Source of the DNA: Kaistella faecalis
GTDB lineage: Bacteria; Bacteroidota; Bacteroidia; Flavobacteriales; Weeksellaceae
Assembly: GCF_019195395.1 (NCBI RefSeq)
Contig: NZ_CP078067.1
Coordinates: 1,131,783 to 1,195,782, forward strand
Direction of reading: 5' to 3'
Length of the DNA stretch: 64,000 nucleotides
Part shown: piece by piece, positions 1-64,000 of the stretch
Layout: each line of letters begins with the position of its first letter
Numbering within the stretch: the first letter of the stretch is position 1
Translations under genes and position numbers: made by a program
Notes under the pieces: model-generated
Seen by the model: only the letters and a program-made list of their open reading frames with translations
Databases searched by the model: none
Told to the model about the DNA's origin: nothing

Positions 1-3
1 CTG

Positions 4-1668
4 TTACTTGTTAAGCGACTTATTTAAGTTTACCGCATCCTGGTAAGCAGGATTCAATTCAACCGATTTCGCTGCATAAGTCTTAGCCTTAGCCGGATCA
101 CTGTCTTTTACCAAATAAGCTACCGCAAAATATGCGTACGAAAGCGTTTCTTTGTTGGCTTCTAAATCGGCAGGTTTTACTGTACTGATGAATTTCTCGT
201 AAGCAATTTTTGCCAATTCATTGTTACCAGCCTGTTGGTATGAATATCCCTGGCTGTAATAAGCAGGAGCCCAATCGGGGAGCAAACCGCTCATCTTTTG
301 CCATGATTGAATTGCGCCGTTCCAGTTTTTAGCTTCCTGATATGCATTCGCCAGTTTAAACAAGGCATCAGTATCCTGTGGACTTGTAGCAACCTGCTTT
401 TTAAGGGTTTCAATTTCAGGGGTTGTTGGACCTGCATCAACCGCAGCTTGGTTAACACCGCCGCCACCTTTAATCTTAACCAATTCTAAGTCCCAGTTCA
501 TTGTTTCATCTTTAGCAGCTTTTGCAATCGCAATTTTTTGCTGTGCATCTGCATTCAAAGCAGTCTTCTTAGCTGCATCTGTTTCTGTCTGCGCCAATCC
601 TGCCGAAATCAGACCTAATAATCCCTGATCAGCAGGCTGAACTCTTGACTTCTCTGCTTTTGATACAAACTGATCCATACTGCTTTTCGCTTCAGAATAA
701 CTACCATCAGCATAAAGTAAATAAGCTCGTAGTTTATACTTAATAGGATCATTCACTTTATCGAATACTTTATCAAGATACAGTTTTGAGTTAGCATAAT
801 CTTCATTGGTGAAGAATAACTTTGAAATTTCTAACTGGGTATCCGGATCTTCATCAGCATATTTTGCATAATTCATCAGATCCTGAGTCGCCAGTGCGTT
901 CTGCTGATATCTGATATCATAAGCAGCCTTAGCTTTATAGGCCGGAGCATAAGTAGCATCCGCCGCAATAGCACGGTCAATACTTTCTTTTGCTTTCTGC
1001 CATTGCTGCGCCTGCATCCACAGTGTACCTATTCTGGTATACACAGAGGCTTTGTTCTTAGCAACCGGTAAAGCTTTATCGTAAGCCGTCATTGCTGATC
1101 CAGCAACTTGCGGACTATTCGTTAGTTTTAAACGATAAGCATCTCCTAAAGTATAGTAATAATATGCAGGAGTTCCTGCTTTCTGCGATTTCTCTACAGC
1201 TCTGTTCAAATAATCAATTGCAAGGTCAGCTTGAGAAGCCCCGCCAAATATCGTCAAAGCTTCAGCAGCTCTGTATAAAACTTCAGCATCTTTATCCTTA
1301 GCATCCTTTACTATATTCTGAATTTCTGTTAATGCAGATTTATCACCTTTACCTAACTTAACTGATGCTAACCCAATCTTATTAAGATTACTCTTTTTGT
1401 CAGCAGCTAATCCTTTATTAAAGTTTTCCTGCGCCATATCGAAATTAGGTTCGAACTGGGTAAGATATGAGTTACCTAAATAAAAATAATTTTCTGCCGT
1501 AGGAGATTTTGCGATCATCTCAGTAAAAACTGTCTTAGCTTTTGCGTATTTATGACTGTCGGCATTTGCAACACCTTCCTGCAGTGTTTGAGCAAAAGCA
1601 AAGTTTGAGAAAAATCCTACCGCAACACCTAAAGCAACTTTTTTTGTTAAATTCATTCTATCTTTCAT
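4..1668 (-). CDS. Tetratricopeptide repeat protein, exported
   Basis: A 554-residue protein with an N-terminal signal peptide ending near the motif AFAQ, followed almost entirely by degenerate TPR-type helix pairs (for example around residues 40-75, 205-260 and 430-500). TPR proteins act as protein-interaction scaffolds, so a periplasmic or outer-membrane-associated scaffold role is likely, but no partner can be read from the sequence. A second in-frame ATG at 1656 gives a cleaner signal peptide and is an alternative start. It lies downstream of the PstS-like lipoprotein gene and the TonB cluster on the same strand, separated by 87 nt, and may share their role in envelope transport. The gene is complete, its stop lying at the very start of the window. 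Confidence 0.85.
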   Translation of the reverse strand: MKDRMNLTKKVALGVAVGFFSNFAFAQTLQEGVANADSHKYAKAKTVFTEMIAKSPTAENYFYLGNSYLTQFEPNFDMAQENFNKGLAADKKSNLNKIGLASVKLGKGDKSALTEIQNIVKDAKDKDAEVLYRAAEALTIFGGASQADLAIDYLNRAVEKSQKAGTPAYYYYTLGDAYRLKLTNSPQVAGSAMTAYDKALPVAKNKASVYTRIGTLWMQAQQWQKAKESIDRAIAADATYAPAYKAKAAYDIRYQQNALATQDLMNYAKYADEDPDTQLEISKLFFTNEDYANSKLYLDKVFDKVNDPIKYKLRAYLLYADGSYSEAKSSMDQFVSKAEKSRVQPADQGLLGLISAGLAQTETDAAKKTALNADAQQKIAIAKAAKDETMNWDLELVKIKGGGGVNQAAVDAGPTTPEIETLKKQVATSPQDTDALFKLANAYQEAKNWNGAIQSWQKMSGLLPDWAPAYYSQGYSYQQAGNNELAKIAYEKFISTVKPADLEANKETLSYAYFAVAYLVKDSDPAKAKTYAAKSVELNPAYQDAVNLNKSLNK

Positions 1669-1755
1669 TTTAATTTGTTTATAATATAACTACTTTGTAC
1701 TACTATTACCCAATTTTCATACCATAAAAATATACCGCCTTTTTTTTGGTAAATT

Positions 1756-2631
1756 TTAACGCATCTGTACCTCTCTCTTGAAAATATAATAGGGCTGTAG
1801 ACCTTCTTTTTGCACAACGATCTGTCCTAACTGCTGACATGAAAACCGTATTAAACCGTTTCCTAAACCGTAATATGCTTCGTTGGTAATAAAATATAAA
1901 AATCTTGTAAAAGGATAATTCATATTTCTAATGTTAGCCAATTCAGGCATCACAGGTTTTTGGTTTTGAATTACAGGAATAATTTTAATGGAATTTCGCA
2001 GATCCTGCGATTCCTTATCATAAGGTCTGCTTATTGTATTCAGACTTATTGCTCCAATCTTTTCCGGATGTTTGTTAATCTCATCGATAATATTCCTGTT
2101 CCCGTTAATAATTGAAAACTTCAACTCAGATGGTTTTTTGTTGAGCTTCTGCGCTACAAAATTTAAATTACTGGAATTTGTACCATCAAAAATAATATTC
2201 TTATTCTCAGAATTTAATTCTTTATCAATTTCGCCGATAGAAATTGATTCACGAACCGAATTCTTTGATACGACAAAAACCACCGCGTCTGCAGCAAATT
2301 TGGCGGGAACCAGATCCATATCGATCTTATTTTTGTAGGCCTGCTTTTCCTCGTCACTCAATTCTCTCGACATCACGATAACCCTAACTTTGTTTTCAAG
2401 CAAATCGAGAAATGCCAGGTCTTCCTTTTTAATCACCAAATTAATTTTGGTTTTAGGATTAAGCGCCATATATCGTTGAGTTAATGCCTCTGAAACGCTT
2501 CGGAAAGATTCATCGGCAGCAATTGTAATTGAACCTTGCTGCGGGTCATCGACGAGAACTTTCTCTGTCTTTTTACAGGAAACGAAAAAGGTAAGCAGGA
2601 GAATTACTAAAATCTGAAAATTATTCTTCAT
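1756..2631 (-). CDS. PstS-like substrate-binding lipoprotein
   Basis: A 291-residue lipoprotein with a lipobox ending in FVSC near residue 19. The mature part opens with a strand of the type GSITIAADESFRSV, typical of PstS/phosphate-type periplasmic binding proteins (PBP-like fold), and has the expected two-lobe length. No pstC, pstA or pstB genes are nearby, so it need not be a phosphate-transport component. Instead it follows the ExbB-ExbD-TonB cluster and overlaps the small membrane gene upstream by 11 nt, which suggests translational coupling. The ligand is unknown. The family assignment is fairly secure; the role is inferred only from position. Confidence 0.75.
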   Translation of the reverse strand: MKNNFQILVILLLTFFVSCKKTEKVLVDDPQQGSITIAADESFRSVSEALTQRYMALNPKTKINLVIKKEDLAFLDLLENKVRVIVMSRELSDEEKQAYKNKIDMDLVPAKFAADAVVFVVSKNSVRESISIGEIDKELNSENKNIIFDGTNSSNLNFVAQKLNKKPSELKFSIINGNRNIIDEINKHPEKIGAISLNTISRPYDKESQDLRNSIKIIPVIQNQKPVMPELANIRNMNYPFTRFLYFITNEAYYGLGNGLIRFSCQQLGQIVVQKEGLQPYYIFKREVQMR

Positions 2632-2818
2632 CTCTATTCTGTCGGATTCGGTAAACAGCTCTTACGATTCTGAAAATTCCGTAAAGGATTAATAAACCAC
2701 CTAAAGAATAGGCGATATTAGGCTCAAGGTAAATGATGAAAAATTTATAAATTATGACAACAACCCCTAAAACGATATAAAATAATCCCGTTATTAATGA
2801 TAACCAGTTAAACAACAT
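2621..2818 (-). CDS. Small two-helix membrane protein
   Basis: A 65-residue protein with two hydrophobic segments (about residues 5-25 and 31-51) and a basic C-terminus rich in Arg. The longer reading from 2824 would begin with TTG; the ATG two codons in, at 2818, is the better start. Its 3' end overlaps the start of the PstS-like lipoprotein gene by 11 nt, so the two are almost certainly co-translated. It begins just after the terminator that closes the tonB operon. I do not recognise a named family; a small helper subunit of the neighbouring envelope system is a guess. Confidence 0.6.
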   Translation of the reverse strand: MLFNWLSLITGLFYIVLGVVVIIYKFFIIYLEPNIAYSLGGLLILYGIFRIVRAVYRIRQNRDEE

Positions 2819-2828
2819 GGGCAAAAAT

Positions 2829-2866
2829 ACAAAAAATTAAAAAAAGAGAAGCAACAGCTTCTCTTT
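2829..2866 (-). terminator. Terminator after tonB
   Basis: On the minus strand a perfect 10-bp stem (AAAGAGAAGC at 2843-2852 with GCTTCTCTTT at 2857-2866) and a 4-nt loop is followed by a long T tract (A run at 2829-2842). It lies 27 nt beyond the tonB stop and marks the end of the exbB-exbD-exbD-tonB transcript. Confidence 0.85.
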
Positions 2867-2893
2867 CATTATACTAAATTCAATTTTAATAAA

Positions 2894-3733
2894 TTATTCG
2901 AACTGCATGGTAAGCGGCATTCTGAATCTGTATCGAACAGACTGACCGTTTATTTTCGCAGGAGCCCATTTATTCTTGATTGATTTTACAGTTCTGATCG
3001 CTTCTGCATTAAAATCTTTATTAGATCCGTTTGCTTTCACATCAGTAATGCTACCGTCTCTCTCAACAACAAATGTAACTTCAGTTTTCACTGTTCCTTC
3101 ATCACCATCCATTACCGAAGTATCGAAACTGCTGTTTACTTTACTTCTGAATGAATTAATACCTCCAGGGAATTCAGCTAACTGCTCAACTTCTGTGTAA
3201 ACCTGGGTTTCAGAAACCTGTGGCTTAACTTCTACTGTTGTAGATTTGGTTGGTCCCGGCGGCGGCGGCGGAGGTGTATACGTTGGAGTTTTAACCCCTT
3301 CCTGATTTACTAAACCTGTTGTAGTTTCAAGCTGCTTGGTAATTGGCGGCGGTGGAGTTTCTACTTTTGGTGCTTTCACCGGTTCCGGAACTACGTTCTG
3401 AATTACCTCCTGTTGAGGCTCTTCTTTTGGTGGTGGCGGTGGTGGTGGCGGTTCTTCTTCTTTTATTTCCTCAATGATCTGCTCTTCCGGTAGAATGTCA
3501 ATTAAATTGGCATTTACCTCGGTAGTTTCTTTTGCATTCATCTGCTTGATCTTCATGATGACAAACGGAGTGATTGCAGCTACCAAAAACAGAATGGTTC
3601 CAAAAATAAAAGACTTTGTTAAAATGGATCTGTAACTTGTTCGCAAGTCATAGGCTCCATAGGCTTTATTTCTGTTTTCAAATACAATTTCATCCAATGT
3701 TGGAGTACTGTTGTATGTATTGTCTTCTGCCAT
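2894..3733 (-). CDS. tonB: Energy transducer TonB
   Basis: A 279-residue TonB protein that passes proton-motive energy from the ExbB/ExbD motor to TonB-dependent outer-membrane receptors. It has a cytoplasmic start with the NKAYGAYDLR motif common in Bacteroidota TonBs, one transmembrane helix (about 42-60), a periplasmic Pro/Glu-rich spacer with runs of up to eight prolines (about 95-170), and a C-terminal TonB domain (about 185-279) ending in a strand rich in Arg and hydrophobic residues. It is the last gene of the exbB-exbD-exbD-tonB operon, 33 nt after the second exbD. It is the only TonB in the window and so a candidate partner for the three SusC receptors at 45-58 kb. Confidence 0.92.
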   Translation of the reverse strand: MAEDNTYNSTPTLDEIVFENRNKAYGAYDLRTSYRSILTKSFIFGTILFLVAAITPFVIMKIKQMNAKETTEVNANLIDILPEEQIIEEIKEEEPPPPPPPPKEEPQQEVIQNVVPEPVKAPKVETPPPPITKQLETTTGLVNQEGVKTPTYTPPPPPPGPTKSTTVEVKPQVSETQVYTEVEQLAEFPGGINSFRSKVNSSFDTSVMDGDEGTVKTEVTFVVERDGSITDVKANGSNKDFNAEAIRTVKSIKNKWAPAKINGQSVRYRFRMPLTMQFE

Positions 3734-3766
3734 TTATTCTTTCTTTAAAAATTAAAGTAATACATT

Positions 3767-4342
3767 CTAGTTAGTGTCAGCTGCTGGAGCTGCCGGCGCT
3801 GAAGTTGCACCCACTTTTTTCTCATAAACAGCCTGTTCATTACTTTTAACATCGGTAATACCGTATATTTCATTTTTGGTAATGGCCATTTCGTCAAGAA
3901 TGTCTACAAAGTTCTTATATACTGCATCGTCAGTCGGCTTAATGATCACTGTAAATTTCGTTTGATCTTTCGCTCTTGCCTTTGCCTGCTCGATTACTTT
4001 TGTAATCCCTTCTCTATCAAAAGATGTTTCCTGCAGCGTTTGCTCATTAAGGTCTGCCGCAGCTACCTGGTGATAAAAAATCCTGTTGTCTTTTCCTATA
4101 ATCAATGATATTGAGTTGGATAAATCAATCTCTGTATCTGGCTGTTGCTGTGGATCTTTCGGTTTTGCCGGAAGACCTAAATCCATCACATTCGGTTTGT
4201 TGAAAGTTGTAACCAACATAAAGAACGTGATCAAAAGGAACGCCAAATCCACCATTGGGGTTAAATCTACGTGGGGCGGCTGCTTCTGCGAGCGCACCTT
4301 TCCACCTTTCCCGCTACTGTCTTTTACTTGTACTTCTGCCAT
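3767..4342 (-). CDS. exbD: Biopolymer transporter ExbD (second copy)
   Basis: A 191-residue ExbD/TolR-family protein: a short basic cytoplasmic N-terminus, one transmembrane helix (about 30-47) holding the conserved proton-carrying Asp (D32, in PMVDLAFLLITFFML), then a periplasmic domain and an Ala/Pro-rich tail. With ExbB it forms the ion-driven motor that energises TonB. It starts 7 nt after the other exbD gene, so the two are expressed together. Two different ExbD paralogues in tandem are usual in Bacteroidota and may form a mixed complex. Confidence 0.92.
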   Translation of the reverse strand: MAEVQVKDSSGKGGKVRSQKQPPHVDLTPMVDLAFLLITFFMLVTTFNKPNVMDLGLPAKPKDPQQQPDTEIDLSNSISLIIGKDNRIFYHQVAAADLNEQTLQETSFDREGITKVIEQAKARAKDQTKFTVIIKPTDDAVYKNFVDILDEMAITKNEIYGITDVKSNEQAVYEKKVGATSAPAAPAADTN

Positions 4343-4349
4343 TTCTTTA

Positions 4350-4952
4350 TTATTGTGCTACTTCCTGACTTGTTATTAACCAGAACTTCAAGAAATCAAT
4401 ATCTCTTAGTCCTTCGAACAGTGCTTTAACCTTAGGATATTTAGTCTCAACATCGCCCTTAATTGCCAATTTATAACCAGGATTCACTGCTAAACTCTGC
4501 TGTACCCAGTCGATTAACTGTTTGTTTGTGCTGTCAAGCGGAACTCCTGTTTGGCTTTTAAATGCTTTTTTATCCTCTTCAGAAAGATTGAGATAACCTT
4601 TAAGCTGGTTCATCGGCACTCCTACGGACTGCACTTTGGTGAACTCCACTTTTTCCTGATTCGTAAATTTCAATCCATACTTCTCTCCCATTTTATCAAG
4701 AAGTTGCATTCTTTCGGTTCCGTTATCTACTGGTGTAAAGTAGAATTTACCATCTGTTGTACTGAGAACAGTCATCAAACTGGCGTCCGGAAGAAGCTTT
4801 TCAGATATAGAAGATGGCGTGGTTACCGTCTCGACATCAGGAACATTGAACTGAGCCGTGAGGATAAAGAACGTAAGGAGTAGAAATGATACATCGGTCA
4901 TCGCCGTCATATCTACCCTTATATTATGTCTTTTTGGTTTGACTCTCGCCAT
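4350..4952 (-). CDS. exbD: Biopolymer transporter ExbD (first copy)
   Basis: A 200-residue ExbD/TolR-family protein with a basic N-terminus, one transmembrane helix (about 16-34) carrying the conserved Asp (D20, in MTDVSFLLLTFFIL) and a periplasmic domain of about 160 residues. The periplasmic part is longer than in the neighbouring copy and quite different in sequence, so this is an old paralogue rather than a recent duplication. It lies 89 nt downstream of exbB and 7 nt upstream of the second exbD. Confidence 0.92.
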   Translation of the reverse strand: MARVKPKRHNIRVDMTAMTDVSFLLLTFFILTAQFNVPDVETVTTPSSISEKLLPDASLMTVLSTTDGKFYFTPVDNGTERMQLLDKMGEKYGLKFTNQEKVEFTKVQSVGVPMNQLKGYLNLSEEDKKAFKSQTGVPLDSTNKQLIDWVQQSLAVNPGYKLAIKGDVETKYPKVKALFEGLRDIDFLKFWLITSQEVAQ

Positions 4953-5041
4953 TATATTTTAATTTTTTTATTATACTTCACTTTTTTAGACCGTCAAATA
5001 ACCATCAGGTTAAAAAAGGTCTGCGTTCATCAGAAAATTTC

Positions 5042-5908
5042 TTAGTGAAATTCTGCGAATGACTGCTGGATTGACATTGCGATTTCGTCAATTTTGAACG
5101 TTAATCCGTCAATCTTAGAAGTAAAATAGTTATAAAGGATAATCGCAACAGCAGATGTACCAATACCTAATGCAGTATTTACAAGTGCTTCAGAAATACC
5201 GATTGATAACGCAGCAGAATCTGGTGTTCCACCACCTGCACCTAGTGCACTAAACGCCTTGATCATCCCGATTACTGTTCCTAGTAGTGCTACAAGGGTT
5301 GCAACGGTACCAAGAGTTGAAAGAATCATCATGTTTTTCTCTAGCATTGGCATTTCGAGAGTTGTAGCTTCTTCAATAGATTTGTTAAGCGCAACCATTT
5401 TCTGCTCTTTGTTCATTGTAGTATCATGAGATAATGCTTTATAAGTAGTAAGACCTTCTTTTACAACATTACCTACAGAACCTTCTTGTCTGTCGCACTC
5501 TTCGATAGCCTCATCAACTTTGTTCTGATCAAGCAATCTTCTAACATTCAATACAAAATTATCTACATTTCCTTTACCTGAAGCTTTTCTAAGTACTAAA
5601 GCCCGCTCGATTGAAAATACAATTACGATAATCATGAAAGAAATAAGAATCGGTACAATTGGTCCGCCCATATAGATAATCCCCATAAATCCATCAGGAT
5701 GCAATTCTTTTGTTTCCAAATCTGAGAAACCTACTGAGGAAAGACCTTCCAGCCTTGGATCAGCCTTAAAGTTTCCCGGGTTACCCAAAACAAATAAATA
5801 AATAGCAATACCTATCGCGATAAGAATAGGAATAACTAATGCAGGATTTAATCCCCCTAACTTTTTAGCAACTACTTGCTCCTCGTTGTTTGAAACATTC
5901 ATTTCCAT
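5042..5908 (-). CDS. exbB: MotA/TolQ/ExbB proton channel protein
   Basis: A 288-residue inner-membrane protein with the ExbB/TolQ layout: a hydrophobic helix near residues 20-41, a second near 76-96, a cytoplasmic helical stretch (about 100-190), and two further helices (about 195-220 and 235-258) with the family's small-residue pattern (TLGTVATLVALLGTVIGMI). It is the stator-like channel that, with ExbD, drives TonB. It is the first gene of the cluster; about 255 nt of AT-rich sequence separate it from leuS and presumably hold its promoter, though I could not pick out a clear consensus there. Confidence 0.92.
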   Translation of the reverse strand: MEMNVSNNEEQVVAKKLGGLNPALVIPILIAIGIAIYLFVLGNPGNFKADPRLEGLSSVGFSDLETKELHPDGFMGIIYMGGPIVPILISFMIIVIVFSIERALVLRKASGKGNVDNFVLNVRRLLDQNKVDEAIEECDRQEGSVGNVVKEGLTTYKALSHDTTMNKEQKMVALNKSIEEATTLEMPMLEKNMMILSTLGTVATLVALLGTVIGMIKAFSALGAGGGTPDSAALSIGISEALVNTALGIGTSAVAIILYNYFTSKIDGLTFKIDEIAMSIQQSFAEFH

Positions 5909-6163
5909 ACTAAACTAAATTATAATTGTTATTTTAAATTTTCGAGCTGTAAAATAAAGTCAAAATATTTAACCTTGCAAGTGTTTCGACTTTAATGAAA
6001 TACATTTTCATTTGTGTTAAGATTCATTAACATTACCAAATTGGTAAATTTTAATTTAAATACTGATGATAATTTTTGATTTTAAAAATACCTTTAAAAA
6101 TTAGTACAATTTACCCTCTTTTTTTTACGATTTGCACTACGATATTTTTTTTCATAATTATTT

Positions 6164-8977
6164 TTAACACACAATATTAACGATTTTTTTTGGGACTATA
6201 ATTACTTTTTTAGGAGTATTTCCTGCAAGCTGATCTAAAACACGTAAATCTTTCAAGATGATTTCCTGAATCTCTGCAACAGTTAAATCTGCCGGCAATG
6301 CAAGTTTAAATCTCATTTTACCGTTAAAGCTCACCGGATATTCAATCTCATCTTCTACGAGATACATTTCCTCAAAAACCGGGAATGGTTCAAACTCAAC
6401 TGAAGATGCATGACCCAACTGCTGCCAAAGCTCTTCTGATATATGCGGAGCATAAGGCGAAACCACGATTGCCAATGGTTCAAGGATTTTTCTTTTGTTG
6501 GTTTTGAGTTTCTGGAATTCGTTAACTGCAATCATAAATGACGATACAGAGGTGTTAAAAGAGAAGTTATCAATATCTGAAACAACTTTCTTGATCAAGG
6601 TGTGCAGCACCTTATATTCTTCTTTCGTCGGCTCTTCGTCCGTAACTTCCAAAGTGTCACCATTATAATAAAGGTTATAGAACTTCTTCAGAAAGCCGTA
6701 AACTCCGCTTAACCCTTGTGTGTTCCATGGTTTTGACTGTTCCAAAGGTCCGAGGAACATTTCATAAAGCCTTAAACAGTCTGCGCCGTATTCTTCACAG
6801 ATATCATCGGGATTGACAACGTTGTATTTGGACTTGGACATTTTTTCTACTTCCCTTTCAGTAATATATTTTCCTTCTTCCAGAATAAATTCAGCATCCG
6901 CATATTCAGCTCGCCAGTTTCGGAACTTTTCTACGTCAAGTTCATCAGTGGCTCCTTTTAATAAAGAAACATCGACGTGAATTTTCTGAGTAGCATAATT
7001 TGGAGCCAAATTTTTCGAAACAAACTGATTGGTTCCCTCGATTCGATATACAAATGCACTCATCCCCAAAATCATTCCCTGATTGATGAGTTTCTGAAAA
7101 GGTTCATCATGACTGATATAACCTCGGTCTTTTAAAAACATATTCCAAAAACGGGAATATAATAAATGTCCCGTTGCATGCTCACTTCCGCCGATATATA
7201 AGTCAACCTGCCCCCAGTAATCCGAAAGGTTCTTATCAGTGAAAACTTCTTCGTTTTGCGGATCCATATATCTCAGGAAATACCATGAACTGCCGGCCCA
7301 GCCAGGCATCGTAGATAATTCCAGAGGAAACACGGTGAGATGATCAATTAAATCTGTTGCAACAACTTTTTCATTGAGTTCGTCCCACGCAAAATTTTTC
7401 GCATTTCCCAAAGGTGGATCTCCATCTTCAGTAGGCAAATATTTCTCAACTTCCGGCAATTCCAAAGGAAGTGCAGAAACCGGAAGCGCATAAGGCATTC
7501 CCTCTTTATAATAAACCGGTACAGGCTCTCCCCAATATCTTTGACGCGAAAAGATAGCGTCGCGCTGTTTGTAATTGGTGGTCCCGTGACCGATCCCGCG
7601 GTTGGTAATCGCGTCGATGATGCGGGCTTTGGCTTCATCATACTTCATTCCGTTCAGGAAATCTGAATTCACACAGACACTGTCTTTTGAATCATAAGAT
7701 GCCTCCTGAATATCTTCATCGGTCTCCACCACTTTTACAATGTTCAATCCGAACTTTTTAGCAAAACGGTGATCCCGTTCATCATGTGCCGGAACCGCCA
7801 TTACAGCGCCAGTTCCGTAACCCATCAGCACATAATCCGAAATATACACGGGCATTTTTTCGTCATTGAAAGGATTCACAGCATAACTTCCGGTGAAAGC
7901 GCCGGAAACATTTTTTACGTCCGTCATGCGGTCGCGCTCCGTTTTTTTGGAAGTATCTTCGATATACTGATCGATTGCTGCTTTCTGTTCTTCTGTGGTG
8001 AATTTTTCAACCAAGGGATTTTCCGGAGCGAGAACCATAAATGTTGCTCCGAAAATGGTATCAGGTCGTGTGGTAAAAACAGAAATGTTCTCATCAGAAT
8101 TCAGCACCTCAAATGAAACCTGTGCTCCCTGTGATTTCCCGATCCAGTATTCCTGGGAATCTTTCAGTGGCTGTGGCCAATCGAGTTTTTTCAGACCTTG
8201 CAACAATCTTTCGGAATAAGCGGTAATTCTCATACTCCACTGGATCATTTTCTTCTGGAAAACGGGGAATCCACCTCGTTCAGATTTACCGTCTTTCACC
8301 TCATCGTTTGCGAGAACTGTTCCTAGACCTGGACACCAGTTTACGGTAGTTTCTGCACGATAAGCTAAACGGTAGTTTAACAGAATATCCTGCCTGTCGA
8401 GTTCAGAAGCTGATTTCCATTCCTCTGCTGTGAAATTCAAAGCATCATTCTGCACCGCTGAAAGGTTTGCCGTACCTTGCTTTTCAAAATGCTGAATCAG
8501 CGTTTCAATCGGTTCTGCTTTATCGGTCGACTTGTTATACCATGAATTAAAAAGCTGAATGAAAATCCATTGTGTCCATTTATAATAGGAAGCATCAGAT
8601 GTTCTCACTTCACGGCTCCAGTCAAAAGAGAAACCGATTTTTCTGAGTTGCTCCTCATATCTTGTAATATTCTGTTCGGTGGTAATTGCGGGATGCGTTC
8701 CGGTCTGTATCGCATACTGTTCTGCCGGAAGCCCGAAAGAGTCGTAACCAACGGGATGCAGAACATTAAATCCCTGATGTCTTTTATATCTAGCATAAAT
8801 ATCAGAAGCAATGTAACCCAGCGGATGACCAACATGTAAACCCGCTCCCGAAGGGTATGGAAACATATCCAAAACATAAAATTTCGGTTTGTCGGTGTTA
8901 TTTTCGGTTTTGTAGGTTTGATTTTCTTCCCAGAATTTCTGCCACTTCTTTTCGATCGATTGATGGTCGTAAAACAT
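6164..8977 (-). CDS. leuS: Leucyl-tRNA synthetase
   Basis: A full-length 937-residue class I synthetase that charges tRNA-Leu. The HIGH-type signature is HVGH at residues 48-51 (after PYPSGAGL) and the KMSKS loop lies near residue 709, with the CP1 editing domain between them and an anticodon-binding domain at the C-terminus. Good flavobacterial promoter elements precede it at 8999-9033. No T-box or leucine-leader structure was seen, so nothing suggests special regulation. The next minus-strand gene, exbB, is a separate unit. Confidence 0.97.
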   Translation of the reverse strand: MFYDHQSIEKKWQKFWEENQTYKTENNTDKPKFYVLDMFPYPSGAGLHVGHPLGYIASDIYARYKRHQGFNVLHPVGYDSFGLPAEQYAIQTGTHPAITTEQNITRYEEQLRKIGFSFDWSREVRTSDASYYKWTQWIFIQLFNSWYNKSTDKAEPIETLIQHFEKQGTANLSAVQNDALNFTAEEWKSASELDRQDILLNYRLAYRAETTVNWCPGLGTVLANDEVKDGKSERGGFPVFQKKMIQWSMRITAYSERLLQGLKKLDWPQPLKDSQEYWIGKSQGAQVSFEVLNSDENISVFTTRPDTIFGATFMVLAPENPLVEKFTTEEQKAAIDQYIEDTSKKTERDRMTDVKNVSGAFTGSYAVNPFNDEKMPVYISDYVLMGYGTGAVMAVPAHDERDHRFAKKFGLNIVKVVETDEDIQEASYDSKDSVCVNSDFLNGMKYDEAKARIIDAITNRGIGHGTTNYKQRDAIFSRQRYWGEPVPVYYKEGMPYALPVSALPLELPEVEKYLPTEDGDPPLGNAKNFAWDELNEKVVATDLIDHLTVFPLELSTMPGWAGSSWYFLRYMDPQNEEVFTDKNLSDYWGQVDLYIGGSEHATGHLLYSRFWNMFLKDRGYISHDEPFQKLINQGMILGMSAFVYRIEGTNQFVSKNLAPNYATQKIHVDVSLLKGATDELDVEKFRNWRAEYADAEFILEEGKYITEREVEKMSKSKYNVVNPDDICEEYGADCLRLYEMFLGPLEQSKPWNTQGLSGVYGFLKKFYNLYYNGDTLEVTDEEPTKEEYKVLHTLIKKVVSDIDNFSFNTSVSSFMIAVNEFQKLKTNKRKILEPLAIVVSPYAPHISEELWQQLGHASSVEFEPFPVFEEMYLVEDEIEYPVSFNGKMRFKLALPADLTVAEIQEIILKDLRVLDQLAGNTPKKVIIVPKKIVNIVC

Positions 8978-8998
8978 GTTCTATTTTTAAGTAAGTCA

Positions 8999-9033
8999 CA
9001 AATTTAGGGTTTTACAATGAATTTTAAATCAAA
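8999..9033 (-). promoter_or_regulatory. leuS promoter
   Basis: Read on the minus strand, TTTG (9030-9033), a 23-nt gap and TAAATTTG (8999-9006) match the Bacteroidota sigma-factor consensus TTTG-N17-23-TAnnTTTG. The predicted start of transcription is about 15 nt upstream of the leuS ATG. Confidence 0.6.
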
Positions 9034-9043
9034 CTAATAATTG

Positions 9044-9051
9044 TAAATTTG
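9044..9051 (+). promoter_or_regulatory. -7 box for the glycosyltransferase gene
   Basis: TAAATTTG fits TAnnTTTG exactly and lies 24 nt before the ATG of the glycosyltransferase gene. A -33 TTTG is not clear; a T-rich stretch near 9022-9025 is the closest. It is back-to-back with the leuS promoter. Confidence 0.45.
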
Positions 9052-9075
9052 TGAAAACTATACTTAAAAAAGTCA

Positions 9076-9828
9076 ATGCCTGAAGTTTCTATCATTACTC
9101 CCGTATTTAATTCATCAAAATTTTTAGAACAGACGATCGATTCGGTCATTAGCCAGACATTTTCTGACTGGGAATGGGTAATTACGGACGATAAATCGAC
9201 GGATGATTCGGTGCAAATGATTCAAAAACTTAATGACCGCAGAATTAAATTAATTATAGCAGAAAAAAATGGCGGTGCCGGACATGCCCGAAATCTGGCC
9301 TTAGAAAAAGCAAGCGGAAGATTTATTACTTTTCTGGATGCGGACGATTTCTGGGAACCTGTTTTTCTGGAGGAAATGGTTTCTTTCATGAAAAGAGAAA
9401 ATGCAGAACTCGCCTATTCCAATTACGCACGCTGTAACGAAAATTTACAGCCAAAAATTGATGATTTCATCGCTGATAAAGAAGTTACTTTTAATAATTT
9501 ACTAAAAACTTGCCGGCTTTCCCTGTTAAGTTCCATGTACGATTCCTCAAGAGTTGGAAAAGAATATTTCCCCGTGGGCAGCAAGCGTGAGGATCATGTG
9601 ATGTGGCTGAATTTATTAAAGAAAATCCCGTCCGGAAAACCGCTGCGCAAAACCATGGCCAAATACCGAATGCACCCTGCAAGCATTTCGCGGAAGAAAA
9701 CCAACATCATGAAAGACCAATATCTTGTTTACAAAGATTATATGAAATTCTCTACTCTGAAATCAGCTTACTATACCGCCAACTGGGCGTTGAACGGATT
9801 TATGAAATACTCAAAACTGTTTAACTGA
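9076..9828 (+). CDS. Family 2 glycosyltransferase
   Basis: A 250-residue GT-A fold glycosyltransferase. The N-terminus (VSIITPVFNSSKFLEQTIDS) binds the nucleotide sugar, and the metal-binding D-x-D-type motif is in FLDADDF near residue 96. It is short for the family and has no membrane helix, so it is probably a cytoplasmic enzyme adding one sugar to a surface polysaccharide or lipid acceptor. The sugar and acceptor cannot be told from sequence. Its TGA overlaps the next gene's ATG (TGATG), so the two are co-translated. Confidence 0.88.
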   Translation: MPEVSIITPVFNSSKFLEQTIDSVISQTFSDWEWVITDDKSTDDSVQMIQKLNDRRIKLIIAEKNGGAGHARNLALEKASGRFITFLDADDFWEPVFLEEMVSFMKRENAELAYSNYARCNENLQPKIDDFIADKEVTFNNLLKTCRLSLLSSMYDSSRVGKEYFPVGSKREDHVMWLNLLKKIPSGKPLRKTMAKYRMHPASISRKKTNIMKDQYLVYKDYMKFSTLKSAYYTANWALNGFMKYSKLFN

Positions 9829-10454
9829 TGGAATATTCTAAAGAATTTAAACAGGCTTTAAGTGAATTTTCGTCCGTTGAAAAAGACAGACTGATTTTCC
9901 GGTTGCTGAAAAAGGACAAGCTGCTCTCGAAAAAACTGTATTTCGAACTGATTGATCCGGAAACTACTGATCAGAAAAGAAATCAGATGGAAGAAAATAT
10001 AGCAGAGAAAGTTCTATTAGCTTCCAGATACATCGGAAATCCAAAATATTATTTGGTGCTAATCCGGAAAATAAGTGCCGAAATAACGGAACACATCAAA
10101 ATTACGACTGATAAATTCGGGGAAATTTCGCTGCATTTACTTTTGGTGAATAAGATTTTAGAAAGTAATGAAAAACTGAATCAGCAAAGGTTTGATAATG
10201 TCTACAAACTCTACATCTATCTCATCAATAAAATAGTCCGCGCCTTAATTCTCATCAAAAAAACAGACGAAGATTACTGGATGGAGTTTGATGAGTTACT
10301 ACAGGCTATCGATTTACAGATCCATGAAAACATTTATCTTGAAAAACTCTGCATTAACAACAGTTTTGATTTCAACTGGCTGAAGTGCGAATACATCCCG
10401 GATCATTTAGATCTGATTATTAAAGACATCAAAAGCCAGGGGTTTCTTCGGTAA
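9828..10454 (+). CDS. Hypothetical helical protein co-translated with glycosyltransferase
   Basis: A 208-residue, highly charged, mostly helical protein without signal peptide, membrane segment or recognisable catalytic motif. Its start overlaps the stop of the glycosyltransferase gene by one base, which argues for tight coupling. The opening (MEYSKEFKQAL, then EKDRLIFRLLKKDKLL) resembles a flavobacterial family of unknown role that I cannot name with certainty. It ends 11 nt before the convergent sigma-factor gene. Confidence 0.7.
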   Translation: MEYSKEFKQALSEFSSVEKDRLIFRLLKKDKLLSKKLYFELIDPETTDQKRNQMEENIAEKVLLASRYIGNPKYYLVLIRKISAEITEHIKITTDKFGEISLHLLLVNKILESNEKLNQQRFDNVYKLYIYLINKIVRALILIKKTDEDYWMEFDELLQAIDLQIHENIYLEKLCINNSFDFNWLKCEYIPDHLDLIIKDIKSQGFLR

Positions 10455-10465
10455 AATTCAAACTG

Positions 10466-11128
10466 TTATTTCTGCTGCTGTGTTCTGCTCATCGTTGAAA
10501 TCTTCCGCATGACCCGGTCCACCATTGGATCACAGTAAATAAGATTAAATTCGAAAATTTCTTCTTTATTATAAAATTTTTCGATCTCATTCCGCAGATA
10601 AGTTTTTGCACGGTTTACGCGGGTTTTCACATTGCCTTCACTTACCTCAAGAATATTGGCGGTTTCCACAACACTCAGACCGTTGATTTCTCTCAGGGCA
10701 AAAGCAATTCTGTACTTCTCAGGAATATTGAGCAGGCTTTTTTCGATCACCGAATTCAGTTCTTTATTCATCACAATATCTGACGTTTCGTTGGTTTCAA
10801 TGTCTGAAACTGGAGTTTTTTCCGTCATCGCTTCTACATGTTTCGACCTCCATGTCTGGGTTTTCCGGTAACAAAGGTTAAACATGATTTTAGAAATCCA
10901 TGTTCGGAAAGAAGACCGGTTTTCGAACTGGTGGAGATGTTTAAATGCTTCAATATAAGTATCCTGCATCAAATCCTGGGTGTCTTCATGACTAAAGCGG
11001 TACATCATACCAATTCGGTAAAGCGATGCATTATTTCTTCTGATCACCAGTTCAAAAAGGGCGGTCTCGTTATTAAGAATTCTATCTGCCAACTCCCGGT
11101 CGGTGTATTTTTCTTGGGTTTCCATCAT
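10466..11128 (-). CDS. ECF-type RNA polymerase sigma factor
   Basis: A 220-residue sigma-70 family factor of the extracytoplasmic-function group. Region 2 lies at about 25-95 (with the DTQDLMQDTYIEAFKHL helix that binds core polymerase and the -10 region) and region 4 at about 140-190 (SVVETANILEVSEGNVKTRVNRA, the -35-binding helix-turn-helix). It overlaps the DoxX-like gene upstream by 4 nt, so the two form one unit. No anti-sigma gene is adjacent, and it is far from the SusCD cluster. Its regulon is unknown. Confidence 0.92.
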   Translation of the reverse strand: MMETQEKYTDRELADRILNNETALFELVIRRNNASLYRIGMMYRFSHEDTQDLMQDTYIEAFKHLHQFENRSSFRTWISKIMFNLCYRKTQTWRSKHVEAMTEKTPVSDIETNETSDIVMNKELNSVIEKSLLNIPEKYRIAFALREINGLSVVETANILEVSEGNVKTRVNRAKTYLRNEIEKFYNKEEIFEFNLIYCDPMVDRVMRKISTMSRTQQQK

Positions 11129-11514
11129 CTGTGATCGTAATCTCCGGCAAGTTTAGCCATTGAAAAAGCAGAAATCGCCATCACCAAATCGCGCACGGCC
11201 ACATCTGCAAATTTCCAGTCGATCAGTAAAGTTACGGCAATTAAAGTTAGCCAAGCTGCTACCACCATACCGCCGATTCTGGGTTTCAGAAAAACCAGGA
11301 CACCGGCCGTGATCTCGATGACTCCCACAATCATCATAAAGGTACCTGCGGAGAACGGCAGCATATGAAGAAGAGTTGAGTTAAGATACTGGCTCCAGTC
11401 TGTAAGAATGTTGGTGAATTTATCAAGTCCGGCAACGATCGGAACGATTACGAAAACGCCTTTCAGCGTGTTGTACACGGAATGAATACTTGAATCTTGA
11501 TGAATTGCTTCCAT
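11125..11514 (-). CDS. DoxX-like four-helix membrane protein
   Basis: A 129-residue integral membrane protein with four hydrophobic segments (about 15-33, 52-72, 77-98 and 105-125), the layout of DoxX/DoxD-like proteins. Members of this broad group are linked to redox or thiol stress, but function here is only inferred. The stop overlaps the sigma-factor start by 4 nt, which could link membrane stress to the sigma factor. The upstream leader (11515-11634) shows no clear promoter match. Confidence 0.7.
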   Translation of the reverse strand: MEAIHQDSSIHSVYNTLKGVFVIVPIVAGLDKFTNILTDWSQYLNSTLLHMLPFSAGTFMMIVGVIEITAGVLVFLKPRIGGMVVAAWLTLIAVTLLIDWKFADVAVRDLVMAISAFSMAKLAGDYDHR

Positions 11515-11634
11515 TTTGAATGATTTTTAGTTAAAATTTCTGACTTCTATTACAATAGAGTCAACCTGAAACAAAAAGGTTACAAAATTTTAATTTAAAT
11601 ATCGAGAAGCTGCAATTCCTGGAAACGGAAAAGA

Positions 11635-12885
11635 CTATGGTGCAGCCTGGTAAGATAATATTCTGCTCAAAATTATTTCTGAAGCGTTCGGCTGGGAATC
11701 GACGAAATTTCTGGCGTTTTCGCTCATTTTTTTTAGCAGTTCACTGTCATTAAGCAAGTTTAAAATGTAAGGAGCAGCAAAAAATTCGTCTTCAAAAGAT
11801 TTGCCTCCGTGATGCGCTATTAAGTCGTCTGCTTCAGGATTCTTCAGGTATTGGTTTCCAAACAGCACTGGGATCCCGAAAGTTGCAGCTTCCAGAATAT
11901 TATGAAGTCCTTTAGCATGAAAACCGCCGCCAACAACAGCAATATCTGCATAAGAATAAAGTTTGGAAAGTAAACCGATACAGTCAATAATCAAAACCTG
12001 TGCGTTTGAATTATGAAGCATCTGCGCATTAACAACGCTTGAATACAGAACCGCATTGGGGAAAAGGTTTTTCAGGTTTTCAACTCGTTTTAAATCGTGA
12101 GGGGCAATAATCAGTTTCACAGCTCTGTTTTTTAACGCAACAATTTCTGCAAGTCTTTCTTCCGATTCCCAGGAGCTTCCGAAAACAATGGTTTTACGGT
12201 TCTGCTTAAAATCCCCGATATATTCTACAGTATTATCACGCTCCCGCAGCTGTCTCACACGATCGAAACGCGTATCGCCTGCTGTTGAAGAGTTTTTAAG
12301 ACCAATGCTTTTTGCCAAAGCTGTAGAGTGTTTGGTCTGGTGAAAAAACCAGTCTACATTTTTCGAAAGCATTTCTACAAACCATCTTCCGTACGCTTTA
12401 AAGAAAACCTGAGTTTCGTAAAAAAGGGCGGATACGACATAAATTTTGGCGCCTTTGTCCTTTAAATCCGTCAGAAGATTATACCAGTATTCATATTTTA
12501 CGGTGATAAAAATATCCGCAGTAAAATTAGACGTAAATTCTTTCACCCATCTCTCGGTATCGAAAGGAAGGTAGCAAACTGCGTCGGCGATATGGGTTTT
12601 GTGAATAACATTTTCGTAACCCGAGGGGGAAAAGAAGGTAATTAAAATTTTATGAGAAGGAAATTTGTCTTTAAGTTTTTCTAGGACAGGAAGTCCCTGC
12701 TCGTACTCGCCTAAACTCGCGGCATGCATCCAGATCACTTTATCATCCGGAGAAAATTTTGAATTTACGATAGCACAGCTCTGTCTCCTGCCGGCAAGTC
12801 CCTTTTTAAGTTTATAGTTAAAAATTGCCCCGATTTTCATGCCGGAGATAAGTAACGAGACGAATATGTTATAGAAGAATTTCAT
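11635..12885 (-). CDS. waaA: 3-deoxy-D-manno-octulosonic acid (Kdo) transferase
   Basis: A 416-residue GT-B enzyme that adds Kdo to the lipid A precursor at the inner membrane. It has an N-terminal membrane anchor (about 5-22), the family motif WMHAASLGEYEQG near residues 51-63 with the catalytic Glu, and a C-terminal nucleotide-binding half containing VVGGGFHAKGLHNILEAATF. Length matches the family. It starts 1 nt after the NlpC/P60 gene's stop, so the two envelope genes are transcribed together. Confidence 0.93.
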   Translation of the reverse strand: MKFFYNIFVSLLISGMKIGAIFNYKLKKGLAGRRQSCAIVNSKFSPDDKVIWMHAASLGEYEQGLPVLEKLKDKFPSHKILITFFSPSGYENVIHKTHIADAVCYLPFDTERWVKEFTSNFTADIFITVKYEYWYNLLTDLKDKGAKIYVVSALFYETQVFFKAYGRWFVEMLSKNVDWFFHQTKHSTALAKSIGLKNSSTAGDTRFDRVRQLRERDNTVEYIGDFKQNRKTIVFGSSWESEERLAEIVALKNRAVKLIIAPHDLKRVENLKNLFPNAVLYSSVVNAQMLHNSNAQVLIIDCIGLLSKLYSYADIAVVGGGFHAKGLHNILEAATFGIPVLFGNQYLKNPEADDLIAHHGGKSFEDEFFAAPYILNLLNDSELLKKMSENARNFVDSQPNASEIILSRILSYQAAP

Positions 12886-12886
12886 T

Positions 12887-13600
12887 TTACAAAACGCTTT
12901 TTACAAACCTCAGTTTGTGCGTGTGCTTATTCAGTTCCTGATTAAAAATCCCTGAGGAATCCAGAGTATCAATACGGACCTTGCCAAAAGCGTGAATTAT
13001 TTTCTGATCTTCGAGCATTATTCCTACATGTGAAATCTTACCGTCAGTGTTTTCAAAAAAAGCAAGATCACCCGGCTGACTTTCTTCTATGAAATCTAAA
13101 ACTCTTCCGTTCTCGGCCTGCTGATGAGCGTCTCTAGGCAATGAAATACCATTGATTTTGTAAACCAACTGTGTTAAACCGCTGCAATCGATTCCGAAAA
13201 AACTGCGGCCGCTCCATAAGTATGGAACATTCAAAAACATGTATACAGTTTCTGAAATACGTTCCCGGCTGGCCGGAACAATTACATTCTCATCATCAGA
13301 AAAAATCTCGCTTCCCACCGAAAGTAAGGTTTTCCCAACCTCTAAATCATAAAATCTAAAAGTCTCGGTAATTATTATTGTGTTTCTGATTGCGAGATCA
13401 GTGGCGTTAATTTCAGAAATCTGTTTTGTATCTACCCATCCTTCATACTGATCAAAATGCATCCGGATTTTAGAAAAGCTTCCGTTTATTTCTAAAACAT
13501 CAACACTCTCTCCGTATAAAATCTGCGAAACCATCTCCGACTGATGCGCAGGCTCTGCCCGAAGTGGAGCGACTGAAACATTACAAATTCCTTTTTCCAT
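12887..13600 (-). CDS. NlpC/P60 (C40) peptidase with SH3-like domains
   Basis: A 237-residue peptidoglycan hydrolase related to gamma-D-glutamyl-diamino-acid peptidases. An SH3-like region covers about residues 5-60 and possibly a second about 70-110; the C40 catalytic domain follows, with Cys139 (GIDCSGLTQLVY), His191 (KISHVGIML) and a probable third His203. No signal peptide is visible, so it may act on recycled muropeptides in the cytoplasm, as YkfC-type enzymes do. It is coupled to the downstream waaA gene (1-nt gap). Confidence 0.88.
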   Translation of the reverse strand: MEKGICNVSVAPLRAEPAHQSEMVSQILYGESVDVLEINGSFSKIRMHFDQYEGWVDTKQISEINATDLAIRNTIIITETFRFYDLEVGKTLLSVGSEIFSDDENVIVPASRERISETVYMFLNVPYLWSGRSFFGIDCSGLTQLVYKINGISLPRDAHQQAENGRVLDFIEESQPGDLAFFENTDGKISHVGIMLEDQKIIHAFGKVRIDTLDSSGIFNQELNKHTHKLRFVKSVL

Positions 13601-13638
13601 AAATTATTTCTCGCTGATTTAAATAATTTTGCTGATAA

Positions 13639-14022
13639 TCAATCCTCAAATTTATAAACAACTCTTTTAATAGATTCTAAAATATTATCCGTATTAAAAT
13701 TCACCAAAATTCCCAACCTTTTATCTGCTAGTTTTAAATAAGTTAAAAGTTGTTTATAGTGTATATCTTCTAAGCCTTTGACAGATTTCAGTTCAACAAT
13801 CACCAAATTTTCAACAAGAATATCAATGCTAAAATTACAGTCAAAAATGATATCATTATAAATTATTGGAACCGGAACTTCATATTTCACCTGTAGCCCA
13901 AGATCTTCAAGTTCGTACACCAGCACTTTTTGATATACTGATTCTAACAAACCAGGACCTAATGCGTTATAAACATTAAAAATTGCTTTTCTTATCTGAT
14001 ATGAAATTTCATTCTCTGTCAT
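13639..14022 (-). CDS. GxxExxY family protein
   Basis: A 127-residue protein with the family signature GLLESVY at residues 24-30. D68 and the E77-L-K79 motif are spaced as in PD-(D/E)xK nuclease-like folds (a run of hydrophobic strand residues between them). The family is common as orphan genes in Bacteroidota and has no firmly known function. It stands alone between the O-methyltransferase and NlpC genes, both on the same strand, and does not look like part of their function. Confidence 0.88.
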   Translation of the reverse strand: MTENEISYQIRKAIFNVYNALGPGLLESVYQKVLVYELEDLGLQVKYEVPVPIIYNDIIFDCNFSIDILVENLVIVELKSVKGLEDIHYKQLLTYLKLADKRLGILVNFNTDNILESIKRVVYKFED

Positions 14023-14085
14023 AGATTGTTAATTTTTCTACGTTAAACAAAATCAGCCCTATCAGTTAGATCCGCGAGAAAACTG

Positions 14086-14733
14086 TTAAATTTTCCTGAT
14101 CAAATTAACCCCGTCACGCAAAGGTAAAATAAGATTTTCAAAATCCTGATCCTGCGCCACCAAATCGTTGAGTTCTTTGATTTTTTTTGTGGATTGCTGT
14201 TTCGGATTCTCTTCAAGCACTTTCCCGTACCACAAAACATTATCGAAAATAATGACTGAGCCGGATTTTACTTTTGGTTTAATGAGATTAAAATATTCCA
14301 CATAATTTTCCTTATCGGCATCGATGAAAACGAGATCAAAAACCTCACCGGTTTCCTTCAGAAATATTTTTGCATCCTGCAGTATGAAATCAATCTTTTC
14401 ACTGAATTCGCTTTCTGCAAAATATTTTTTCGGCAGATAAGCCAGTTCTTCGTTCACATCAAGCGTGGTAATCCTGCCGTTTTTTTTCAGGCCTTCTGCC
14501 AGGCAAAGTGCCGCATAACCGGTAAAAGTTCCTATTTCCAGAATCTTTTCAGGCTGCAGCATTTTAGATAAGATGGATAGTAATCTCCCCTGCTGATAGC
14601 CGGAAATCATGTGAGGCTGTGTGGTTTTCTGAAATGTTTCTTTACGCAGCCGTTTTAGAATTTCAGGCTCAGAAGAAGCATGATTTTCCAGATAGCGGTC
14701 CATTTCAGGACAGTTTTCTTCAAAAAAACTCAT
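14086..14733 (-). CDS. Class I SAM-dependent O-methyltransferase
   Basis: A 215-residue enzyme of the CCoAOMT-like O-methyltransferase family. The SAM-binding motif EIGTFTGYAALCLAEGL lies near residues 60-76, the acidic ribose-binding residue follows in TLDVNEEL, and the metal-binding region is FDLVFIDADKENY, with IIFDNVLWYG after it. The substrate is not predictable. It lies downstream of the OmpA-type gene's terminator, so it has its own promoter, not identified here. Confidence 0.9.
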   Translation of the reverse strand: MSFFEENCPEMDRYLENHASSEPEILKRLRKETFQKTTQPHMISGYQQGRLLSILSKMLQPEKILEIGTFTGYAALCLAEGLKKNGRITTLDVNEELAYLPKKYFAESEFSEKIDFILQDAKIFLKETGEVFDLVFIDADKENYVEYFNLIKPKVKSGSVIIFDNVLWYGKVLEENPKQQSTKKIKELNDLVAQDQDFENLILPLRDGVNLIRKI

Positions 14734-14763
14734 TGTAATTTTTTTTCAAATTTAATGAAATAA

Positions 14764-14787
14764 AAAATCCCGAAAATTCGGGATTTT
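14764..14787 (-). terminator. Terminator after the OmpA-type gene
   Basis: AAAATCCCG (14764-14772) pairs with CGGGATTTT (14779-14787). On the minus strand it is followed by T-rich sequence. It lies 20 nt beyond the OmpA-type stop codon. Confidence 0.75.
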
Positions 14788-14807
14788 ACTATTTGTAAAC
14801 GGGTGGT

Positions 14808-15644
14808 TTAGTTTTTAACGGGAGCAATGTCCATCAGCTTCATGAATTCATCTAACTTAGGCATAATGATGATTTCAGTTCTTCTGTTTTCAGCTCTTCC
14901 GGTAACCGACGCATTAGTGGTTTTAGGATTGTATTCGCTTCGTCCGCCCGCTGTAATTCTTGCAGGATTCACACCGAATCTTGTCTGAAGAATTTTCGCC
15001 ATAGAAGTCGCCCGCAATGCAGATAAATCCCAGTTGTCTTTCGGAAGATTTGCAGAATTTAACGGTACATTATCTGTGTTTCCTTCAATTAATACGGAAT
15101 AAGTATCGTAATCATTGATCACCTGAGCTACTTTACCCAAAACTTCCTGAGCTGCCGGTAAAACGTTGTAATCACCTGTTTTGTAGAGCATTTGATCAGA
15201 CAATGAAATCATTACAACACCCTTTAGAACTTTCACCTGAACATCGTTATCCGCGATATTATCCAGCGATCTCTTCAGTTTGTTTGATAGCGCAAGGTTT
15301 AAACTGTCATTTTTCGAATTGGTTGAGATTAACTGCTTAATGTATTTGTTGGAAGCATTAATCTCTCCGATAAGCTCTGTGATATTTTTAGAACCTTGTC
15401 CTGTGTTAGCCAAACATGCATCCAAAGAGGTTTTCAAAGCATCGTTCTGGCTTCTCAGAAGATTATTTTCGCTCGAGAGTCCGGCATTCGTCGCTTTCAG
15501 ATCCTGAATTTCGCGTTGTCTCTCCCCAATATTGGTAATACACTGGTTGTAGTTTAAATTTAGAGCATCAAACTGCTTCTTGCTTACACAAGAAGTTAAC
15601 GTAAGCGCCATGATTGCAATGGCCAAAAGTGTTCCTGTTCTCAT
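14808..15644 (-). CDS. OmpA-family lipoprotein
   Basis: Start taken at 15644, not 15677, because MRTGTLLAIAIMALTLTSC is then a compact lipoprotein signal with lipobox LTSC. The 278-residue product has a coiled-coil-like helical region (about 25-125) and a C-terminal OmpA peptidoglycan-binding domain (about 145-255) containing EGNTDNVPLNS and the conserved helix with SALRATSMAKIL. It should anchor the outer membrane to the cell wall. The coiled coil plus OmpA domain is also seen in MotB/OmpA-type scaffold proteins of flavobacteria. It diverges from tilS. Confidence 0.88.
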   Translation of the reverse strand: MRTGTLLAIAIMALTLTSCVSKKQFDALNLNYNQCITNIGERQREIQDLKATNAGLSSENNLLRSQNDALKTSLDACLANTGQGSKNITELIGEINASNKYIKQLISTNSKNDSLNLALSNKLKRSLDNIADNDVQVKVLKGVVMISLSDQMLYKTGDYNVLPAAQEVLGKVAQVINDYDTYSVLIEGNTDNVPLNSANLPKDNWDLSALRATSMAKILQTRFGVNPARITAGGRSEYNPKTTNASVTGRAENRRTEIIIMPKLDEFMKLMDIAPVKN

Positions 15645-15697
15645 AAAAATCTGTTTATTTAAGCCAAAAATAGCCAATTCATTTTAAACAGAAGAAT

Positions 15698-15705
15698 TAT
15701 CTTTG
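15698..15705 (+). promoter_or_regulatory. tilS -7 box
   Basis: TATCTTTG matches TAnnTTTG exactly and lies 18 nt before the TTG proposed as the tilS start. Transcription would begin near 15711, leaving a leader of only about 13 nt, which supports the TTG start. Confidence 0.5.
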
Positions 15706-15723
15706 CTAAATATTCCTTAAAAA

Positions 15724-17043
15724 TTGCTTACCCAAAAGACTTTTGAAGAAACACTTAGCAGTCTGCACAAAAATTGTGACGCCGGCAATTATCTGCTTGC
15801 GGTGAGTGGCGGGGCAGATTCTATGGTGCTTCTTCACTTATTCAGCCAATCGGAATTGCATTTTGAAGTAGCGCATGTAAACTATAAGCTTCGTGGCAAA
15901 GATTCGGATGCGGATCAGAAAACGGTTGAAGATTTCTGTAAGGAAAATCAGATACAATTTCATGGGTATGAAGTCTCAGAAAAGGACAAACAGCCTGAAA
16001 ATTCGATTCAAAACTGGGCACGAAATCTCCGTTACGTATTTTTCCGGAAGATTCAGAAAGAGCGAAAACTTCAATATTTAGTAACCGCTCATCATCTTAA
16101 CGACCAGCTCGAAACTTTCATTATCAATCTTTCAAAAGCATCGGGAATTAAGGGTTTGTGCGGTATGCCTGCGAACGAAAACCAAATCCTGCGTCCGCTT
16201 TTACAGTTTTCGAAAGATGAAATTTATGCTTTTGCGGAGGAACATCAGATTAATTTCCGCGAAGATCTTTCCAATAAGAAAAATGATTACCTCAGAAATT
16301 ATATCCGAAACGAAATTGCACCGAAACTTTTCGGGACCAATGACCATTTTCTGGAAAACTTCGCTAAAAGCCTCAATTATCTGAACCAGGTTAAAGATTT
16401 CGCGGATGAAAAAATTAAAGAAATCGAACGGAAAATTATTTCAGAACAGGAAAACTTTATTCAAATTCAGAAATCAGAATTCAAGAAACAATCAGATTTT
16501 GTAAAGTTTGAAATCCTGCAAAAATTCGGTTTCGATGATGTTGAAGAATTTCCCAAAATATTCAGCGCAGAAAAAGGAAAGATTTTTCACGCACCGGAGT
16601 TCCAGTTGACGGTTGACCGCGATAATTTTATTCTGACTAAGAAAACCGGCGAAAAACCAGAGTCAAATGATTCTGAAAATGAAATTATTATCGCAGAAAA
16701 TGTAGAGAATATCCAAAACCAAACTGTCAGCCTTTCCAAGTTTATTTCTCCGGAGTTTAAAACTTCATCTGATTTAAATTGGTTTTATGATTCCCGTAAA
16801 CTTCAGTTTCCTTTAAAAATGAGGAAGAAAAAGCCCGGTGATGTGTTTCTTCCAATCGGAATGACGGGCAAAAAGACCGTCAGCAAATTTTTTAAGGATG
16901 AAAAAATCCCTATTTTAGCGCAGCAAAAAATCTGGCTCCTTTGTGACGGCAATGATAACGTTTTAGGAATCATTCCCTATCGACAAGACCGCAGATATTC
17001 TGCAGATGAAAATATAAAAAGTAAAATAACGATGACCTTTTAA
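15724..17043 (+). CDS. tilS: tRNA(Ile)-lysidine synthase
   Basis: A 439-residue enzyme that changes C34 of the AUA-reading tRNA-Ile to lysidine, using ATP. The PP-loop SGGADS is at residues 28-33, the N-terminal ATPase domain covers about 1-210, and the C-terminal substrate-binding TilS domain about 360-435 (KMRKKKPGDVFLPIGMTGKK). The start is a TTG, chosen because the next Met lies after the PP-loop and a -7 box sits just upstream. It is followed 29 nt later by dsbD on the same strand. Confidence 0.93.
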   Translation: MLTQKTFEETLSSLHKNCDAGNYLLAVSGGADSMVLLHLFSQSELHFEVAHVNYKLRGKDSDADQKTVEDFCKENQIQFHGYEVSEKDKQPENSIQNWARNLRYVFFRKIQKERKLQYLVTAHHLNDQLETFIINLSKASGIKGLCGMPANENQILRPLLQFSKDEIYAFAEEHQINFREDLSNKKNDYLRNYIRNEIAPKLFGTNDHFLENFAKSLNYLNQVKDFADEKIKEIERKIISEQENFIQIQKSEFKKQSDFVKFEILQKFGFDDVEEFPKIFSAEKGKIFHAPEFQLTVDRDNFILTKKTGEKPESNDSENEIIIAENVENIQNQTVSLSKFISPEFKTSSDLNWFYDSRKLQFPLKMRKKKPGDVFLPIGMTGKKTVSKFFKDEKIPILAQQKIWLLCDGNDNVLGIIPYRQDRRYSADENIKSKITMTF

Positions 17044-17072
17044 CCAAAAACTGGTTTAACAAAAAAGTAAAA

Positions 17073-19154
17073 ATGAAATTTAAAAATTGGCTCGTACTGT
17101 TCCTGGTTTTTCTGATCCAGGGAATTTCTGCACAGATCAAAGATCCCGTAAAATTCAAATACAATATTAATTCTTTACCAAACGGTGTTTATGAAGCTGT
17201 TTTAACAGCAACGATCGAGAAAAACTGGCACATCTACTCTAAGGACTTGCCCCCGGATTCGGGAATTCCTACAGAAATGCTTCTTTCCTCCAAAGAGGGA
17301 ATTCAGCTGGTAGGAAGTGTAATTGAAGTCGGAAAAAAGCATGATGAATTCTCAGAGGCTTTTGGCGCTCAGATCGTGTACTATTCGGATTTAGTCCTCT
17401 TTAAACAGAAATTTAAACTTAAAGACAATACAAAACCTGCAACAGTTACAGCAGAAATAACGTATCAAACCTGCAACGACCGTGTTTGTCTTGCTCCGAA
17501 TACTTTAGAATTTGACCAAAAAATAACGCCAACTTCTACAGGTGAGTCTGCAATTACACAGACTGAAACTCCGGCAGAAACAGTAGTTCCGGCAGAGATT
17601 TCTGCGGCTTCCGATTCAACTGCTCTAGTAACTGCAGCGAATACAACTACCGTTTCGCCAATCAAAACTGAGCAAAAAGGTCTGAAGGTAGAATCTATCG
17701 ATTTTAAAAATCCACAGACCGACTGCGGAATTGAAGCCCAGCAAAACACCGAAAACTTCTGGACTTATCTTCTTCTCGGATTCTTCGGCGGATTAATCGC
17801 TCTGCTTACCCCATGCGTATTCCCAATGATTCCTTTAACGGTTTCATTCTTCACTAAAGGTTCTAAAGACAAGGTGAAAGGAAAACGCGATGCGTTCATC
17901 TACGGATTTTTTATTCTCCTGATTTTTGTGTTACTGAGCGTTCCGTTCCACATTATTGACGGAATTGCCGGGAATATTTTCAACCAGATTTCAACAAGTG
18001 TATGGCTGAATGTAACCTTCTTCATCATCTTTATATTTTTTGCCGGAAGTTTCTTCGGATATTACGACATCACGCTGCCAAGTTCCATTGCGAATAAATC
18101 CTCTAAGGCGGAAGATGCCGGAGGTTTGATCGGAATATTCTTTATGGCATTAACTCTGGTTATCGTCTCTTTTTCGTGTACCGGTCCTATTTTAGGAAGT
18201 TTACTCGGAAGCGCAGTGACAGGTTCTGCCAACGTGCCGATGTTGCTCACTTTTGCTTTGGCAGGTTTCGGACTGAGCTGGGCGATCGTTTTCGGTCTTT
18301 TAGCATTGTTCCCGCAAGCGTTGCAGAGTTTACCGAAATCCGGCGGTTGGATGAACACCGTGAAAGTGGTTTTAGGTTTTATCGAACTCGGATTGGCGTT
18401 GAAATTCTTATCTAAAGCAGATTTGGTTTCCAAAACATTCTTCCTGAAAAGAGAACTGTTCATTGCGCTCTGGATTTTAATCGCAATCGGATTGGTTCTT
18501 TATTTATTTGGAAAGATCCGCTTCCCACATGATGATAAAAAACCGAAAATATCTTTAGCACGAAAAATATTTGGCTTCCTCGGAATTGGTTTTATCATTT
18601 ATCTGGTTCAGGGACTCTTCCCTGCCGAAAGACCAACACTTCAGCATCTGAGTGGAATTTTGCCTCCGATTAATGTGAGTTATCTCCACAAAGAAGAAGA
18701 CGGTATTTTAGGAATGCATCCTTCCCATGATTATTTTGAAGCGATTGAAATTGCCAAAAAAGAAAACAAGCCGTTGCTGATTGACTTTACCGGTTACGGC
18801 TGCGAAAACTGCCGTAAAATGGAAGAATTCGTGTGGAGCGAACCCGATATTTTACCTATTCTTCAGAATGATGTAGTTCTGGCTTCTCTTTATGTTGATG
18901 ATAAGGAAGCACTGCCTGAAAGCGAGCAGACTTCTGTAGACATGGGTAACGGACAGAAGAAAAAAATCAAGACAATCGGTGACAAATGGAGCCTTTTCCA
19001 GCAGATAAATTTCAATAATAATTCGCAGCCGCATTATGTTTTGGTCTCGCCCGACGGCAAAGTGATTAATACACCGGTTTCGGGTTATATGCCGAAAGAA
19101 GATTTCAAAAACTTCCTGACCTGTGGAATCGAATTCTTCAAAAAGAATAAATAA
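17073..19154 (+). CDS. dsbD: Thiol:disulfide interchange protein DsbD
   Basis: A 693-residue membrane protein that carries reducing power from the cytoplasm to the periplasm. It has a signal peptide (cleaved near ISAQ), an N-terminal DsbD-type domain (about 25-150, with the cysteine pair around TCNDRVC), a low-complexity Thr/Ala linker, a transmembrane domain (about 230-510) with Cys in TPCVFPMIPL (about 247) and SCTGPILG (about 368), and a C-terminal thioredoxin-like domain with CENC near 576-579. All three redox modules are present. A terminator follows directly. Confidence 0.93.
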   Translation: MKFKNWLVLFLVFLIQGISAQIKDPVKFKYNINSLPNGVYEAVLTATIEKNWHIYSKDLPPDSGIPTEMLLSSKEGIQLVGSVIEVGKKHDEFSEAFGAQIVYYSDLVLFKQKFKLKDNTKPATVTAEITYQTCNDRVCLAPNTLEFDQKITPTSTGESAITQTETPAETVVPAEISAASDSTALVTAANTTTVSPIKTEQKGLKVESIDFKNPQTDCGIEAQQNTENFWTYLLLGFFGGLIALLTPCVFPMIPLTVSFFTKGSKDKVKGKRDAFIYGFFILLIFVLLSVPFHIIDGIAGNIFNQISTSVWLNVTFFIIFIFFAGSFFGYYDITLPSSIANKSSKAEDAGGLIGIFFMALTLVIVSFSCTGPILGSLLGSAVTGSANVPMLLTFALAGFGLSWAIVFGLLALFPQALQSLPKSGGWMNTVKVVLGFIELGLALKFLSKADLVSKTFFLKRELFIALWILIAIGLVLYLFGKIRFPHDDKKPKISLARKIFGFLGIGFIIYLVQGLFPAERPTLQHLSGILPPINVSYLHKEEDGILGMHPSHDYFEAIEIAKKENKPLLIDFTGYGCENCRKMEEFVWSEPDILPILQNDVVLASLYVDDKEALPESEQTSVDMGNGQKKKIKTIGDKWSLFQQINFNNNSQPHYVLVSPDGKVINTPVSGYMPKEDFKNFLTCGIEFFKKNK

Positions 19155-19167
19155 CAGATGTAAACAG

Positions 19168-19196
19168 AAATGTCCGCTTTTTTAGCGGACATTTTT
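19168..19196 (+). terminator. Terminator after dsbD
   Basis: AAATGTCCGCT (19168-19178) pairs with AGCGGACATTT (19184-19194), followed by T-rich sequence. It lies 14 nt past the dsbD stop and also separates it from the convergent lipoprotein gene. Confidence 0.88.
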
Positions 19197-19215
19197 ATAT
19201 TATAATCTCTTAAAT

Positions 19216-19725
19216 TTAAGGATTGGTAACAGGAACACTGCTGAACCCTATGGAAGTTTTCAGTGAAATATCAGACGTTGGTGACTGTTTCAAAACATAC
19301 ACGACTCTTGCCTGTACCGCGCCCGATTTCATCATATTATCCAGAGCCTGAGAAGTATTCACATCTAGTGAAAGTGAACTTCCAACATTATCGCCGATCG
19401 CATCTCTGGAGGCAACCAGAACTTCATTGCTTCCGTTATTCGAAAGATATACCTGTACCGACTTGAAAATTCCCATACTTGTATTATTCGGAACCGTCAT
19501 CGTAGCACTGGAAACTCTGATATCTCTTACGTTAGCTCCCGCGCCGGTAAGCTGATTAATGCTCTGAGCCGGCGACACATTAGACAACGTGGTGTTTGCC
19601 GGAGAACCTGCAGTTACCAAAACTGTCGCATTGTATGGAAATGTGTTCTGTAAAATGGATGAAACGGTGGAACAGCTCGCTAAAGTAGCTGTAGCAACAA
19701 CCGCGGATAAAAATAAATTTTTCAT
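19216..19725 (-). CDS. Hypothetical lipoprotein
   Basis: A 169-residue protein with a lipoprotein signal ending at TLASC (about residue 18). The mature part is rich in Ser, Thr, Asn and Val and looks all-beta, with no catalytic motif. I do not recognise the family. It is a single gene, convergent with dsbD and separated by 89 nt from the start of the next minus-strand lipoprotein's stop. Confidence 0.65.
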   Translation of the reverse strand: MKNLFLSAVVATATLASCSTVSSILQNTFPYNATVLVTAGSPANTTLSNVSPAQSINQLTGAGANVRDIRVSSATMTVPNNTSMGIFKSVQVYLSNNGSNEVLVASRDAIGDNVGSSLSLDVNTSQALDNMMKSGAVQARVVYVLKQSPTSDISLKTSIGFSSVPVTNP

Positions 19726-19814
19726 AATAGTAAATTTTGATTTCTGTCTTTCATTCAGAAATTATACCAACTCAGTGAATTAACAGAAGATTAACTATGG
19801 CTCGCTTTCATAAT

Positions 19815-20312
19815 TTACCTGATTTCTACAGAAAAATTTCCTTTAACATCTCCCGAAGCCATATTGCTTTGCCCGATGATGAGCCACAATTCTCCACCGC
19901 CTTTTATAGCATAATTAATCTGCCTTCCAAAGGGACCGTCGAATGAGCCATCAGGCAGTTTGATCTGATTGAAACGGATATTCATTTCAGGTTTCTCAGG
20001 CGTAATTTCTCCGGTGATATTCTGGCCTTTGAAATTTTTAATCTTCAGAATAAACTGCTGATCTTCCTTAGTGAATTCTTCACCGATACTGAAAGGAATC
20101 TGTTGCGCATCAGCGGTTCTGATGATTTTATTTCCTTCAACTTCTCTCATCATTCCCTGCCTTCCTCCGGCAGTTCCAATGACCTTCGCAGAATCGTCCT
20201 CTGATATTGGGTTTGGTGCGACAGTATCAGCCTTAGAAGTTGAGATCTTCACAGACTCCGTCTTATTGCAGGAAAAAAGCAATATCGGTATGAGCATGAT
20301 CAGTTTTTTCAT
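19815..20312 (-). CDS. Hypothetical lipoprotein, operon with DUF4153-like gene
   Basis: A 165-residue lipoprotein (signal ending ILLFSC) with a Ser/Asp-rich linker and a beta-rich C-terminal domain. Its ATG overlaps the stop of the upstream membrane-protein gene (TAATG), so the pair is translationally coupled. No named family is recognised. It is probably attached to the outer membrane and works with the membrane protein, but that is inferred from coupling alone. Confidence 0.65.
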   Translation of the reverse strand: MKKLIMLIPILLFSCNKTESVKISTSKADTVAPNPISEDDSAKVIGTAGGRQGMMREVEGNKIIRTADAQQIPFSIGEEFTKEDQQFILKIKNFKGQNITGEITPEKPEMNIRFNQIKLPDGSFDGPFGRQINYAIKGGGELWLIIGQSNMASGDVKGNFSVEIR

Positions 20313-21679
20313 TATTTCTGAGGTTTTAATGTTTGGTAATAGATAATTTTAGAGAGGAAGGTTTTGCTCTGCTCATTAGCGATTTCGGCTGGTTTTGTGG
20401 TTTTTTCAAATTCATTAGGATACGTTTTAATAAGCAGTTCATCATTGTAATTCAGGCTTTTGTAAAAATCAAAAGAGCCTTTATCATTGGTGATATTATA
20501 TACCGTCGCCAGATTTCCCCAATTGATGAAAGACGTGGCCAAAACCGTTCCATAAAAATACCATGACATTTGGTTAAACATAAAAGCATTGGTTTTCTGA
20601 TGTTTGATTTTGATGAAAGTAAAAATGAGCCCGATAAATGCAAGAACCATAAAAGCATAAACGCCCAGCCTTTTATAGGTAATACCTGAACTGAGAACAT
20701 ATTCAGAGTTTTTAGCAAAGGCGGAAATCACCAATACCGCATTAAGGAATATCCAGATCTTAGCGAGAAGTTTTAAGGTTCCGGCTTTGCGGTCGAAATT
20801 GAACTTGCCTTTAAAATAAAACATAATCACCAAAACTGCCATTACAATCGATAAAATTACGGCGTTTACCCTGTCGTGGATTTCAACGGAAAGTTCGCTG
20901 GGCGATTTGGGAACCTCAACAAACTGTTCATAATTAAAGGTGAAAATAAAGACCAAAAGCAAAATATTAAGTGCGACAAAGGAAATGACGCCGCTCATTC
21001 TTTCAGAATCAATATCCAGAAAAGAGCCGGAGACTGGAATCTCCTTATCCTCATTTAAAAAATCATTCTTGAAATGATGGTTTAAACTGAAGATGAACTT
21101 TTCAATTTTAAAATTCCAGAAATTGAATGCAACGAAGAATCCAAGTGTGCCGAGAACAATAAACTGCCAAAGATCGAAACTGAATTTCCAACCGGAGAAA
21201 AAGCCCGAGAAATGTTCACTTCCTAGAGCGTAAACGCCAAAAAATACGAGCACGAAAAATAAAGGAATCAAAAAAAGAGCGGTTACTTTCTTCAGTGTTT
21301 CCGGCATATTTCTTTTCGGAAGCCAGTCTTCAAACTTAAAAAACCGGTAAATAAAGGTCCCGAAATTTACCGCAAACACCGGAATCACCAATAATGACTT
21401 CAGATCGCGGTTTTTCGATTTAAAAGACAGCAGAAAGAGAGAAGTGAATACCGCCAGAAACGAAGCAAAATCTCCGTACCAGGCAAAAGCTACGCTGGAA
21501 AGAATACCGGCAACAAAAACCATAACAAAAGCACGCGTCCGGTTTTCTTCCGGAGTGTGAATGAGGGTAAGTAAGGCATACGCAACGCCTAAAAGTCCAA
21601 AATTAACGCCCATTTCTTCACCATAAAAGAGCGTGACAAACAGAACTGTGGTAAGAAGAATTAACTGATGTGTTTTCAT
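20312..21679 (-). CDS. DUF4153-like polytopic membrane protein
   Basis: A 455-residue protein with about 11-12 hydrophobic segments spread along its length and short loops, plus a charged C-terminal tail. The pattern around HDRVNAVILSIVMAVL and the overall layout fit the DUF4153/DUF4173 group of unknown function. It lies between a winged-helix regulator gene upstream (71-nt gap) and a lipoprotein gene overlapping by one base. The group of four genes on the minus strand (22701 to 19815) looks like one operon. Confidence 0.7.
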   Translation of the reverse strand: MKTHQLILLTTVLFVTLFYGEEMGVNFGLLGVAYALLTLIHTPEENRTRAFVMVFVAGILSSVAFAWYGDFASFLAVFTSLFLLSFKSKNRDLKSLLVIPVFAVNFGTFIYRFFKFEDWLPKRNMPETLKKVTALFLIPLFFVLVFFGVYALGSEHFSGFFSGWKFSFDLWQFIVLGTLGFFVAFNFWNFKIEKFIFSLNHHFKNDFLNEDKEIPVSGSFLDIDSERMSGVISFVALNILLLVFIFTFNYEQFVEVPKSPSELSVEIHDRVNAVILSIVMAVLVIMFYFKGKFNFDRKAGTLKLLAKIWIFLNAVLVISAFAKNSEYVLSSGITYKRLGVYAFMVLAFIGLIFTFIKIKHQKTNAFMFNQMSWYFYGTVLATSFINWGNLATVYNITNDKGSFDFYKSLNYNDELLIKTYPNEFEKTTKPAEIANEQSKTFLSKIIYYQTLKPQK

Positions 21680-21750
21680 GATATTATTTTAAAAATTACT
21701 AATTTCAAAGTACTTTGCATTACAAAGCAAATAAACAAAAAAATATAGGC

Positions 21751-22041
21751 TTAACGACCCAATAATTTTTCAAGAGCCGCAAGATGTTCTTTAAACGCGT
21801 TTTTACCGGCATCTGTAACATGGTAAGAAGTTTTCGGTTTTTTACCGACAAATTCTTTCTTCACTTCAATATATTTCGACTTTTCCAGAGCAGTGCTGTG
21901 GCTTGCCAGGTTACCATCGGTAATCTCCAGCAAAGTTTTCATTTCGGTAAAATCAACCCACTCATTTACCATCAGAACTGACATAATGCCCAGCCTGACA
22001 CGGCTTTCGAATTCTTTGTTGAGTTTACTGATGTTGATCAT
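21751..22041 (-). CDS. Winged-helix transcriptional regulator
   Basis: A 96-residue protein made of a single winged-helix DNA-binding domain (LKTLLEITDGNLASHSTALEKS-type recognition region near 36-57, wing with KPKTSYHV about 68-75) and a C-terminal helix for dimerisation. It resembles the MarR/PadR-like HTH_34 group. It sits in the middle of a run of membrane-protein genes and probably controls their expression. No metal- or ligand-binding residues stand out. Confidence 0.85.
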   Translation of the reverse strand: MINISKLNKEFESRVRLGIMSVLMVNEWVDFTEMKTLLEITDGNLASHSTALEKSKYIEVKKEFVGKKPKTSYHVTDAGKNAFKEHLAALEKLLGR

Positions 22042-22083
22042 TATAGATTATTACCGATTTCTGTTCTAATATTTTGTTCCCTG

Positions 22084-22701
22084 CTATTTATATTTCTTGT
22101 GCATCACCAGGCCATAAACAATATGCAGAGCGCCAAACCCGATAGCCCAAAAAACCAATCCCCAACCCAGGAAAAATAAAGAAAGAAGCCCGAGAGCGAT
22201 CTGGCAATATCCTAAATTCTGAATATCCGTAAATGTATATTTTGAGGCACTTACTAAAGCAAGTCCATAAAAAATTAAGGTAGCCGGCGCAATAAAAACA
22301 AACATTTCATGATACACCATTCCCAGGCAAAACAAACCGCCGGTTACTAGCGGAACTGCAAAGTTAAAAAGCAGTCTTTTGGTAGTCTGATCCCATATCT
22401 TCAGGTTTTTCTCTTTGCTTTTTTTCGCAGTGAAGATATAACCGGATAAAATGGCAAGTACAAGAATAACAAAACCCGCAAGCATCAATTCAGAGACCAG
22501 ATCGTCGGAGTAGAGATTCGCCTTTCCTTCAAAATAATCAATGCCTTCACGTTTCAGAATATAATAGACGTAGCCTGCGCCCAGTAAAGCGACAAGTCCG
22601 GCAAAAACACCGGAAAGCCCACTGAGAGAGATGAATCTTGAACTGCGCTCCATCATGCTGCGGATATGCGAAAGGTCTTCCTGATAATTTTTTGACTCCA
22701 T
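22084..22701 (-). CDS. Polytopic membrane protein, first gene of regulator operon
   Basis: A 205-residue protein with about six hydrophobic helices (near 23-45, 70-90, 110-130, 132-150, 160-180 and 182-198) after a charged N-terminus containing YQEDLSHIRSMMERSSRF. The family is common in flavobacteria beside HTH_34-type regulators but has no known function that I can name. It is 42 nt upstream of the regulator gene and is the likely first gene of the operon. Confidence 0.7.
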   Translation of the reverse strand: MESKNYQEDLSHIRSMMERSSRFISLSGLSGVFAGLVALLGAGYVYYILKREGIDYFEGKANLYSDDLVSELMLAGFVILVLAILSGYIFTAKKSKEKNLKIWDQTTKRLLFNFAVPLVTGGLFCLGMVYHEMFVFIAPATLIFYGLALVSASKYTFTDIQNLGYCQIALGLLSLFFLGWGLVFWAIGFGALHIVYGLVMHKKYK

Positions 22702-22861
22702 AAAAAAGCACTTTGAATTGCAAAGTTAATATATTTATTGATCCGACAAAACATTTTTTCATTTCACAAGAAAGAAAATTGCGCTAAACTAAAAGGGTTT
22801 ACCTGCAGGCGGGTAAATGTTTTAACCCTGAAAATTTGTATCTTTATTGCCAAATTCAGAT

Positions 22862-23083
22862 ATGTTCAAAAACTTCAGACATACCATGGAAAGGCAGTGG
22901 TTTGGCGTCCTCACAAGAATGGGCGCAAAACTGGGGATCCCCGTGTCGAAACTCCGCGTATTCTTTATTTACTCAACTTTTGCAACAGCAGGTGTTTTCT
23001 TTCTGATATACCTCGGACTCGCCTTTACACTGTGGATTAAAGATATGTTTATCACCAGGCGGCCAAGTGTTTTCGATCTGTAA
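22862..23083 (+). CDS. PspC-domain protein
   Basis: A 73-residue protein with a PspC-like layout: a short amphipathic start, the stretch GVLTRMGAKLGIPVSKLRVFF and one long hydrophobic helix (about 38-62). The start is taken at the ATG at 22862 because the longer reading begins with TTG at 22847. PspC-domain proteins sit in the inner membrane and are linked to envelope stress, but no other psp gene is nearby. It diverges from the regulator operon. Confidence 0.8.
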   Translation: MFKNFRHTMERQWFGVLTRMGAKLGIPVSKLRVFFIYSTFATAGVFFLIYLGLAFTLWIKDMFITRRPSVFDL

Positions 23084-23145
23084 ACATATTTCAGCACCAG
23101 CATCATTGTAATCTTTTAACGGCTTGAAACTTGTATTGAGCATAA

Positions 23146-23679
23146 ATGATACAGCGTTTATTTTTTATGGAATATTTACACATTACCTCTTTCGACGATT
23201 ATCGCGTTGAAGAAATTTACAAGTCCTATTGTGAGACTTTTCCTGAAGATGAAAGGCGGAGCGAACAGCAGTTCCGACAGCTTTTTTCTCATCCGCGGGT
23301 TAAAGTTTTTTCCGTACTTGAAGACTTAAAAAACATCGGTTACCTCATTACCTGGGAACTCACTAATTTTGTGTTCATCGAACATTTCGAAATATTCTCA
23401 GAATTCCGCAGCTTGAAATACGGCTCGGAAATCATTGGTCATCTTTATAAAAACTACTCGCATATTGTGTTGGAAGCCGAACCTGCAAATCAGGATGAAA
23501 CCGCCGCAAGAAGGCTTTCTTTTTATGAAAGAAACGGATTTATGGTGATTGATGAAAATTACGTTCAGCCATGTTATGCACCCGATAAAAACTCACTAAG
23601 TCTTTGGCTTCTGGCCAACTGGCAGCCGGAAAAAACCGACTGGATCAAGGAGGAAATTTACGACGTCGTGTACTGCTGA
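23146..23679 (+). CDS. GNAT-family N-acetyltransferase
   Basis: A 177-residue protein with a GNAT-type fold: the central strand-helix region around EHFEIFSEFRSLKYGSEIIG (about 77-96) fits the acetyl-CoA-binding motif A, and ERNGFMVI near 130 fits the C-terminal motif B. An internal Met at 23167 (MEYLHITSF) is an alternative and perhaps better start. The substrate is unknown. It is 62 nt downstream of the PspC gene and convergent with the SIMPL gene. Confidence 0.8.
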   Translation: MIQRLFFMEYLHITSFDDYRVEEIYKSYCETFPEDERRSEQQFRQLFSHPRVKVFSVLEDLKNIGYLITWELTNFVFIEHFEIFSEFRSLKYGSEIIGHLYKNYSHIVLEAEPANQDETAARRLSFYERNGFMVIDENYVQPCYAPDKNSLSLWLLANWQPEKTDWIKEEIYDVVYC

Positions 23680-23771
23680 GCACATACCCAAGGTACAAAG
23701 TAAAAAGAAACAGGTGGTTGGAAAGATGATCCGCTGAAACTATAGGCTAAAAGCCATGCGCTAACCTCCAC

Positions 23772-24503
23772 CTAATCGACCTGATACTCCAGCTTTATCG
23801 TAATACTTGCTTCTTTTTCCTTTGAAGAAGTGTTGAAAGTTCCGCCGTACGAGAACTCTTCCGTCGAATTGGGTTCGGTGATCTGGGTCACGCCCATCGT
23901 TGCTTTCTTAAGATTACCCAATTTTGAGCCTGCATTTTCAGCGATTTTTTCGGCGCGCTCTTTAGCGTCCTTGGTAGCGTCGGCAATCATCTGCTGTTTC
24001 ACATCGGCCAGTTTGGTATAGAAATAATTGGGTGGAGATGATGTAAATTCAATTCCAAGATTAATGATTTCGGTGATGTTTCGCGAAAGATTTTCAATTT
24101 TTGCAACATCTTTACTGTCGATCGAAACTCGCTGAGAAAGCTGATAACCGGCAAACGTCTGCTGACTTCTTCCCATAGTATCAGTAGCATAATTAAACTG
24201 TTTCTGGATGTCTACCGCAGAAAACACCATTTCGTTTTTCGGGATCCCTTTGGAAGCCAGATAATTTTCAATTACTTTTTTATCGTTTGCCAGTTCGTCG
24301 TAGGCGGTTTTGAGTTCAAAACTGTTGCGCGAAAAGTTTCCGCTCCATGCAATAAGATCCGAAGTGAATTTCTTGGTTCCCAAACCGGTGACAGAAATGG
24401 TATTTTCCGACTGGTTGCGGTTCTTGATCGCGCTTCCTAAAAATGCAAGACCGATGATAAAACCTGCGGCAGCAATGGCGATGGCAATAATAGTTCTGTT
24501 CAT
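23772..24503 (-). CDS. SIMPL domain (DUF541) protein
   Basis: A 243-residue protein with an N-terminal hydrophobic signal or anchor (about 4-25) and one SIMPL/DUF541 domain (about 35-240), opening with NTISVTGLGTKKFTSDLIAW and containing a long helix with DAKERAEKIAENAGSKLG. These are exported proteins related to oxidative-stress proteins such as E. coli YggE; the exact role is unclear. It is a single gene. The 92-nt gap to the convergent GNAT gene holds no obvious element. Confidence 0.9.
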   Translation of the reverse strand: MNRTIIAIAIAAAGFIIGLAFLGSAIKNRNQSENTISVTGLGTKKFTSDLIAWSGNFSRNSFELKTAYDELANDKKVIENYLASKGIPKNEMVFSAVDIQKQFNYATDTMGRSQQTFAGYQLSQRVSIDSKDVAKIENLSRNITEIINLGIEFTSSPPNYFYTKLADVKQQMIADATKDAKERAEKIAENAGSKLGNLKKATMGVTQITEPNSTEEFSYGGTFNTSSKEKEASITIKLEYQVD

Positions 24504-24578
24504 TGGTGGTAATGGTTTATTTTTAAAGGTAAGAAAAAATTAAACGCAACTTCATTAATTATAATTCATCTAATAAAA

Positions 24579-25376
24579 TCACGTTCCAACTTTATGCGTC
24601 TTGATGTATTCCTGATAGGCCATTTTCATCTCGGAACTGATTGCAGCGATATTAAAAGTTTTACGGTATTTTTTGGCAAGCGAATAACTGTTATCGGCAT
24701 AAATCAGGAATCGGTCAAGATCTTCTTCGGTCCAGCCCCTCGACGTATAAAAACTTAAATCGATTTCATTCTTTACCCTTCTGTAAAACTCCTGCGTTTC
24801 CGCATAATTTGCCTTGGTGATTGGCGAACTGCTCGTTTTACCTATAAGACCTACAAGTGCAGAAACCGCTTTTATTACATCGACCTGTCCGGCATTGAAA
24901 TCTTTCGGCGCAAAAGCAGAAGGAATGGAAAGTTTAGGAGAGGGTTCCGTTGGAGAAGTCCGCATATAAGAATCCATCGAAGAATTAAGCGCTACAACTT
25001 TTCTCGGTGGATCCAGAGATTTTACATCCTTCTTTAAATTACCGGTGGCCTGAAAGGCGAGTTCAACTTCTTCTATCAGATAAGCGGATTGCGTGAGGGA
25101 AATATTAAGGGGTTGGGAATAATTATCGATTGAAATCTTCGTTGAGGCTCTTTCATAGCCGCTTTTTACGAATCGGAGCTCGTCTGAAGGTTTTGCGCCA
25201 ATCATATAATTACCGTCTTTATCGGTACTTACCTTTTCGTCCGTCCGGGTATTGATGATAACCGCGTTGGGCAGTTCAGATCCAAATTCCGAACGCACTT
25301 TTCCGAAAATGTATTCCTGAGAGTAGGCAGAAAGGGCTGTTAAAAGGAGGGAAAGCAGGAGTAGTTTTGTTCTCAA
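24579..25376 (-). CDS. Exported protein with carboxypeptidase-like regulatory domain
   Basis: A 265-residue protein with a signal peptide (cleaved after SAYSQ) and a CarboxypepD_reg-like beta-sandwich (about 21-95, from EYIFGKVRSEFG to LNISLTQSAY, including a DKDGNY turn). The rest is helical and of unknown function. In Bacteroidota this domain often precedes outer-membrane receptor barrels, but here there is no barrel, so it is a stand-alone periplasmic or surface protein. It diverges from the ssrA region. Confidence 0.8.
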   Translation of the reverse strand: MRTKLLLLSLLLTALSAYSQEYIFGKVRSEFGSELPNAVIINTRTDEKVSTDKDGNYMIGAKPSDELRFVKSGYERASTKISIDNYSQPLNISLTQSAYLIEEVELAFQATGNLKKDVKSLDPPRKVVALNSSMDSYMRTSPTEPSPKLSIPSAFAPKDFNAGQVDVIKAVSALVGLIGKTSSSPITKANYAETQEFYRRVKNEIDLSFYTSRGWTEEDLDRFLIYADNSYSLAKKYRKTFNIAAISSEMKMAYQEYIKTHKVGT

Positions 25377-25495
25377 GGTTTAAAATTTTTACTAAAAGTA
25401 ATTTTATTTTAACTACGCTTTTCAAAGTTTAACCTCCGTTAACGCTTTTATGAATTTTTTAGAAATTTCTCTTCCTGTAAACGTTAAAGATTTTG

Positions 25496-25680
25496 GGAAT
25501 CAGGGTGATCGGGAAACACTGCTCCCGCGTGAGGGATAGAAGAGGCATCCTTTTTCTGTAGCGGCGGCTCCGCCGGCGCTACAGAAAAAGATAAAGCGGA
25601 GAGCCCGGCCTGAAGGAGGAAATGATGCCGCGCCTGCCTCCAGCGGGCGCGGCAAAATGACCGACGGAAGGACACGCCCC
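25496..25680 (+). ncRNA. GC-rich structured RNA-like element (Flavo-1-like?)
   Basis: A GC-rich island in AT-rich surroundings. It has a 19-bp hairpin with one mismatch (left arm from about 25551, CTTTTTCTGTAGCG, right arm CGCTACAGAAAAAG, capped by TCC) and a second 11-bp hairpin near 25627-25653 (GCCGCGCCTGC with GCGGGCGCGGC). Upstream is GAGGGATAGAAGAGGCATCC and near the end GGACACGCCC, both of which I recall from repeated intergenic elements in many flavobacterial genomes, possibly the Flavo-1 RNA motif. It ends a few bases before the ssrA promoter. Of the 358-nt gap before ssrA, the part at 25377-25495 shows nothing else. Family name uncertain. Confidence 0.5.
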
Positions 25681-25685
25681 ACTTG

Positions 25686-25718
25686 TTTGCCATTAGGAAT
25701 AATTTTTGCTTATCTTTG
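25686..25718 (+). promoter_or_regulatory. ssrA promoter
   Basis: TTTG (25686-25689), 21 nt, TATCTTTG (25711-25718): a perfect match to the Bacteroidota consensus TTTG-N17-23-TAnnTTTG. The predicted start is near 25724, about 12 nt before the mature tmRNA 5' end, leaving a short leader for RNase P to remove. Confidence 0.8.
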
Positions 25719-25735
25719 TGCTCTTACAAAAACAT

Positions 25736-26132
25736 GGGGTTGACTGGTTTCGACAGCAAGATCAATGGGTAAGTAAGCATGCAGAGAACCGTAGCGCGAT
25801 CTCTTTAATCCCTTGCTACACAATTTTAACTGGCGACCAAGAGTTTGCTCTTGCAGCTTAATCCGAATTACAGTAGGATTCAGCGCTCTCCCGAAGCACA
25901 GTAAGGAGGTAAGATATCCCGCAGAAGTTCTGTTTCGCGACGTCTGATTCCGGGGTATAGCAATGCGGAAATAAGGTTTTGGATACTTCGGCCAAAGCTC
26001 GAAAACTTCAGAAGATAAGCAGTAAATTGGGTGTCTGTGCTCTGTTTACTGTCGAAAATCAAACGCAGAATAAGCATGTAGAAGTCTTATGTGTTGCTTG
26101 TTTGGACGAGGGTTCGAATCCCTCCAACTCCA
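25736..26132 (+). ncRNA. ssrA: Transfer-messenger RNA (tmRNA)
   Basis: tmRNA rescues stalled ribosomes by acting as tRNA-Ala and then mRNA. The 5' end GGGGTTG (25736-25742) pairs with CAACTCC (26125-26131), with discriminator A at 26132; CCA is not encoded. The T-arm GGTTCGAATCC lies at 26111-26121. The tag reading frame at 25832-25861 encodes GDQEFALAA then TAA, with the usual ALAA degradation end. The gene is whole, but its last 14 bases are also the left attachment site of the 8-kb element that follows, so the 3' flank is foreign DNA. Confidence 0.96.
25832..25861 (+). other. tmRNA proteolysis-tag reading frame
   Basis: The resume codon GGC at 25832 begins GDQEFALAA followed by TAA (25859-25861). 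The glycine start and ALAA end match tags of other Bacteroidota. The alanine carried by the tmRNA precedes it in the final tag. Confidence 0.85.
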
Positions 26133-26133
26133 C
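26119..26133 (+). repeat. Left attachment site (attL core)
   Basis: TCCCTCCAACTCCAC, identical to 34178-34192. It covers the 3' strand of the tmRNA T-stem and acceptor stem plus one base, so integration keeps ssrA intact. Confidence 0.88.
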
Positions 26134-26145
26134 TAATTAAAACAT

Positions 26146-26180
26146 AACCGTCTGATTTTCAAGGCGGTTTTTGTTTTGTT
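26146..26180 (+). terminator. Element-borne terminator for ssrA
   Basis: AACCGTC (26146-26152) pairs with GGCGGTT (26163-26169, one G-U pair), followed by a T-rich tail. It lies 13 nt past the end of tmRNA, inside the mobile element, and replaces the native terminator now at 34201-34234. Confidence 0.7.
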
Positions 26181-26200
26181 AGTCCGCGGTTAGTCCGCAA
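26179..26200 (+). repeat. Left arm repeats (2 x 11 bp)
   Basis: Two perfect-phase copies, TTAGTCCGCGG (26179-26189) and TTAGTCCGCAA (26190-26200). The same 11-bp unit occurs three times at the other end of the element in the same direction. They are likely binding sites for the arm-binding domain of the integrase. Confidence 0.75.
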
Positions 26201-26250
26201 CTTCAAATTTTAACATTTTCTACCCTTTTATGGTTTCCGAAAACTCCACA

Positions 26251-26276
26251 AAAAAAACCGGGAACAGATCCCAGTT
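26251..26276 (-). terminator. Terminator at the left end of the element operon
   Basis: On the minus strand AACTGGGA pairs with TCCCGGTT (26256-26263 with 26269-26276, one G-U pair), followed by a T tract (A run 26251-26257). It overlaps the stop codon of the last element gene and ends leftward transcription before ssrA. Between it and the arm repeats (26201-26250) nothing else is seen. Confidence 0.65.
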
Positions 26277-26874
26277 AATTTTTATAACTCTTAAATAATT
26301 TCAGATACTCATCTGCATTAAAATTGTTTTCCGTTTCCTGTATTTTCTTACTGATACGGGCAAAACGTTTTGTCATCTTACCGTTATAATACCGTTTGAA
26401 ATATTTACTGTATAATTCGGCATGAAGTTTATCGTTAAAATCCTTTGCGAAAATCCTGTTCCATTCCCTCCATTTTTTAGATTCTATTTGAATTTGATAC
26501 ATTAACCCCGGTAAGGCGGAACGGTGTTTAAAATACCCCTTTATTAGGTGCAATTTCCTACAGACTTTACCGGTATAAGGGCAAACAAAAAACCAAATTA
26601 AACCCGTTCCCAAGTTCGACTGGCGCGTTATCAGTTGAATATCATATCTTATCTTTTCGGTATTATTGAAAGTGTAATCTACAGTTAAAACCCCGGTGGT
26701 TTCACCTATTACTGTTCTAATACTGATACTATTTTTGGTTCCGTTTCCTGAAGTCCAAATGATTGCCCCCAGTTTACTTTGGTTTGGTATGATATATTCG
26801 TGTTTTGATAAAAACGAAATGTCAATACATCGTAAATCGTTTACCGTTGTCGGATAGTTTGCCCAGCGTCCCAT
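26275..26874 (-). CDS. Mobile-element protein with degenerate zinc-ribbon-like domain
   Basis: A 199-residue cytoplasmic protein. Its layout (opening TVNDLRCIDISFL, then W-F-x-CP at about 94-99, C105, GYF-x-HR at 113-118, MYQIQ at 125-129) parallels a widespread family of mobile-element proteins that carry a zinc ribbon of the type CPxCGRR and CRxC. Here most of the metal-binding Cys are gone: only C98 and C105 remain, with TGK and HRSAL in place of the other positions. The C-terminal third is basic and helical. Function is unknown. It is the last gene of the element, where satellites and islands often place accessory cargo. Confidence 0.65.
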   Translation of the reverse strand: MGRWANYPTTVNDLRCIDISFLSKHEYIIPNQSKLGAIIWTSGNGTKNSISIRTVIGETTGVLTVDYTFNNTEKIRYDIQLITRQSNLGTGLIWFFVCPYTGKVCRKLHLIKGYFKHRSALPGLMYQIQIESKKWREWNRIFAKDFNDKLHAELYSKYFKRYYNGKMTKRFARISKKIQETENNFNADEYLKLFKSYKN

Positions 26875-27003
26875 ATTTTTAAAATCTCAGGTTTTATAAG
26901 GTTCAAATACTTAACATTTCCTAACATGTTCCCAGTTCTATAGATTAGAAAGATGAGGTTTGTTAGGTTGCCCCCTCGCGCGCGCGTAGTTGTTAAAAAA
27001 ACT

Positions 27004-28878
27004 CTACTTAACAATTGTAACCTTTGTAACCGCTCCATGGTCTAAAGTTGGTTCATAGGTAAAATCTGTTCCCTCTGTTAAATACTCTGTGGCATATTCT
27101 ATGAATGTATTTTTATTAATATTCCTAACGGTATCAAAACTGTATTTAGCAACCTGAAACACCCCCGGAATGTTGTTTATTTGAATCTTTGACAAATAGG
27201 GGTAATAACCGTATAAATCCCCCTCAAAATAGTACATCGGGCGTGGCGCTATTCTTAAAATATCCTCTACCATAATACGCAATAAGGGTTTACCAGTTAC
27301 CTCATCATGTCGGCTCCACAATTGGGTAGGCTCTCCATTCTCTTTATACAGTGTGCCGTAATAAATATCAGAGATTGAATCCCCATTGTTTACTACTTTA
27401 TCGTTTTTAGTAACTGAAGAAATACGGGTCATTCTTTGGGCGGTGTGGAACTCACCTTTTAAATTTCCGTTTGCATTAGGAACTATATCAAATGAATCTA
27501 TATAAACAGTCGGTGAACTTGTAAAATTTCCTGCACCTCCATAAATTTTTAGAATAACAAGTAAGTTAGAATCCTCTAAAATTGGTGGTAATGATATATT
27601 TATTTGAATATTTTCATTGATATTTACAGAATCAACAACTACAAACCCATAAAATCCATCATCTGGTGCTGTTTTTGACTTCCAAATACCTTCATTAGAT
27701 TTAAAAAAGTAATTGTCAGTTTCTAATCTTACATGAGCTGTTAGTGGCTTATCACCGCTTCTTATGTTTATTAAAACATTTAATAAGTCATTCAGTTTAA
27801 CAGTTGGCGACGGATTTACTCTTATAATTTCTTGAATACCTGTAAATAATGAATTTATTATTAATCCTGATCCACTTGGATTATTTATAACTGCACCTTC
27901 TGGACTTGATATTGAAAATCCATCAGCACTTAATACTCCGTTAGTTTTTATATCTGGATTTCCGATTAAACTTCTAACAGTTCCGTACTTATAGTGAACT
28001 CTAAATGCCTGATTACTCGGGATAATTGATTTTTTTTGATTTGCGTTTACATGGAAAATAGGGTACTGATCAATATGAGAGCCTATATTTAATTCAGTAT
28101 TCCAAACTATATCCCCGGTTTTTTCCCCGTTTTCATATCTGTAGAAAGTCATTTCCCCTTTTACATCAATAGTACGGTATATCCACCATTCCCCGTGCAT
28201 CTGTATTATAGTAGCGTTATAAAGTTCTAATATTGATTTTAACACCTCATCGCAGTCCATTAAATCCCGTCTGTTGTCATCCTGATAGAATCGATCGGCA
28301 TTCATTTTAACCGACTTTAAAACGGTGTCTATTCCCGTAAATCCCTCATACGTTGGAAGTGAATTACTGATATTAATAGGCAATTCGTATCCAATACGTT
28401 TTAGGCATTGTCTGAGGGCTGTAAATTGCGTTATTTTCCCTTTGTATTTATTCCCCTCATCAGTTACAAATGATAGGTTTTTTAAGATACTTAAACCATC
28501 CATTGCATTTAAAGATATTTCCCATCTATTGCTCACGAAATCCTCCCAAATGCCATCCGGTAACAAATACCCCAGGAAGATTATTTGGTTATTTCGGTAA
28601 AAATTAACGGTAAACTGTCTTTCATTCTCTGAATACAAATCAGTAAGGGTTAGATCCTCATTTGCCTCTAAGGAAATATCTAATGTTGAGGGTACAACCG
28701 GTTGAAATATGTCTTTCCTTTCGGAATATGCATGCCGTGCCTTTCCCTGAATCTCAATAATTTCTCCGGTGTAATCTTTATCCCAAATATCCAAACGAAT
28801 TGAATCCCCGTCAATACTTTTGTATTCTGCTCTGTACTTTGGGTTTGCAGGCGCTGAGGTTGTAATTAAATTTATCAT
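27004..28878 (-). CDS. Phage tail/baseplate-like protein
   Basis: A 624-residue, beta-rich protein without signal peptide. The N-terminal third follows the pattern seen in tail proteins encoded beside the tape measure in Bacteroidota prophages: strand with DIWDKDYTGEIIEI (about 31-44), IFQPVVPSTLDISLEA (about 57-72), FYRNNQIIFLGYLLPDGIW (about 92-110) and a helix AMDGLSILKNLSF (about 124-136). By analogy this is a baseplate-hub or distal-tail protein that contacts the fibre. No tape measure, sheath, tube, capsid or fibre gene accompanies it. The family call rests on remembered sequence pattern, not on a search. The 129 nt downstream include a CGCGCGCG tract near 26980. Confidence 0.6.
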   Translation of the reverse strand: MINLITTSAPANPKYRAEYKSIDGDSIRLDIWDKDYTGEIIEIQGKARHAYSERKDIFQPVVPSTLDISLEANEDLTLTDLYSENERQFTVNFYRNNQIIFLGYLLPDGIWEDFVSNRWEISLNAMDGLSILKNLSFVTDEGNKYKGKITQFTALRQCLKRIGYELPINISNSLPTYEGFTGIDTVLKSVKMNADRFYQDDNRRDLMDCDEVLKSILELYNATIIQMHGEWWIYRTIDVKGEMTFYRYENGEKTGDIVWNTELNIGSHIDQYPIFHVNANQKKSIIPSNQAFRVHYKYGTVRSLIGNPDIKTNGVLSADGFSISSPEGAVINNPSGSGLIINSLFTGIQEIIRVNPSPTVKLNDLLNVLINIRSGDKPLTAHVRLETDNYFFKSNEGIWKSKTAPDDGFYGFVVVDSVNINENIQINISLPPILEDSNLLVILKIYGGAGNFTSSPTVYIDSFDIVPNANGNLKGEFHTAQRMTRISSVTKNDKVVNNGDSISDIYYGTLYKENGEPTQLWSRHDEVTGKPLLRIMVEDILRIAPRPMYYFEGDLYGYYPYLSKIQINNIPGVFQVAKYSFDTVRNINKNTFIEYATEYLTEGTDFTYEPTLDHGAVTKVTIVK

Positions 28879-28935
28879 GTTTTAGATTTTATATTATTTT
28901 ATCAATTTCAAGTTTTTTCAAGTTCTAAAGTTTCC

Positions 28936-28949
28936 CGGCTCCCGAAATA
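28936..28949 (+). repeat. 14-bp repeat, copy 1
   Basis: CGGCTCCCGAAATA, identical to 30827-30840 inside the 133-residue ORF of the same element. This copy lies between the small protein and the tail-like gene. Function unknown; it may be chance or a binding site. Confidence 0.5.
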
Positions 28950-28979
28950 ATAACCTAAATTATTAGGGAACATTACTTT

Positions 28980-29216
28980 TTAATCTTTGCCCCTGTAAAG
29001 TGTTGTTATATCAAATAACGGCTGTTCTACTGTCAGACTTTCTTTGCTCTCAATACTTTTTAAGGTAGGTAAAACAAAACGGGAAATTTCCAGTAAACAT
29101 TTTATGCGGTCTTTGGGTTCCAGTTCCTGCAAATCCTTTGTTAATTGCTCTAAATTATCAGTTAAGATACTTTGTAACCTTTCCCGGATTACGTCGGTTT
29201 TTTCGTTTTGTATCAT
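28980..29216 (-). CDS. Small hypothetical element protein
   Basis: A 78-residue acidic helical protein with a Leu-rich middle (LQELEPKDRIKCLLEISRF, then VLPTLKSIE). Similar short proteins with a PKDR...VLP core occur in Bacteroidota phages and plasmids, sometimes next to packaging genes, but I cannot assign a function. It lies 11 nt after rep and is probably in its transcript. The 101 nt that follow before the tail-like gene are AT-rich and hold a copy of the repeat CGGCTCCCGAAATA (28936-28949). Confidence 0.55.
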   Translation of the reverse strand: MIQNEKTDVIRERLQSILTDNLEQLTKDLQELEPKDRIKCLLEISRFVLPTLKSIESKESLTVEQPLFDITTLYRGKD

Positions 29217-29227
29217 CTTATTTCTAT

Positions 29228-30487
29228 TTAACAGAAACTAAATTGCAGTTGGTGTTTTGGGTAATTTCTTTGCTCAAATCTTTTCCGGTTATGTATTTCA
29301 TTAAAAAACTCATTCCGTACATTATGCGCTATGTAATAAAACTGATCGGGTAAATCTAAACTCCATTTTTTCGGGGTCAAATATTTTTCCTTTAGTCTTT
29401 GGTATGTTTCAGGCTCCGTTTCACTGTAGTATTTCAGACCCGCGAAACACAAATATTTAGAGTTAGGTTTTTGCATCGAAATATTAAGACTTGTTACTTC
29501 ACAAACTCGTAAGGTTTCCCGGTGGGTGGGTGTGTTAGATTCCATCTTTACTATAGGTGGAAACTGCACAAGGGTTTTGGTGGAAATTGGGGCGGTTTGC
29601 GGTTTGGTGTGTTCCGGTGTTACCGTTGCTGAAATCGTGGAAACTGCACAAAGTTTTAACTGATCTAATTTATCCGAAATCCTTTTATAGATGAGGTTCT
29701 GCAGTCCTTTTTCACCTAATATTTTGTAGTATTTCTTTTTAGTATTTACAAAGGTGTTCCGGTGGTTATTTTCCAGTATTTCTAACCAAAAATCGGTATT
29801 ACAAAACCGTTTCCCTTTTTTGCTCCGTTTATCAAAGATTAAAACGTTATTCCATTCTGATATTAATACTTTTGATAATAGGCTGTAGGTGGTCGGTTTT
29901 AGCAAATCTGAAAGGGTTTTAATACCTTTTGATAACAAGTATTTACTTTGTCGGGTTTTGCCCTCAAATCTCATTAAATTAGGCTGTGCATAGTCAGGAA
30001 AATTTAAAGTTTTGTTATATGCCTTTACTCCGAAATAAGAAGTTCCTGCAAAATAACATTCTGCCAAATCCGGATATTTTATAAATTGGTTTTTATTGTG
30101 AAACCTTAACCATTTCACCACCTCTGAAACATTGCCTGGCGTCTCAAAATTAACTCCAAATTCGAGGTTATTAATATAACAGTCATCAGGAACCAAACCG
30201 AACCGGGTAATAAGGTTTTCGAGCGTTCTAATGCAGTCAGAAACTGTAAAATCGTTAGCATTATGCAAACCGTTATTAAAAAGTTTGTGCAAACTCCCGG
30301 AAACCTCCAATTTATTTGGGTGTTTAGACAAAATCAGATTTACAAACTGTCTATTATCTACCGTTCTAATTTCACCAGTATTTTTGTTTACAAAACTATG
30401 TTCACTCTTATAAACCAAATCTGAATGGCTCCAAATTCTGTTAATCAGATCAGTATTTTTTATTTCAAATTTGATATAATCTAACAT
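29228..30487 (-). CDS. Probable replication initiation protein (phage/plasmid Rep-like)
   Basis: A 419-residue protein. The layout MLDYIKFEI at the start, KLEVSGSLHKLFN (about 56-68), NNLEFGVNFETP (about 105-116), YFGVKAYNKT (about 151-160) and MRFEGKTRQSKYLL (about 172-185) matches a group of Bacteroidota phage/plasmid replication proteins related to the gene II/X/CRI type of filamentous phages, which nick DNA to start rolling-circle replication. I see no clear HxH metal motif, so the catalytic mechanism is unproven. The C-terminal third is low-complexity and divergent. The leader upstream contains a plus-strand promoter and terminator, a setting expected for copy control. Confidence 0.6.
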   Translation of the reverse strand: MLDYIKFEIKNTDLINRIWSHSDLVYKSEHSFVNKNTGEIRTVDNRQFVNLILSKHPNKLEVSGSLHKLFNNGLHNANDFTVSDCIRTLENLITRFGLVPDDCYINNLEFGVNFETPGNVSEVVKWLRFHNKNQFIKYPDLAECYFAGTSYFGVKAYNKTLNFPDYAQPNLMRFEGKTRQSKYLLSKGIKTLSDLLKPTTYSLLSKVLISEWNNVLIFDKRSKKGKRFCNTDFWLEILENNHRNTFVNTKKKYYKILGEKGLQNLIYKRISDKLDQLKLCAVSTISATVTPEHTKPQTAPISTKTLVQFPPIVKMESNTPTHRETLRVCEVTSLNISMQKPNSKYLCFAGLKYYSETEPETYQRLKEKYLTPKKWSLDLPDQFYYIAHNVRNEFFNEIHNRKRFEQRNYPKHQLQFSFC

Positions 30488-30503
30488 TGTTTATCTATCT
30501 TTG
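30470..30503 (+). promoter_or_regulatory. Plus-strand promoter in the rep leader
   Basis: TTTG (30470-30473), 22 nt, TATCTTTG (30496-30503) is a full consensus Bacteroidota promoter reading away from and against rep. Predicted start near 30509. Confidence 0.55.
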
Positions 30504-30508
30504 TTACA

Positions 30509-30577
30509 GCAATGGTTTTACCAGTTGTTAGGATTTGAACACCGTTAAGGGAATGCAGTTTTGCAATCCCTTTTTTT
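30509..30577 (+). ncRNA. Candidate antisense RNA against the rep leader
   Basis: From the plus-strand promoter at 30470-30503 a transcript of about 70 nt would end at the hairpin at 30547-30572 with its T tract at 30571-30577. It has no plausible reading frame. It is fully complementary to the 5' leader of the rep transcript if rep is transcribed from upstream. In rolling-circle plasmids such counter-transcribed RNAs limit Rep synthesis. Prediction only. Confidence 0.4.
30547..30577 (+). terminator. Plus-strand terminator in the rep leader
   Basis: AAGGGAATGCA (30547-30557) pairs with TGCAATCCCTT (30562-30572) with one A-A mismatch and a 4-nt loop, followed by T to 30577. Its T tail is on the plus strand although all element genes are on the minus strand. 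An alternative reading is a double-strand-origin hairpin. Confidence 0.6.
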
Positions 30578-30581
30578 GGCT

Positions 30582-30983
30582 CTAAAAATTATTAATGAGC
30601 TGTTTAATCAGTCGGTTTCTATAGTCAGGGTTTCCCTTTGGGTAGAATTGTTTGCACACCCTTAAAACCACCGTTTCCCAGTCATCGGGTACAAATACCA
30701 CTATAAGAGATTTAACACCGTTTACGGGCAAATCTGAATAGTAAAAATTAGGGGTTCCCGTTGGTCTTAACCCGGCTAAGGTGCATTTAGTCCAGTTGGT
30801 AGCGTTCCGAATTCTTAAAAGGTTTTCGGCTCCCGAAATAGAATTAAAACCGTTGTTCTTTTCGGTACGGATCAGATCAGGCAAAAGTCCGGGAATGTCT
30901 GCAGAATTTAAAAGGTATTGCCGGAAAGTCTTTTTTACGGTTTCTATTCCGTAAACCAGTTTATAATTGTCAGGGTAGAACAT
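30582..30983 (-). CDS. Hypothetical element protein
   Basis: A 133-residue protein, basic at its C-terminus (FYPKGNPDYRNRLIKQLI), with a probable central hydrophobic strand (KSLIVVFVPDDW). No known motif is recognised. It lies 11 nt after the HTH gene and so is probably co-transcribed with it. A 14-bp stretch of its coding sequence (30827-30840) is repeated at 28936-28949. Confidence 0.5.
   Translation of the reverse strand: MFYPDNYKLVYGIETVKKTFRQYLLNSADIPGLLPDLIRTEKNNGFNSISGAENLLRIRNATNWTKCTLAGLRPTGTPNFYYSDLPVNGVKSLIVVFVPDDWETVVLRVCKQFYPKGNPDYRNRLIKQLINNF
30827..30840 (+). repeat. 14-bp repeat, copy 2
   Basis: CGGCTCCCGAAATA within the 133-residue ORF, identical to 28936-28949. Confidence 0.5.
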
Positions 30984-30994
30984 CGCAATAAATA

Positions 30995-31273
30995 TTAATC
31001 GTTAATAATCATTGCGTTCTCTATCTCATCTAAACGGTAATAAACCCGGGAACCCAGTTTATAACTTTTGATAATATTCCGTTTCCGGTATTCGTGAATT
31101 GTTGGTTTGGTAATGCTGAACCTTTCGCAAATTTGCTCTGCAGTATAGTATCGGTTCGGCTCATTGTCTTTGAAAGACTTTTCGAGATCAGTTAATAAGG
31201 CAGTTTTAACTTTACTTACTAATTCGTTTAGAAAATTATCGGGCGTAATGCCGACGAAATTAATTGTTTCCAT
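30995..31273 (-). CDS. Helix-turn-helix protein, excisionase-like
   Basis: A 92-residue protein with a C-terminal MerR/excisionase-type HTH at about 42-85 (YYTAEQICERFSITKPTIHE, then GSRVYYRLDEIE). In Bacteroidota such proteins act as excisionases or small regulators of integrative elements. A perfect 10-bp inverted repeat abuts its start codon, which suggests self-control. It lies between the integrase-side genes and rep, a place typical of a control gene for excision and replication. Confidence 0.85.
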   Translation of the reverse strand: METINFVGITPDNFLNELVSKVKTALLTDLEKSFKDNEPNRYYTAEQICERFSITKPTIHEYRKRNIIKSYKLGSRVYYRLDEIENAMIIND

Positions 31274-31303
31274 TTTGTAGCGTGTTTAATTTAACGCTAC
31301 AAA
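31274..31303 (-). promoter_or_regulatory. Inverted repeat at the HTH gene start
   Basis: TTTGTAGCGT (31274-31283) and ACGCTACAAA (31294-31303), perfect arms with a 10-nt spacer, end exactly at the HTH start codon (31271-31273). A near-consensus minus-strand -7 box (AATCTTTG) overlaps the upstream arm. It may be an operator for the HTH protein or an mRNA hairpin over the ribosome site. Confidence 0.6.
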
Positions 31304-31368
31304 GATTTTCTAAGTAATTGTTAAGTAATACTTATTTTAAATCGACTGAAATAAAAAAGACAAACTGT

Positions 31369-32127
31369 TTAGTCTGTCTTATCCTTTATTCTAAAAGTGT
31401 TATAAATTTGGGTTGCCTTTTTTACTGTGTTTTCACTGAAATAAGGACTGTTTTTGTTACCATGGTCGGGTCGTATCAAATAATTACAATACCCCGTTAA
31501 AGTGCCTTTTTGGTTATCTATTCCCGTAATTGATTGTATTATTTCGGTTAAATGGGTGGCATTATCTGAATATTCTAATTTTTTAATTAGTAAATCAATA
31601 ATTCCCAGTTTGTCCAGTACTATTAATTTCTCTTTCGGTTTAAGTTCGTTTTTACCGGAATAATCATTATCGGGAATTTCAGAGGTTTCCGGTGGCTGAC
31701 TTTGCAACTGACCGTTATAAAAAGGGGTTTTTAACCTGTCTTTTTGAACAATAACATCTGTTTTTATTTTTTCAATAATTGCTGTCAATTCCCTTAATTC
31801 CGGTTCTGTTTTAAAGTATAACGCTTCGTGCTGACTCAAAAATGATTTACCCTTTAGTATCTGCTCTGAAAGATTTTTAATTTCATATTCGTCAGTTTCT
31901 TTTTGTAATAATGCTAATGCTGTTTTAGTGTTGGAATCAATATTTAAAATATTGTCATAATTAAGGTCGTGTTTGTTTTTTAATTTCTTATAGTGATTAT
32001 GATATAAATCGTGCAAATCTGTTAAATACTTAAAGTATGTTATATTTTGACTTGCATAATTATTAAAAAAATCATTTTCATAATTTTCTAAAAAACTTTT
32101 AAGGTTATCATAAATAGGTATTTCCAT
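31369..32127 (-). CDS. Hypothetical element protein with C-terminal domain seen in Bacteroidota islands
   Basis: A 252-residue protein. The N-terminal half is coiled-coil-like and charged; the C-terminal domain (about 165-245: KLIVLDKLGIIDLLIKKL, then ITGI and NSPYFSENTV) follows a pattern common in proteins of Bacteroidota conjugative and integrative elements, often annotated only as hypothetical. No catalytic residues are evident. The start codon follows the conserved leader motif described at 32128-32144. It is 28 nt downstream of the S24-like gene. Confidence 0.55.
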   Translation of the reverse strand: MEIPIYDNLKSFLENYENDFFNNYASQNITYFKYLTDLHDLYHNHYKKLKNKHDLNYDNILNIDSNTKTALALLQKETDEYEIKNLSEQILKGKSFLSQHEALYFKTEPELRELTAIIEKIKTDVIVQKDRLKTPFYNGQLQSQPPETSEIPDNDYSGKNELKPKEKLIVLDKLGIIDLLIKKLEYSDNATHLTEIIQSITGIDNQKGTLTGYCNYLIRPDHGNKNSPYFSENTVKKATQIYNTFRIKDKTD

Positions 32128-32144
32128 AATTGCGAGGTTTGAAC
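32128..32144 (-). promoter_or_regulatory. Element leader motif, copy at the 252-residue ORF
   Basis: On the plus strand AATTGCGAGGTTTGAAC, directly next to the start codon. Close copies lie at 33977-33993 (integrase), 32630-32646 (S24-like gene) and 30523-30540 (rep leader); an inverted copy may lie at 26900-26917. Confidence 0.5.
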
Positions 32145-32155
32145 GGTTGCTGAAC

Positions 32156-32629
32156 TTAATTATTTTCTAAATATTTTATAATATTATGCCTGTAGGTTAT
32201 TCTGTCTTCTATCGTTTCCGGTTGCCATTCTATTACTTCATTGAAATTGTCCCAGTCTTCGTTTTCATTTCGATCTACAGAAAACAGTCTATCCCGAGAT
32301 AAAGAACTAAGGGAGTAAACCTCATCAAACATTGCTAAATTATAGGTATAATTAGGAAATAACTGTTTGTCTTTGGGATTACTTTCTAAAACAAAATTCC
32401 CGTCTTTGTCAATATCCCGAATAATCCCTAATTTATTTCCTGTGTCTTTAGTTAGGACAAAACAACCGGGTGTTTCAATTTTTGACTTTTTACAAAACAA
32501 AACATCATTAAAACAGATGCTCTCTGCCTTTCCACTGTGCATTTTGGAGGTTATTACTTTAAAAAAATTAACATTTTCCGGAAGTGTTGGGGTTTCAGCG
32601 TTTAAATCAATTGGTTTAGGCGTGTTCAT
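32156..32629 (-). CDS. Hypothetical protein, possibly S24/LexA-like without catalytic residues
   Basis: A 157-residue protein. Residues 38-107 (ICFNDVLFC, then GCFVLTKDTGNKLGIIRDI, GNFVLESNP and FPNYTYNLAMFDEVYSL) follow the strand order of the C-terminal S24 peptidase domain of LexA/CI-type repressors. The serine-methionine nucleophile motif and the Lys general base cannot be placed (Arg71 sits where Lys is expected), and there is no HTH. It could be a non-cleaving relative or a chance resemblance. It is the first gene after the integrase and starts at the conserved leader motif. Confidence 0.5.
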   Translation of the reverse strand: MNTPKPIDLNAETPTLPENVNFFKVITSKMHSGKAESICFNDVLFCKKSKIETPGCFVLTKDTGNKLGIIRDIDKDGNFVLESNPKDKQLFPNYTYNLAMFDEVYSLSSLSRDRLFSVDRNENEDWDNFNEVIEWQPETIEDRITYRHNIIKYLENN

Positions 32630-32646
32630 AACTGTAAGGGTTTAAA
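32630..32646 (-). promoter_or_regulatory. Element leader motif, copy at the S24-like gene
   Basis: On the plus strand AACTGTAAGGGTTTAAA, directly next to the start codon; the most divergent of the three start-codon copies. Confidence 0.4.
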
Positions 32647-32647
32647 A

Positions 32648-33976
32648 TTAATTTGCGGTTTTGGTTTGGGTTGAGGTTTCCGGCTCCGGTTGCTGTTGGG
32701 CTGTTTTCCAGTATTGCAGTATTTCTTTTGATTGGTCGTTAAAATCCTTACCAATATAATTAAGAAATTCCTTTTCCGTTTTGTGTCCGGTAACTGCCAT
32801 TATTATCGGGGTGGGAACTTTAATATAATTGTGGGTTGCAAAACTCCGCCTGCAGACGTGCGACGAAATTATTTCATGTAACGGATATTGCCCGTAAATA
32901 AATCTTTTGGTTTCGTCATCATATTTTTTGCCAAATTCCAAACGGTTAATTTCTGCCTTTTTTGCTATTGTCCGTAGGTGTTTATTAAATATGGTTTTTG
33001 CACTCTCAATATTATCAGAAAATACCGGGGGAAATTGTCCGTTTCTTTTATCAATTATCTTTTTAACCTCATCATGTAAAGGAATTAAAACCCCGTTTTT
33101 GGTCTTTTGTTGGTGCAGATTAATAAATATATTCCCGTCTATATTGGTAAACATTTTGGGCGTCATTGTAAGTAAGTCAGACGCTCTTTGCCCGGTATAA
33201 AAACCAATAATTAACCAGTCTTTGGCGGTCTGCAGTTGAGGTTCCAAAAAAGTAATTTTCTGTATTTCCTGCAGTTCCTTTTCCGTTATAAATATTGTGG
33301 GTGTTTCCGTGGTATATCCTTTAATCTCATCAATATTTTTATTGACTTCAATATTTAAGGTTTTGGCGTGGTTTATAATGGTTTTGGGATATTTGATATA
33401 ACGCCCTATTGTTCCTTTGGCTATTCCCTGCCCCTCTAAAAACATCTCAAATTTATTTGATACTGATACGTCCCAGTCAGATACTTTTAACCGTTGGTTT
33501 TGTGATTTTAGAAAATCGTTAATTTTATTAATTACAGTAATCTGTTTTTTGGTGGTGGCGTCGGTTATCCTTTTCCCTCTGTTTTTACGGAATGGTAAAA
33601 CGTCGGTAATGTAATAGGCTAAATAGTTATCTAAATAGTCCAGTTGCTCCAAACGACGTCCACCGGAATAATAGGCTGTTAAAATCTCATCTAACCAAAT
33701 ACCGTTAATTATTTCGGTTTCATTCCGTTTGCGGTACTGCTCCAAAATAAAAGATTCAATTTTGATGAGGTTTTTTTTAACGTCCTCAATATGTTTTAAG
33801 GTGGTTTTGTCTGCAGACTGAATGTTTTTAGGTTTCCCAGTCTTTGGGTTCCACTGATCCGGGTTTATGGTTTCCCGGGTTTTGCGTTTAACATCAATTA
33901 TACGAGCGTCTTTAAAACGTGCATAAATAGGGGCGTTGTCTTTTGCAGACTGCAGAATAAATTTAACGGTTGCCAT
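32648..33976 (-). CDS. int: Tyrosine recombinase / integrase
   Basis: A 442-residue tyrosine integrase that inserts and excises the element at ssrA. It has an N-terminal arm-binding domain (about 1-75, with IYARFKDARIIDVKRKTRETI), a SAM-like core-binding domain (about 95-215) and a catalytic domain with Arg264 (TGQRASD), His373 and Arg376 (HVCRRSF), His398 (TGHKT) and nucleophile Tyr407 (FLNYIG). The longer reading from 34000 begins with TTG; the ATG at 33976 starts the arm domain properly and follows the leader motif. It is the gene nearest the right attachment site. The arm domain matches the tandem 11-bp repeats. Confidence 0.95.
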   Translation of the reverse strand: MATVKFILQSAKDNAPIYARFKDARIIDVKRKTRETINPDQWNPKTGKPKNIQSADKTTLKHIEDVKKNLIKIESFILEQYRKRNETEIINGIWLDEILTAYYSGGRRLEQLDYLDNYLAYYITDVLPFRKNRGKRITDATTKKQITVINKINDFLKSQNQRLKVSDWDVSVSNKFEMFLEGQGIAKGTIGRYIKYPKTIINHAKTLNIEVNKNIDEIKGYTTETPTIFITEKELQEIQKITFLEPQLQTAKDWLIIGFYTGQRASDLLTMTPKMFTNIDGNIFINLHQQKTKNGVLIPLHDEVKKIIDKRNGQFPPVFSDNIESAKTIFNKHLRTIAKKAEINRLEFGKKYDDETKRFIYGQYPLHEIISSHVCRRSFATHNYIKVPTPIIMAVTGHKTEKEFLNYIGKDFNDQSKEILQYWKTAQQQPEPETSTQTKTAN

Positions 33977-33993
33977 AATTGTAAGATTTGAAC
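33977..33993 (-). promoter_or_regulatory. Element leader motif, copy at the integrase
   Basis: On the plus strand AATTGTAAGATTTGAAC, abutting the integrase start codon. Same motif as at 32128-32144 and 30523-30540. Confidence 0.5.
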
Positions 33994-34009
33994 ATAACAA
34001 ATATACAAC

Positions 34010-34042
34010 TTAGTCCGCAGTTAGTCCGCAATTAGTCCACAA
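34010..34042 (+). repeat. Right arm repeats (3 x 11 bp)
   Basis: TTAGTCCGCAG (34010-34020), TTAGTCCGCAA (34021-34031) and TTAGTCCACAA (34032-34042), exactly in phase. Same unit and same direction as the two copies at 26179-26200. Likely integrase arm sites. Confidence 0.8.
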
Positions 34043-34133
34043 ATATTTAATTTATTTTAATCCATTTAACACCTCATCAAATTGAAACAATTTATAAAAC
34101 CTCATCAATAGGGCATTTGTGTTATTTATAAGG

Positions 34134-34165
34134 AATAAAAAAAATCAGCCTGATTTAGACTGATT
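34134..34165 (-). terminator. Inward-facing terminator at the right end of the element
   Basis: On the minus strand AATCAGTC pairs with GGCTGATT (34158-34165 with 34143-34150, one G-U pair), followed by a T tract (A run to 34134). It would stop outside transcription, for instance from pckA, before the integrase gene. Confidence 0.6.
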
Positions 34166-34177
34166 AAAGGTTTATAG

Positions 34178-34192
34178 TCCCTCCAACTCCAC
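34178..34192 (+). repeat. Right attachment site (attR core)
   Basis: TCCCTCCAACTCCAC, the second copy of the ssrA 3' end, lacking the T-loop sequence before it. It marks the right boundary of the element. Confidence 0.88.
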
Positions 34193-34200
34193 ATAACAAT

Positions 34201-34234
34201 AATAACTCACTGATTAAAAGTGGGTTATTTTTTT
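34201..34234 (+). terminator. Stranded native ssrA terminator
   Basis: AATAACTCAC (34201-34210) pairs with GTGGGTTATT (34220-34229, one G-U pair) and is followed by TTTTT. It is plus-strand, 8 nt beyond attR, and no plus-strand gene ends here, so it is best explained as the original ssrA terminator. Confidence 0.7.
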
Positions 34235-34238
34235 GTAT

Positions 34239-34272
34239 AAAAAATTCCCCCAGCCGTATGGTCGGGGGAATT
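34239..34272 (-). terminator. pckA terminator
   Basis: AATTCCCCC (34243-34251) pairs with GGGGGAATT (34264-34272); on the minus strand a T-rich tail follows. It lies 26 nt beyond the pckA stop. Confidence 0.85.
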
Positions 34273-34297
34273 TCTAATACAAAACAATTAATTAATT

Positions 34298-35902
34298 CTA
34301 AAGTTGCGGTCCTGCAGCAACCAGTCTCTGACCTTCTGCAGTGTCGCAATACTGCTCAAAATTCTTGATGTAACGTGCGCCAAGATCTTTTGCTTTCGCT
34401 TCCCATTCTGAAACTTCAGCATAAGTAGCTCTCGGATCAAGAATTCCGTCGGTAACATTAGGCAAAGCGGTTGGGATTTCAAGGTTCATTACCGGAATAA
34501 TGGTTTTATCAGCTTTTTCAATGGATCCGTCGATAATCGCATCGATAATCGCTCTGGTATCTTTCAGGGAAATTCTTTTTCCGGTTCCGTTCCAGCCTGT
34601 ATTTACCAGATAAGCTTTTGCTCCGTGCTCTTTCATTTTCCCGATGAGGGTTTTAGAGTACATGGTTGGATGCAGCGTTAAAAACGCTTCACCAAACGCC
34701 GGTGAAAAGGACGGTTGTGGTTCTGTAATACCTCTTTCGGTTCCTGCAAGTTTTGAGGTATAACCGCAAAGGAAGTGATATTGTGCCTGATCTTCATTCA
34801 GGATGGAAACCGGCGGCAATACTCCGAATGCGTCAGCAGAAAGATATACGATTTTCTTTGCGTGTCCGGCTTTTGAAGGCAATACGATTTTGCTGATATG
34901 ATAGATCGGATAAGAAACTCTCGTGTTTTCGGTAATTGAATTATCAGTGTAATCCGCTTCACCGTACTCGTTCACCACAACATTCTCTAAAAGTGAATCT
35001 CTTCTGATGGCTTTATAAATATCCGGTTCTTTTTCTTCAGTTAAGTCGATCACTTTTGCATAACATCCGCCTTCATAATTGAAAACGCCGTTGTTATCCC
35101 AACCGTGCTCGTCATCACCGATAAGATATCTTTTAGGATCGGCAGAAAGTGTGGTTTTTCCTGTTCCGGAAAGACCGAAGAACAAAGCAACATCTCCGTC
35201 TTCACCTACGTTGGCTGAGCAGTGCATAGATGCCATTCCTTTCAGTGGAAGGTAATAATTCATCATGGCAAACATTCCTTTCTTCATTTCACCGCCATAC
35301 CAGGTTCCGCCGATAATCTGAATCTTCTGCGTCAGGTTGAACATCACGAAGTTTTCAGAATTCAGTCCCTGCTCTTTCCAGTCTGGATTGGTAGTTTTGG
35401 AACCGTTCATCACGATGAAATCCGGCTCGCCAAAAGTTTCAAGTTCAAAATTGGAAGGACGGATGAACATATTCGTTACGAAATGCGCCTGCCAGGCCAC
35501 TTCCATAATAAATCTTACTTTAAGTCTGGTATCTGGATTGGTGCCGCAAAAAGCATCAACAACATATATTTTTTTGGAGGAAGAAAGCTGTTTCAGAACC
35601 AACTGTTTGCAGCTTTCGAAAATTTCCGGTGTCGTAGGAAGATTTACATTGCCATCCCAGTGAATTGTATTTTCTGTAACTTCATCTTTAACAATAAACC
35701 TGTCTTTCGGTGAACGTCCTGTGAAAATTCCGGTTTTTACGGCAACAGCACCCGATTCTGTCAATGCTCCTTTTTCAAACCCCTGGTTTTTAGCAGACAT
35801 TTCAGCTTTATAAAGCTCTTCGTAACTTGGGTTGTAAACTACTTCTTCATAACCGGTGATTCCTAAATCATGTAATTGCTGGATAATCTTGATGTTCTTC
35901 AT
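34298..35902 (-). CDS. pckA: Phosphoenolpyruvate carboxykinase (ATP)
   Basis: A 534-residue ATP-dependent enzyme that turns oxaloacetate into phosphoenolpyruvate in gluconeogenesis. The P-loop [11 protein letters not shown] is near residues 239-250, the metal-binding GDDEHGWDN near 262-271, and the arginine-containing [10 protein letters not shown] near 57-66. Length matches bacterial PckA. It is a single gene with its own terminator and a probable promoter at 35937-35944. It borders the mobile element's right end. Confidence 0.97.
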
Positions 35903-35936
35903 AATGACTTAATATTTCTGATTCTTTTTAATAAAA

Positions 35937-35944
35937 CAAATTTA
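35937..35944 (-). promoter_or_regulatory. pckA -7 box
   Basis: On the minus strand TAAATTTG, an exact TAnnTTTG match 34 nt upstream of the pckA ATG. No convincing -33 TTTG was found at the right distance. Confidence 0.4.
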
Positions 35945-36031
35945 CCTATTATAGGTTATTAAAATGGTTTTAAAACTACTGATATTCGTCAGAATTCACA
36001 AGAAATTTAAAAATACGCAACTTGCTTACAA

Positions 36032-36940
36032 TCAACTTATTAAATCCTCCCACGAAAAAAAACGGTGAAAACCTTTTCCCGAAAAATAGTCTTCAAAACC
36101 TGGAAATTTTCTGCTCATTACAAAATCGCCGCCCCATGCACCCAAACTTTTCACGAATACGGGGCATTGTTCAAAATAGTGTTCTTTCACCTTTTTAATT
36201 CCTAGAAATTCCGAAAGCTTTCGCTCATGAACTTCCATTAATTCGGAGAATAAACCGATATCCTCAGCTTTCATAATTTCAGAAGTCAATGATGAAAAAA
36301 TTTCTATTAATTGAGGTGATTTTGCCTTTGACCGGTAGAGGTTGATGCCCTCCCGGCTGTCCTGCTTCTGATTGAGGTGGATGAAAATAAGTTCATCCTT
36401 AAATTTAGGACTGAAAAGTATGGGATGAATGATTCTGCTTTCGGCCGTATTCTGATAAAGTATCGCTGATTTTTCTTTCGCAACTGCCACATCGTACCCG
36501 CTTCCGCCTAAACTGAGTTCATTCAGTACAAAAGCATCAATCCCGGCCCATTCTGCAAGATTGTTCATTAAAGTAGAACTGCTCCCTAAACCGTAATCAG
36601 CAGGAAACTGAAGATTTGTTTTTATATGGTAAGTGGAATCTCTCTGAAATTGAGTGGAGGAAAGTTGCTGCACATGCTTAAGAACCTTTAAAACAAAGTC
36701 CGCTGGTTTCTGAAGATTGGCGTTTACGATTTCCCAGGTTTTATAATTGATCGCTGCTTTTAACCAAAGTTGCCCCTGATGAAAAGCTTCCCAATAAACA
36801 ACGGGATTTCCATTTTCAATTTCCTCAAAAAAAAACTCCTGCCCCCATTTTGTAGGTACGGCAAGAGCTAAAGCGCCATCGAGGACGACATATTCTGAGG
36901 TGAGCAATAATTTTCCCGGTGAGAATATTTTACCCGTCAT
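36032..36940 (-). CDS. GYDIA-type GHMP kinase
   Basis: A 302-residue small-molecule kinase of the GHMP superfamily. The phosphate-binding loop is GLGSSSTL at 117-124, and the subfamily signature GSGYDVA lies at 146-152. The group is found almost only in Bacteroidota; related enzymes act in the mevalonate pathway, so a mevalonate-type substrate is likely but not shown. It starts 2 nt after fabD ends and is transcribed with it. Confidence 0.88.
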   Translation of the reverse strand: MTGKIFSPGKLLLTSEYVVLDGALALAVPTKWGQEFFFEEIENGNPVVYWEAFHQGQLWLKAAINYKTWEIVNANLQKPADFVLKVLKHVQQLSSTQFQRDSTYHIKTNLQFPADYGLGSSSTLMNNLAEWAGIDAFVLNELSLGGSGYDVAVAKEKSAILYQNTAESRIIHPILFSPKFKDELIFIHLNQKQDSREGINLYRSKAKSPQLIEIFSSLTSEIMKAEDIGLFSELMEVHERKLSEFLGIKKVKEHYFEQCPVFVKSLGAWGGDFVMSRKFPGFEDYFSGKGFHRFFSWEDLIS

Positions 36941-36942
36941 TG

Positions 36943-37818
36943 CTAAACTGCTGATGAAAAAGTAACCTCGCTGTTGATTTTCTTTATAAGACCCTGCAGC
37001 GTTTTGCCCGGACCTACCTCAATAAAATTATCAGCACCGTCTTTAATCATATTCTGTACAGATTGGGTCCACTTTACCGGACCGGTAAGCTGCTTAATAA
37101 GATTCTGCTTTATTTCCTCCTGGTCAGTTACAGCTTTTGTAGAAATATTCTGGTACACAGGAATCATAGCTGTTCTGAATTTAGTCTGTTCGATTGCTGC
37201 CGCTAATTTTTCCTGTGCAGGCTGCATTAATGGGGAATGGAATGCACCATTCACAGACAACATCAGTGCACGCTTTGCACCGGCTTCCTTCATTTTTTCG
37301 CACGCCAATTCTACCGCGGCGGTTTCGCCGGAAATAACGAGCTGCCCCGGACAGTTATAATTCGCAGGAACTACAATTCCATCAATGGATGCGCAGATTT
37401 CTTCTACTTTGTCGTCCGCAAGACCAAGAATGGCTGCCATAGAACTGGGATTTGCATCACAGGCTTCCTGCATCGCGTTCGCGCGGGCAGCCACAAGTTT
37501 CAAACCGTCATCAAATGACAGAACACCATTGGCAACCAAAGCGGAAAATTCGCCCAGGGAGTGGCCGGCAACCATCTCTGGACCGATCCCGTTGATCGTT
37601 TTAAGTGCTGCAACTGAATGAATAAAAATGGAGGGTTGTGTGACTTCTGTTTTCTTTAAATCCTCTTCAGTTCCTTTGAACATAATCGACAGGATATCGA
37701 AACCCAGAATATCATTGGCGGATTCCATAAGATCTTTAATGTCTTTGCGGGAATCGTACAGTTCCTTGCCCATACCCACAAACTGTGAACCCTGCCCCGG
37801 AAATACAAGTGCTTTCAT
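36943..37818 (-). CDS. fabD: Malonyl-CoA:ACP transacylase
   Basis: A 291-residue enzyme that loads malonyl units on acyl carrier protein for fatty acid synthesis. It has the opening VFPGQGSQFVGMG, the nucleophile Ser87 in GHSLGEFSA and the catalytic His194 in GAFHSPLM. It stands apart from other fab genes and shares a transcript with the GHMP kinase. The 119-nt gap to the upstream LysM gene shows no clear site. Confidence 0.96.
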   Translation of the reverse strand: MKALVFPGQGSQFVGMGKELYDSRKDIKDLMESANDILGFDILSIMFKGTEEDLKKTEVTQPSIFIHSVAALKTINGIGPEMVAGHSLGEFSALVANGVLSFDDGLKLVAARANAMQEACDANPSSMAAILGLADDKVEEICASIDGIVVPANYNCPGQLVISGETAAVELACEKMKEAGAKRALMLSVNGAFHSPLMQPAQEKLAAAIEQTKFRTAMIPVYQNISTKAVTDQEEIKQNLIKQLTGPVKWTQSVQNMIKDGADNFIEVGPGKTLQGLIKKINSEVTFSSAV

Positions 37819-37937
37819 ATATATAATTTAGAAAAAAATTGTATCAGCTGACAGGTGAACCTCATCAACCGAATATTTAAAAATCATCGTCTTCTTTAGA
37901 TTTTATTTTCCTGATCTTCAGAAAGACTGTTTGTGTT

Positions 37938-39854
37938 TTAGTTGGGAACCAAACGTACAACTCTGTACCCTTTGTTCACGTATGCGCCATTTCTGGTCTT
38001 TTCAAACTCGAATTTAGTGGCAAGTTGAGTCTGCACTTTATTCATCTGTTTGAAGATTTCTCCTTTTTTGTTTTCGCGGCTCAGCATATCGTTTACAACA
38101 TCGAAGCCGATCACCGCATATTTAGACGGAGTTTTGCAATATTTAGCTTTATAGGCTGCCAGAATTTGTTTTTCAAAATCACCTTCAGTATCAATCTTTC
38201 TGTCCATTAAATAAACAAGATTCGCAGCGCTGAGATCATCAACTTTCTTTTCGAATACCGGCGAATAATACATACTGAAAGCCCGCACATTAGCAACTTC
38301 CTTAGAAAGCGCAATCATCTGGCTCGCAAATGAATCGCCAACAGAGTCTTTATCGTTTGCCAAAACGGCTATAACAGGTGCTGACTGGCCCGTCATCATA
38401 TTTTTATCGAGTTGAATATCGAGCGGAGAGTTTACAATCACGACCGAAGCATTTTTGATCTCCTTTTCAATATTTGATTTCAGATAATTGGCTTTGGATC
38501 GGTCTTCATCGGCTACGATAAATATTTTCTGATCCGAGTAGGCACTTTTCACTTCCTTCACAATTCTGTCTGCATAAACCATTTCGTTGGTTTCAATAAG
38601 AATCAGATTATCGTACTTCAAAAGATCTTCAGTATTGGCAAATGGTGCTACTACAGGAATTTTGTTCGATTTCACATAATCCAGAACCTGAAGAACACTT
38701 GATTTGAAAAACGGCCCGATTATTAAATCGGTATTGTCGGAATTGATCTGGGTTAAAGAATTCTTGAAACTGCTTTCATTTCCCGCATCGATTACTTTTA
38801 CATCCAGTTTTTGACCTTTGGCGGCATTTCTTTCGATGGCTAATTTCGCGCCCGCAAGAAAATCAAGAGAAAGTGTTCTGGCTCTTGAATCATCGGTATC
38901 AAAGCCGAAAGGCAACATCAGAACTACATTCAGTGCATCACCGGATTTTTTCACATAACCGGCGTCAAGTTTTTTAATTTTGAGAACCATTCCGGTTTTC
39001 AGACCTTGTGAAAGGTTCGGATTCAGGCTCAGGAGTTGATCTAAACTTACGCTGAATTTATTTAAAATCCCGAAAACCGTATCGCCCGCCTGAACGGTAT
39101 AAGTTACATAATCATCACTTACCGACGTGGTCTCATAAGTGTTGGTAGAAACTGTTTGAGCTGCCGGAACCGCTTTTGGTTCTTCAGCAGTTGTAGTAGT
39201 TGTCGCAATATTCCCCTTCACTTTAATCATTTCACCCGGCTGAAGTCCTTTTGCTTCCAAACCTGGATTCAGAGCGAAAAGTTCCTTTTGGGTAAGATTA
39301 AATTTACGGGTCAGCTTATAGTAATTGTCTTTTTCCTGAACGGTATAAGAATCATCTGGAGTAGTGTTTTCCGTGTTTTTCACTTCTACAGTAGCGGCTG
39401 GGATTTTCACTTCTGTTGTTGTTGCAGCAACAGGTTGGGTACCACCAAATTTATTTATTTTATCTAACGGCAATATAACTTCGTCGCCTATTTTCATGTG
39501 AGAATCCAGATTTGGATTCAGTTTCCTCAAGTCGGCTTCCGATATATTATATTGCTTGGTAATCCCATAAACAGTCTGTTTGGGCTGCAGAATAATTTTT
39601 CCTAATGCTGAAGTTCCCGTTTTCTCGGCAACCGCACTTTTTACACCACCCGTTTTATTAACTACCAGTACTTCGCCAATGGAGATTTTACCTTCTTTTA
39701 CATTGGGATTCAGTTTATATAATTCATCAACGGAAATCCCGTATTTTTTAGAAATATTATACGGATTATCGCCTTTAACAACGGTATGTGTCTTTTGGGC
39801 GTAAAACCCAGAAAAGGCGATGAGACTTGATAGTAAGAAAAGTTTTCTGATCAT
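37938..39854 (-). CDS. LysM repeats fused to a periplasmic-binding-protein-like domain
   Basis: A 638-residue exported protein (signal peptide to about 19, FYAQ). It has four LysM peptidoglycan-binding modules (about 22-66, 88-130, 166-212 and 248-294) separated by Thr/Val-rich linkers, then a C-terminal type 1 periplasmic-binding domain (about 305-638) like that of amino-acid ABC transporters. It probably sits on the cell wall and may sense or organise wall synthesis. The fusion is common in flavobacteria; no transporter genes are nearby. Confidence 0.88.
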   Translation of the reverse strand: MIRKLFLLSSLIAFSGFYAQKTHTVVKGDNPYNISKKYGISVDELYKLNPNVKEGKISIGEVLVVNKTGGVKSAVAEKTGTSALGKIILQPKQTVYGITKQYNISEADLRKLNPNLDSHMKIGDEVILPLDKINKFGGTQPVAATTTEVKIPAATVEVKNTENTTPDDSYTVQEKDNYYKLTRKFNLTQKELFALNPGLEAKGLQPGEMIKVKGNIATTTTTAEEPKAVPAAQTVSTNTYETTSVSDDYVTYTVQAGDTVFGILNKFSVSLDQLLSLNPNLSQGLKTGMVLKIKKLDAGYVKKSGDALNVVLMLPFGFDTDDSRARTLSLDFLAGAKLAIERNAAKGQKLDVKVIDAGNESSFKNSLTQINSDNTDLIIGPFFKSSVLQVLDYVKSNKIPVVAPFANTEDLLKYDNLILIETNEMVYADRIVKEVKSAYSDQKIFIVADEDRSKANYLKSNIEKEIKNASVVIVNSPLDIQLDKNMMTGQSAPVIAVLANDKDSVGDSFASQMIALSKEVANVRAFSMYYSPVFEKKVDDLSAANLVYLMDRKIDTEGDFEKQILAAYKAKYCKTPSKYAVIGFDVVNDMLSRENKKGEIFKQMNKVQTQLATKFEFEKTRNGAYVNKGYRVVRLVPN

Positions 39855-39892
39855 CTGTTATGATAAATATTTACAAAAATACTGCTTTAAAA

Positions 39893-41482
39893 TTAAATGC
39901 TGAGAATAATTAATTCGGATTTCCGGACCTCTATCTCCTCATAACAACTTTGAAGCCATTCGTGACCGTAGTCTGCATAAAAAACAGAGAAGTTATACAC
40001 GCGTTCCTGCCAGTTTTTGCCGGGATGAACAGTTAAAAACATTTTCTCCAGCCTCTCAAGCTTTTCGTTCTGCTTAATTTTTTCTGCGCGCAAAAGACGT
40101 TTTCTCATCCTTTCAAATGATTTTAACTGCCTTGTTTTCTCTGCATTCACGAGGCTTCCGAAGCTTTTATCGGTTTGAGCCGCTTGGGCAGAAATATCAT
40201 CGAAACCCTTCTTTAATTCATGCTCTTGCTGATCTAACAGCTGAAGAATCTCATTATTCTCAAGCAAAATATCTTTGGTTACGGTTGCAAAGTTTTTAAA
40301 GAAATCATTCATTTTCAGTCCTGATTTCTCTGTCTTGTTCAAGGTTTTTTCAGTGACAAAAAGGAGGGAAACACGGGGAATCAGAACAGGAAATACGAGT
40401 CCGATTTTGGTATAATAATCCTGCAGTTCCAGCCAGTACATGATTTCGGCATTCCCACCGATATAAGCCAGATTCGGCAAAACGGTTTCCTGATAAACTG
40501 GCCTTATTAAAGCGTTCGGACTGAAATTTTCCGGATAGTTTTCAAGCTCTTCCAGAAGTTCTGTTTCACTAAAAGAAATATCAGTATCAACAACGATGTA
40601 CTTTCTACCGTCAAATTCGATTCGGTTTCTTGTTTCGCTGAGATAAAACAAATTGATTTCACGCGGATTTACCTGCACTTTTCCGTAGGTTTCAGCTAAA
40701 ACTTCCACCGTATTTTTGGTAGAATGATAAAGTTCCTGATGAAGCATTTCATTTTTGAAAACTTCTTTCATCTGGTTTTTCAGCTTCCGGTCATCACCAT
40801 CAATCACCAGCAAACCGTAATCTGCGAAAAGTTCCTGAACCAAAATACGCGTAGCCTGGGCAAGAGAATTTCCTTTTTTATAAGCCTTCTTCATCAGAAG
40901 AACGAGCTCTGTGCCATAAACAGCATCTTTAAATTCACGCTCAAATTCAGAAATGAAAAAATCATCTTCCACCAAAATTCTGCCTACCGGCCCACCAGAT
41001 TTCGCTTTGGTTTCGTAGTAATTCGATTCTGTTTTAAAATGATTAATCTCCTCGAAATCGTGATCTTCAGTCGCCATCCAAAAAATGGGAACTGTATTGC
41101 GGTTTGGAAATTTCTCATTCAGCGAATTGGCCAGTTTTATCGTCTGCAGAATTTTATAAATGAAAAAAGCAGGCCCTGTGAAAAGGTTGAGCTGATGACC
41201 TGTTGTCACAGTGAAAGTGTTTTCGAGAAGGAGTGAATTTAAATTTTCCTTCTGTTTTTCAGCCAGCTGAATTCCCGAATACTGATCTTTTAAAACATCG
41301 AAAAGCAAAGTCCTTTTTTCGGAAGTAAATTCCCTGGCTTTTACGCTGAACTGATTGTCAATATTCCCGTCATTAAAAAGCAGATTTTCGAAACCTTCAA
41401 TTTTCTGTGTCAGGAAATCCTTGATAAGCAACGGGATGCTCTCAATATCCAGAAAAGATATGCTGCTGTGCTTTTTGGCCAT
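39893..41482 (-). CDS. bshC: Bacillithiol biosynthesis cysteine-adding enzyme
   Basis: A 529-residue protein of the BshC family, which adds cysteine to glucosaminyl-malate as the last step of bacillithiol synthesis. Typical sequence includes TGHQLNLFTGPAFFIYKILQTI (split here around residues 96-117) and the long C-terminal coiled coil (about 380-470). Its presence means the cell uses bacillithiol as its main thiol. bshA and bshB are not in the window. It starts 4 nt after the porin gene. Confidence 0.95.
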   Translation of the reverse strand: MAKKHSSISFLDIESIPLLIKDFLTQKIEGFENLLFNDGNIDNQFSVKAREFTSEKRTLLFDVLKDQYSGIQLAEKQKENLNSLLLENTFTVTTGHQLNLFTGPAFFIYKILQTIKLANSLNEKFPNRNTVPIFWMATEDHDFEEINHFKTESNYYETKAKSGGPVGRILVEDDFFISEFEREFKDAVYGTELVLLMKKAYKKGNSLAQATRILVQELFADYGLLVIDGDDRKLKNQMKEVFKNEMLHQELYHSTKNTVEVLAETYGKVQVNPREINLFYLSETRNRIEFDGRKYIVVDTDISFSETELLEELENYPENFSPNALIRPVYQETVLPNLAYIGGNAEIMYWLELQDYYTKIGLVFPVLIPRVSLLFVTEKTLNKTEKSGLKMNDFFKNFATVTKDILLENNEILQLLDQQEHELKKGFDDISAQAAQTDKSFGSLVNAEKTRQLKSFERMRKRLLRAEKIKQNEKLERLEKMFLTVHPGKNWQERVYNFSVFYADYGHEWLQSCYEEIEVRKSELIILSI

Positions 41483-41486
41483 AATT

Positions 41487-43415
41487 TTAACTGAAAAGAT
41501 ACCACACGATTCCTAGGTTCAGACGGAAATCATAAATCGGATAATTGGGCGCGGTAAACGACCTGTTCTGCATAAACGTAGTGTTGAGGTGCTGCGCTTC
41601 AATAAAGAAAAACATGCGCTTCACTTTCATATTGAAATATACGTCAGCAATCGGCTGCCCGCCGATCATTTGGTAATTTGCACCCGGAAGAATAAATTCA
41701 TTCAGGACCGGAAAATACTCGCGGGAGGCAAATTTTGTAAAATAATAGACTTTGATCCCGGCCTGAATTTCGGCGGCTTTTTTAAATGCTTTTGCCTGCC
41801 AGAAAAGATTGGCACGTCCTATAAAATTCGGCATGGGCAACAGATCTTTGTTACCGATTGCGCTTTGGAACAACACTTTAGGGTTGAGATGGAAATCACC
41901 GTAAGAAAAAGTAGCCTCGCCACCGATCTGTGAAATATTGAGTCCTGAAACGCTTTGCTGAGGTTGTGCAGCAGAATCCAGATAAGTATAATTATCAATT
42001 CTGAAGTAATTCGCAAAAACTTTACTCTGAAACCATCTCAGGTTCACATCACCCCCGATTTCTGTAACTGTTTCGTTGTTCGGGTTTTCCAGATAATAGT
42101 TGAATTGGCGGTAAACTGAAGGGTTCATCAGCAGATTGAAAGTGGGTGACGCACTTTGAAAATTAACCTTTGCATTCACGAAATAACCTTCAATAGGTTC
42201 GAATTTCATTAAATTCTGGGAGCGGAGAAATGTTCCGAACTCACTTCCGTTGGAAAATTCAAGATTAGAATTCAATGCAATTTTATCCCAAAGTCTGATC
42301 TGCAGATTTCCTACAGCGCCGATTCTGTTTTCTGAAAGTTCCTGCGGAATATTTAAAGATGCCGGTAAGGCCGTTCCAATTCCCAACTTGATAAGTTGGT
42401 GACGTACGCCCGCATCGAGCTTGAAGTTTTCTTTATCGAAAAGCACACTTACCGTGTTGCTCAGATTCTTTGAATATTTTTTTGAAGAAAGCGGATAATC
42501 GATTAAACCCGCAGCTTCGTCAAAATAATACGGTTCCGGAGACTGTTGGTTATAATAATATTTGTTGCCCTGATGGAAAATAGTATGGCGGATCTTGAAC
42601 GGAAACTTTTCCGAGGCAAACGGCCGGAACTGCTGACTGAAATAATACCGTCGGTAACCAAAACGGGTATCTGAAGAGGTGAGATTCACAGGAATATTCA
42701 GGCGGTTGTCGAAATTGCTGTTGCCGCTTAAAAAGAGTTCTGTATCAGCGATTCCACCATTCTCCTGATTGTTGACATTCTGATGAAGGAAGTGTGCGAA
42801 CGCTTCATATTTATTGTTCTTCGATGTATAATGCCCTGAGAAAACAACATTATTATTGGATGCCAGTGAATTCTGGTACATCCCAAGGGAACGCAATCCG
42901 AGATACTCTACTGCGAAATTAAAATTCTTACCAATATTTTGAGTGTAAGTTGACTGAAGTTCTGCCCCGCTGCTCACTGAATTGTGGTAAATAAAAGCAG
43001 CAGTCGGCGTTTTTACATCATAATATTTCACATCGTTGATGCCCAAAATATTGAATGATTTATTGGTCGGCAGAAGCGAAAGATTCTTTTCTGTATTCAC
43101 TTCAAAAACCAAAGGCTGAAATCCCGCTCCTATATTCGCGAACTGAATTCTCCCGAAATTATCGCGGTTATTGTACTGCGAAAAAATAAAAGTTTTGTCG
43201 TGGGTAAAAACGGTATCGAAAATTTTCTTCTCGGAAAACTGCGTATGGTACTGATAATCGTAAATGCTAGGTTTAAAGATCTGAAGTGAATCTTTCTGCC
43301 CGGAATCGATAACGAGGGTATCCTGCGGCTTCACTCTGTTGGAATCGGTTTTATTGATCACCTGCGCATTAAAACCGTAGCTGAAGAACAGAATACAGAG
43401 AAGAAGATATTTCAT
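41487..43415 (-). CDS. Putative outer-membrane porin
   Basis: A 642-residue protein with a signal peptide (to about 18, GFNAQ) and a beta-barrel-like alternation of aromatic and polar residues throughout, ending in an aromatic residue plus Ser (WYLFS). It fits the Bacteroidota putative-porin family. A short periplasmic region precedes the barrel. It lies directly upstream of bshC with a 4-nt gap, so both share a transcript although their functions seem unrelated. Confidence 0.82.
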   Translation of the reverse strand: MKYLLLCILFFSYGFNAQVINKTDSNRVKPQDTLVIDSGQKDSLQIFKPSIYDYQYHTQFSEKKIFDTVFTHDKTFIFSQYNNRDNFGRIQFANIGAGFQPLVFEVNTEKNLSLLPTNKSFNILGINDVKYYDVKTPTAAFIYHNSVSSGAELQSTYTQNIGKNFNFAVEYLGLRSLGMYQNSLASNNNVVFSGHYTSKNNKYEAFAHFLHQNVNNQENGGIADTELFLSGNSNFDNRLNIPVNLTSSDTRFGYRRYYFSQQFRPFASEKFPFKIRHTIFHQGNKYYYNQQSPEPYYFDEAAGLIDYPLSSKKYSKNLSNTVSVLFDKENFKLDAGVRHQLIKLGIGTALPASLNIPQELSENRIGAVGNLQIRLWDKIALNSNLEFSNGSEFGTFLRSQNLMKFEPIEGYFVNAKVNFQSASPTFNLLMNPSVYRQFNYYLENPNNETVTEIGGDVNLRWFQSKVFANYFRIDNYTYLDSAAQPQQSVSGLNISQIGGEATFSYGDFHLNPKVLFQSAIGNKDLLPMPNFIGRANLFWQAKAFKKAAEIQAGIKVYYFTKFASREYFPVLNEFILPGANYQMIGGQPIADVYFNMKVKRMFFFIEAQHLNTTFMQNRSFTAPNYPIYDFRLNLGIVWYLFS

Positions 43416-43522
43416 CTATTTGCTTTTATTGTTGATTAAGCCGCATGAAACTCAATTTACCATTGGTCACCTGAAGCCGTTTCATTTCCTTGAGGTTACA
43501 AATGTAAGAAATATGGGGAAAT

Positions 43523-43547
43523 AAAAAACCCCGTAAAAAACGGGGTT
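43523..43547 (-). terminator. Terminator of SusCD operon 1
   Basis: AACCCCGT (43527-43534) pairs with ACGGGGTT (43540-43547), with a T-rich tail on the minus strand. It lies 25 nt past the susD stop. Confidence 0.85.
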
Positions 43548-43571
43548 ATTATGAAAGCTTAAAGCTTAAAT

Positions 43572-45092
43572 TTAATATCCTGGATATTGCTTAAGGTTCA
43601 CATTAAAGTTAATCGATGTTTGGCTCAATGGCATCACAAACAATTTATCATTTGCCGGAACATTACAGTTCGTAGTACAGTTTGAGTTCTTGATCAGAGG
43701 CAGATTATGTCTCTTAAGATCAAGGAATCTTTGACCTTCACCATAAAATTCTTTAGCCTTTTCTGTTAAAATATCATTCAACAAATTAGCGCCTGTATAG
43801 GTATAGCCACCTCTGGACAGCGCGAAAGCGTTAAGCTCGTTAAGGGCTGTAGCAGACTGGCCTGTAAGATGAAGCGCTTCAATTCTGTTAAGTTGCGCTT
43901 CAGCAAATCTGAATATTTTAATATTTCTCATGAAGTTACCAGTGCTTGTCAACCTCGGATACTTATTTGTCCATGCTCCAGCAGGATTATCTGTTGCCGG
44001 CAGTGTAAGTGTAGATAAAAGTCCTGCGGGCAAAGCGGGTGCACTGGTTTTGGTATCTCCTCTTCTTACATCCGGGGATGTACTTTGCGGAGTTCCATTT
44101 GCCAGAGGTGGTAAATCAGTATGCGGAAAACTGTCGAAGAAACTCTTGGTAAAAAGAAGTGCACGCCTGTCCCCACTTACTCTGTTATAAAGTGTTGGCA
44201 TTGCAAGGTTGGCACCCACACCGGTTACTAAGTTCGAACTGGAGTTCATATCCAGTTCCCAGATGGTCTCTGGATGATTTTCGGAAAAATCATCGGAAAT
44301 TCCAGCCCAATAGTTCACATAATCGGCTTTAGCAACTGGTGCAAACTCTGATCCGCCGTTATTAACGATTTCTGTAGCATACTGCAAGGCTAATTGAGCA
44401 TCTCCTGCAGCTCTGCGGGTAAGATAAACTCTTGTTAAGATCAGTTTAGCTGCCGTCTTGCTAAGGAATACCTTAGACGAAGGAGATTCATCAGCATCTG
44501 CCAAACCTGCATTTAAATCCGCAATAATCTGTGTATACACCTCTGCCACAGTAGCTCTTGCCGGTTGTATTGAAGAATCGTAATTCCCTAATACAATAGG
44601 AACACCATATTCCTGATTGATGCCAGAGGTAGGTGCCGGCGAGAAATAATTCACCAAAGTAAAATATGCAAATGCCCGCAAAATTCTAGCTTCTGCCTTC
44701 ATTCGGATTACGTTAGGGGAGTTGGGAACCTTGGTGTTGTTGATCACCATATTACAGTTCATGATCGCATCGTACATTGTACGGTAAAGCCCTCCTGTAT
44801 CGTTATTCAGCGGGCCGTAAGTCATGTTCGCTGTCAGTGTGTATGCTTTGGCACTTGTTACATATAAATTATCTGAAAGCACATCTCCCAGAGCCATTGC
44901 ATCTGTTCCGAACCCACTAACAGAACCCATTGTAAGATAGCCTGCATTTACAAATTTCTGAAGTTTATCCTCCGAATCTATATCCTGAATATCGTCCTGG
45001 CTTGGCGGGAACAGCTCCAACTCCCTGTTACTACACGAGTTACTGGCTGAGATTACCAATAGAGACGAAACTATTATTAAAAACTTTTTCAT
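43572..45092 (-). CDS. SusD/RagB-family surface lipoprotein 1
   Basis: A 506-residue nutrient-binding lipoprotein that caps a SusC channel at the cell surface. It has a lipoprotein signal (Cys about residue 20, NSCS), an N-terminal TPR-like helical region and the usual C-terminal RagB/SusD domain ending in a Gly-Tyr. The motif GEGQRFLDLKRHNLPL near residue 460 is typical. It is 18 nt downstream of its susC partner. The bound nutrient cannot be told from sequence. Confidence 0.93.
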   Translation of the reverse strand: MKKFLIIVSSLLVISASNSCSNRELELFPPSQDDIQDIDSEDKLQKFVNAGYLTMGSVSGFGTDAMALGDVLSDNLYVTSAKAYTLTANMTYGPLNNDTGGLYRTMYDAIMNCNMVINNTKVPNSPNVIRMKAEARILRAFAYFTLVNYFSPAPTSGINQEYGVPIVLGNYDSSIQPARATVAEVYTQIIADLNAGLADADESPSSKVFLSKTAAKLILTRVYLTRRAAGDAQLALQYATEIVNNGGSEFAPVAKADYVNYWAGISDDFSENHPETIWELDMNSSSNLVTGVGANLAMPTLYNRVSGDRRALLFTKSFFDSFPHTDLPPLANGTPQSTSPDVRRGDTKTSAPALPAGLLSTLTLPATDNPAGAWTNKYPRLTSTGNFMRNIKIFRFAEAQLNRIEALHLTGQSATALNELNAFALSRGGYTYTGANLLNDILTEKAKEFYGEGQRFLDLKRHNLPLIKNSNCTTNCNVPANDKLFVMPLSQTSINFNVNLKQYPGY

Positions 45093-45110
45093 TATTATAA
45101 TATTTATCTT

Positions 45111-48086
45111 TTAAAAACCAATTTGAATACCCATCGACATTGTTCTTAGTACCGGTGAAGCATACCAGTATCTTCCTTTTCCTAACCAGGACCACGCATT
45201 GGAATTTGATTCCGGGTCATAATCCAAATCTTTGTCGAAGACGTAAGTAAGCAGGTTGGTTCCTCTTAAATATATTGTTAAGTTATTAAGTCCTGTACTT
45301 TCTTTGAAGTTTTCGCCAAATGTATATGCAAGCCTCATTTCCTTTAAACGTATATGATCTCCTTTGTTGATGAAACGTGAGGACTCTAGTCTTGATGTAC
45401 TTGGGTTCCCTACAATTGCTTTAGGATTAGCTGCCCCATAGTTTTCTGCTCCAGGCGCATCAGTCCAGCTATCGTATAGCGCATCATTAATTTGATTACG
45501 TGTAGGGAAAGCACCATCGTGGATGGTATAGGAGTGGACCCCATTCTGTACGTAATAATCGAACTGTCCTGAAAGCATGAAACTCATAGACCAGTTTTTA
45601 TACTTCAATTCATTGGTAAGACCTACGTTGTATACCGGAAATGCGCTTTTGCCCATCCACGCTGGGGTAGCCTCCTCTCTTTTATTAGTAACGTCAGTCT
45701 TATCACCATTTGTCCAAAACAACGCATCTCCTGCTTTTATCCCTTTCGAAGGATCGTCTGCCTGAGCGATACCTGCCCATAGAACGGCATAATATTCCCC
45801 AAATATTCGGCCTGGCGCCAACGCTGCAAAAGCATTATCCGCTCCTCCCGGATCTTCAGATCCGTTTTGTCTCAACGTAAGATTATATTTGTCCAACATG
45901 GTTTTTGAATATGCACCATTTGCGTTTATCGTCCATCGGAAATTCTCCGACTGGATCGGTGTAGCTTCAATAGTTAACTCAAATCCTTTGTTATCAATTG
46001 TGGCAATATTGTCATAGAAAGAGGATGGACCTCCAGTCTCCACAGCAGGAAAACTGCTGTCGATTGCTTTATCTGTAATTTTATGGTAAAAAGCAGGTGT
46101 AAGTTTAAGGCGGTCATTAAAAAATCCTATATCTGCGTTGATGTCCAGATGTTTAGCTTCTTCCCAAATAAGCGCAGGGTTACCCGGATTAGCAATACCT
46201 CCATAACCACCGTTTCCACCCCATCCGCCAGTGTTGGAGTTATAACCTATCAATGCATAGGCATTATACTGCAAGCCCCATTGATCTGCGTAAGGAATAT
46301 TTCCTAGGACTCCGTAACTTGCACGAAGTGTGAAAGATGAGAAAGCACTGGGCAGAAAATTCTCATTGAATACATTCCAGGAACCTCCTAAAGACCAGAA
46401 ATTACCCCATTTTTCAGTTCCCAATGTTGAGTTTCCGTCCCGTCTCACCTGTGCAGAAATGGTATATTTATTATCGAGGATATAGTTTAACCTTCCAAAA
46501 TACCCAATCTGCGTCCAGTCATAATCATCAGCATAACTAAGAACCGATCCTTCCTGTGCAAACTGGAAGTATGGTCTCACGTCGGTCATAAAGAATGAAT
46601 AGTTTGTGAGGTTATTATATTTGTGATTCTGGTACTCCATTCCACCGAGTAATTCTACATTATGTCTTTCGGCAAAAGTATTTCGGTAAGAAATACTGTT
46701 TGACCAGTTCCAGTCCCAAATATTAGTCCTTGCATCCTGCAACATTCCGAAATTATCGGAATCTGTCTGTGCGGTATAAATCGGGTGACCCTTATCGATG
46801 ACCTGCAACTCCCGCATTGGTTGATACTGAGTACCGAACAATGAATTAAACGTTACGTTTTTGACAAATTGGTAATCCATATTAATGGACGCCAGGAATG
46901 TATTGATTGTTGAATTCTGGTAGGCATTGGCGAGGATAGATGCCGGGTTGAAGCCCGAGGTCATATCTGTCGCTTCAGGCCATGCTTCCTGATTGAATGT
47001 TCCGTCGGGATTATAGACAGAACGTAGAGGAGACAACATGATGGAGTTGGTCACAGGGTTTGCAGAAGCTCTACCCCCCATGTACGTATTTCTTTTCACA
47101 TTGGAATAGTTGGCATTTAAACCGAATCTCAGTTTGTCTGAAGCCTTATGATCTACTGCTGTGTTTACACTGATTCTATCGAATTTAGACGATTTAATCA
47201 ACGGCTCATTTTGGTAATAAGAACCGCCGATTCGGAATGAAGTATTCTCGCCGCCACCAGATGCACCAAAATTGTAGGTATTAACAATTGATGACCCTCT
47301 GTTAACAACTTTCTGCCAGTCAGTATACTGTCTTGTATATTTTATACTTTCAGTATCGGGAATATAAGTATCCAGATAATACTGCGTTGCCTGATCCAGC
47401 GTGGTAAAAGTCTGTCCCAGCTGCTGCTGGCTGTTCCACATAAGGATTCCGCCGTATTTTATATACTCATCTCCGGTCATGAGCTCAAGTTTATCATGGG
47501 CCCTGTCTTGTATACCGGTTTCAGTTGAGAATTCGAATCTGGTTTTTTGATTGAATTTCCCCTTCTTGGTTTTCACGATAATTACACCGTTTGCACCTCT
47601 GGAACCATAAAGCGCGGTAGAGGATGCATCTTTCAATACTGTAACTGATTCAATTGAGTTGGGATCGATAACAGCTAATGGATTCCATGATTCCATCATC
47701 TGCGCATTATCTGCTCCTTTTCCGATTACAATCCCATCGATCACATACAATGGATTTGGAGTACCAATTAAGGAACTTACACCTCTAATAATTACCATAT
47801 TAGAAGATCCGGGATCACCACTGGCTGAAGAGAAGTTAAGACCTGCAACTCTACCATTCAATACCTCGTCAACGGTAGAAAATGGTGTAGATTCAAAATT
47901 GGTTTTACCTACAACACTATAAGAACCCACTTTTTGTGCAGGATCCAGTTTTACTCCCCCTACCAGTACCACTTCTTCAATATCCTTTGTTTTTGTAGCA
48001 GTATCTTTCTTTGCTTTCTGAGCCATTAAAGTATGTCCGCTAAAGAACAGTACACCAATGGTTAAAACTCGTAATTTTACATTCAT
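45111..48086 (-). CDS. SusC/RagA TonB-linked outer-membrane protein 1
   Basis: A 991-residue TonB-dependent channel. After the signal peptide (to about 22, MAQ) a TonB-box-like stretch IEEVVLVGG leads directly to the plug (about 55-170, with YGSRGANGVIIVKTKKG) and then the 22-strand barrel ending in a terminal Phe (GIQIGF). The CarboxypepD_reg domain found in many SusC proteins is missing. With the SusD at 43572 it forms an uptake pair for a glycan or peptide. The promoter palindrome at 48120-48137 is shared with the two other susC genes. Confidence 0.95.
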   Translation of the reverse strand: MNVKLRVLTIGVLFFSGHTLMAQKAKKDTATKTKDIEEVVLVGGVKLDPAQKVGSYSVVGKTNFESTPFSTVDEVLNGRVAGLNFSSASGDPGSSNMVIIRGVSSLIGTPNPLYVIDGIVIGKGADNAQMMESWNPLAVIDPNSIESVTVLKDASSTALYGSRGANGVIIVKTKKGKFNQKTRFEFSTETGIQDRAHDKLELMTGDEYIKYGGILMWNSQQQLGQTFTTLDQATQYYLDTYIPDTESIKYTRQYTDWQKVVNRGSSIVNTYNFGASGGGENTSFRIGGSYYQNEPLIKSSKFDRISVNTAVDHKASDKLRFGLNANYSNVKRNTYMGGRASANPVTNSIMLSPLRSVYNPDGTFNQEAWPEATDMTSGFNPASILANAYQNSTINTFLASINMDYQFVKNVTFNSLFGTQYQPMRELQVIDKGHPIYTAQTDSDNFGMLQDARTNIWDWNWSNSISYRNTFAERHNVELLGGMEYQNHKYNNLTNYSFFMTDVRPYFQFAQEGSVLSYADDYDWTQIGYFGRLNYILDNKYTISAQVRRDGNSTLGTEKWGNFWSLGGSWNVFNENFLPSAFSSFTLRASYGVLGNIPYADQWGLQYNAYALIGYNSNTGGWGGNGGYGGIANPGNPALIWEEAKHLDINADIGFFNDRLKLTPAFYHKITDKAIDSSFPAVETGGPSSFYDNIATIDNKGFELTIEATPIQSENFRWTINANGAYSKTMLDKYNLTLRQNGSEDPGGADNAFAALAPGRIFGEYYAVLWAGIAQADDPSKGIKAGDALFWTNGDKTDVTNKREEATPAWMGKSAFPVYNVGLTNELKYKNWSMSFMLSGQFDYYVQNGVHSYTIHDGAFPTRNQINDALYDSWTDAPGAENYGAANPKAIVGNPSTSRLESSRFINKGDHIRLKEMRLAYTFGENFKESTGLNNLTIYLRGTNLLTYVFDKDLDYDPESNSNAWSWLGKGRYWYASPVLRTMSMGIQIGF

Positions 48087-48119
48087 ATTAACACATTTTA
48101 ATATTTAATCTCGCAAATA

Positions 48120-48137
48120 TGTTAATTTATTTTAACA
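48120..48137 (-). promoter_or_regulatory. Conserved palindrome upstream of susC 1
   Basis: TGTTAA-N6-TTAACA, 33 nt before the susC start, beside a minus-strand ATATTTG that serves as the -7 box. The same palindrome lies at exactly the same distance before the other two susC genes. In the 327-nt gap to the next operon nothing else is seen besides this and the terminator at 48281-48313; the rest is AT-rich. Confidence 0.65.
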
Positions 48138-48280
48138 TAACCAAATTAAAATTCCCATATCATTAATAATTTTTTTGTTTTATTAACATAACTTCCAATT
48201 TACTGCTTTTTAATTTTCGAAGTGACAACTATTAACGCAAAACGAATGTTAAATAATTAATTTTGGCTATTTGCCGATAA

Positions 48281-48313
48281 AAAGATAAAGCCACCCTTTT
48301 GGGTGGCTTTATC
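48281..48313 (-). terminator. Terminator of SusCD operon 2
   Basis: A perfect 13-bp stem, GATAAAGCCACCC (48284-48296) with GGGTGGCTTTATC (48301-48313), a TTTT loop on the plus strand and a T-rich tail on the minus strand. It lies about 100 nt past the susD stop. Confidence 0.88.
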
Positions 48314-48413
48314 GGATGAAAAATCATTTGATATTGATTTTTACATTTTTCTCACTATCATATGCTTTTAACCAATTGATGGTAAGAGAAAATTATATTA
48401 CCTAACATCTATT

Positions 48414-49925
48414 CTAAAGTTCGTTCTGCTCAACAAGTCCTTTCGATGCATCAATTTCCGCCTGAGGAATGAGCCATGTCCAAAGCTTATCGGCTGCAGG
48501 AACAGTAATTAAGTTATTCACTACAACAGGTGCGTAGTTCGTATTTGTTCTGTCCAATGGCAAGTTCAGCCTCTTTAAGTCGAGGAATCTGAAACCTTCA
48601 CCCCAAAGCTCAAGTCTTCTGCTTGTAAGAATTTCATCGATATATGCCTGACCAGTTTTTGTGCTCGTCACATAGGCAGGGTTCCTGTTTTGCTCTAACT
48701 GTGTGAACACCACTTTTGACTGTGCTTCCTGATTGTTTCTTGCCAAAGCTTCCGCCTCAATAAGATACATCTCGGCTGATCTCATGAAAGGAATGTCACC
48801 TAAACTTGTATTTGCATCAATGGCACCCTCTGCATTTACAGAAAGAAATTTCTGTGAGGTGTATGGTACCTTAAGATAAGTTGAAGGCAAATTGAGTGAA
48901 GTATGCGCTCCCGTAGGATCAATTACCTGTGTTCTTACGTCCGTTGCAGGGAAACTATTGAAAAGAAGTTTGTTGACAACTTTCGGTGCCTGACGGATCT
49001 GAGAAGAGTTGTAATTTCTGGACATATATGCATGGAAGTTACCGAAGTAATCAGAAGTTGCAGCAACCGGTTTATAGCCCCACATCCATTCACTTACAGC
49101 ATAGCTGTTAAATCCAGATTTATACACAGTGTTGTTCATTAGTGCAAAGCCTTGTCTTGCTTCATTTGCATAAGTGGCAGCGTTTGCGTAGTCTCCTGTT
49201 GTAAGCGCAACTCTCGCCATAAGGCCCTTTACCACATTTACATTAAAGTGTGATTTGTTAGATCTTGCTTTACCGTTGAGTAGTGTTATAGACTGCTGAA
49301 GATCAGCTTTGATTTGGGTATAATTAGCTTCCAAGGTAGCACGAGGAATAGCATCCATGCTATCATCCAATCTTAAAGGAACCCCCAAGTGAGTGTTTGT
49401 ACTGCCTGGAATATATCTTTTAGCATAAATCTGATTCAGCATGAAGTAAGAATATGCACGGAAAGCGTAAGCCTCACCCATTACTCGCTCTCTTTCGGTA
49501 GCATCACCTGCAGCTGCAGGACCATAATTGATAAGGTCGTTAGCCATCCTGATTTGCTCATAGAAGAAATCATAAGGATAGAAGACATTCGCAGAATTAG
49601 CGTTCGCATTATCCAGCCATCTTATAGTGCTTACAAACCAGTTCGGTCCAGTTGCCGGAAAAATAAGATCTTCACCCATTACGTCCATATAAATTAAGAT
49701 ATGGGTTGCGCCATTTTGGCCCTGACTTGCATTCTGACGCAGGTGCATATTACGGTGCATCCCGTTAATCACTGTGGACATATTAGCAACGGTGGAATAT
49801 ACGGTCGATGAACTCACCGAATCTGTCGGATCTGTTGCGAGATACTCTCTCTCACAGGATACTGCCGTGGAAAGTACTACAGTTGCGGCAGCTACAAAAA
49901 TTGATGTTTTATTGAAAAATTTCAT
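48414..49925 (-). CDS. SusD/RagB-family surface lipoprotein 2
   Basis: A 503-residue lipoprotein (lipobox ending AVSC, about residue 24) with the RagB/SusD fold; GEGFRFLDLKRLNLPL lies near residue 445. It follows its susC by 12 nt. Sequence differs strongly from the other two SusD proteins in the window outside the conserved core, so the three pairs probably bind different substrates. Confidence 0.93.
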   Translation of the reverse strand: MKFFNKTSIFVAAATVVLSTAVSCEREYLATDPTDSVSSSTVYSTVANMSTVINGMHRNMHLRQNASQGQNGATHILIYMDVMGEDLIFPATGPNWFVSTIRWLDNANANSANVFYPYDFFYEQIRMANDLINYGPAAAGDATERERVMGEAYAFRAYSYFMLNQIYAKRYIPGSTNTHLGVPLRLDDSMDAIPRATLEANYTQIKADLQQSITLLNGKARSNKSHFNVNVVKGLMARVALTTGDYANAATYANEARQGFALMNNTVYKSGFNSYAVSEWMWGYKPVAATSDYFGNFHAYMSRNYNSSQIRQAPKVVNKLLFNSFPATDVRTQVIDPTGAHTSLNLPSTYLKVPYTSQKFLSVNAEGAIDANTSLGDIPFMRSAEMYLIEAEALARNNQEAQSKVVFTQLEQNRNPAYVTSTKTGQAYIDEILTSRRLELWGEGFRFLDLKRLNLPLDRTNTNYAPVVVNNLITVPAADKLWTWLIPQAEIDASKGLVEQNEL

Positions 49926-49937
49926 TTTAATTTAAAT

Positions 49938-52862
49938 TTAGAAGGTTGTACTAAGACCAAAGGTAACAATTCTGGAAGTGGAGTATCTGTTAGTAGTGGT
50001 ACCGTTGAATGACTGATAAGGCTCCAAACCTTTTCGCTTGCTTGTCATCCAGATATTCTCACCACTTACAAAAAGTTTCAGATTCGAAATTCCAACCGAT
50101 TTTACAAGATCTTTATTGAAGTTATACCCTAACGTTGCATTTCTCAACATTACATAGCTCGCATCGATCAGCCATCTTGAAGAAGCTGCAGCAGGACCGG
50201 CAGTATATGATGAGTTCATTACGGGCACGTTTGTAATTTGACCAGGGGTCGTCCATCTGTCGAGCATATCCGCATGAAGCGCACCACCTTGAGGATAAGC
50301 TGTCATCAGAGCTGCGTAATTTGTATCATAGATCAATCCGCCAAATTGATAATTAAGCGCTGCAGATAGTTCCCAGTTTCTGAAATTGACTGTTGTAGAA
50401 ACATTTCCAAAGAAATCTGGTATTGCTGATCCCTGGTATTCCAGCAATGCTTTATTCTGGTTGGTAGTAACTTTCTGTCCATTTACTGTTCTTTCATCAG
50501 TAGCATTCAGTACAGATTTAGCAGGATCCAGCACGAAAAGTCCTTGTCCGTCAGAAGAATCTACTCCAGCCCAGGTTCTAAGATAGAATGCGTAAATGTC
50601 TTTCCCCTGTTCAATTTTCTTCGATCCGTTAATGAAGGATTCGTCAAGTTTGGTTACTTCATTTTCATAAGTTGAACCAAATGCGGTAATATTCCACTTT
50701 AAGTTTTGATTACGGATTACGTCTGCTGAAAGTGTAATTTCATAACCTCTGTTAACCATTGCACCAATATTTGTCACGACTTCGTTACCAGGTACACCTG
50801 CGTTAAGCGGTTTCTTCGTTGCAAAAAGAAGATCACGTGTTTCAGAGTTGTAGTACTCAAGAGTACCTGTAACTCTCCTGTCGAATAATTCAAACTCCAG
50901 CGCTACGTCGCTTTGTGCTTTTGTTTCCCAGTGAACATCTGGATCTGCTACGGTTGAAAGTATGGTTCCGGCTTCGGTTCCGTTATTATAACCAATTCCG
51001 TATAATGATTTAAATGCATACCAGCTGGCCAGGGTATCATTTCCAACCTCGCCGTAAGATCCTCTCAACTTCAAGAAGTTAATCTGACCGATGCCGTTCA
51101 TGAAGTTTTCCCTTGAAATTACCCATCCTGCTCCTGCTGACCAGAAAGACTGCCATCTTACCTCGTCTCTGAAGCGTGAGGAACCGTCCCAACGGATAGA
51201 TCCTTCAAGAAGGTATTTCTCCTGATAATTATAATTCGCACGCCCGAAATAACCCTCCTTACTTCTTCTGTTGAATGATGAACTTAGTGATGAGTTGTCT
51301 ACGAAATTATCGAATTCGAATTGATCTTCAAGAATTTGTTGCCTCTTGTAGCCATATAAATAGTCATACTTTTCTTCAAAATTTTCATGACCTCCCATTA
51401 AGGTGAAGTTGTGATCTCCAAAAGACTTGTTGTAAGTCAAGATCTGGTTCCATGTAAAATCTCTGCGGAAATAGGCAGTTCTGGCCGCAGAACCAATTCC
51501 TATCGCGTCACCAATTAGAGTATTGGTGTAGGTCTTATTAAGAGTTCCTCTATAATTGTATGATCCGTTAGTACGGAAAGTTAGCCCTTCCAAAATCTGT
51601 GCTTCTGCATACACATTACCCTGAATATTGTAGGCGTCAGTAATATTGTCATTCAGTAGTGTTTCCCAGACAACATTTCGTCCGGATGCTGCATCAGGTC
51701 CACGCATAGCTCCGTTATCGTACATTACGTTTCCATCAGCATCGTACATCCTTTGACCTGTAATAGGATCATGTTTATAAGGGCTATAGATCGGGCCCAT
51801 GCCACGTGTCCATCTATAAGGGTTTACAAATGCTGCGTTATTATTTTCGCCATCTACTGCATTAGAACCGCTAGAGAAAGATCCATTAAGACTTGTCCCC
51901 AATTTTAACCATGGTTTAACTTGAGAATCAGCATTTAAACGGAGTGTCATTCTTTCGAAGTCGGATTTTATTACATAACCTTCTTCCTTCATGTAATTTA
52001 GAGATGAGTAAAAAGTACTTTTATCATTACCTCCAGAGTATGAGATGCTGTGTTCGTTACGCAAGCCTGTTCCCATGATTGCATCAGCCCAATCAAAATC
52101 GTCATACTTCAGTTGCGCATTTGGATTAAAAACGCCATCAACAATCAATTGGTTATCCGGGACATTGAAGACATTAGTTTTAAGATTACCTGAAATAAGG
52201 TTTGCTGTCGCATAAGCATTAGCAGTAGGCAAAGTCTGCCCTGCAGTCAGTAATCTTCCATTTCGCATTGCTTCCCATGTAAGCAAATAATAATCTTTCG
52301 GGTCAACACGATCATACTCCTGTACAAATCTACCAATAATACCAGTACTGGAATTGAGAGTTACCCGCGAGGAGTTCTTCTTCCCTCTTTTAGTAGTTAC
52401 CAAGATTACCCCGTTAGCTGCCGAAGAACCATATAATGAAGTGGAAGCAGCATCTTTTAGAACGTTTAGACTTTCAATATCATTGGGATTAATCGAATTT
52501 AAGTTTCCTGAAAACGGTACACCATCTACTACAATCAGCGGTGAGTTGCTTGCTAAAAATGAACCTGCGCCACGGATTCTAATTGCAGGGGCATCGCCTG
52601 GTTGACCGGAGGATGCAGCAATCTGAATACCTGCCCCCGCTCCGTCCAGAGCCTGAAGGACATTAGAAACTGGCCTGTTTTCAATTTGTTTCGCACCTAC
52701 TTGAAGGTTAGAACCTGTTAATGTTGATTTTTTTTGCGTTCCATAAGCGACTACCACTACTTCATCAATATTCTGAACTTTGGTAGTGTCGCTCTGGGCC
52801 GACAAGTGCTGGGCCGCGAAAAAGATTGCCCCAATACTTAATACTCTTAACTTCACATTCAT
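49938..52862 (-). CDS. SusC/RagA TonB-linked outer-membrane protein 2
   Basis: A 974-residue TonB-dependent channel. The signal peptide (MNVKLRVLSIGAIFF) is nearly the same as in the first pair, followed by IDEVVVVAYGT, the plug (about 45-160, with YGSSAANGVILVTTKRG) and the barrel ending in a terminal Phe. It lacks the CarboxypepD_reg domain. It forms an uptake pair with the SusD at 48414. Confidence 0.95.
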   Translation of the reverse strand: MNVKLRVLSIGAIFFAAQHLSAQSDTTKVQNIDEVVVVAYGTQKKSTLTGSNLQVGAKQIENRPVSNVLQALDGAGAGIQIAASSGQPGDAPAIRIRGAGSFLASNSPLIVVDGVPFSGNLNSINPNDIESLNVLKDAASTSLYGSSAANGVILVTTKRGKKNSSRVTLNSSTGIIGRFVQEYDRVDPKDYYLLTWEAMRNGRLLTAGQTLPTANAYATANLISGNLKTNVFNVPDNQLIVDGVFNPNAQLKYDDFDWADAIMGTGLRNEHSISYSGGNDKSTFYSSLNYMKEEGYVIKSDFERMTLRLNADSQVKPWLKLGTSLNGSFSSGSNAVDGENNNAAFVNPYRWTRGMGPIYSPYKHDPITGQRMYDADGNVMYDNGAMRGPDAASGRNVVWETLLNDNITDAYNIQGNVYAEAQILEGLTFRTNGSYNYRGTLNKTYTNTLIGDAIGIGSAARTAYFRRDFTWNQILTYNKSFGDHNFTLMGGHENFEEKYDYLYGYKRQQILEDQFEFDNFVDNSSLSSSFNRRSKEGYFGRANYNYQEKYLLEGSIRWDGSSRFRDEVRWQSFWSAGAGWVISRENFMNGIGQINFLKLRGSYGEVGNDTLASWYAFKSLYGIGYNNGTEAGTILSTVADPDVHWETKAQSDVALEFELFDRRVTGTLEYYNSETRDLLFATKKPLNAGVPGNEVVTNIGAMVNRGYEITLSADVIRNQNLKWNITAFGSTYENEVTKLDESFINGSKKIEQGKDIYAFYLRTWAGVDSSDGQGLFVLDPAKSVLNATDERTVNGQKVTTNQNKALLEYQGSAIPDFFGNVSTTVNFRNWELSAALNYQFGGLIYDTNYAALMTAYPQGGALHADMLDRWTTPGQITNVPVMNSSYTAGPAAASSRWLIDASYVMLRNATLGYNFNKDLVKSVGISNLKLFVSGENIWMTSKRKGLEPYQSFNGTTTNRYSTSRIVTFGLSTTF

Positions 52863-52895
52863 ATTAACACTTTTTTAATATTATAGCGGCAAATA

Positions 52896-52913
52896 TGTTA
52901 ATTTTTTTTAACA
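52896..52913 (-). promoter_or_regulatory. Conserved palindrome upstream of susC 2
   Basis: TGTTAA-N6-TTAACA, 33 nt before the start of susC 2, identical in spacing to the copies at 48120-48137 and 57889-57906. The 327-nt gap to the third operon holds this and the terminator at 53135-53163; the rest is AT-rich with nothing recognised. Confidence 0.65.
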
Positions 52914-53134
52914 TTACAAACTGTTTAAATTAATATTGCTAATAAAATAGGTGAAAATATGGGATTATAGTAGCTAAAAAACCTAAAACCCATTTATTTG
53001 ATAATATTTTTGTATTGTTGATAAATTACGAAGCTCAAGTTTAGTTTTTATTGAGGAAATTTTATTCCATATATAGTAATTTAGAAATGTTATAAATACT
53101 ATTGCTCATAAATTATAACTGTGATGATTTCAAA

Positions 53135-53163
53135 GGAAAAGGAGCAGATAAATCTGCTCCTTT
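53135..53163 (-). terminator. Terminator of SusCD operon 3
   Basis: AAAGGAGCAGA (53138-53148) pairs with TCTGCTCCTTT (53153-53163) with a 4-nt loop; a T-rich tail follows on the minus strand. It lies 27 nt past the susD stop. Confidence 0.85.
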
Positions 53164-53189
53164 GAAAAAATTTAACCAAATAAGGTTGA

Positions 53190-54836
53190 CTATTTAAGTT
53201 TTGGATTGTTATTGATCTCCGCTTGTGGAATATCCATTGACAATCTGTCGTCATCATAGCTAAAGGTTTGACCTGCAAAGAATAGGTGGTTAGGACCTCT
53301 CTTAATGGTTGCCTTATTTCTCTTCATTGCTAAGTAACTTTTACCTTCACCCCAAAGTTCAATCTTTGTCTGCAGATAAATTTCGTTCAACAATGCTGTA
53401 CCACTTAAGTCATCAATGTAACTTACGTCAGTAATTCTATGGGTAAGGAAGTTCTTAAGGATTGTTTTTGCCTCACCCGCGTTTCCGGATTTAGCCAACG
53501 TTTCTGCTGCTAACAAATGGAACTCATCTGCACGCATAAATAAGTAGTCTGTAGTTATAATTCGTTGACCTCCAACCGTTCTTTCTGGAGCATAAAATTT
53601 ATTTACAGGGACTGCCTCATATGAAATTGCGCCTCTGCTAACTTTCATGTAATCAGCAGTATTATTGACAGGATCAAATTTTGCATGTTCCAACACATAT
53701 CCTTTTGGATATTTAGTACTGGACAAAATTTTCTCTCCACTTGCATTCAAAACGAATGTTCCATCGGAATTTAGCAAATAACTTGCTGCATTAGGGTTTT
53801 TGGGATCAAATGTAGGGTCAAATTCAACAACTGTAGCAAATTGGTTTTTACGAACATCATCCAATCTGATGGCATCATAAAGATCATAATCTACTGCTTT
53901 TGCATCACCCACCCATGAGTAAGAATAACTGAAGACGTCTTGCTGACCCCACCAACTAATTAAGTCTAAATCATTAGCTTCTGTCAGATCAAAGCCCCAC
54001 ATCCAACTGCTTGTTCTAAGGTCATTAAATCCACCACCGGACGCCGTCACTTCGTTATAAACAGTTCCCTCTTTAGTTGTCATTGGGAACTTAGTAATAA
54101 GCTCTTGGGACAATGTAGCTGCTTTCGCATTTTCGCCCATTGCCGCATAAGTGTAAGCCAATAAACCTTTTGCTACATCCTGATTGATCACCCCTTTGTT
54201 AGCGCGGCCAAAACCATTTAGTAAAGTTACCGCTTCTGTAAGGTCTTTTACAATCTGTGCATAAATTTCAGACTGTTTTGCCTTAGGCTGAGCCTGTACT
54301 CCTGCATCGAGATACAAAGGAATCGCCGGAGCCGCCGGATCGTATTTCGTAGTGAAATACTGGGTAAGGTAAAAGTAAGCATAAGCACGCATTGCTTTAG
54401 CCTGACCCATTGCAGATTTGTCTGAAGCAGTTGCCGGAACAGAATCGTTTCCACCTAAGCCGGCGATAACATCATTCGCAGCGTAAGCAATTCGGTAATA
54501 ATACCTCCACGGCTGATAGTTAGCATTATTGGTAAAGTCTGTAGTCGCTGTAAGGTTAGCGATATTTCTGTACCAACCATAGGTTACGCCACTAAGTACC
54601 ATATCTGCTGACAACATATCGGATACAAGGTCGTAACCTTTTTGTCCGTAATCATCGTGACCTGTAGTACCACCTGTACCGGTATTTACCATCATTAGGT
54701 AAAGTCCGTTCAGTTTAGCCTGAGCTGGTGGGTTTGCCAATGTCTCCGTTGGCTCGCTTTGCAAAAACTCTTCTCTACATGCAGTTGTAGTTAAAAGCAG
54801 TCCCATTAGGGAACTTAATACAAGTATTTTTTTCAT
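53190..54836 (-). CDS. SusD/RagB-family surface lipoprotein 3
   Basis: A 548-residue lipoprotein (lipobox ending TTAC, about residue 19), somewhat longer than the other two, with the RagB/SusD fold; the conserved C-terminal motif appears as WGEGKSYLAMKRNK near residue 500. It lies 13 nt after its susC partner. Substrate unknown. Confidence 0.93.
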   Translation of the reverse strand: MKKILVLSSLMGLLLTTTACREEFLQSEPTETLANPPAQAKLNGLYLMMVNTGTGGTTGHDDYGQKGYDLVSDMLSADMVLSGVTYGWYRNIANLTATTDFTNNANYQPWRYYYRIAYAANDVIAGLGGNDSVPATASDKSAMGQAKAMRAYAYFYLTQYFTTKYDPAAPAIPLYLDAGVQAQPKAKQSEIYAQIVKDLTEAVTLLNGFGRANKGVINQDVAKGLLAYTYAAMGENAKAATLSQELITKFPMTTKEGTVYNEVTASGGGFNDLRTSSWMWGFDLTEANDLDLISWWGQQDVFSYSYSWVGDAKAVDYDLYDAIRLDDVRKNQFATVVEFDPTFDPKNPNAASYLLNSDGTFVLNASGEKILSSTKYPKGYVLEHAKFDPVNNTADYMKVSRGAISYEAVPVNKFYAPERTVGGQRIITTDYLFMRADEFHLLAAETLAKSGNAGEAKTILKNFLTHRITDVSYIDDLSGTALLNEIYLQTKIELWGEGKSYLAMKRNKATIKRGPNHLFFAGQTFSYDDDRLSMDIPQAEINNNPKLK

Positions 54837-54849
54837 TTTCGAGTAAAAT

Positions 54850-57800
54850 TTAGAAGTTTGTTTTTACACCAAACGTGATGGTGGAAAGTGGTGAATATCT
54901 GTAAGTATTACTGTTTCCTGTTTCAGAGGTAGTAGGGTTGAATCCTTTTCTCTTCGTTTGGATCCATAAGTTATCACCTGTTAATGAAATAGTAAGTCCA
55001 TTTAATCCTAGTCCTGTAAAATATTTGTTTGGCATATTGTATGCTAACCTCACGTTGTTAAGGACAAGATAATCAGATTTTGTTAAGAATCTGGTTGACA
55101 TGCTGTTATAGTTGGTATCACCAGTTCTGTTACTTGTTAATCTAGGAACATCGGTTACATCACCAGGATTCTGCCATCTGTCCATAATATCTGTATGCCA
55201 GTTATTATTGCCAATTACACTGTTATGCATCAATGCACCATAAGCACCATCGTATGAATAACCACCAATTCCGTAAAGGAACTGTGCGGATAAAGATACT
55301 GCTTTATAGCCAGCATTCAATGAAAAAGCACCTCTTAGATCTGGGATTGCAGATTTACCTACATACTTCTGTGTTGCCTGGGTATAGTTTTCAGTAGTAG
55401 CATTAAGTACAGTTGCACCTGGATTTTGGTTCAAAAATTCAGTCAGGGAAAGGATTTGCTCTCCTGAATCAAATTTACCGTTACCGTTGTTATCTGTATA
55501 GCTTACGTTCCACATTGCCGCACCTGTTTCAGGATTTACACCAGCCCATTCTCTCATGTAGAAATCATACAGGGAGTGCCCAATTGATCTACCAAATCCT
55601 GATTCTGCTAAATCTATCACTTTTTGTTGACCAGTGGTTGCATCAATCGGCATTCTGGTAAGTTTATTATTTAACCATTCTCCGTTTAATGAAAGATCTA
55701 CGTAGAAGTCTTCTTTATTAACTACGTGACCGGTTAAAGTAAATTCAATACCCTGGTTAACCAAAAGACCATCGTTTACTTTCATAATAGCATTACCCGT
55801 AGAAGGAGCAAGTCTGTTATCAAAAATCAAATTATCGGTAGTTTTGTGATAATAATCTACAGCACCTTCAATGATTCTGCTTTTGAATAAGGTGAATTCC
55901 ATACCGGCATCAAAAGTTTTGGATTTTTCCCAAGTTAAATCAGGATATCCAATTCTATCAAATGCACCGCCTGGAATACCCATAAAGTTACCAGGATTAT
56001 ATACATTGTATCCCGGGTAATAACCTACACCAGCCTGATCACCGACAGTTCCGTAGCTTGCTTTGAATTTAAGCTTATCGAAAACGCTGTTATCCTGCAT
56101 AAAGTTCTCTTTGTTTACAACCCAACCTGCGCCTACGGAGTAGAACGTATCCCATTTGTCATTTAAGAATCTGGAAGTACCGTCTCTTCTAACACTTGCA
56201 GAAACTAAATATTTTCCTGCGTAATCATACATTGCCTGGCCAAAATAACTTTCTAGTGCATAGTTATACATGTAAGAATAAGCCGGGTTCTGGTTAATAG
56301 CGTTGTTGAATTCGCCACCGTCCGGAATTACAAGACCGTATTTAGATGCAGATAGGTAGTTGTACTTCCAGTCTGTACTTTCGTGTGCCACAAATGCCTG
56401 AACACCATGGTTCCCGAAACGGTTCATATAACGCAACAATTGTAAGAAGTTATGAGAGAATAACTCTGTACGCACTTTATATAATGATCCAAACTGCGAT
56501 GCGGAGCTTCCATAATATGGGTTACTATAATCGTTTCTGGAGTTATTATAATACTGACCACCAAGTCTTGTTTCGAAACTCAATTTTTTGGTAATATCAG
56601 CTTTCAAGAAAAAGTTTGCGTTGATTTCGTGTTTTTTTCTGTTATCCAGATTGTACGTCGCATCTGCAATAGAGTTGGTTAAAGCTCCGAAACCTCTACC
56701 ATTACCGTAATCAAACTGATTACCGCCATAATATTGATCTGCAACAAATCCTCCCTGTGCATTTCTTAAGAATAAAGGATAGATTGATGGGATGTTATCT
56801 ACGAACCAGAAGATACTTCCACTGTCTTCAGTCTGTCCGTTTCTGTCCGTATCAGAATAGGCATAACCCATGTTGAATTCACCTTTCAACCAGGATTTTG
56901 CCTGATGAGTAAGGTTTAATCTACCACTGTAACGCTCATATTTAGAATTGATAGTATATCCTTCATCTTTCAAATAACCGATACCTGTATAGTACGTAGT
57001 TTTACCCTCACCACCACTGATGCTGAAGTTGGTTTCGGATCTCATTGAGGTTTGGAAACCGTAATCTCTCCAGTCTTCCGGACTGTATTTTCTGGAAACT
57101 CCATCTCTTACTGTACGTGTCGTTGGGTCAATAAGTTGAGCTGCATTGGCATTCCACATATTGTACTGTGTTCTAATACCTGCGGTAGAGAACAAACGTG
57201 CGTTTGCATAAGCAATTGGATCTGCACTTCCGCTGAGTTTCCCTTGGTTATAAAGGGCTTCCCAGGAAAGACCGATATATTGCTCTGGACTACGGATTAC
57301 GTCATATCGAGGAATAAGCGGCGCATTGAAACCGATTCTGGTATCAATTGTTACCACGTCTCTTCCTGATCTTCCTTTTTTAGTCTGGATCAATACAACA
57401 CCGTTAGCACCTCTGGAACCGTAAATAGCAGTTGCAGTTGCATCCTTCAGTACAGTCATGTTTTCGATGTCATCGGGATTGATTGCAGAAACGTTACCGT
57501 TAAAAGGAATACCGTCTAAAACATACAATGGTTCTCTGTTACCACTTACTGAACCAAATCCTCTAATTCTGATTGACGGTTCTGAGCCTGGCTGGCCTGA
57601 TGTTGTAATTACTCTAACACCAGCGGCCTCACCTGTTAAGGCTTGCGCGACATTGGATACATTTTTCTTCGAAATGTTCTCGCTACCCACTTTAGAAACG
57701 GATCCTGTGTAATCTTCTTTCTTTACAGCAGTATATCCAACGATTACTACTTCATCAACTTCAGCTACCCTTGTTGAATCAGTTTGAGCTAATGCAAAAC

Positions 57801-57855
57801 CTCCTCCTAAAAAGAAAAGGACTCCTGCTCCTAGCACTTTAAACTTTACATTCAT
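54850..57855 (-). CDS. SusC/RagA TonB-linked outer-membrane protein 3
   Basis: A 1001-residue TonB-dependent channel. Signal peptide (to about 23, ALAQ), then VDEVVIVGYTAVKKEDYTG, the plug (about 45-165, with YGSRGANGVVLIQTKKG) and a barrel ending in a terminal Phe (GVKTNF). As in the other two, no CarboxypepD_reg domain is present. It pairs with the SusD at 53190 and is the first of the three operons in transcription direction. Confidence 0.95.
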   Translation of the reverse strand: MNVKFKVLGAGVLFFLGGGFALAQTDSTRVAEVDEVVIVGYTAVKKEDYTGSVSKVGSENISKKNVSNVAQALTGEAAGVRVITTSGQPGSEPSIRIRGFGSVSGNREPLYVLDGIPFNGNVSAINPDDIENMTVLKDATATAIYGSRGANGVVLIQTKKGRSGRDVVTIDTRIGFNAPLIPRYDVIRSPEQYIGLSWEALYNQGKLSGSADPIAYANARLFSTAGIRTQYNMWNANAAQLIDPTTRTVRDGVSRKYSPEDWRDYGFQTSMRSETNFSISGGEGKTTYYTGIGYLKDEGYTINSKYERYSGRLNLTHQAKSWLKGEFNMGYAYSDTDRNGQTEDSGSIFWFVDNIPSIYPLFLRNAQGGFVADQYYGGNQFDYGNGRGFGALTNSIADATYNLDNRKKHEINANFFLKADITKKLSFETRLGGQYYNNSRNDYSNPYYGSSASQFGSLYKVRTELFSHNFLQLLRYMNRFGNHGVQAFVAHESTDWKYNYLSASKYGLVIPDGGEFNNAINQNPAYSYMYNYALESYFGQAMYDYAGKYLVSASVRRDGTSRFLNDKWDTFYSVGAGWVVNKENFMQDNSVFDKLKFKASYGTVGDQAGVGYYPGYNVYNPGNFMGIPGGAFDRIGYPDLTWEKSKTFDAGMEFTLFKSRIIEGAVDYYHKTTDNLIFDNRLAPSTGNAIMKVNDGLLVNQGIEFTLTGHVVNKEDFYVDLSLNGEWLNNKLTRMPIDATTGQQKVIDLAESGFGRSIGHSLYDFYMREWAGVNPETGAAMWNVSYTDNNGNGKFDSGEQILSLTEFLNQNPGATVLNATTENYTQATQKYVGKSAIPDLRGAFSLNAGYKAVSLSAQFLYGIGGYSYDGAYGALMHNSVIGNNNWHTDIMDRWQNPGDVTDVPRLTSNRTGDTNYNSMSTRFLTKSDYLVLNNVRLAYNMPNKYFTGLGLNGLTISLTGDNLWIQTKRKGFNPTTSETGNSNTYRYSPLSTITFGVKTNF

Positions 57856-57888
57856 ATTAACACTTTTTTAATATTATTAGCGCAAATA

Positions 57889-57906
57889 TGTTAATTTTAA
57901 TTAACA
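57889..57906 (-). promoter_or_regulatory. Conserved palindrome upstream of susC 3
   Basis: TGTTAA-N6-TTAACA, 33 nt before the susC start; the leader between it and the ATG is nearly the same as before susC 2. The remaining sequence up to the infB terminator is AT-rich with nothing recognised. Confidence 0.65.
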
Positions 57907-58093
57907 TTAGCAAACCTGTAAAGGCATTCTAAAAAATAGAAAAATGTTGTATCCATAAGGTTTTAAAAGATGCAATGAGCTGGTTTTAATGATTACGTTC
58001 TAAAATTTTACATACTTCATCGATATCGATAAAAACATAAAAAATGCATAATTCAATTTTTTTTTAAAATTTAACAATAAACCATTTCAAGCA

Positions 58094-58122
58094 TAAAAAA
58101 AGCCTGCTTTTCAGCAGGCTTT
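58094..58122 (-). terminator. Terminator after infB
   Basis: AAAGCCTGCT (58099-58108) pairs with AGCAGGCTTT (58113-58122); a T tract follows on the minus strand. It lies 18 nt past the infB stop and closes the rimP-nusA-infB operon. Confidence 0.88.
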
Positions 58123-58139
58123 ATTATATAACTTGATGG

Positions 58140-61001
58140 TTACTTCAATTTTTTCTTAACCGCCACTTCTTCATATACTTCCAGAATATCACCAACTTCA
58201 ATATCGTTATATCCTTTAATGTTCAGTCCACATTCATATCCTTTCGTAACTTCTTTTACGTCGTCCTTGAAACGCTTCAAACTTTCAAGCTCTCCGTCAA
58301 ACTTCACGATACCGTCACGCAGTAATCGGATTTTTGAATTTCGGGTCACTTTTCCGGTAAGAACCATACAGCCTGCAATAGTACCGACTTTGGTAATCTT
58401 AAAGGTTTCACGTATTTCTACGTTACCGATCACCTGCTCCTGAATTTCCGGAGAAAGCATTCCTTCCATCGCTTCTTTCACTTCATCGATTGCCTTATAG
58501 ATAATTGAGTAAGTTCTGATCTCGATTTCTTCTTTGTCTGCAAGATCTTTTGCATTGACACCAGCTCTTACGTTAAATCCAATCATAATCGCATCGGATG
58601 CGGCTGCCAGAAGCACATCGGATTCGGTAATCTGACCAACTCCTTTATGAATGATATTGATGCTGATCTCTTCGGTTGAAAGTCTTTGTAACTGATCTGA
58701 AAGCGCCTCCACGGAACCGTCCACGTCACCTTTAAGGATAATGTTAAGTTCTTTGAAATCTCCAAGAGCAATACGTCTGCCCAGTTCATCCAGCGTAAGG
58801 TGTTTTTTAGTTCTGATCGATTGCTCTCTCTGTAACTGCTCACGTTTGGTAGCGATTGTTTTCGCCTCTCTTTCATCTTCAAAAACTCTGAATTTGTCTC
58901 CAGCAGTAGGCGCGCCGTCAAGACCAAGAATGGTAACAGGAATTGAAGGACCGGCAGTCTCCATTGGTTTCCCTCTTTCGTCAAGCATTGCTTTCACTTT
59001 ACCGTGATTTTTTCCGGCAAGAATGTAATCTCCTACTTTAAGAGTTCCGCTCTGAACAAGGATTGTAGAAATGTATCCTCTTCCTTTATCCAAAGAAGCC
59101 TCGATCACAACACCCTGAGCATTTTTGTTAGGATTGGCTTTTAATTCCAACATTTCTGCCTGAAGCAATACTTTTTCCAGCAAAGCATCCATATTATTAC
59201 CGAATTTCGCAGAAACTTCCTGACACTGAACATTACCTCCCCACTCTTCTACCAGAACATTCATTGCAGAAAGCTGCTGGCGGATATTATCAGGATTCGA
59301 GTTCGGTTTGTCCACTTTGTTTAATGCGATAATCATCGGAACTCCCGCTGCCTGTGCGTGGGAAATCGCTTCTTTCGTCTGAGGCATCACATCATCATCC
59401 GCTGCAATTACAATAATTGCGATATCGGTAATCTGTGCTCCCCTGGCTCTCATGGCGGTAAACGCTTCGTGACCCGGTGTATCAAGGAATGTAATTCGCT
59501 GACCGTTTTCGAGTTTCACGTTATAAGCACCAATGTGCTGGGTAATACCTCCGGATTCACCGGCAATTACGTTGGTTTTTCTGATATAATCGAGTAAGGA
59601 AGTTTTACCGTGGTCAACGTGCCCCATTACGGTAACGATTGGTGCACGCGGTAATAAATCTTCTGCTGTATCGGTATCTTCCTCGATCGCTGATTCTTCA
59701 AGATCAGCATCAGAAAATTCAATTTTATATCCAAATTCGTCCGCTACGAGTAATAAAGTATCAGCTTCTAAACGCTGATTCATTGTTACCATAACGCCTA
59801 AAGAGAAACATGCAGAAATTACTTCTGTAGGGCTTACGTTCATTAAGCTCGCCAATTCGCCTACGGTAATAAATTCCGTAACCTTCAGCGTTCTGTCGGC
59901 AGCATCCATTTCCTGCTGAAGTTCGTCCTGCTCTCTTCTGTAAACTCTTTTCTCTTTTCTGTATTTAGCTCCTTTATTTTTACCGCCTTTGCTGGTCAGT
60001 TTTTCTAAAGTTTCTTTAATCTGATTTTTTACCTGCTCATCTGTTAACTCAACAGGCATCGTAGGCGCACCTCTTCGGCTGCCACCTTTTCCGGCGTTTC
60101 CGCCACCTTGATAGCCCGGTCTGTTGCCACCCTGACCCGGACGGTTATTCCCCTGTCCTGGCGGACGGTTGCCCCCCTGACCTGGGGGACGGTTACCCTG
60201 CTGGGTTCCACCCTGTCCGGTTGTTCCTGTGCCCGGTGCATTAGGTTTTTCAATACGTTTTCTTTTCTTCTTCGCAGCCGCACTGTTGGCTCCTCCCTGA
60301 GGTTTTGGTTTATTGAACTGGGAAAGGTCTACGGTTTGCTTTAAAATCTTCACCCCTTCCAGCTTCTGATAAACTGTTTCAATTTTATCGGACTGGGCTT
60401 CTTCTGTAGCGGGAACCTCTTCCGCAGGTGCAGGAGATTTTTCTACAGCAGGAGCGGGAGTTTCAACCTTTGGAGCAGGAGTTTCTTCAGCTTTTGCCAC
60501 AGGCTTCTCCTCTTCTTTTGCAGGCTGATCTTTTTTAGAAGATTTAGGCTTATTGCCTTCAATCTGCGAAAGGTCGATTTTATCTAAAACCTTAAATTCC
60601 TGTTTTTCGGCAGCAGGGGTATGCAGTACAACTGGCTCTTCCTTAACTTCCGGTTCCGGTTCTTTTGCTGCCGGAACTTCAGGCTTCTTAGGCTCCAAAT
60701 CAATCTTACCCAAAACTTTTGTTTCGGGTCTCAGACTTGTTTTGGCTCTTATTACCTCAGGTTTTGAAGGTTCAATTTCCAGTTTTTCTTCCGGAACTTT
60801 AATCATCACTACCTCATGAGAAGCTTTTCTCTGTTCACCGTCTTTTGCGAACTCAGCTTCTAATGCAGAATATGCCGATTCTTCCAATTGAGCGTTCGGA
60901 TTGCTTTCTACTTCGATTCCTTTGGACTGAAGAAATTCTACCAGTCTTGTCATCGAAATATTAAATTCCTTAACCGCTTTGTTTAATCTAATTTTGGGCA
61001 T
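58140..61001 (-). CDS. infB: Translation initiation factor IF-2
   Basis: A 953-residue GTPase that places initiator tRNA on the ribosome. It has a conserved N-terminal helical domain (about 1-60), a long low-complexity region rich in Pro/Glu/Ala, a Gly/Arg/Pro/Gln-rich segment (about 265-315), a second IF2-N domain (about 375-425) and the G domain with GHVDHGKT near 458, DTPGHEAF and NKVDKP, then domains II to IV. The Gly-rich segment is probably disordered. It is 73 nt after nusA. Confidence 0.97.
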
Positions 61002-61074
61002 GTATAATTTATACTTTTGTTTTAATTTTCGGTAAAGTTACTTATTTTAACATTACTCTGGGTATTTTCAGGGA

Positions 61075-62322
61075 TTAGTCTTCAAACTCCTCCTTCAAAA
61101 TCTGTTTTACTTCTTCAATCGTCTCTTCTTCCAGGTCAACCATTTTCAGAAGCGCTTCAGTATCTTTATCTAAAATACTTTTTGCGGTGGTAAGACCAAC
61201 TTTCTGGAATTCGTCAATGATCCACTGCTCGATATCTCCGGCATCTGAACCTGCGAATTCTTTCAGTTCTACATCGTCATCTTCGCTGGATTCTCTGTAC
61301 ACATCAATCTCGTAGCCGCTTAACCAAGATGCCAGCCTGATGTTCTGTCCCTGTTTTCCGATTACTCTTGAAATTTCTTCCACAGGTGTGTAAACCATTG
61401 CATACATGGTTTCCGGATTAATATCAATTTTATTAATGGTGATATTTCCTAAGGCTCTTTTTACCATGATTTCAGGGTTTTTAGACCACTGAATCACATC
61501 AATATTTTCATTTTTCAGTTCACGTACTACACCATGAATTCTGGATCCTTTAACCCCAACACAAGCTCCTACCGGATCAATTCTGTCATCATAGGCATCT
61601 ACTGCAATCTTCGCTTTTTCACCCGGAATTCTCACTACTTTTTTAAGAATGATTGTTCCGTCCTGGATTTCAGGAATTTCAAGCTCAAGCAATTTCTCTA
61701 AAAATTTAGGAGCTGTTCTGGAAACAATGATCTGAGGTTTTGATCCTTTGAAATCAACGCTTTCTACGATTGCCCGAATGCTTTCACCTTTTTTAAAGAA
61801 ATCGGAAGGAATCTGGTTTTCTTTTGGCAAAATAAATTCGTTATCTTCATCATCAAGCAGAATTACGTGCTTGTGACGGATGTGGTGAACTTCACCTACA
61901 ACAATTTCGCCAATCTTATCCTTAAATTCCTCATACAAAACAGCATTGTTATGCTCCTGGAGTTTGGTAGATAAAATCTGCTTCAGCGTAAGGATACTTC
62001 TTCTTCCCAATTTTTCAATCGGAATTTCAACAGTAAAATCTTCACCCACCTCAAAAGTAGGGTCAATTTTCTTTGCCTCTGAGATTTCGATTTCTAAATC
62101 ATCATCTTCAGACATATCATCCTCAACGATGGTTTTATTCAAAAATATCTGGAAATCCCCTTTGTCAGGGTTTACGATAACGTCGAAATGATCATCGGAA
62201 TCAAATCTCTTTCTTAATAAAGTCTTAAGCGAGTCTTCGATAATCGCCATCAGATCAATCTTGCTGATGCTTTTTTCTTCTTTGAAATCGCCAAATGCTT
62301 CAATTAATGCTAAACCGTCCAT
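61075..62322 (-). CDS. nusA: Transcription termination/antitermination protein NusA
   Basis: A 415-residue protein that binds RNA polymerase and controls pausing, termination and antitermination. It has an N-terminal polymerase-binding domain (about 1-130), an S1 domain (about 135-205) and two KH domains (about 230-350; VGVKGSRIHGVVREL and VIGKQGQNIRLASWLSGYEI). The C-terminus is acidic and lacks the two extra acidic repeats of E. coli NusA, as is usual outside proteobacteria. It lies between rimP and infB, the classic order. Confidence 0.96.
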   Translation of the reverse strand: MDGLALIEAFGDFKEEKSISKIDLMAIIEDSLKTLLRKRFDSDDHFDVIVNPDKGDFQIFLNKTIVEDDMSEDDDLEIEISEAKKIDPTFEVGEDFTVEIPIEKLGRRSILTLKQILSTKLQEHNNAVLYEEFKDKIGEIVVGEVHHIRHKHVILLDDEDNEFILPKENQIPSDFFKKGESIRAIVESVDFKGSKPQIIVSRTAPKFLEKLLELEIPEIQDGTIILKKVVRIPGEKAKIAVDAYDDRIDPVGACVGVKGSRIHGVVRELKNENIDVIQWSKNPEIMVKRALGNITINKIDINPETMYAMVYTPVEEISRVIGKQGQNIRLASWLSGYEIDVYRESSEDDDVELKEFAGSDAGDIEQWIIDEFQKVGLTTAKSILDKDTEALLKMVDLEEETIEEVKQILKEEFED

Positions 62323-62381
62323 ATGTATAAGTGATATATAATGAATGCAGGGCGCGGAGCCGATTCTTCACCTTTTTGTTA

Positions 62382-62849
62382 TTAAAATTTTATTGTTACA
62401 AGTGCTTTTTTAATCTCGGTGTACGGAATTTCTTTCTCTTCAACCACATCTACTTTTCCTTTCCCGATGTCTTTCGGTTTACGGTATCTTAAGACAAGTG
62501 TGATTTTGTCCTCTTCCACTTTTGCAAGTTCACCTTCGATTTTGGTGGAATCCGTCATTAAAAGATCGAGTTCTCGGCCAATATTTTTTCTGTACTGTCG
62601 TGGTGTGGTTAAAGGCTCGCTTAATCCCGCGCTCATCACCTGCAGAGAAAAATCATGTTCTTCGCGGTCTACATTAAATTCAATTGCACGGCTTGCATCA
62701 AGACAATCCTGTAGTGTAACTCCCCGATCTCCATCAAGAATTACAGTAATATCATCTGCCGCCGAAAATTTCAAATCGACCAGAAACAAATCTTTTCTTT
62801 CTTCCAGAAAACCGCTCAGCAGTTCTTCTATCTTCTTTCTAAATTCCAT
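62382..62849 (-). CDS. rimP: Ribosome maturation factor RimP
   Basis: A 155-residue factor for 30S subunit maturation. The reading frame is open back to 62930, but the start is taken at 62849 (MEFRKKIEELLSGF) because that gives the normal family length and because the promoter at 62920-62950 would start transcription near 62914, downstream of the longer start. The domain covers the N-terminal alpha-beta part and the C-terminal SH3-like barrel. It is the first gene of the rimP-nusA-infB operon. Confidence 0.93.
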   Translation of the reverse strand: MEFRKKIEELLSGFLEERKDLFLVDLKFSAADDITVILDGDRGVTLQDCLDASRAIEFNVDREEHDFSLQVMSAGLSEPLTTPRQYRKNIGRELDLLMTDSTKIEGELAKVEEDKITLVLRYRKPKDIGKGKVDVVEEKEIPYTEIKKALVTIKF

Positions 62850-62919
62850 ATCCTTAATTTGAGTTACGAAAAAAGGCATTCTTGCGAAGGCCTTTTCATG
62901 TTTATCCGTAAATCCGATG

Positions 62920-62950
62920 CAAATATACACATTTTTGATAATACTGCAAA
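62920..62950 (-). promoter_or_regulatory. rimP-nusA-infB promoter
   Basis: On the minus strand TTTG (62947-62950), 19 nt, TATATTTG (62920-62927): an exact consensus match. Predicted start near 62914, which supports the shorter rimP start. Confidence 0.75.
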
Positions 62951-63001
62951 ACTCCTTTAAGAATCACTTATTCATAATCAGGCAACAAGCAGTAAATTAT
63001 T

Positions 63002-63009
63002 TATATTTG
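63002..63009 (+). promoter_or_regulatory. -7 box of the UDP-glucose dehydrogenase gene
   Basis: TATATTTG, an exact TAnnTTTG match 22 nt before the TTG start. No clear -33 TTTG is seen at the right distance. Confidence 0.5.
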
Positions 63010-63031
63010 CAGTAGTTTAAAAACAAGTATT

Positions 63032-64000
63032 TTGAATATAACGATTGTAGGGACCGGTTATGTAGGTCTGGTTACAGGAACAACTTTGGCGGAATTGGGA
63101 AACAATGTTTTCTGTGTGGATATTGATGCTGAAAAAGTTGAAACCATGAAAAAGGGCATCGTCCCGATCTATGAACCCGGGCTTGAAGAAATGTTTCTGA
63201 GAAACATTCAGGCACAGCGGTTATTCTTCACCACAGATTTAAAGGAAGCTTTGGATCAAAGTGAAGTAATTTATCTGGCGCTTCCAACTCCACCCGGCGA
63301 AGATGGCTCTGCTGACCTTTCCTATGTATTGAATGTTGCCAATAATATCGGCGATATGATGACGGAATACAAAGTAATCGTAAACAAATCGACGGTTCCG
63401 GTAGGAACTGCCGATACCGTTCGGGAAACCATTGCTGCTAAAACTGATATTCCTTTCGACGTTGTTTCTAATCCGGAATTTTTGCGTGAAGGTTTTGCTG
63501 TTGAAGATTCTATGAATCCCGCAAGAGTGGTTGTTGGAAGCGAATCGGAGAGAGCCAGAGAAATTATGGCTAAAATCTACCAGCCTTTTACGAATACTGG
63601 AATTCCCATTATTTTTATGGATGAGAAATCTTCGGAACTCACCAAATATGCAGCGAATTCTTTTCTCGCCGTGAAAATCACTTTCATGAATGAAATCGCA
63701 AATTATTGCGAAAAAGTTGGCGCAGATGTTGACAAAGTGCGTCTCGGAATGGGTTCTGATGACAGAATCGGTCATCGTTTCCTTTTCCCGGGAATCGGTT
63801 ACGGCGGAAGCTGTTTTCCAAAAGATGTGAAAGCATTAATTAAATCAGGAAAAAAAGAAAATTTTGATTTCCAAATTCTTGAAGCTACAGAAAATGTAAA
63901 CCAGGCACAGAAAGTAATTCTGGTTTCGGAAATTGAAAAATATTTTGAAGGAAACCTTCAGGGAAAGAAAATTGCGCTGTGGGGATTGGCTTTTAAAGCA
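63032..64000 (+). CDS. ugd: UDP-glucose 6-dehydrogenase (partial, cut by window end)
   Basis: The first 323 codons of a nucleotide-sugar dehydrogenase that oxidises UDP-glucose to UDP-glucuronate for surface polysaccharide. It starts at a TTG at 63032 (MNITIVGTGYVGLVTG when read as Met); the NAD-binding GTGYVG is at residues 7-12, and the catalytic Cys261 is in GYGGSCFPKDV. Related UDP-sugar dehydrogenases (for UDP-ManNAc) share this plan, so the substrate is likely but not certain. The C-terminal substrate domain runs past 64000. It diverges from rimP. Confidence 0.9.
   Translation, partial: MNITIVGTGYVGLVTGTTLAELGNNVFCVDIDAEKVETMKKGIVPIYEPGLEEMFLRNIQAQRLFFTTDLKEALDQSEVIYLALPTPPGEDGSADLSYVLNVANNIGDMMTEYKVIVNKSTVPVGTADTVRETIAAKTDIPFDVVSNPEFLREGFAVEDSMNPARVVVGSESERAREIMAKIYQPFTNTGIPIIFMDEKSSELTKYAANSFLAVKITFMNEIANYCEKVGADVDKVRLGMGSDDRIGHRFLFPGIGYGGSCFPKDVKALIKSGKKENFDFQILEATENVNQAQKVILVSEIEKYFEGNLQGKKIALWGLAFKA

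Follow-up and report, generated by a model that had tools for sequence, protein, structure and literature searches.

A site-specific element occupies the ssrA gene of Kaistella faecalis: repeats of the att core bound it, a doubled motif lies at either end, and an integrase, an HTH protein and a replication gene form its recurrent core. The element was located in a window of 64,000 nucleotides (the whole stretch of DNA analysed, contig NZ_CP078067.1, positions 1,131,783 to 1,195,782), and the 8.06-kb unit is almost certainly an integrative element. It carries a complete phage tail gene and may, as this suggests, borrow the particles of a bacterial virus or interfere with them. We put at even chances the reading that it is a PICI-like phage satellite of Weeksellaceae that captured this tail gene.

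The element and its genes

Two copies of the last 15 bp of ssrA bound the ~8.06-kb element, which contains nine genes in the ORF list, all on the minus strand (Table 1). The att core, TCCCTCCAACTCCAC, was present in the window only as the two exact border copies, compared to a mean of 0.00 in 100 shuffles. The doubled motif flanking the core probably represents the arm sites of the integrase. The number of terminator-like hairpins in the region was 8, versus 6.1 expected in shuffles. A second match of the element in its own genome (L002) was discarded, as by eye it was a tRNA 3' end only.

Table 1. Features of the ssrA element and its borders (positions in the window)
Feature	Position	Strand	Evidence	Remark
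ssrA (tmRNA) gene	25736..26133	+	ARAGORN; Rfam RF00023	gene intact next to the element, which uses its 3' end as attachment site
att core, p199 side, 15 bp	26119..26133	.	repeat search, shuffles	last bases of ssrA
Doubled 11-bp motif TTAGTCCGC(n2)TTAGTCCGCAA	26179..26200	+		60 bp from core, start to start; probable arm-type integrase site
Terminator-like hairpin after p199	26256..26276	-	hairpin scan	
p199, conserved gene at ssrA end	26275..26874	-		in 7/17 att-bounded elements
624-aa phage tail protein (phrog_33803)	27004..28878	-	PHROG, phage-record and viral-contig comparison	cargo of the window copy
p78, small protein	28980..29216	-		conserved in L058 and L099
Rep, rolling-circle initiator fold	29228..30487	-	predicted structure	cluster in 16/17 att-bounded elements
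p133, conserved gene between HTH and Rep	30582..30983	-		in 11/17 att-bounded elements
hth92, HTH_17 protein	30995..31273	-	Pfam, PHROG	probable excisionase/AlpA-like regulator; cluster in 17/17 att-bounded elements
p252, variable family between integrase and HTH gene	31369..32127	-	gene clustering	
p157, function unassigned	32156..32629	-		clusters with no gene of 40 compared loci
Tyrosine integrase, reads inward	32648..34000	-	PF00589, PF13102; PHROG integrase	450 aa from TTG, 442 aa from likely ATG 33976
Doubled-motif sequence as three tandem units	34010..34042	+		integrase side, 168 bp from core, start to start
att core, integrase side, 15 bp	34178..34192	.	repeat search, shuffles	

A sequence-only reading had described the duplicated ssrA end, the single coding strand, a tyrosine integrase with all catalytic residues and an excisionase-type HTH protein, and all of these were found again. 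The catalytic set of the integrase was recognised by eye as R (GQRASD), K (QKTKNG), H..R (HVCRRSF), GH and Y (LNYIG), and its start is probably the ATG and not the TTG, because L099 shares the sequence from MATVKF onward. The hth92 protein matches HTH_17 at 2.5e-9 in Pfam and an excisionase PHROG at 4e-7; further matches, to terminase small-subunit PHROGs (0.04-0.06) and a connector family (0.055), are weak and of HTH type. Besides the latter and the matches of the tail protein, one of them to a virion-protein PHROG, none of the nine proteins gave a convincing capsid, portal, terminase or lysis match in Pfam, PHROGs and NCBIfam, in agreement, with this caveat, with the earlier statement that no such gene was recognised. 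The element has no recognised gene for packaging, capsid redirection or a large terminase, nor was there any sign of a packaging signal, a helper or particles.

No family match of p199 exceeded chance level and its predicted model matched no PDB fold at E 0.001; a CPxTGxxCR stretch might be a degenerate zinc ribbon. A search of 50,697 phage records at E 0.01 gave relatives of neither p199 nor p133. The small protein p78 was considered as a small terminase, which is kept as a lead only, neither p78 nor its L058 copy having a convincing match. A 94-aa relative in L071 matches phrog_8771 (unknown function) at 1.6e-7 and, weakly, 24 phage records (best 5e-6), including Salmonella phage 7-11, in which the matched gene begins ~1.5 kb before the large terminase gene. 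One weak relative was found in one viral-contig scan.

Related elements and the Rep protein

The comparison set was chosen, not random, and consisted of the 20 Rep places that ranked directly below that of the window, 4 tail loci and 16 p199 places. Seventeen att-bounded elements were obtained, namely the window copy, 15 of the 20 Rep loci and L082; the other Rep loci (L060, L061, L070, L073 and L075) had no clear att pair and were dropped. The att repeats of the 17 are those of ssrA or tRNA genes, lying just outside the tRNA gene in L064 and L076; the cores of L066 and L077 agree with the end of ssrA, but no tmRNA was called in these stretches by ARAGORN. In 13 of the 17, the core is flanked on both sides by a doubled motif, mostly of 11 bp; this count omits L058 (where a single end has the doubled copy), L071, L074 and L076 and includes L072, whose repetition score of 0.69 is below the threshold of the script (0.82-1.00 for the other twelve). 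The family comprises 5-10 kb integrative elements of Weeksellaceae with an integrase, an HTH protein, a rolling-circle-type Rep, variable cargo and sometimes p199. The integrase and HTH clusters are present in all 17, the HTH_17 match itself having been tested in the window copy alone, and the cargo of at least 3 of the 16 bounded relatives is of the anti-phage defence or methylase kind. The absence of this compact gene order from all other genomes had been set beforehand as an outcome that would count against the original reading; the order recurs in other genomes, so this outcome did not occur, and the description of a compact, intact unit is borne out.

The sequence-only reading had also proposed a probable Rep. 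Its predicted fold supports this, as a structure search matched it to rolling-circle initiators (RepDE/RepSTK1, nickase domain), but no convincing family match was found in Pfam, NCBIfam or PHROG. Y157, the candidate catalytic tyrosine within IKxYxK, and H67, E109 and N113 are invariant in 28 sequences, and PF02486 (Rep_trans) was matched by one of 28 family members, at 0.0067. A stop codon breaks the Rep reading frame in L067, and in L082, the one element of the 17 lacking the Rep cluster, Prim-Pol and AAA_25 genes occupy its place. Relatives of the Rep were absent from 72,556 plasmid records at E 0.01, and the phage records contained one weak, partial relative (28% over 46%) in an unannotated faecal phage record. 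The element probably copies itself much as a plasmid does, and very probably by rolling circle. MobT relaxases are related to Rep_trans replication proteins (PMC7563843); the absence of a relaxase gene, none having been recognised in the earlier reading, can therefore not be asserted.

The tail gene and the satellite model

The tail-like nature of the 624-residue protein, already noted from the letters, is confirmed by its match to tail PHROG phrog_33803 at 1.6e-113 and by its homologue gp088 of Cellulophaga phage phi10:1, annotated from virion proteomics. The protein also matches a 'head and packaging' virion-protein PHROG at 1e-12 and is 51% identical to a protein whose gene directly follows that of the tape measure in a phage contig. 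A conservation test, in which 71 of 86 sequences passed the length filter and 42 were left once near-identical ones were removed, identified it as a conserved, full-length structural orthologue. A truncated gene was ruled out, because short forms also occur in phages (L217, 624 aa; phi10:1, 636 aa; L081, 636 aa). The gene was probably captured from a phage of the 11b/phi10:1 type. It was found in the window copy alone among the 17 elements and is missing from near relatives, and may therefore have been acquired by chance; compared to L058, it is an insertion between p78 and p199. The lone tail gene noted earlier is present and full-length, and is the variable part of an otherwise conserved element. 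A 665-aa cargo protein of L076 appeared tail-like by eye and was not counted, as no PHROG, Pfam, phage or viral-contig match was found.

In L099, an IMG/VR contig, a sister element adjoins a phage, with a copy of the ssrA att core between them, an adjacency that is no more than suggestive. Scans of viral contigs with p199 and p133 each returned this same contig, and the scan with Rep returned none; no free, packaged copy of the element was found in the viral contigs, the sole element there standing beside a prophage. Neither capsid family PF05065 nor terminase family PF03237, the two searched, was found in the own genome, so the genome yielded no resident helper. Contigs 39 and 27 of metagenome 3300012252 are not claimed as one phage, since their ends do not overlap; a 14-mer shared near both phage ends was equalled by 3 of 2000 random pairs.

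We lean slightly towards regarding the element as a phage satellite. Its HTH_17 protein probably aids excision, and Rep probably nicks the excised circle and copies it by rolling circle into multimers; a tailed phage might trigger the element and package its DNA. The variable end zone holds genes bearing on phages, of defence type in some relatives and the tail protein here. Made during helper growth, this protein could replace its helper counterpart and yield chimeric particles, as the PLE11 baseplate hub does, or could instead compete with the counterpart and spoil helper tails. Given a satellite, we think it fairly likely that the tail gene acts on the tails of the helper or of a rival. The full version, a new rolling-circle satellite family of Bacteroidota in which this copy places its own distal (hub-like) tail protein on helper particles and so changes the cells reached or excludes the helper part, is rather doubtful.

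A real rival to the satellite, although an unlikely one, is an integrative mobilizable element in which the Rep-fold protein acts as a MobT-like relaxase and exploits a conjugative element, with the tail gene as inert cargo. The initiator fold, the single PF02486 match and the lack of a recognised phage packaging gene speak for it, as does the movement of streptococcal IMEs by Rep_trans relaxases reported in PMC7563843; it is opposed by the replication module of L082 in the place of Rep, by the lack of Rep relatives in the plasmid records and by the nine proteins, none of which matches a coupling-protein family in Pfam, PHROG or NCBIfam. We find it quite improbable that the element is a self-replicating integrative element that has no vehicle of its own and moves only rarely, through generalized transduction or transformation, with an end slot that gathers defence genes and a tail protein that is a decoy or blocker of incoming phages. 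Although some relatives do carry defence-type cargo, and satellites and prophages are known to use tail-assembly inhibition as a defence (PMC11364771), the tail gene is a conserved, full-length structural orthologue and is not recognised as an inhibitor.

The reading of the element as a prophage whose late genes were deleted except for one tail gene was also offered from the sequence alone, and is now very improbable, because the core is conserved without that gene: the same core with no tail gene is seen in L058 (Rep 90% identical), L068 and L099, and in all 16 bounded relatives. The inward integrase and the insertion of the tail gene between p78 and p199 relative to L058 also argue against such a remnant, despite the one intact virion gene and the use of ssrA by a full phage as well. 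Likewise, no element gene was found in the 80 viral tail loci kept (of 138), within the stretch compared, nor p199 or p133 in the phage records.

Comparison with known systems

The satellite reading is best compared to the gram-negative PICIs, including the helper-embedded ones (PMC10111431), which have the same order of an integration zone (integrase, HTH_17/AlpA), a replication zone and an end zone with captured late genes, on one strand with the integrase inward. Many use tRNA-type sites, as the present family does, and in HE-PICIs a doubled motif flanks the core on both sides, as here (PMC10111431). The element has the integrase and HTH_17 gene of a PICI integration zone, but differs in its Bacteroidota host, in a helper that is putative and in its replication zone, where a rolling-circle-type Rep (Prim-Pol and AAA_25 in L082 only) is found instead of the primase gene pri; no Phage_AlpA, Bro or primase match was found in Pfam, PHROG and NCBIfam. 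The cf-PICIs encode their own capsid and packaging genes, whereas the nine proteins gave no convincing capsid, portal or terminase match. The IMEs with Rep_trans (MobT-like) relaxases are likewise small integrative elements with a Rep_trans-type protein; those of PMC7563843 are from Streptococcus and S. aureus, 53 of 64 lying within the oriT of ICEs, and they differ from the present family, in which one relative (L082) has a replication module in the place of Rep.

The PICMIs (PMC10803314) are alike in size and in the order integrase, small gene, AlpA-like gene, small gene and replication gene; they too have no capsid-remodelling gene, and rolling-circle-like replication was reported for them. 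They are however integrated at fis with int, alpA and prim, whereas our element uses ssrA and matches neither Phage_AlpA nor primase, and their authors found complete PICMIs in Vibrio genomes only (PMC10803314). Neither in Flavobacteriia nor in their phylum at large was a described phage satellite among the matches listed in a limited search of mainly open-access literature. If confirmed, the present elements would bring a large environmental group into the range of satellites, with the primase replaced by a rolling-circle Rep.

The PLEs of Vibrio cholerae (PMC12987554) resemble the element in carrying a satellite-borne tail gene and are a precedent for satellite-encoded tail parts. They encode a tape measure and a tail chaperone, whereas one tail gene was recognised here, and no match to tmp, tac and other PLE genes was found in the nine proteins with Pfam, PHROGs and NCBIfam families. 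The swapping of tail parts into helper particles by PLEs was shown in 2026, PLE11 putting its own TMP and baseplate hub into chimeric tails (PMC12987554), and the lone tail gene described here now makes it possible to test whether single tail parts are also swapped into helper particles by satellites from outside Vibrio.

Organisation of the element and its site

The compact ssrA element proposed by the sequence-only reading, with an integrase, an HTH protein, a Rep and a lone tail gene, was confirmed, as a pair of att repeats encloses nine genes on one strand; no further copy of the repeat occurs in the window. The G+C content is 34.2% inside the element versus 39.6% outside.

Features of the element and its surroundings (window positions)
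Feature	Positions	Strand	Remarks
Flavo-1 RNA (RF01705)	25522-25614		just before ssrA; 43.9 bits, cut-off 42
tmRNA gene (ssrA)	25736-26133		
15-bp att repeat, first copy			last 15 bases of the tmRNA gene
Doubled motif, window copy	26179-26200		
Nine genes between the att copies		minus	in transcription order: integrase, p157, p252, hth92 (HTH_17), p133, Rep (predicted rolling-circle initiator fold), p78, 624-aa tail protein, p199; p-numbers denote unassigned proteins
Motif, window copy, three tandem units	34010-34042		
15-bp att repeat, second copy	34178-34192		

An ssrA match was found in 36 of 36 genomes of the genus, above the family's cut-off in 35. The window gene just past the element codes for a PEP carboxykinase (534 aa, PF01293). 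This gene is the first of at least 250 aa after ssrA in 10 of the 32 further genomes with an ssrA call whose surroundings were read, and the site is thus seen empty in those 10. Comparison of the locus across genomes, suggested earlier as a check, showed the site to be taken by a related element in G114 and G122. Other integrase genes are present at several of the remaining loci, indicating that ssrA is a busy site. In one genome (G100:C7:653316-664711; loci L215 and L216), two partial ssrA matches below the cut-off are separated by ~11 kb; further along lies a different integrase, which matches one in locus L077 at 93%.

A family of related elements

Rep was present in 57 of 296 sampled family genomes by single-sequence search and in 11 of 36 genomes of the genus by profile search, and a p133 scan of named genomes yielded 10 loci, six in Chryseobacterium and three in Epilithonimonas, both Weeksellaceae, and one in a Flavobacteriales MAG. 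Among 40 stretches compared around selected occurrences of Rep, the tail gene and p199, att repeats bound 17 elements of 5.1-10.2 kb, including that of the window, at or adjacent to ssrA (or the ssrA core sequence) or a tRNA gene for Cys, Gln, Arg or Phe. The integrase and HTH clusters are represented in all 17 and the Rep cluster in 16, counting the Rep of L067, which has an internal stop; p133 is found in 11, p199 in 7; the tail protein occurs once. The element belongs to a family and is probably not a wreck.

The same motif, doubled, lies on both sides of the core in 13 of the 17, with a period of 11 bases in eleven elements and 12 bases in two, at a distance from the core of 129-179 bp (median 163) towards the integrase and of 28-78 bp (median 63) at the opposite end. 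Its internal repetition score is at least 0.82 in 12 of the 13 (0.69 in L072); 29 of 5000 random 22-mers of these loci reached 0.8. A doubled motif flanking attP on both sides is described in helper-embedded PICIs; according to the authors, it could be bound by arm domains of the integrase, by AlpA or by some unknown protein (PMC10111431). The motif found here probably represents arm-type integrase sites, and hth92 is likely the excision factor.

Some loci depart from this arrangement. In a relative within a tRNA-Gln gene (L082, 6438-8649), Prim-Pol and AAA_25 genes occupy the usual place of Rep. A branch of Rep-p133-HTH-p199 clusters (L083, L086, L087, L088, L091) is found close to large proteins that form a single cluster, the L083 member matching RHS_repeat and DUF6443; an integrase of the element's cluster is absent from these stretches, possibly reflecting another boundary or decayed copies. 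Two p199 relatives without Rep (L092, L097) are located among other genes ~1-2 kb from tRNA-Asn, and p199 may therefore also travel with another type of element. In two genomes p199 adjoins a Cas9 gene with RuvC_III, HNH_4 and bridge helix (L085, 7129-12654; L088, 369-5898), beside two further genes that appear Cas1- and Cas2-like by eye.

The tail gene and other cargo

The 624-aa protein matches phrog_33803 (1.6e-113) and, over nearly its full length, proteins of Flavobacterium phage 11b (35%) and Cellulophaga phage phi10:1 (33%), the latter's gp088 being annotated as structural from virion proteomics. The closest of 138 viral-contig relatives (80 kept), also of 624 aa and 51% identical, is encoded on a 37.7-kb contig, where it immediately follows a 780-aa tape-measure gene (PF20155, 4e-15). 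On this basis, the 624-aa protein of the element probably belongs to the distal tail. It was found in 5 of 292 sampled family genomes, including the window; three of the other four copies sit within a shared stretch of twelve further gene families, and the fourth has five of these twelve around it, surroundings interpreted as the head and tail regions of prophages. Across the order, the four matches in 395 genomes comprise the window, one copy included in the family count and two weak ones.

Compared with L058, a near relative lacking it, the tail gene is a ~2-kb insertion that separates p78 from p199, and the sequence to either side of it is similar in the two elements. Of 71 columns that are conserved among a further 41 copies, the protein retains 68; those copies themselves range from 58 of 70 to all. 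The third-position G+C of the gene (0.29) is closer to that of the copy at locus L217 (0.256) than to that of 26 host ORFs (0.38, sd 0.04). The gene is intact, but may simply be recent.

PADLOC was run on ten selected proteins, of which nine are cargo from relatives. It recognised a type IIG restriction enzyme in L062, a methyltransferase in L071, AbiTii and, adjacent to it, a weak TIR match in L067, a retron VII-A2 reverse transcriptase and OloA in L070, and a type I methyltransferase in L073; p199 and two cargo proteins (L071, L073) were not matched. Among the chosen cargo proteins scanned, at least 3 of 16 bounded relatives thus have a defence- or methylase-type match, L070 and L073 not being att-bounded. 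In L070 (1132-5007), the reverse transcriptase, a DUF3800 gene and the OloA-like gene lie near a Rep of the element's family. L058, L059 and L063 have a secreted-looking protein in common, the L058 copy matching DUF4468. A 665-aa cargo protein directly after Rep in L076 (8882-10879) looks tail-protein-like by eye and gave no database match.

Phage links and comparison with known systems

An IMG/VR contig (3300012252_000039) carries a sister element without the tail gene (integrase 90%, p199 86%), which ends at an ssrA-core copy in a stretch lacking the tmRNA gene; past this copy lies a phage that encodes RecT and a large terminase. On another contig of the same metagenome, which does not overlap the first, a phage integrase (PF00589) adjoins an intact tmRNA gene, and a 14-mer near the core is common to both phage ends. 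In this sample, a phage and an element therefore seem to share a site, which points to a possible helper without proving one.

The satellite reading proposed earlier, that of a flavobacterial element that would borrow the capsid of a helper phage, is plausible, with roughly equal chances of being right or wrong. Its alternative, a prophage whose late genes were deleted, would account for a lone tail gene and is unlikely, as the integrase/HTH core is constant among the bounded elements and the tail gene is confined to a single one. Conjugative mobilization is a real but less probable alternative, since some streptococcal IMEs use Rep_trans proteins as relaxases (PMC7563843; PMC11389934).

Gram-negative PICIs are described with an integration zone, to which HTH_17 is assigned, followed by Bro, replication and late zones, the last holding captured late genes, and with the integrase pointing inward (PMC10111431); in PICMIs the reported order is int, small gene, alpA, small gene, prim (PMC10803314). 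The element family follows the same plans but has a different replication protein. PLE11 is reported to encode a tape measure, a chaperone and a baseplate hub, with chimeric tails being built, and predicted tape-measure genes are reported in cf-PICIs too (PMC12987554). Given these shared plans and these tail genes, the lone tail gene in a PICI-like Bacteroidota element is a variant of a known theme.
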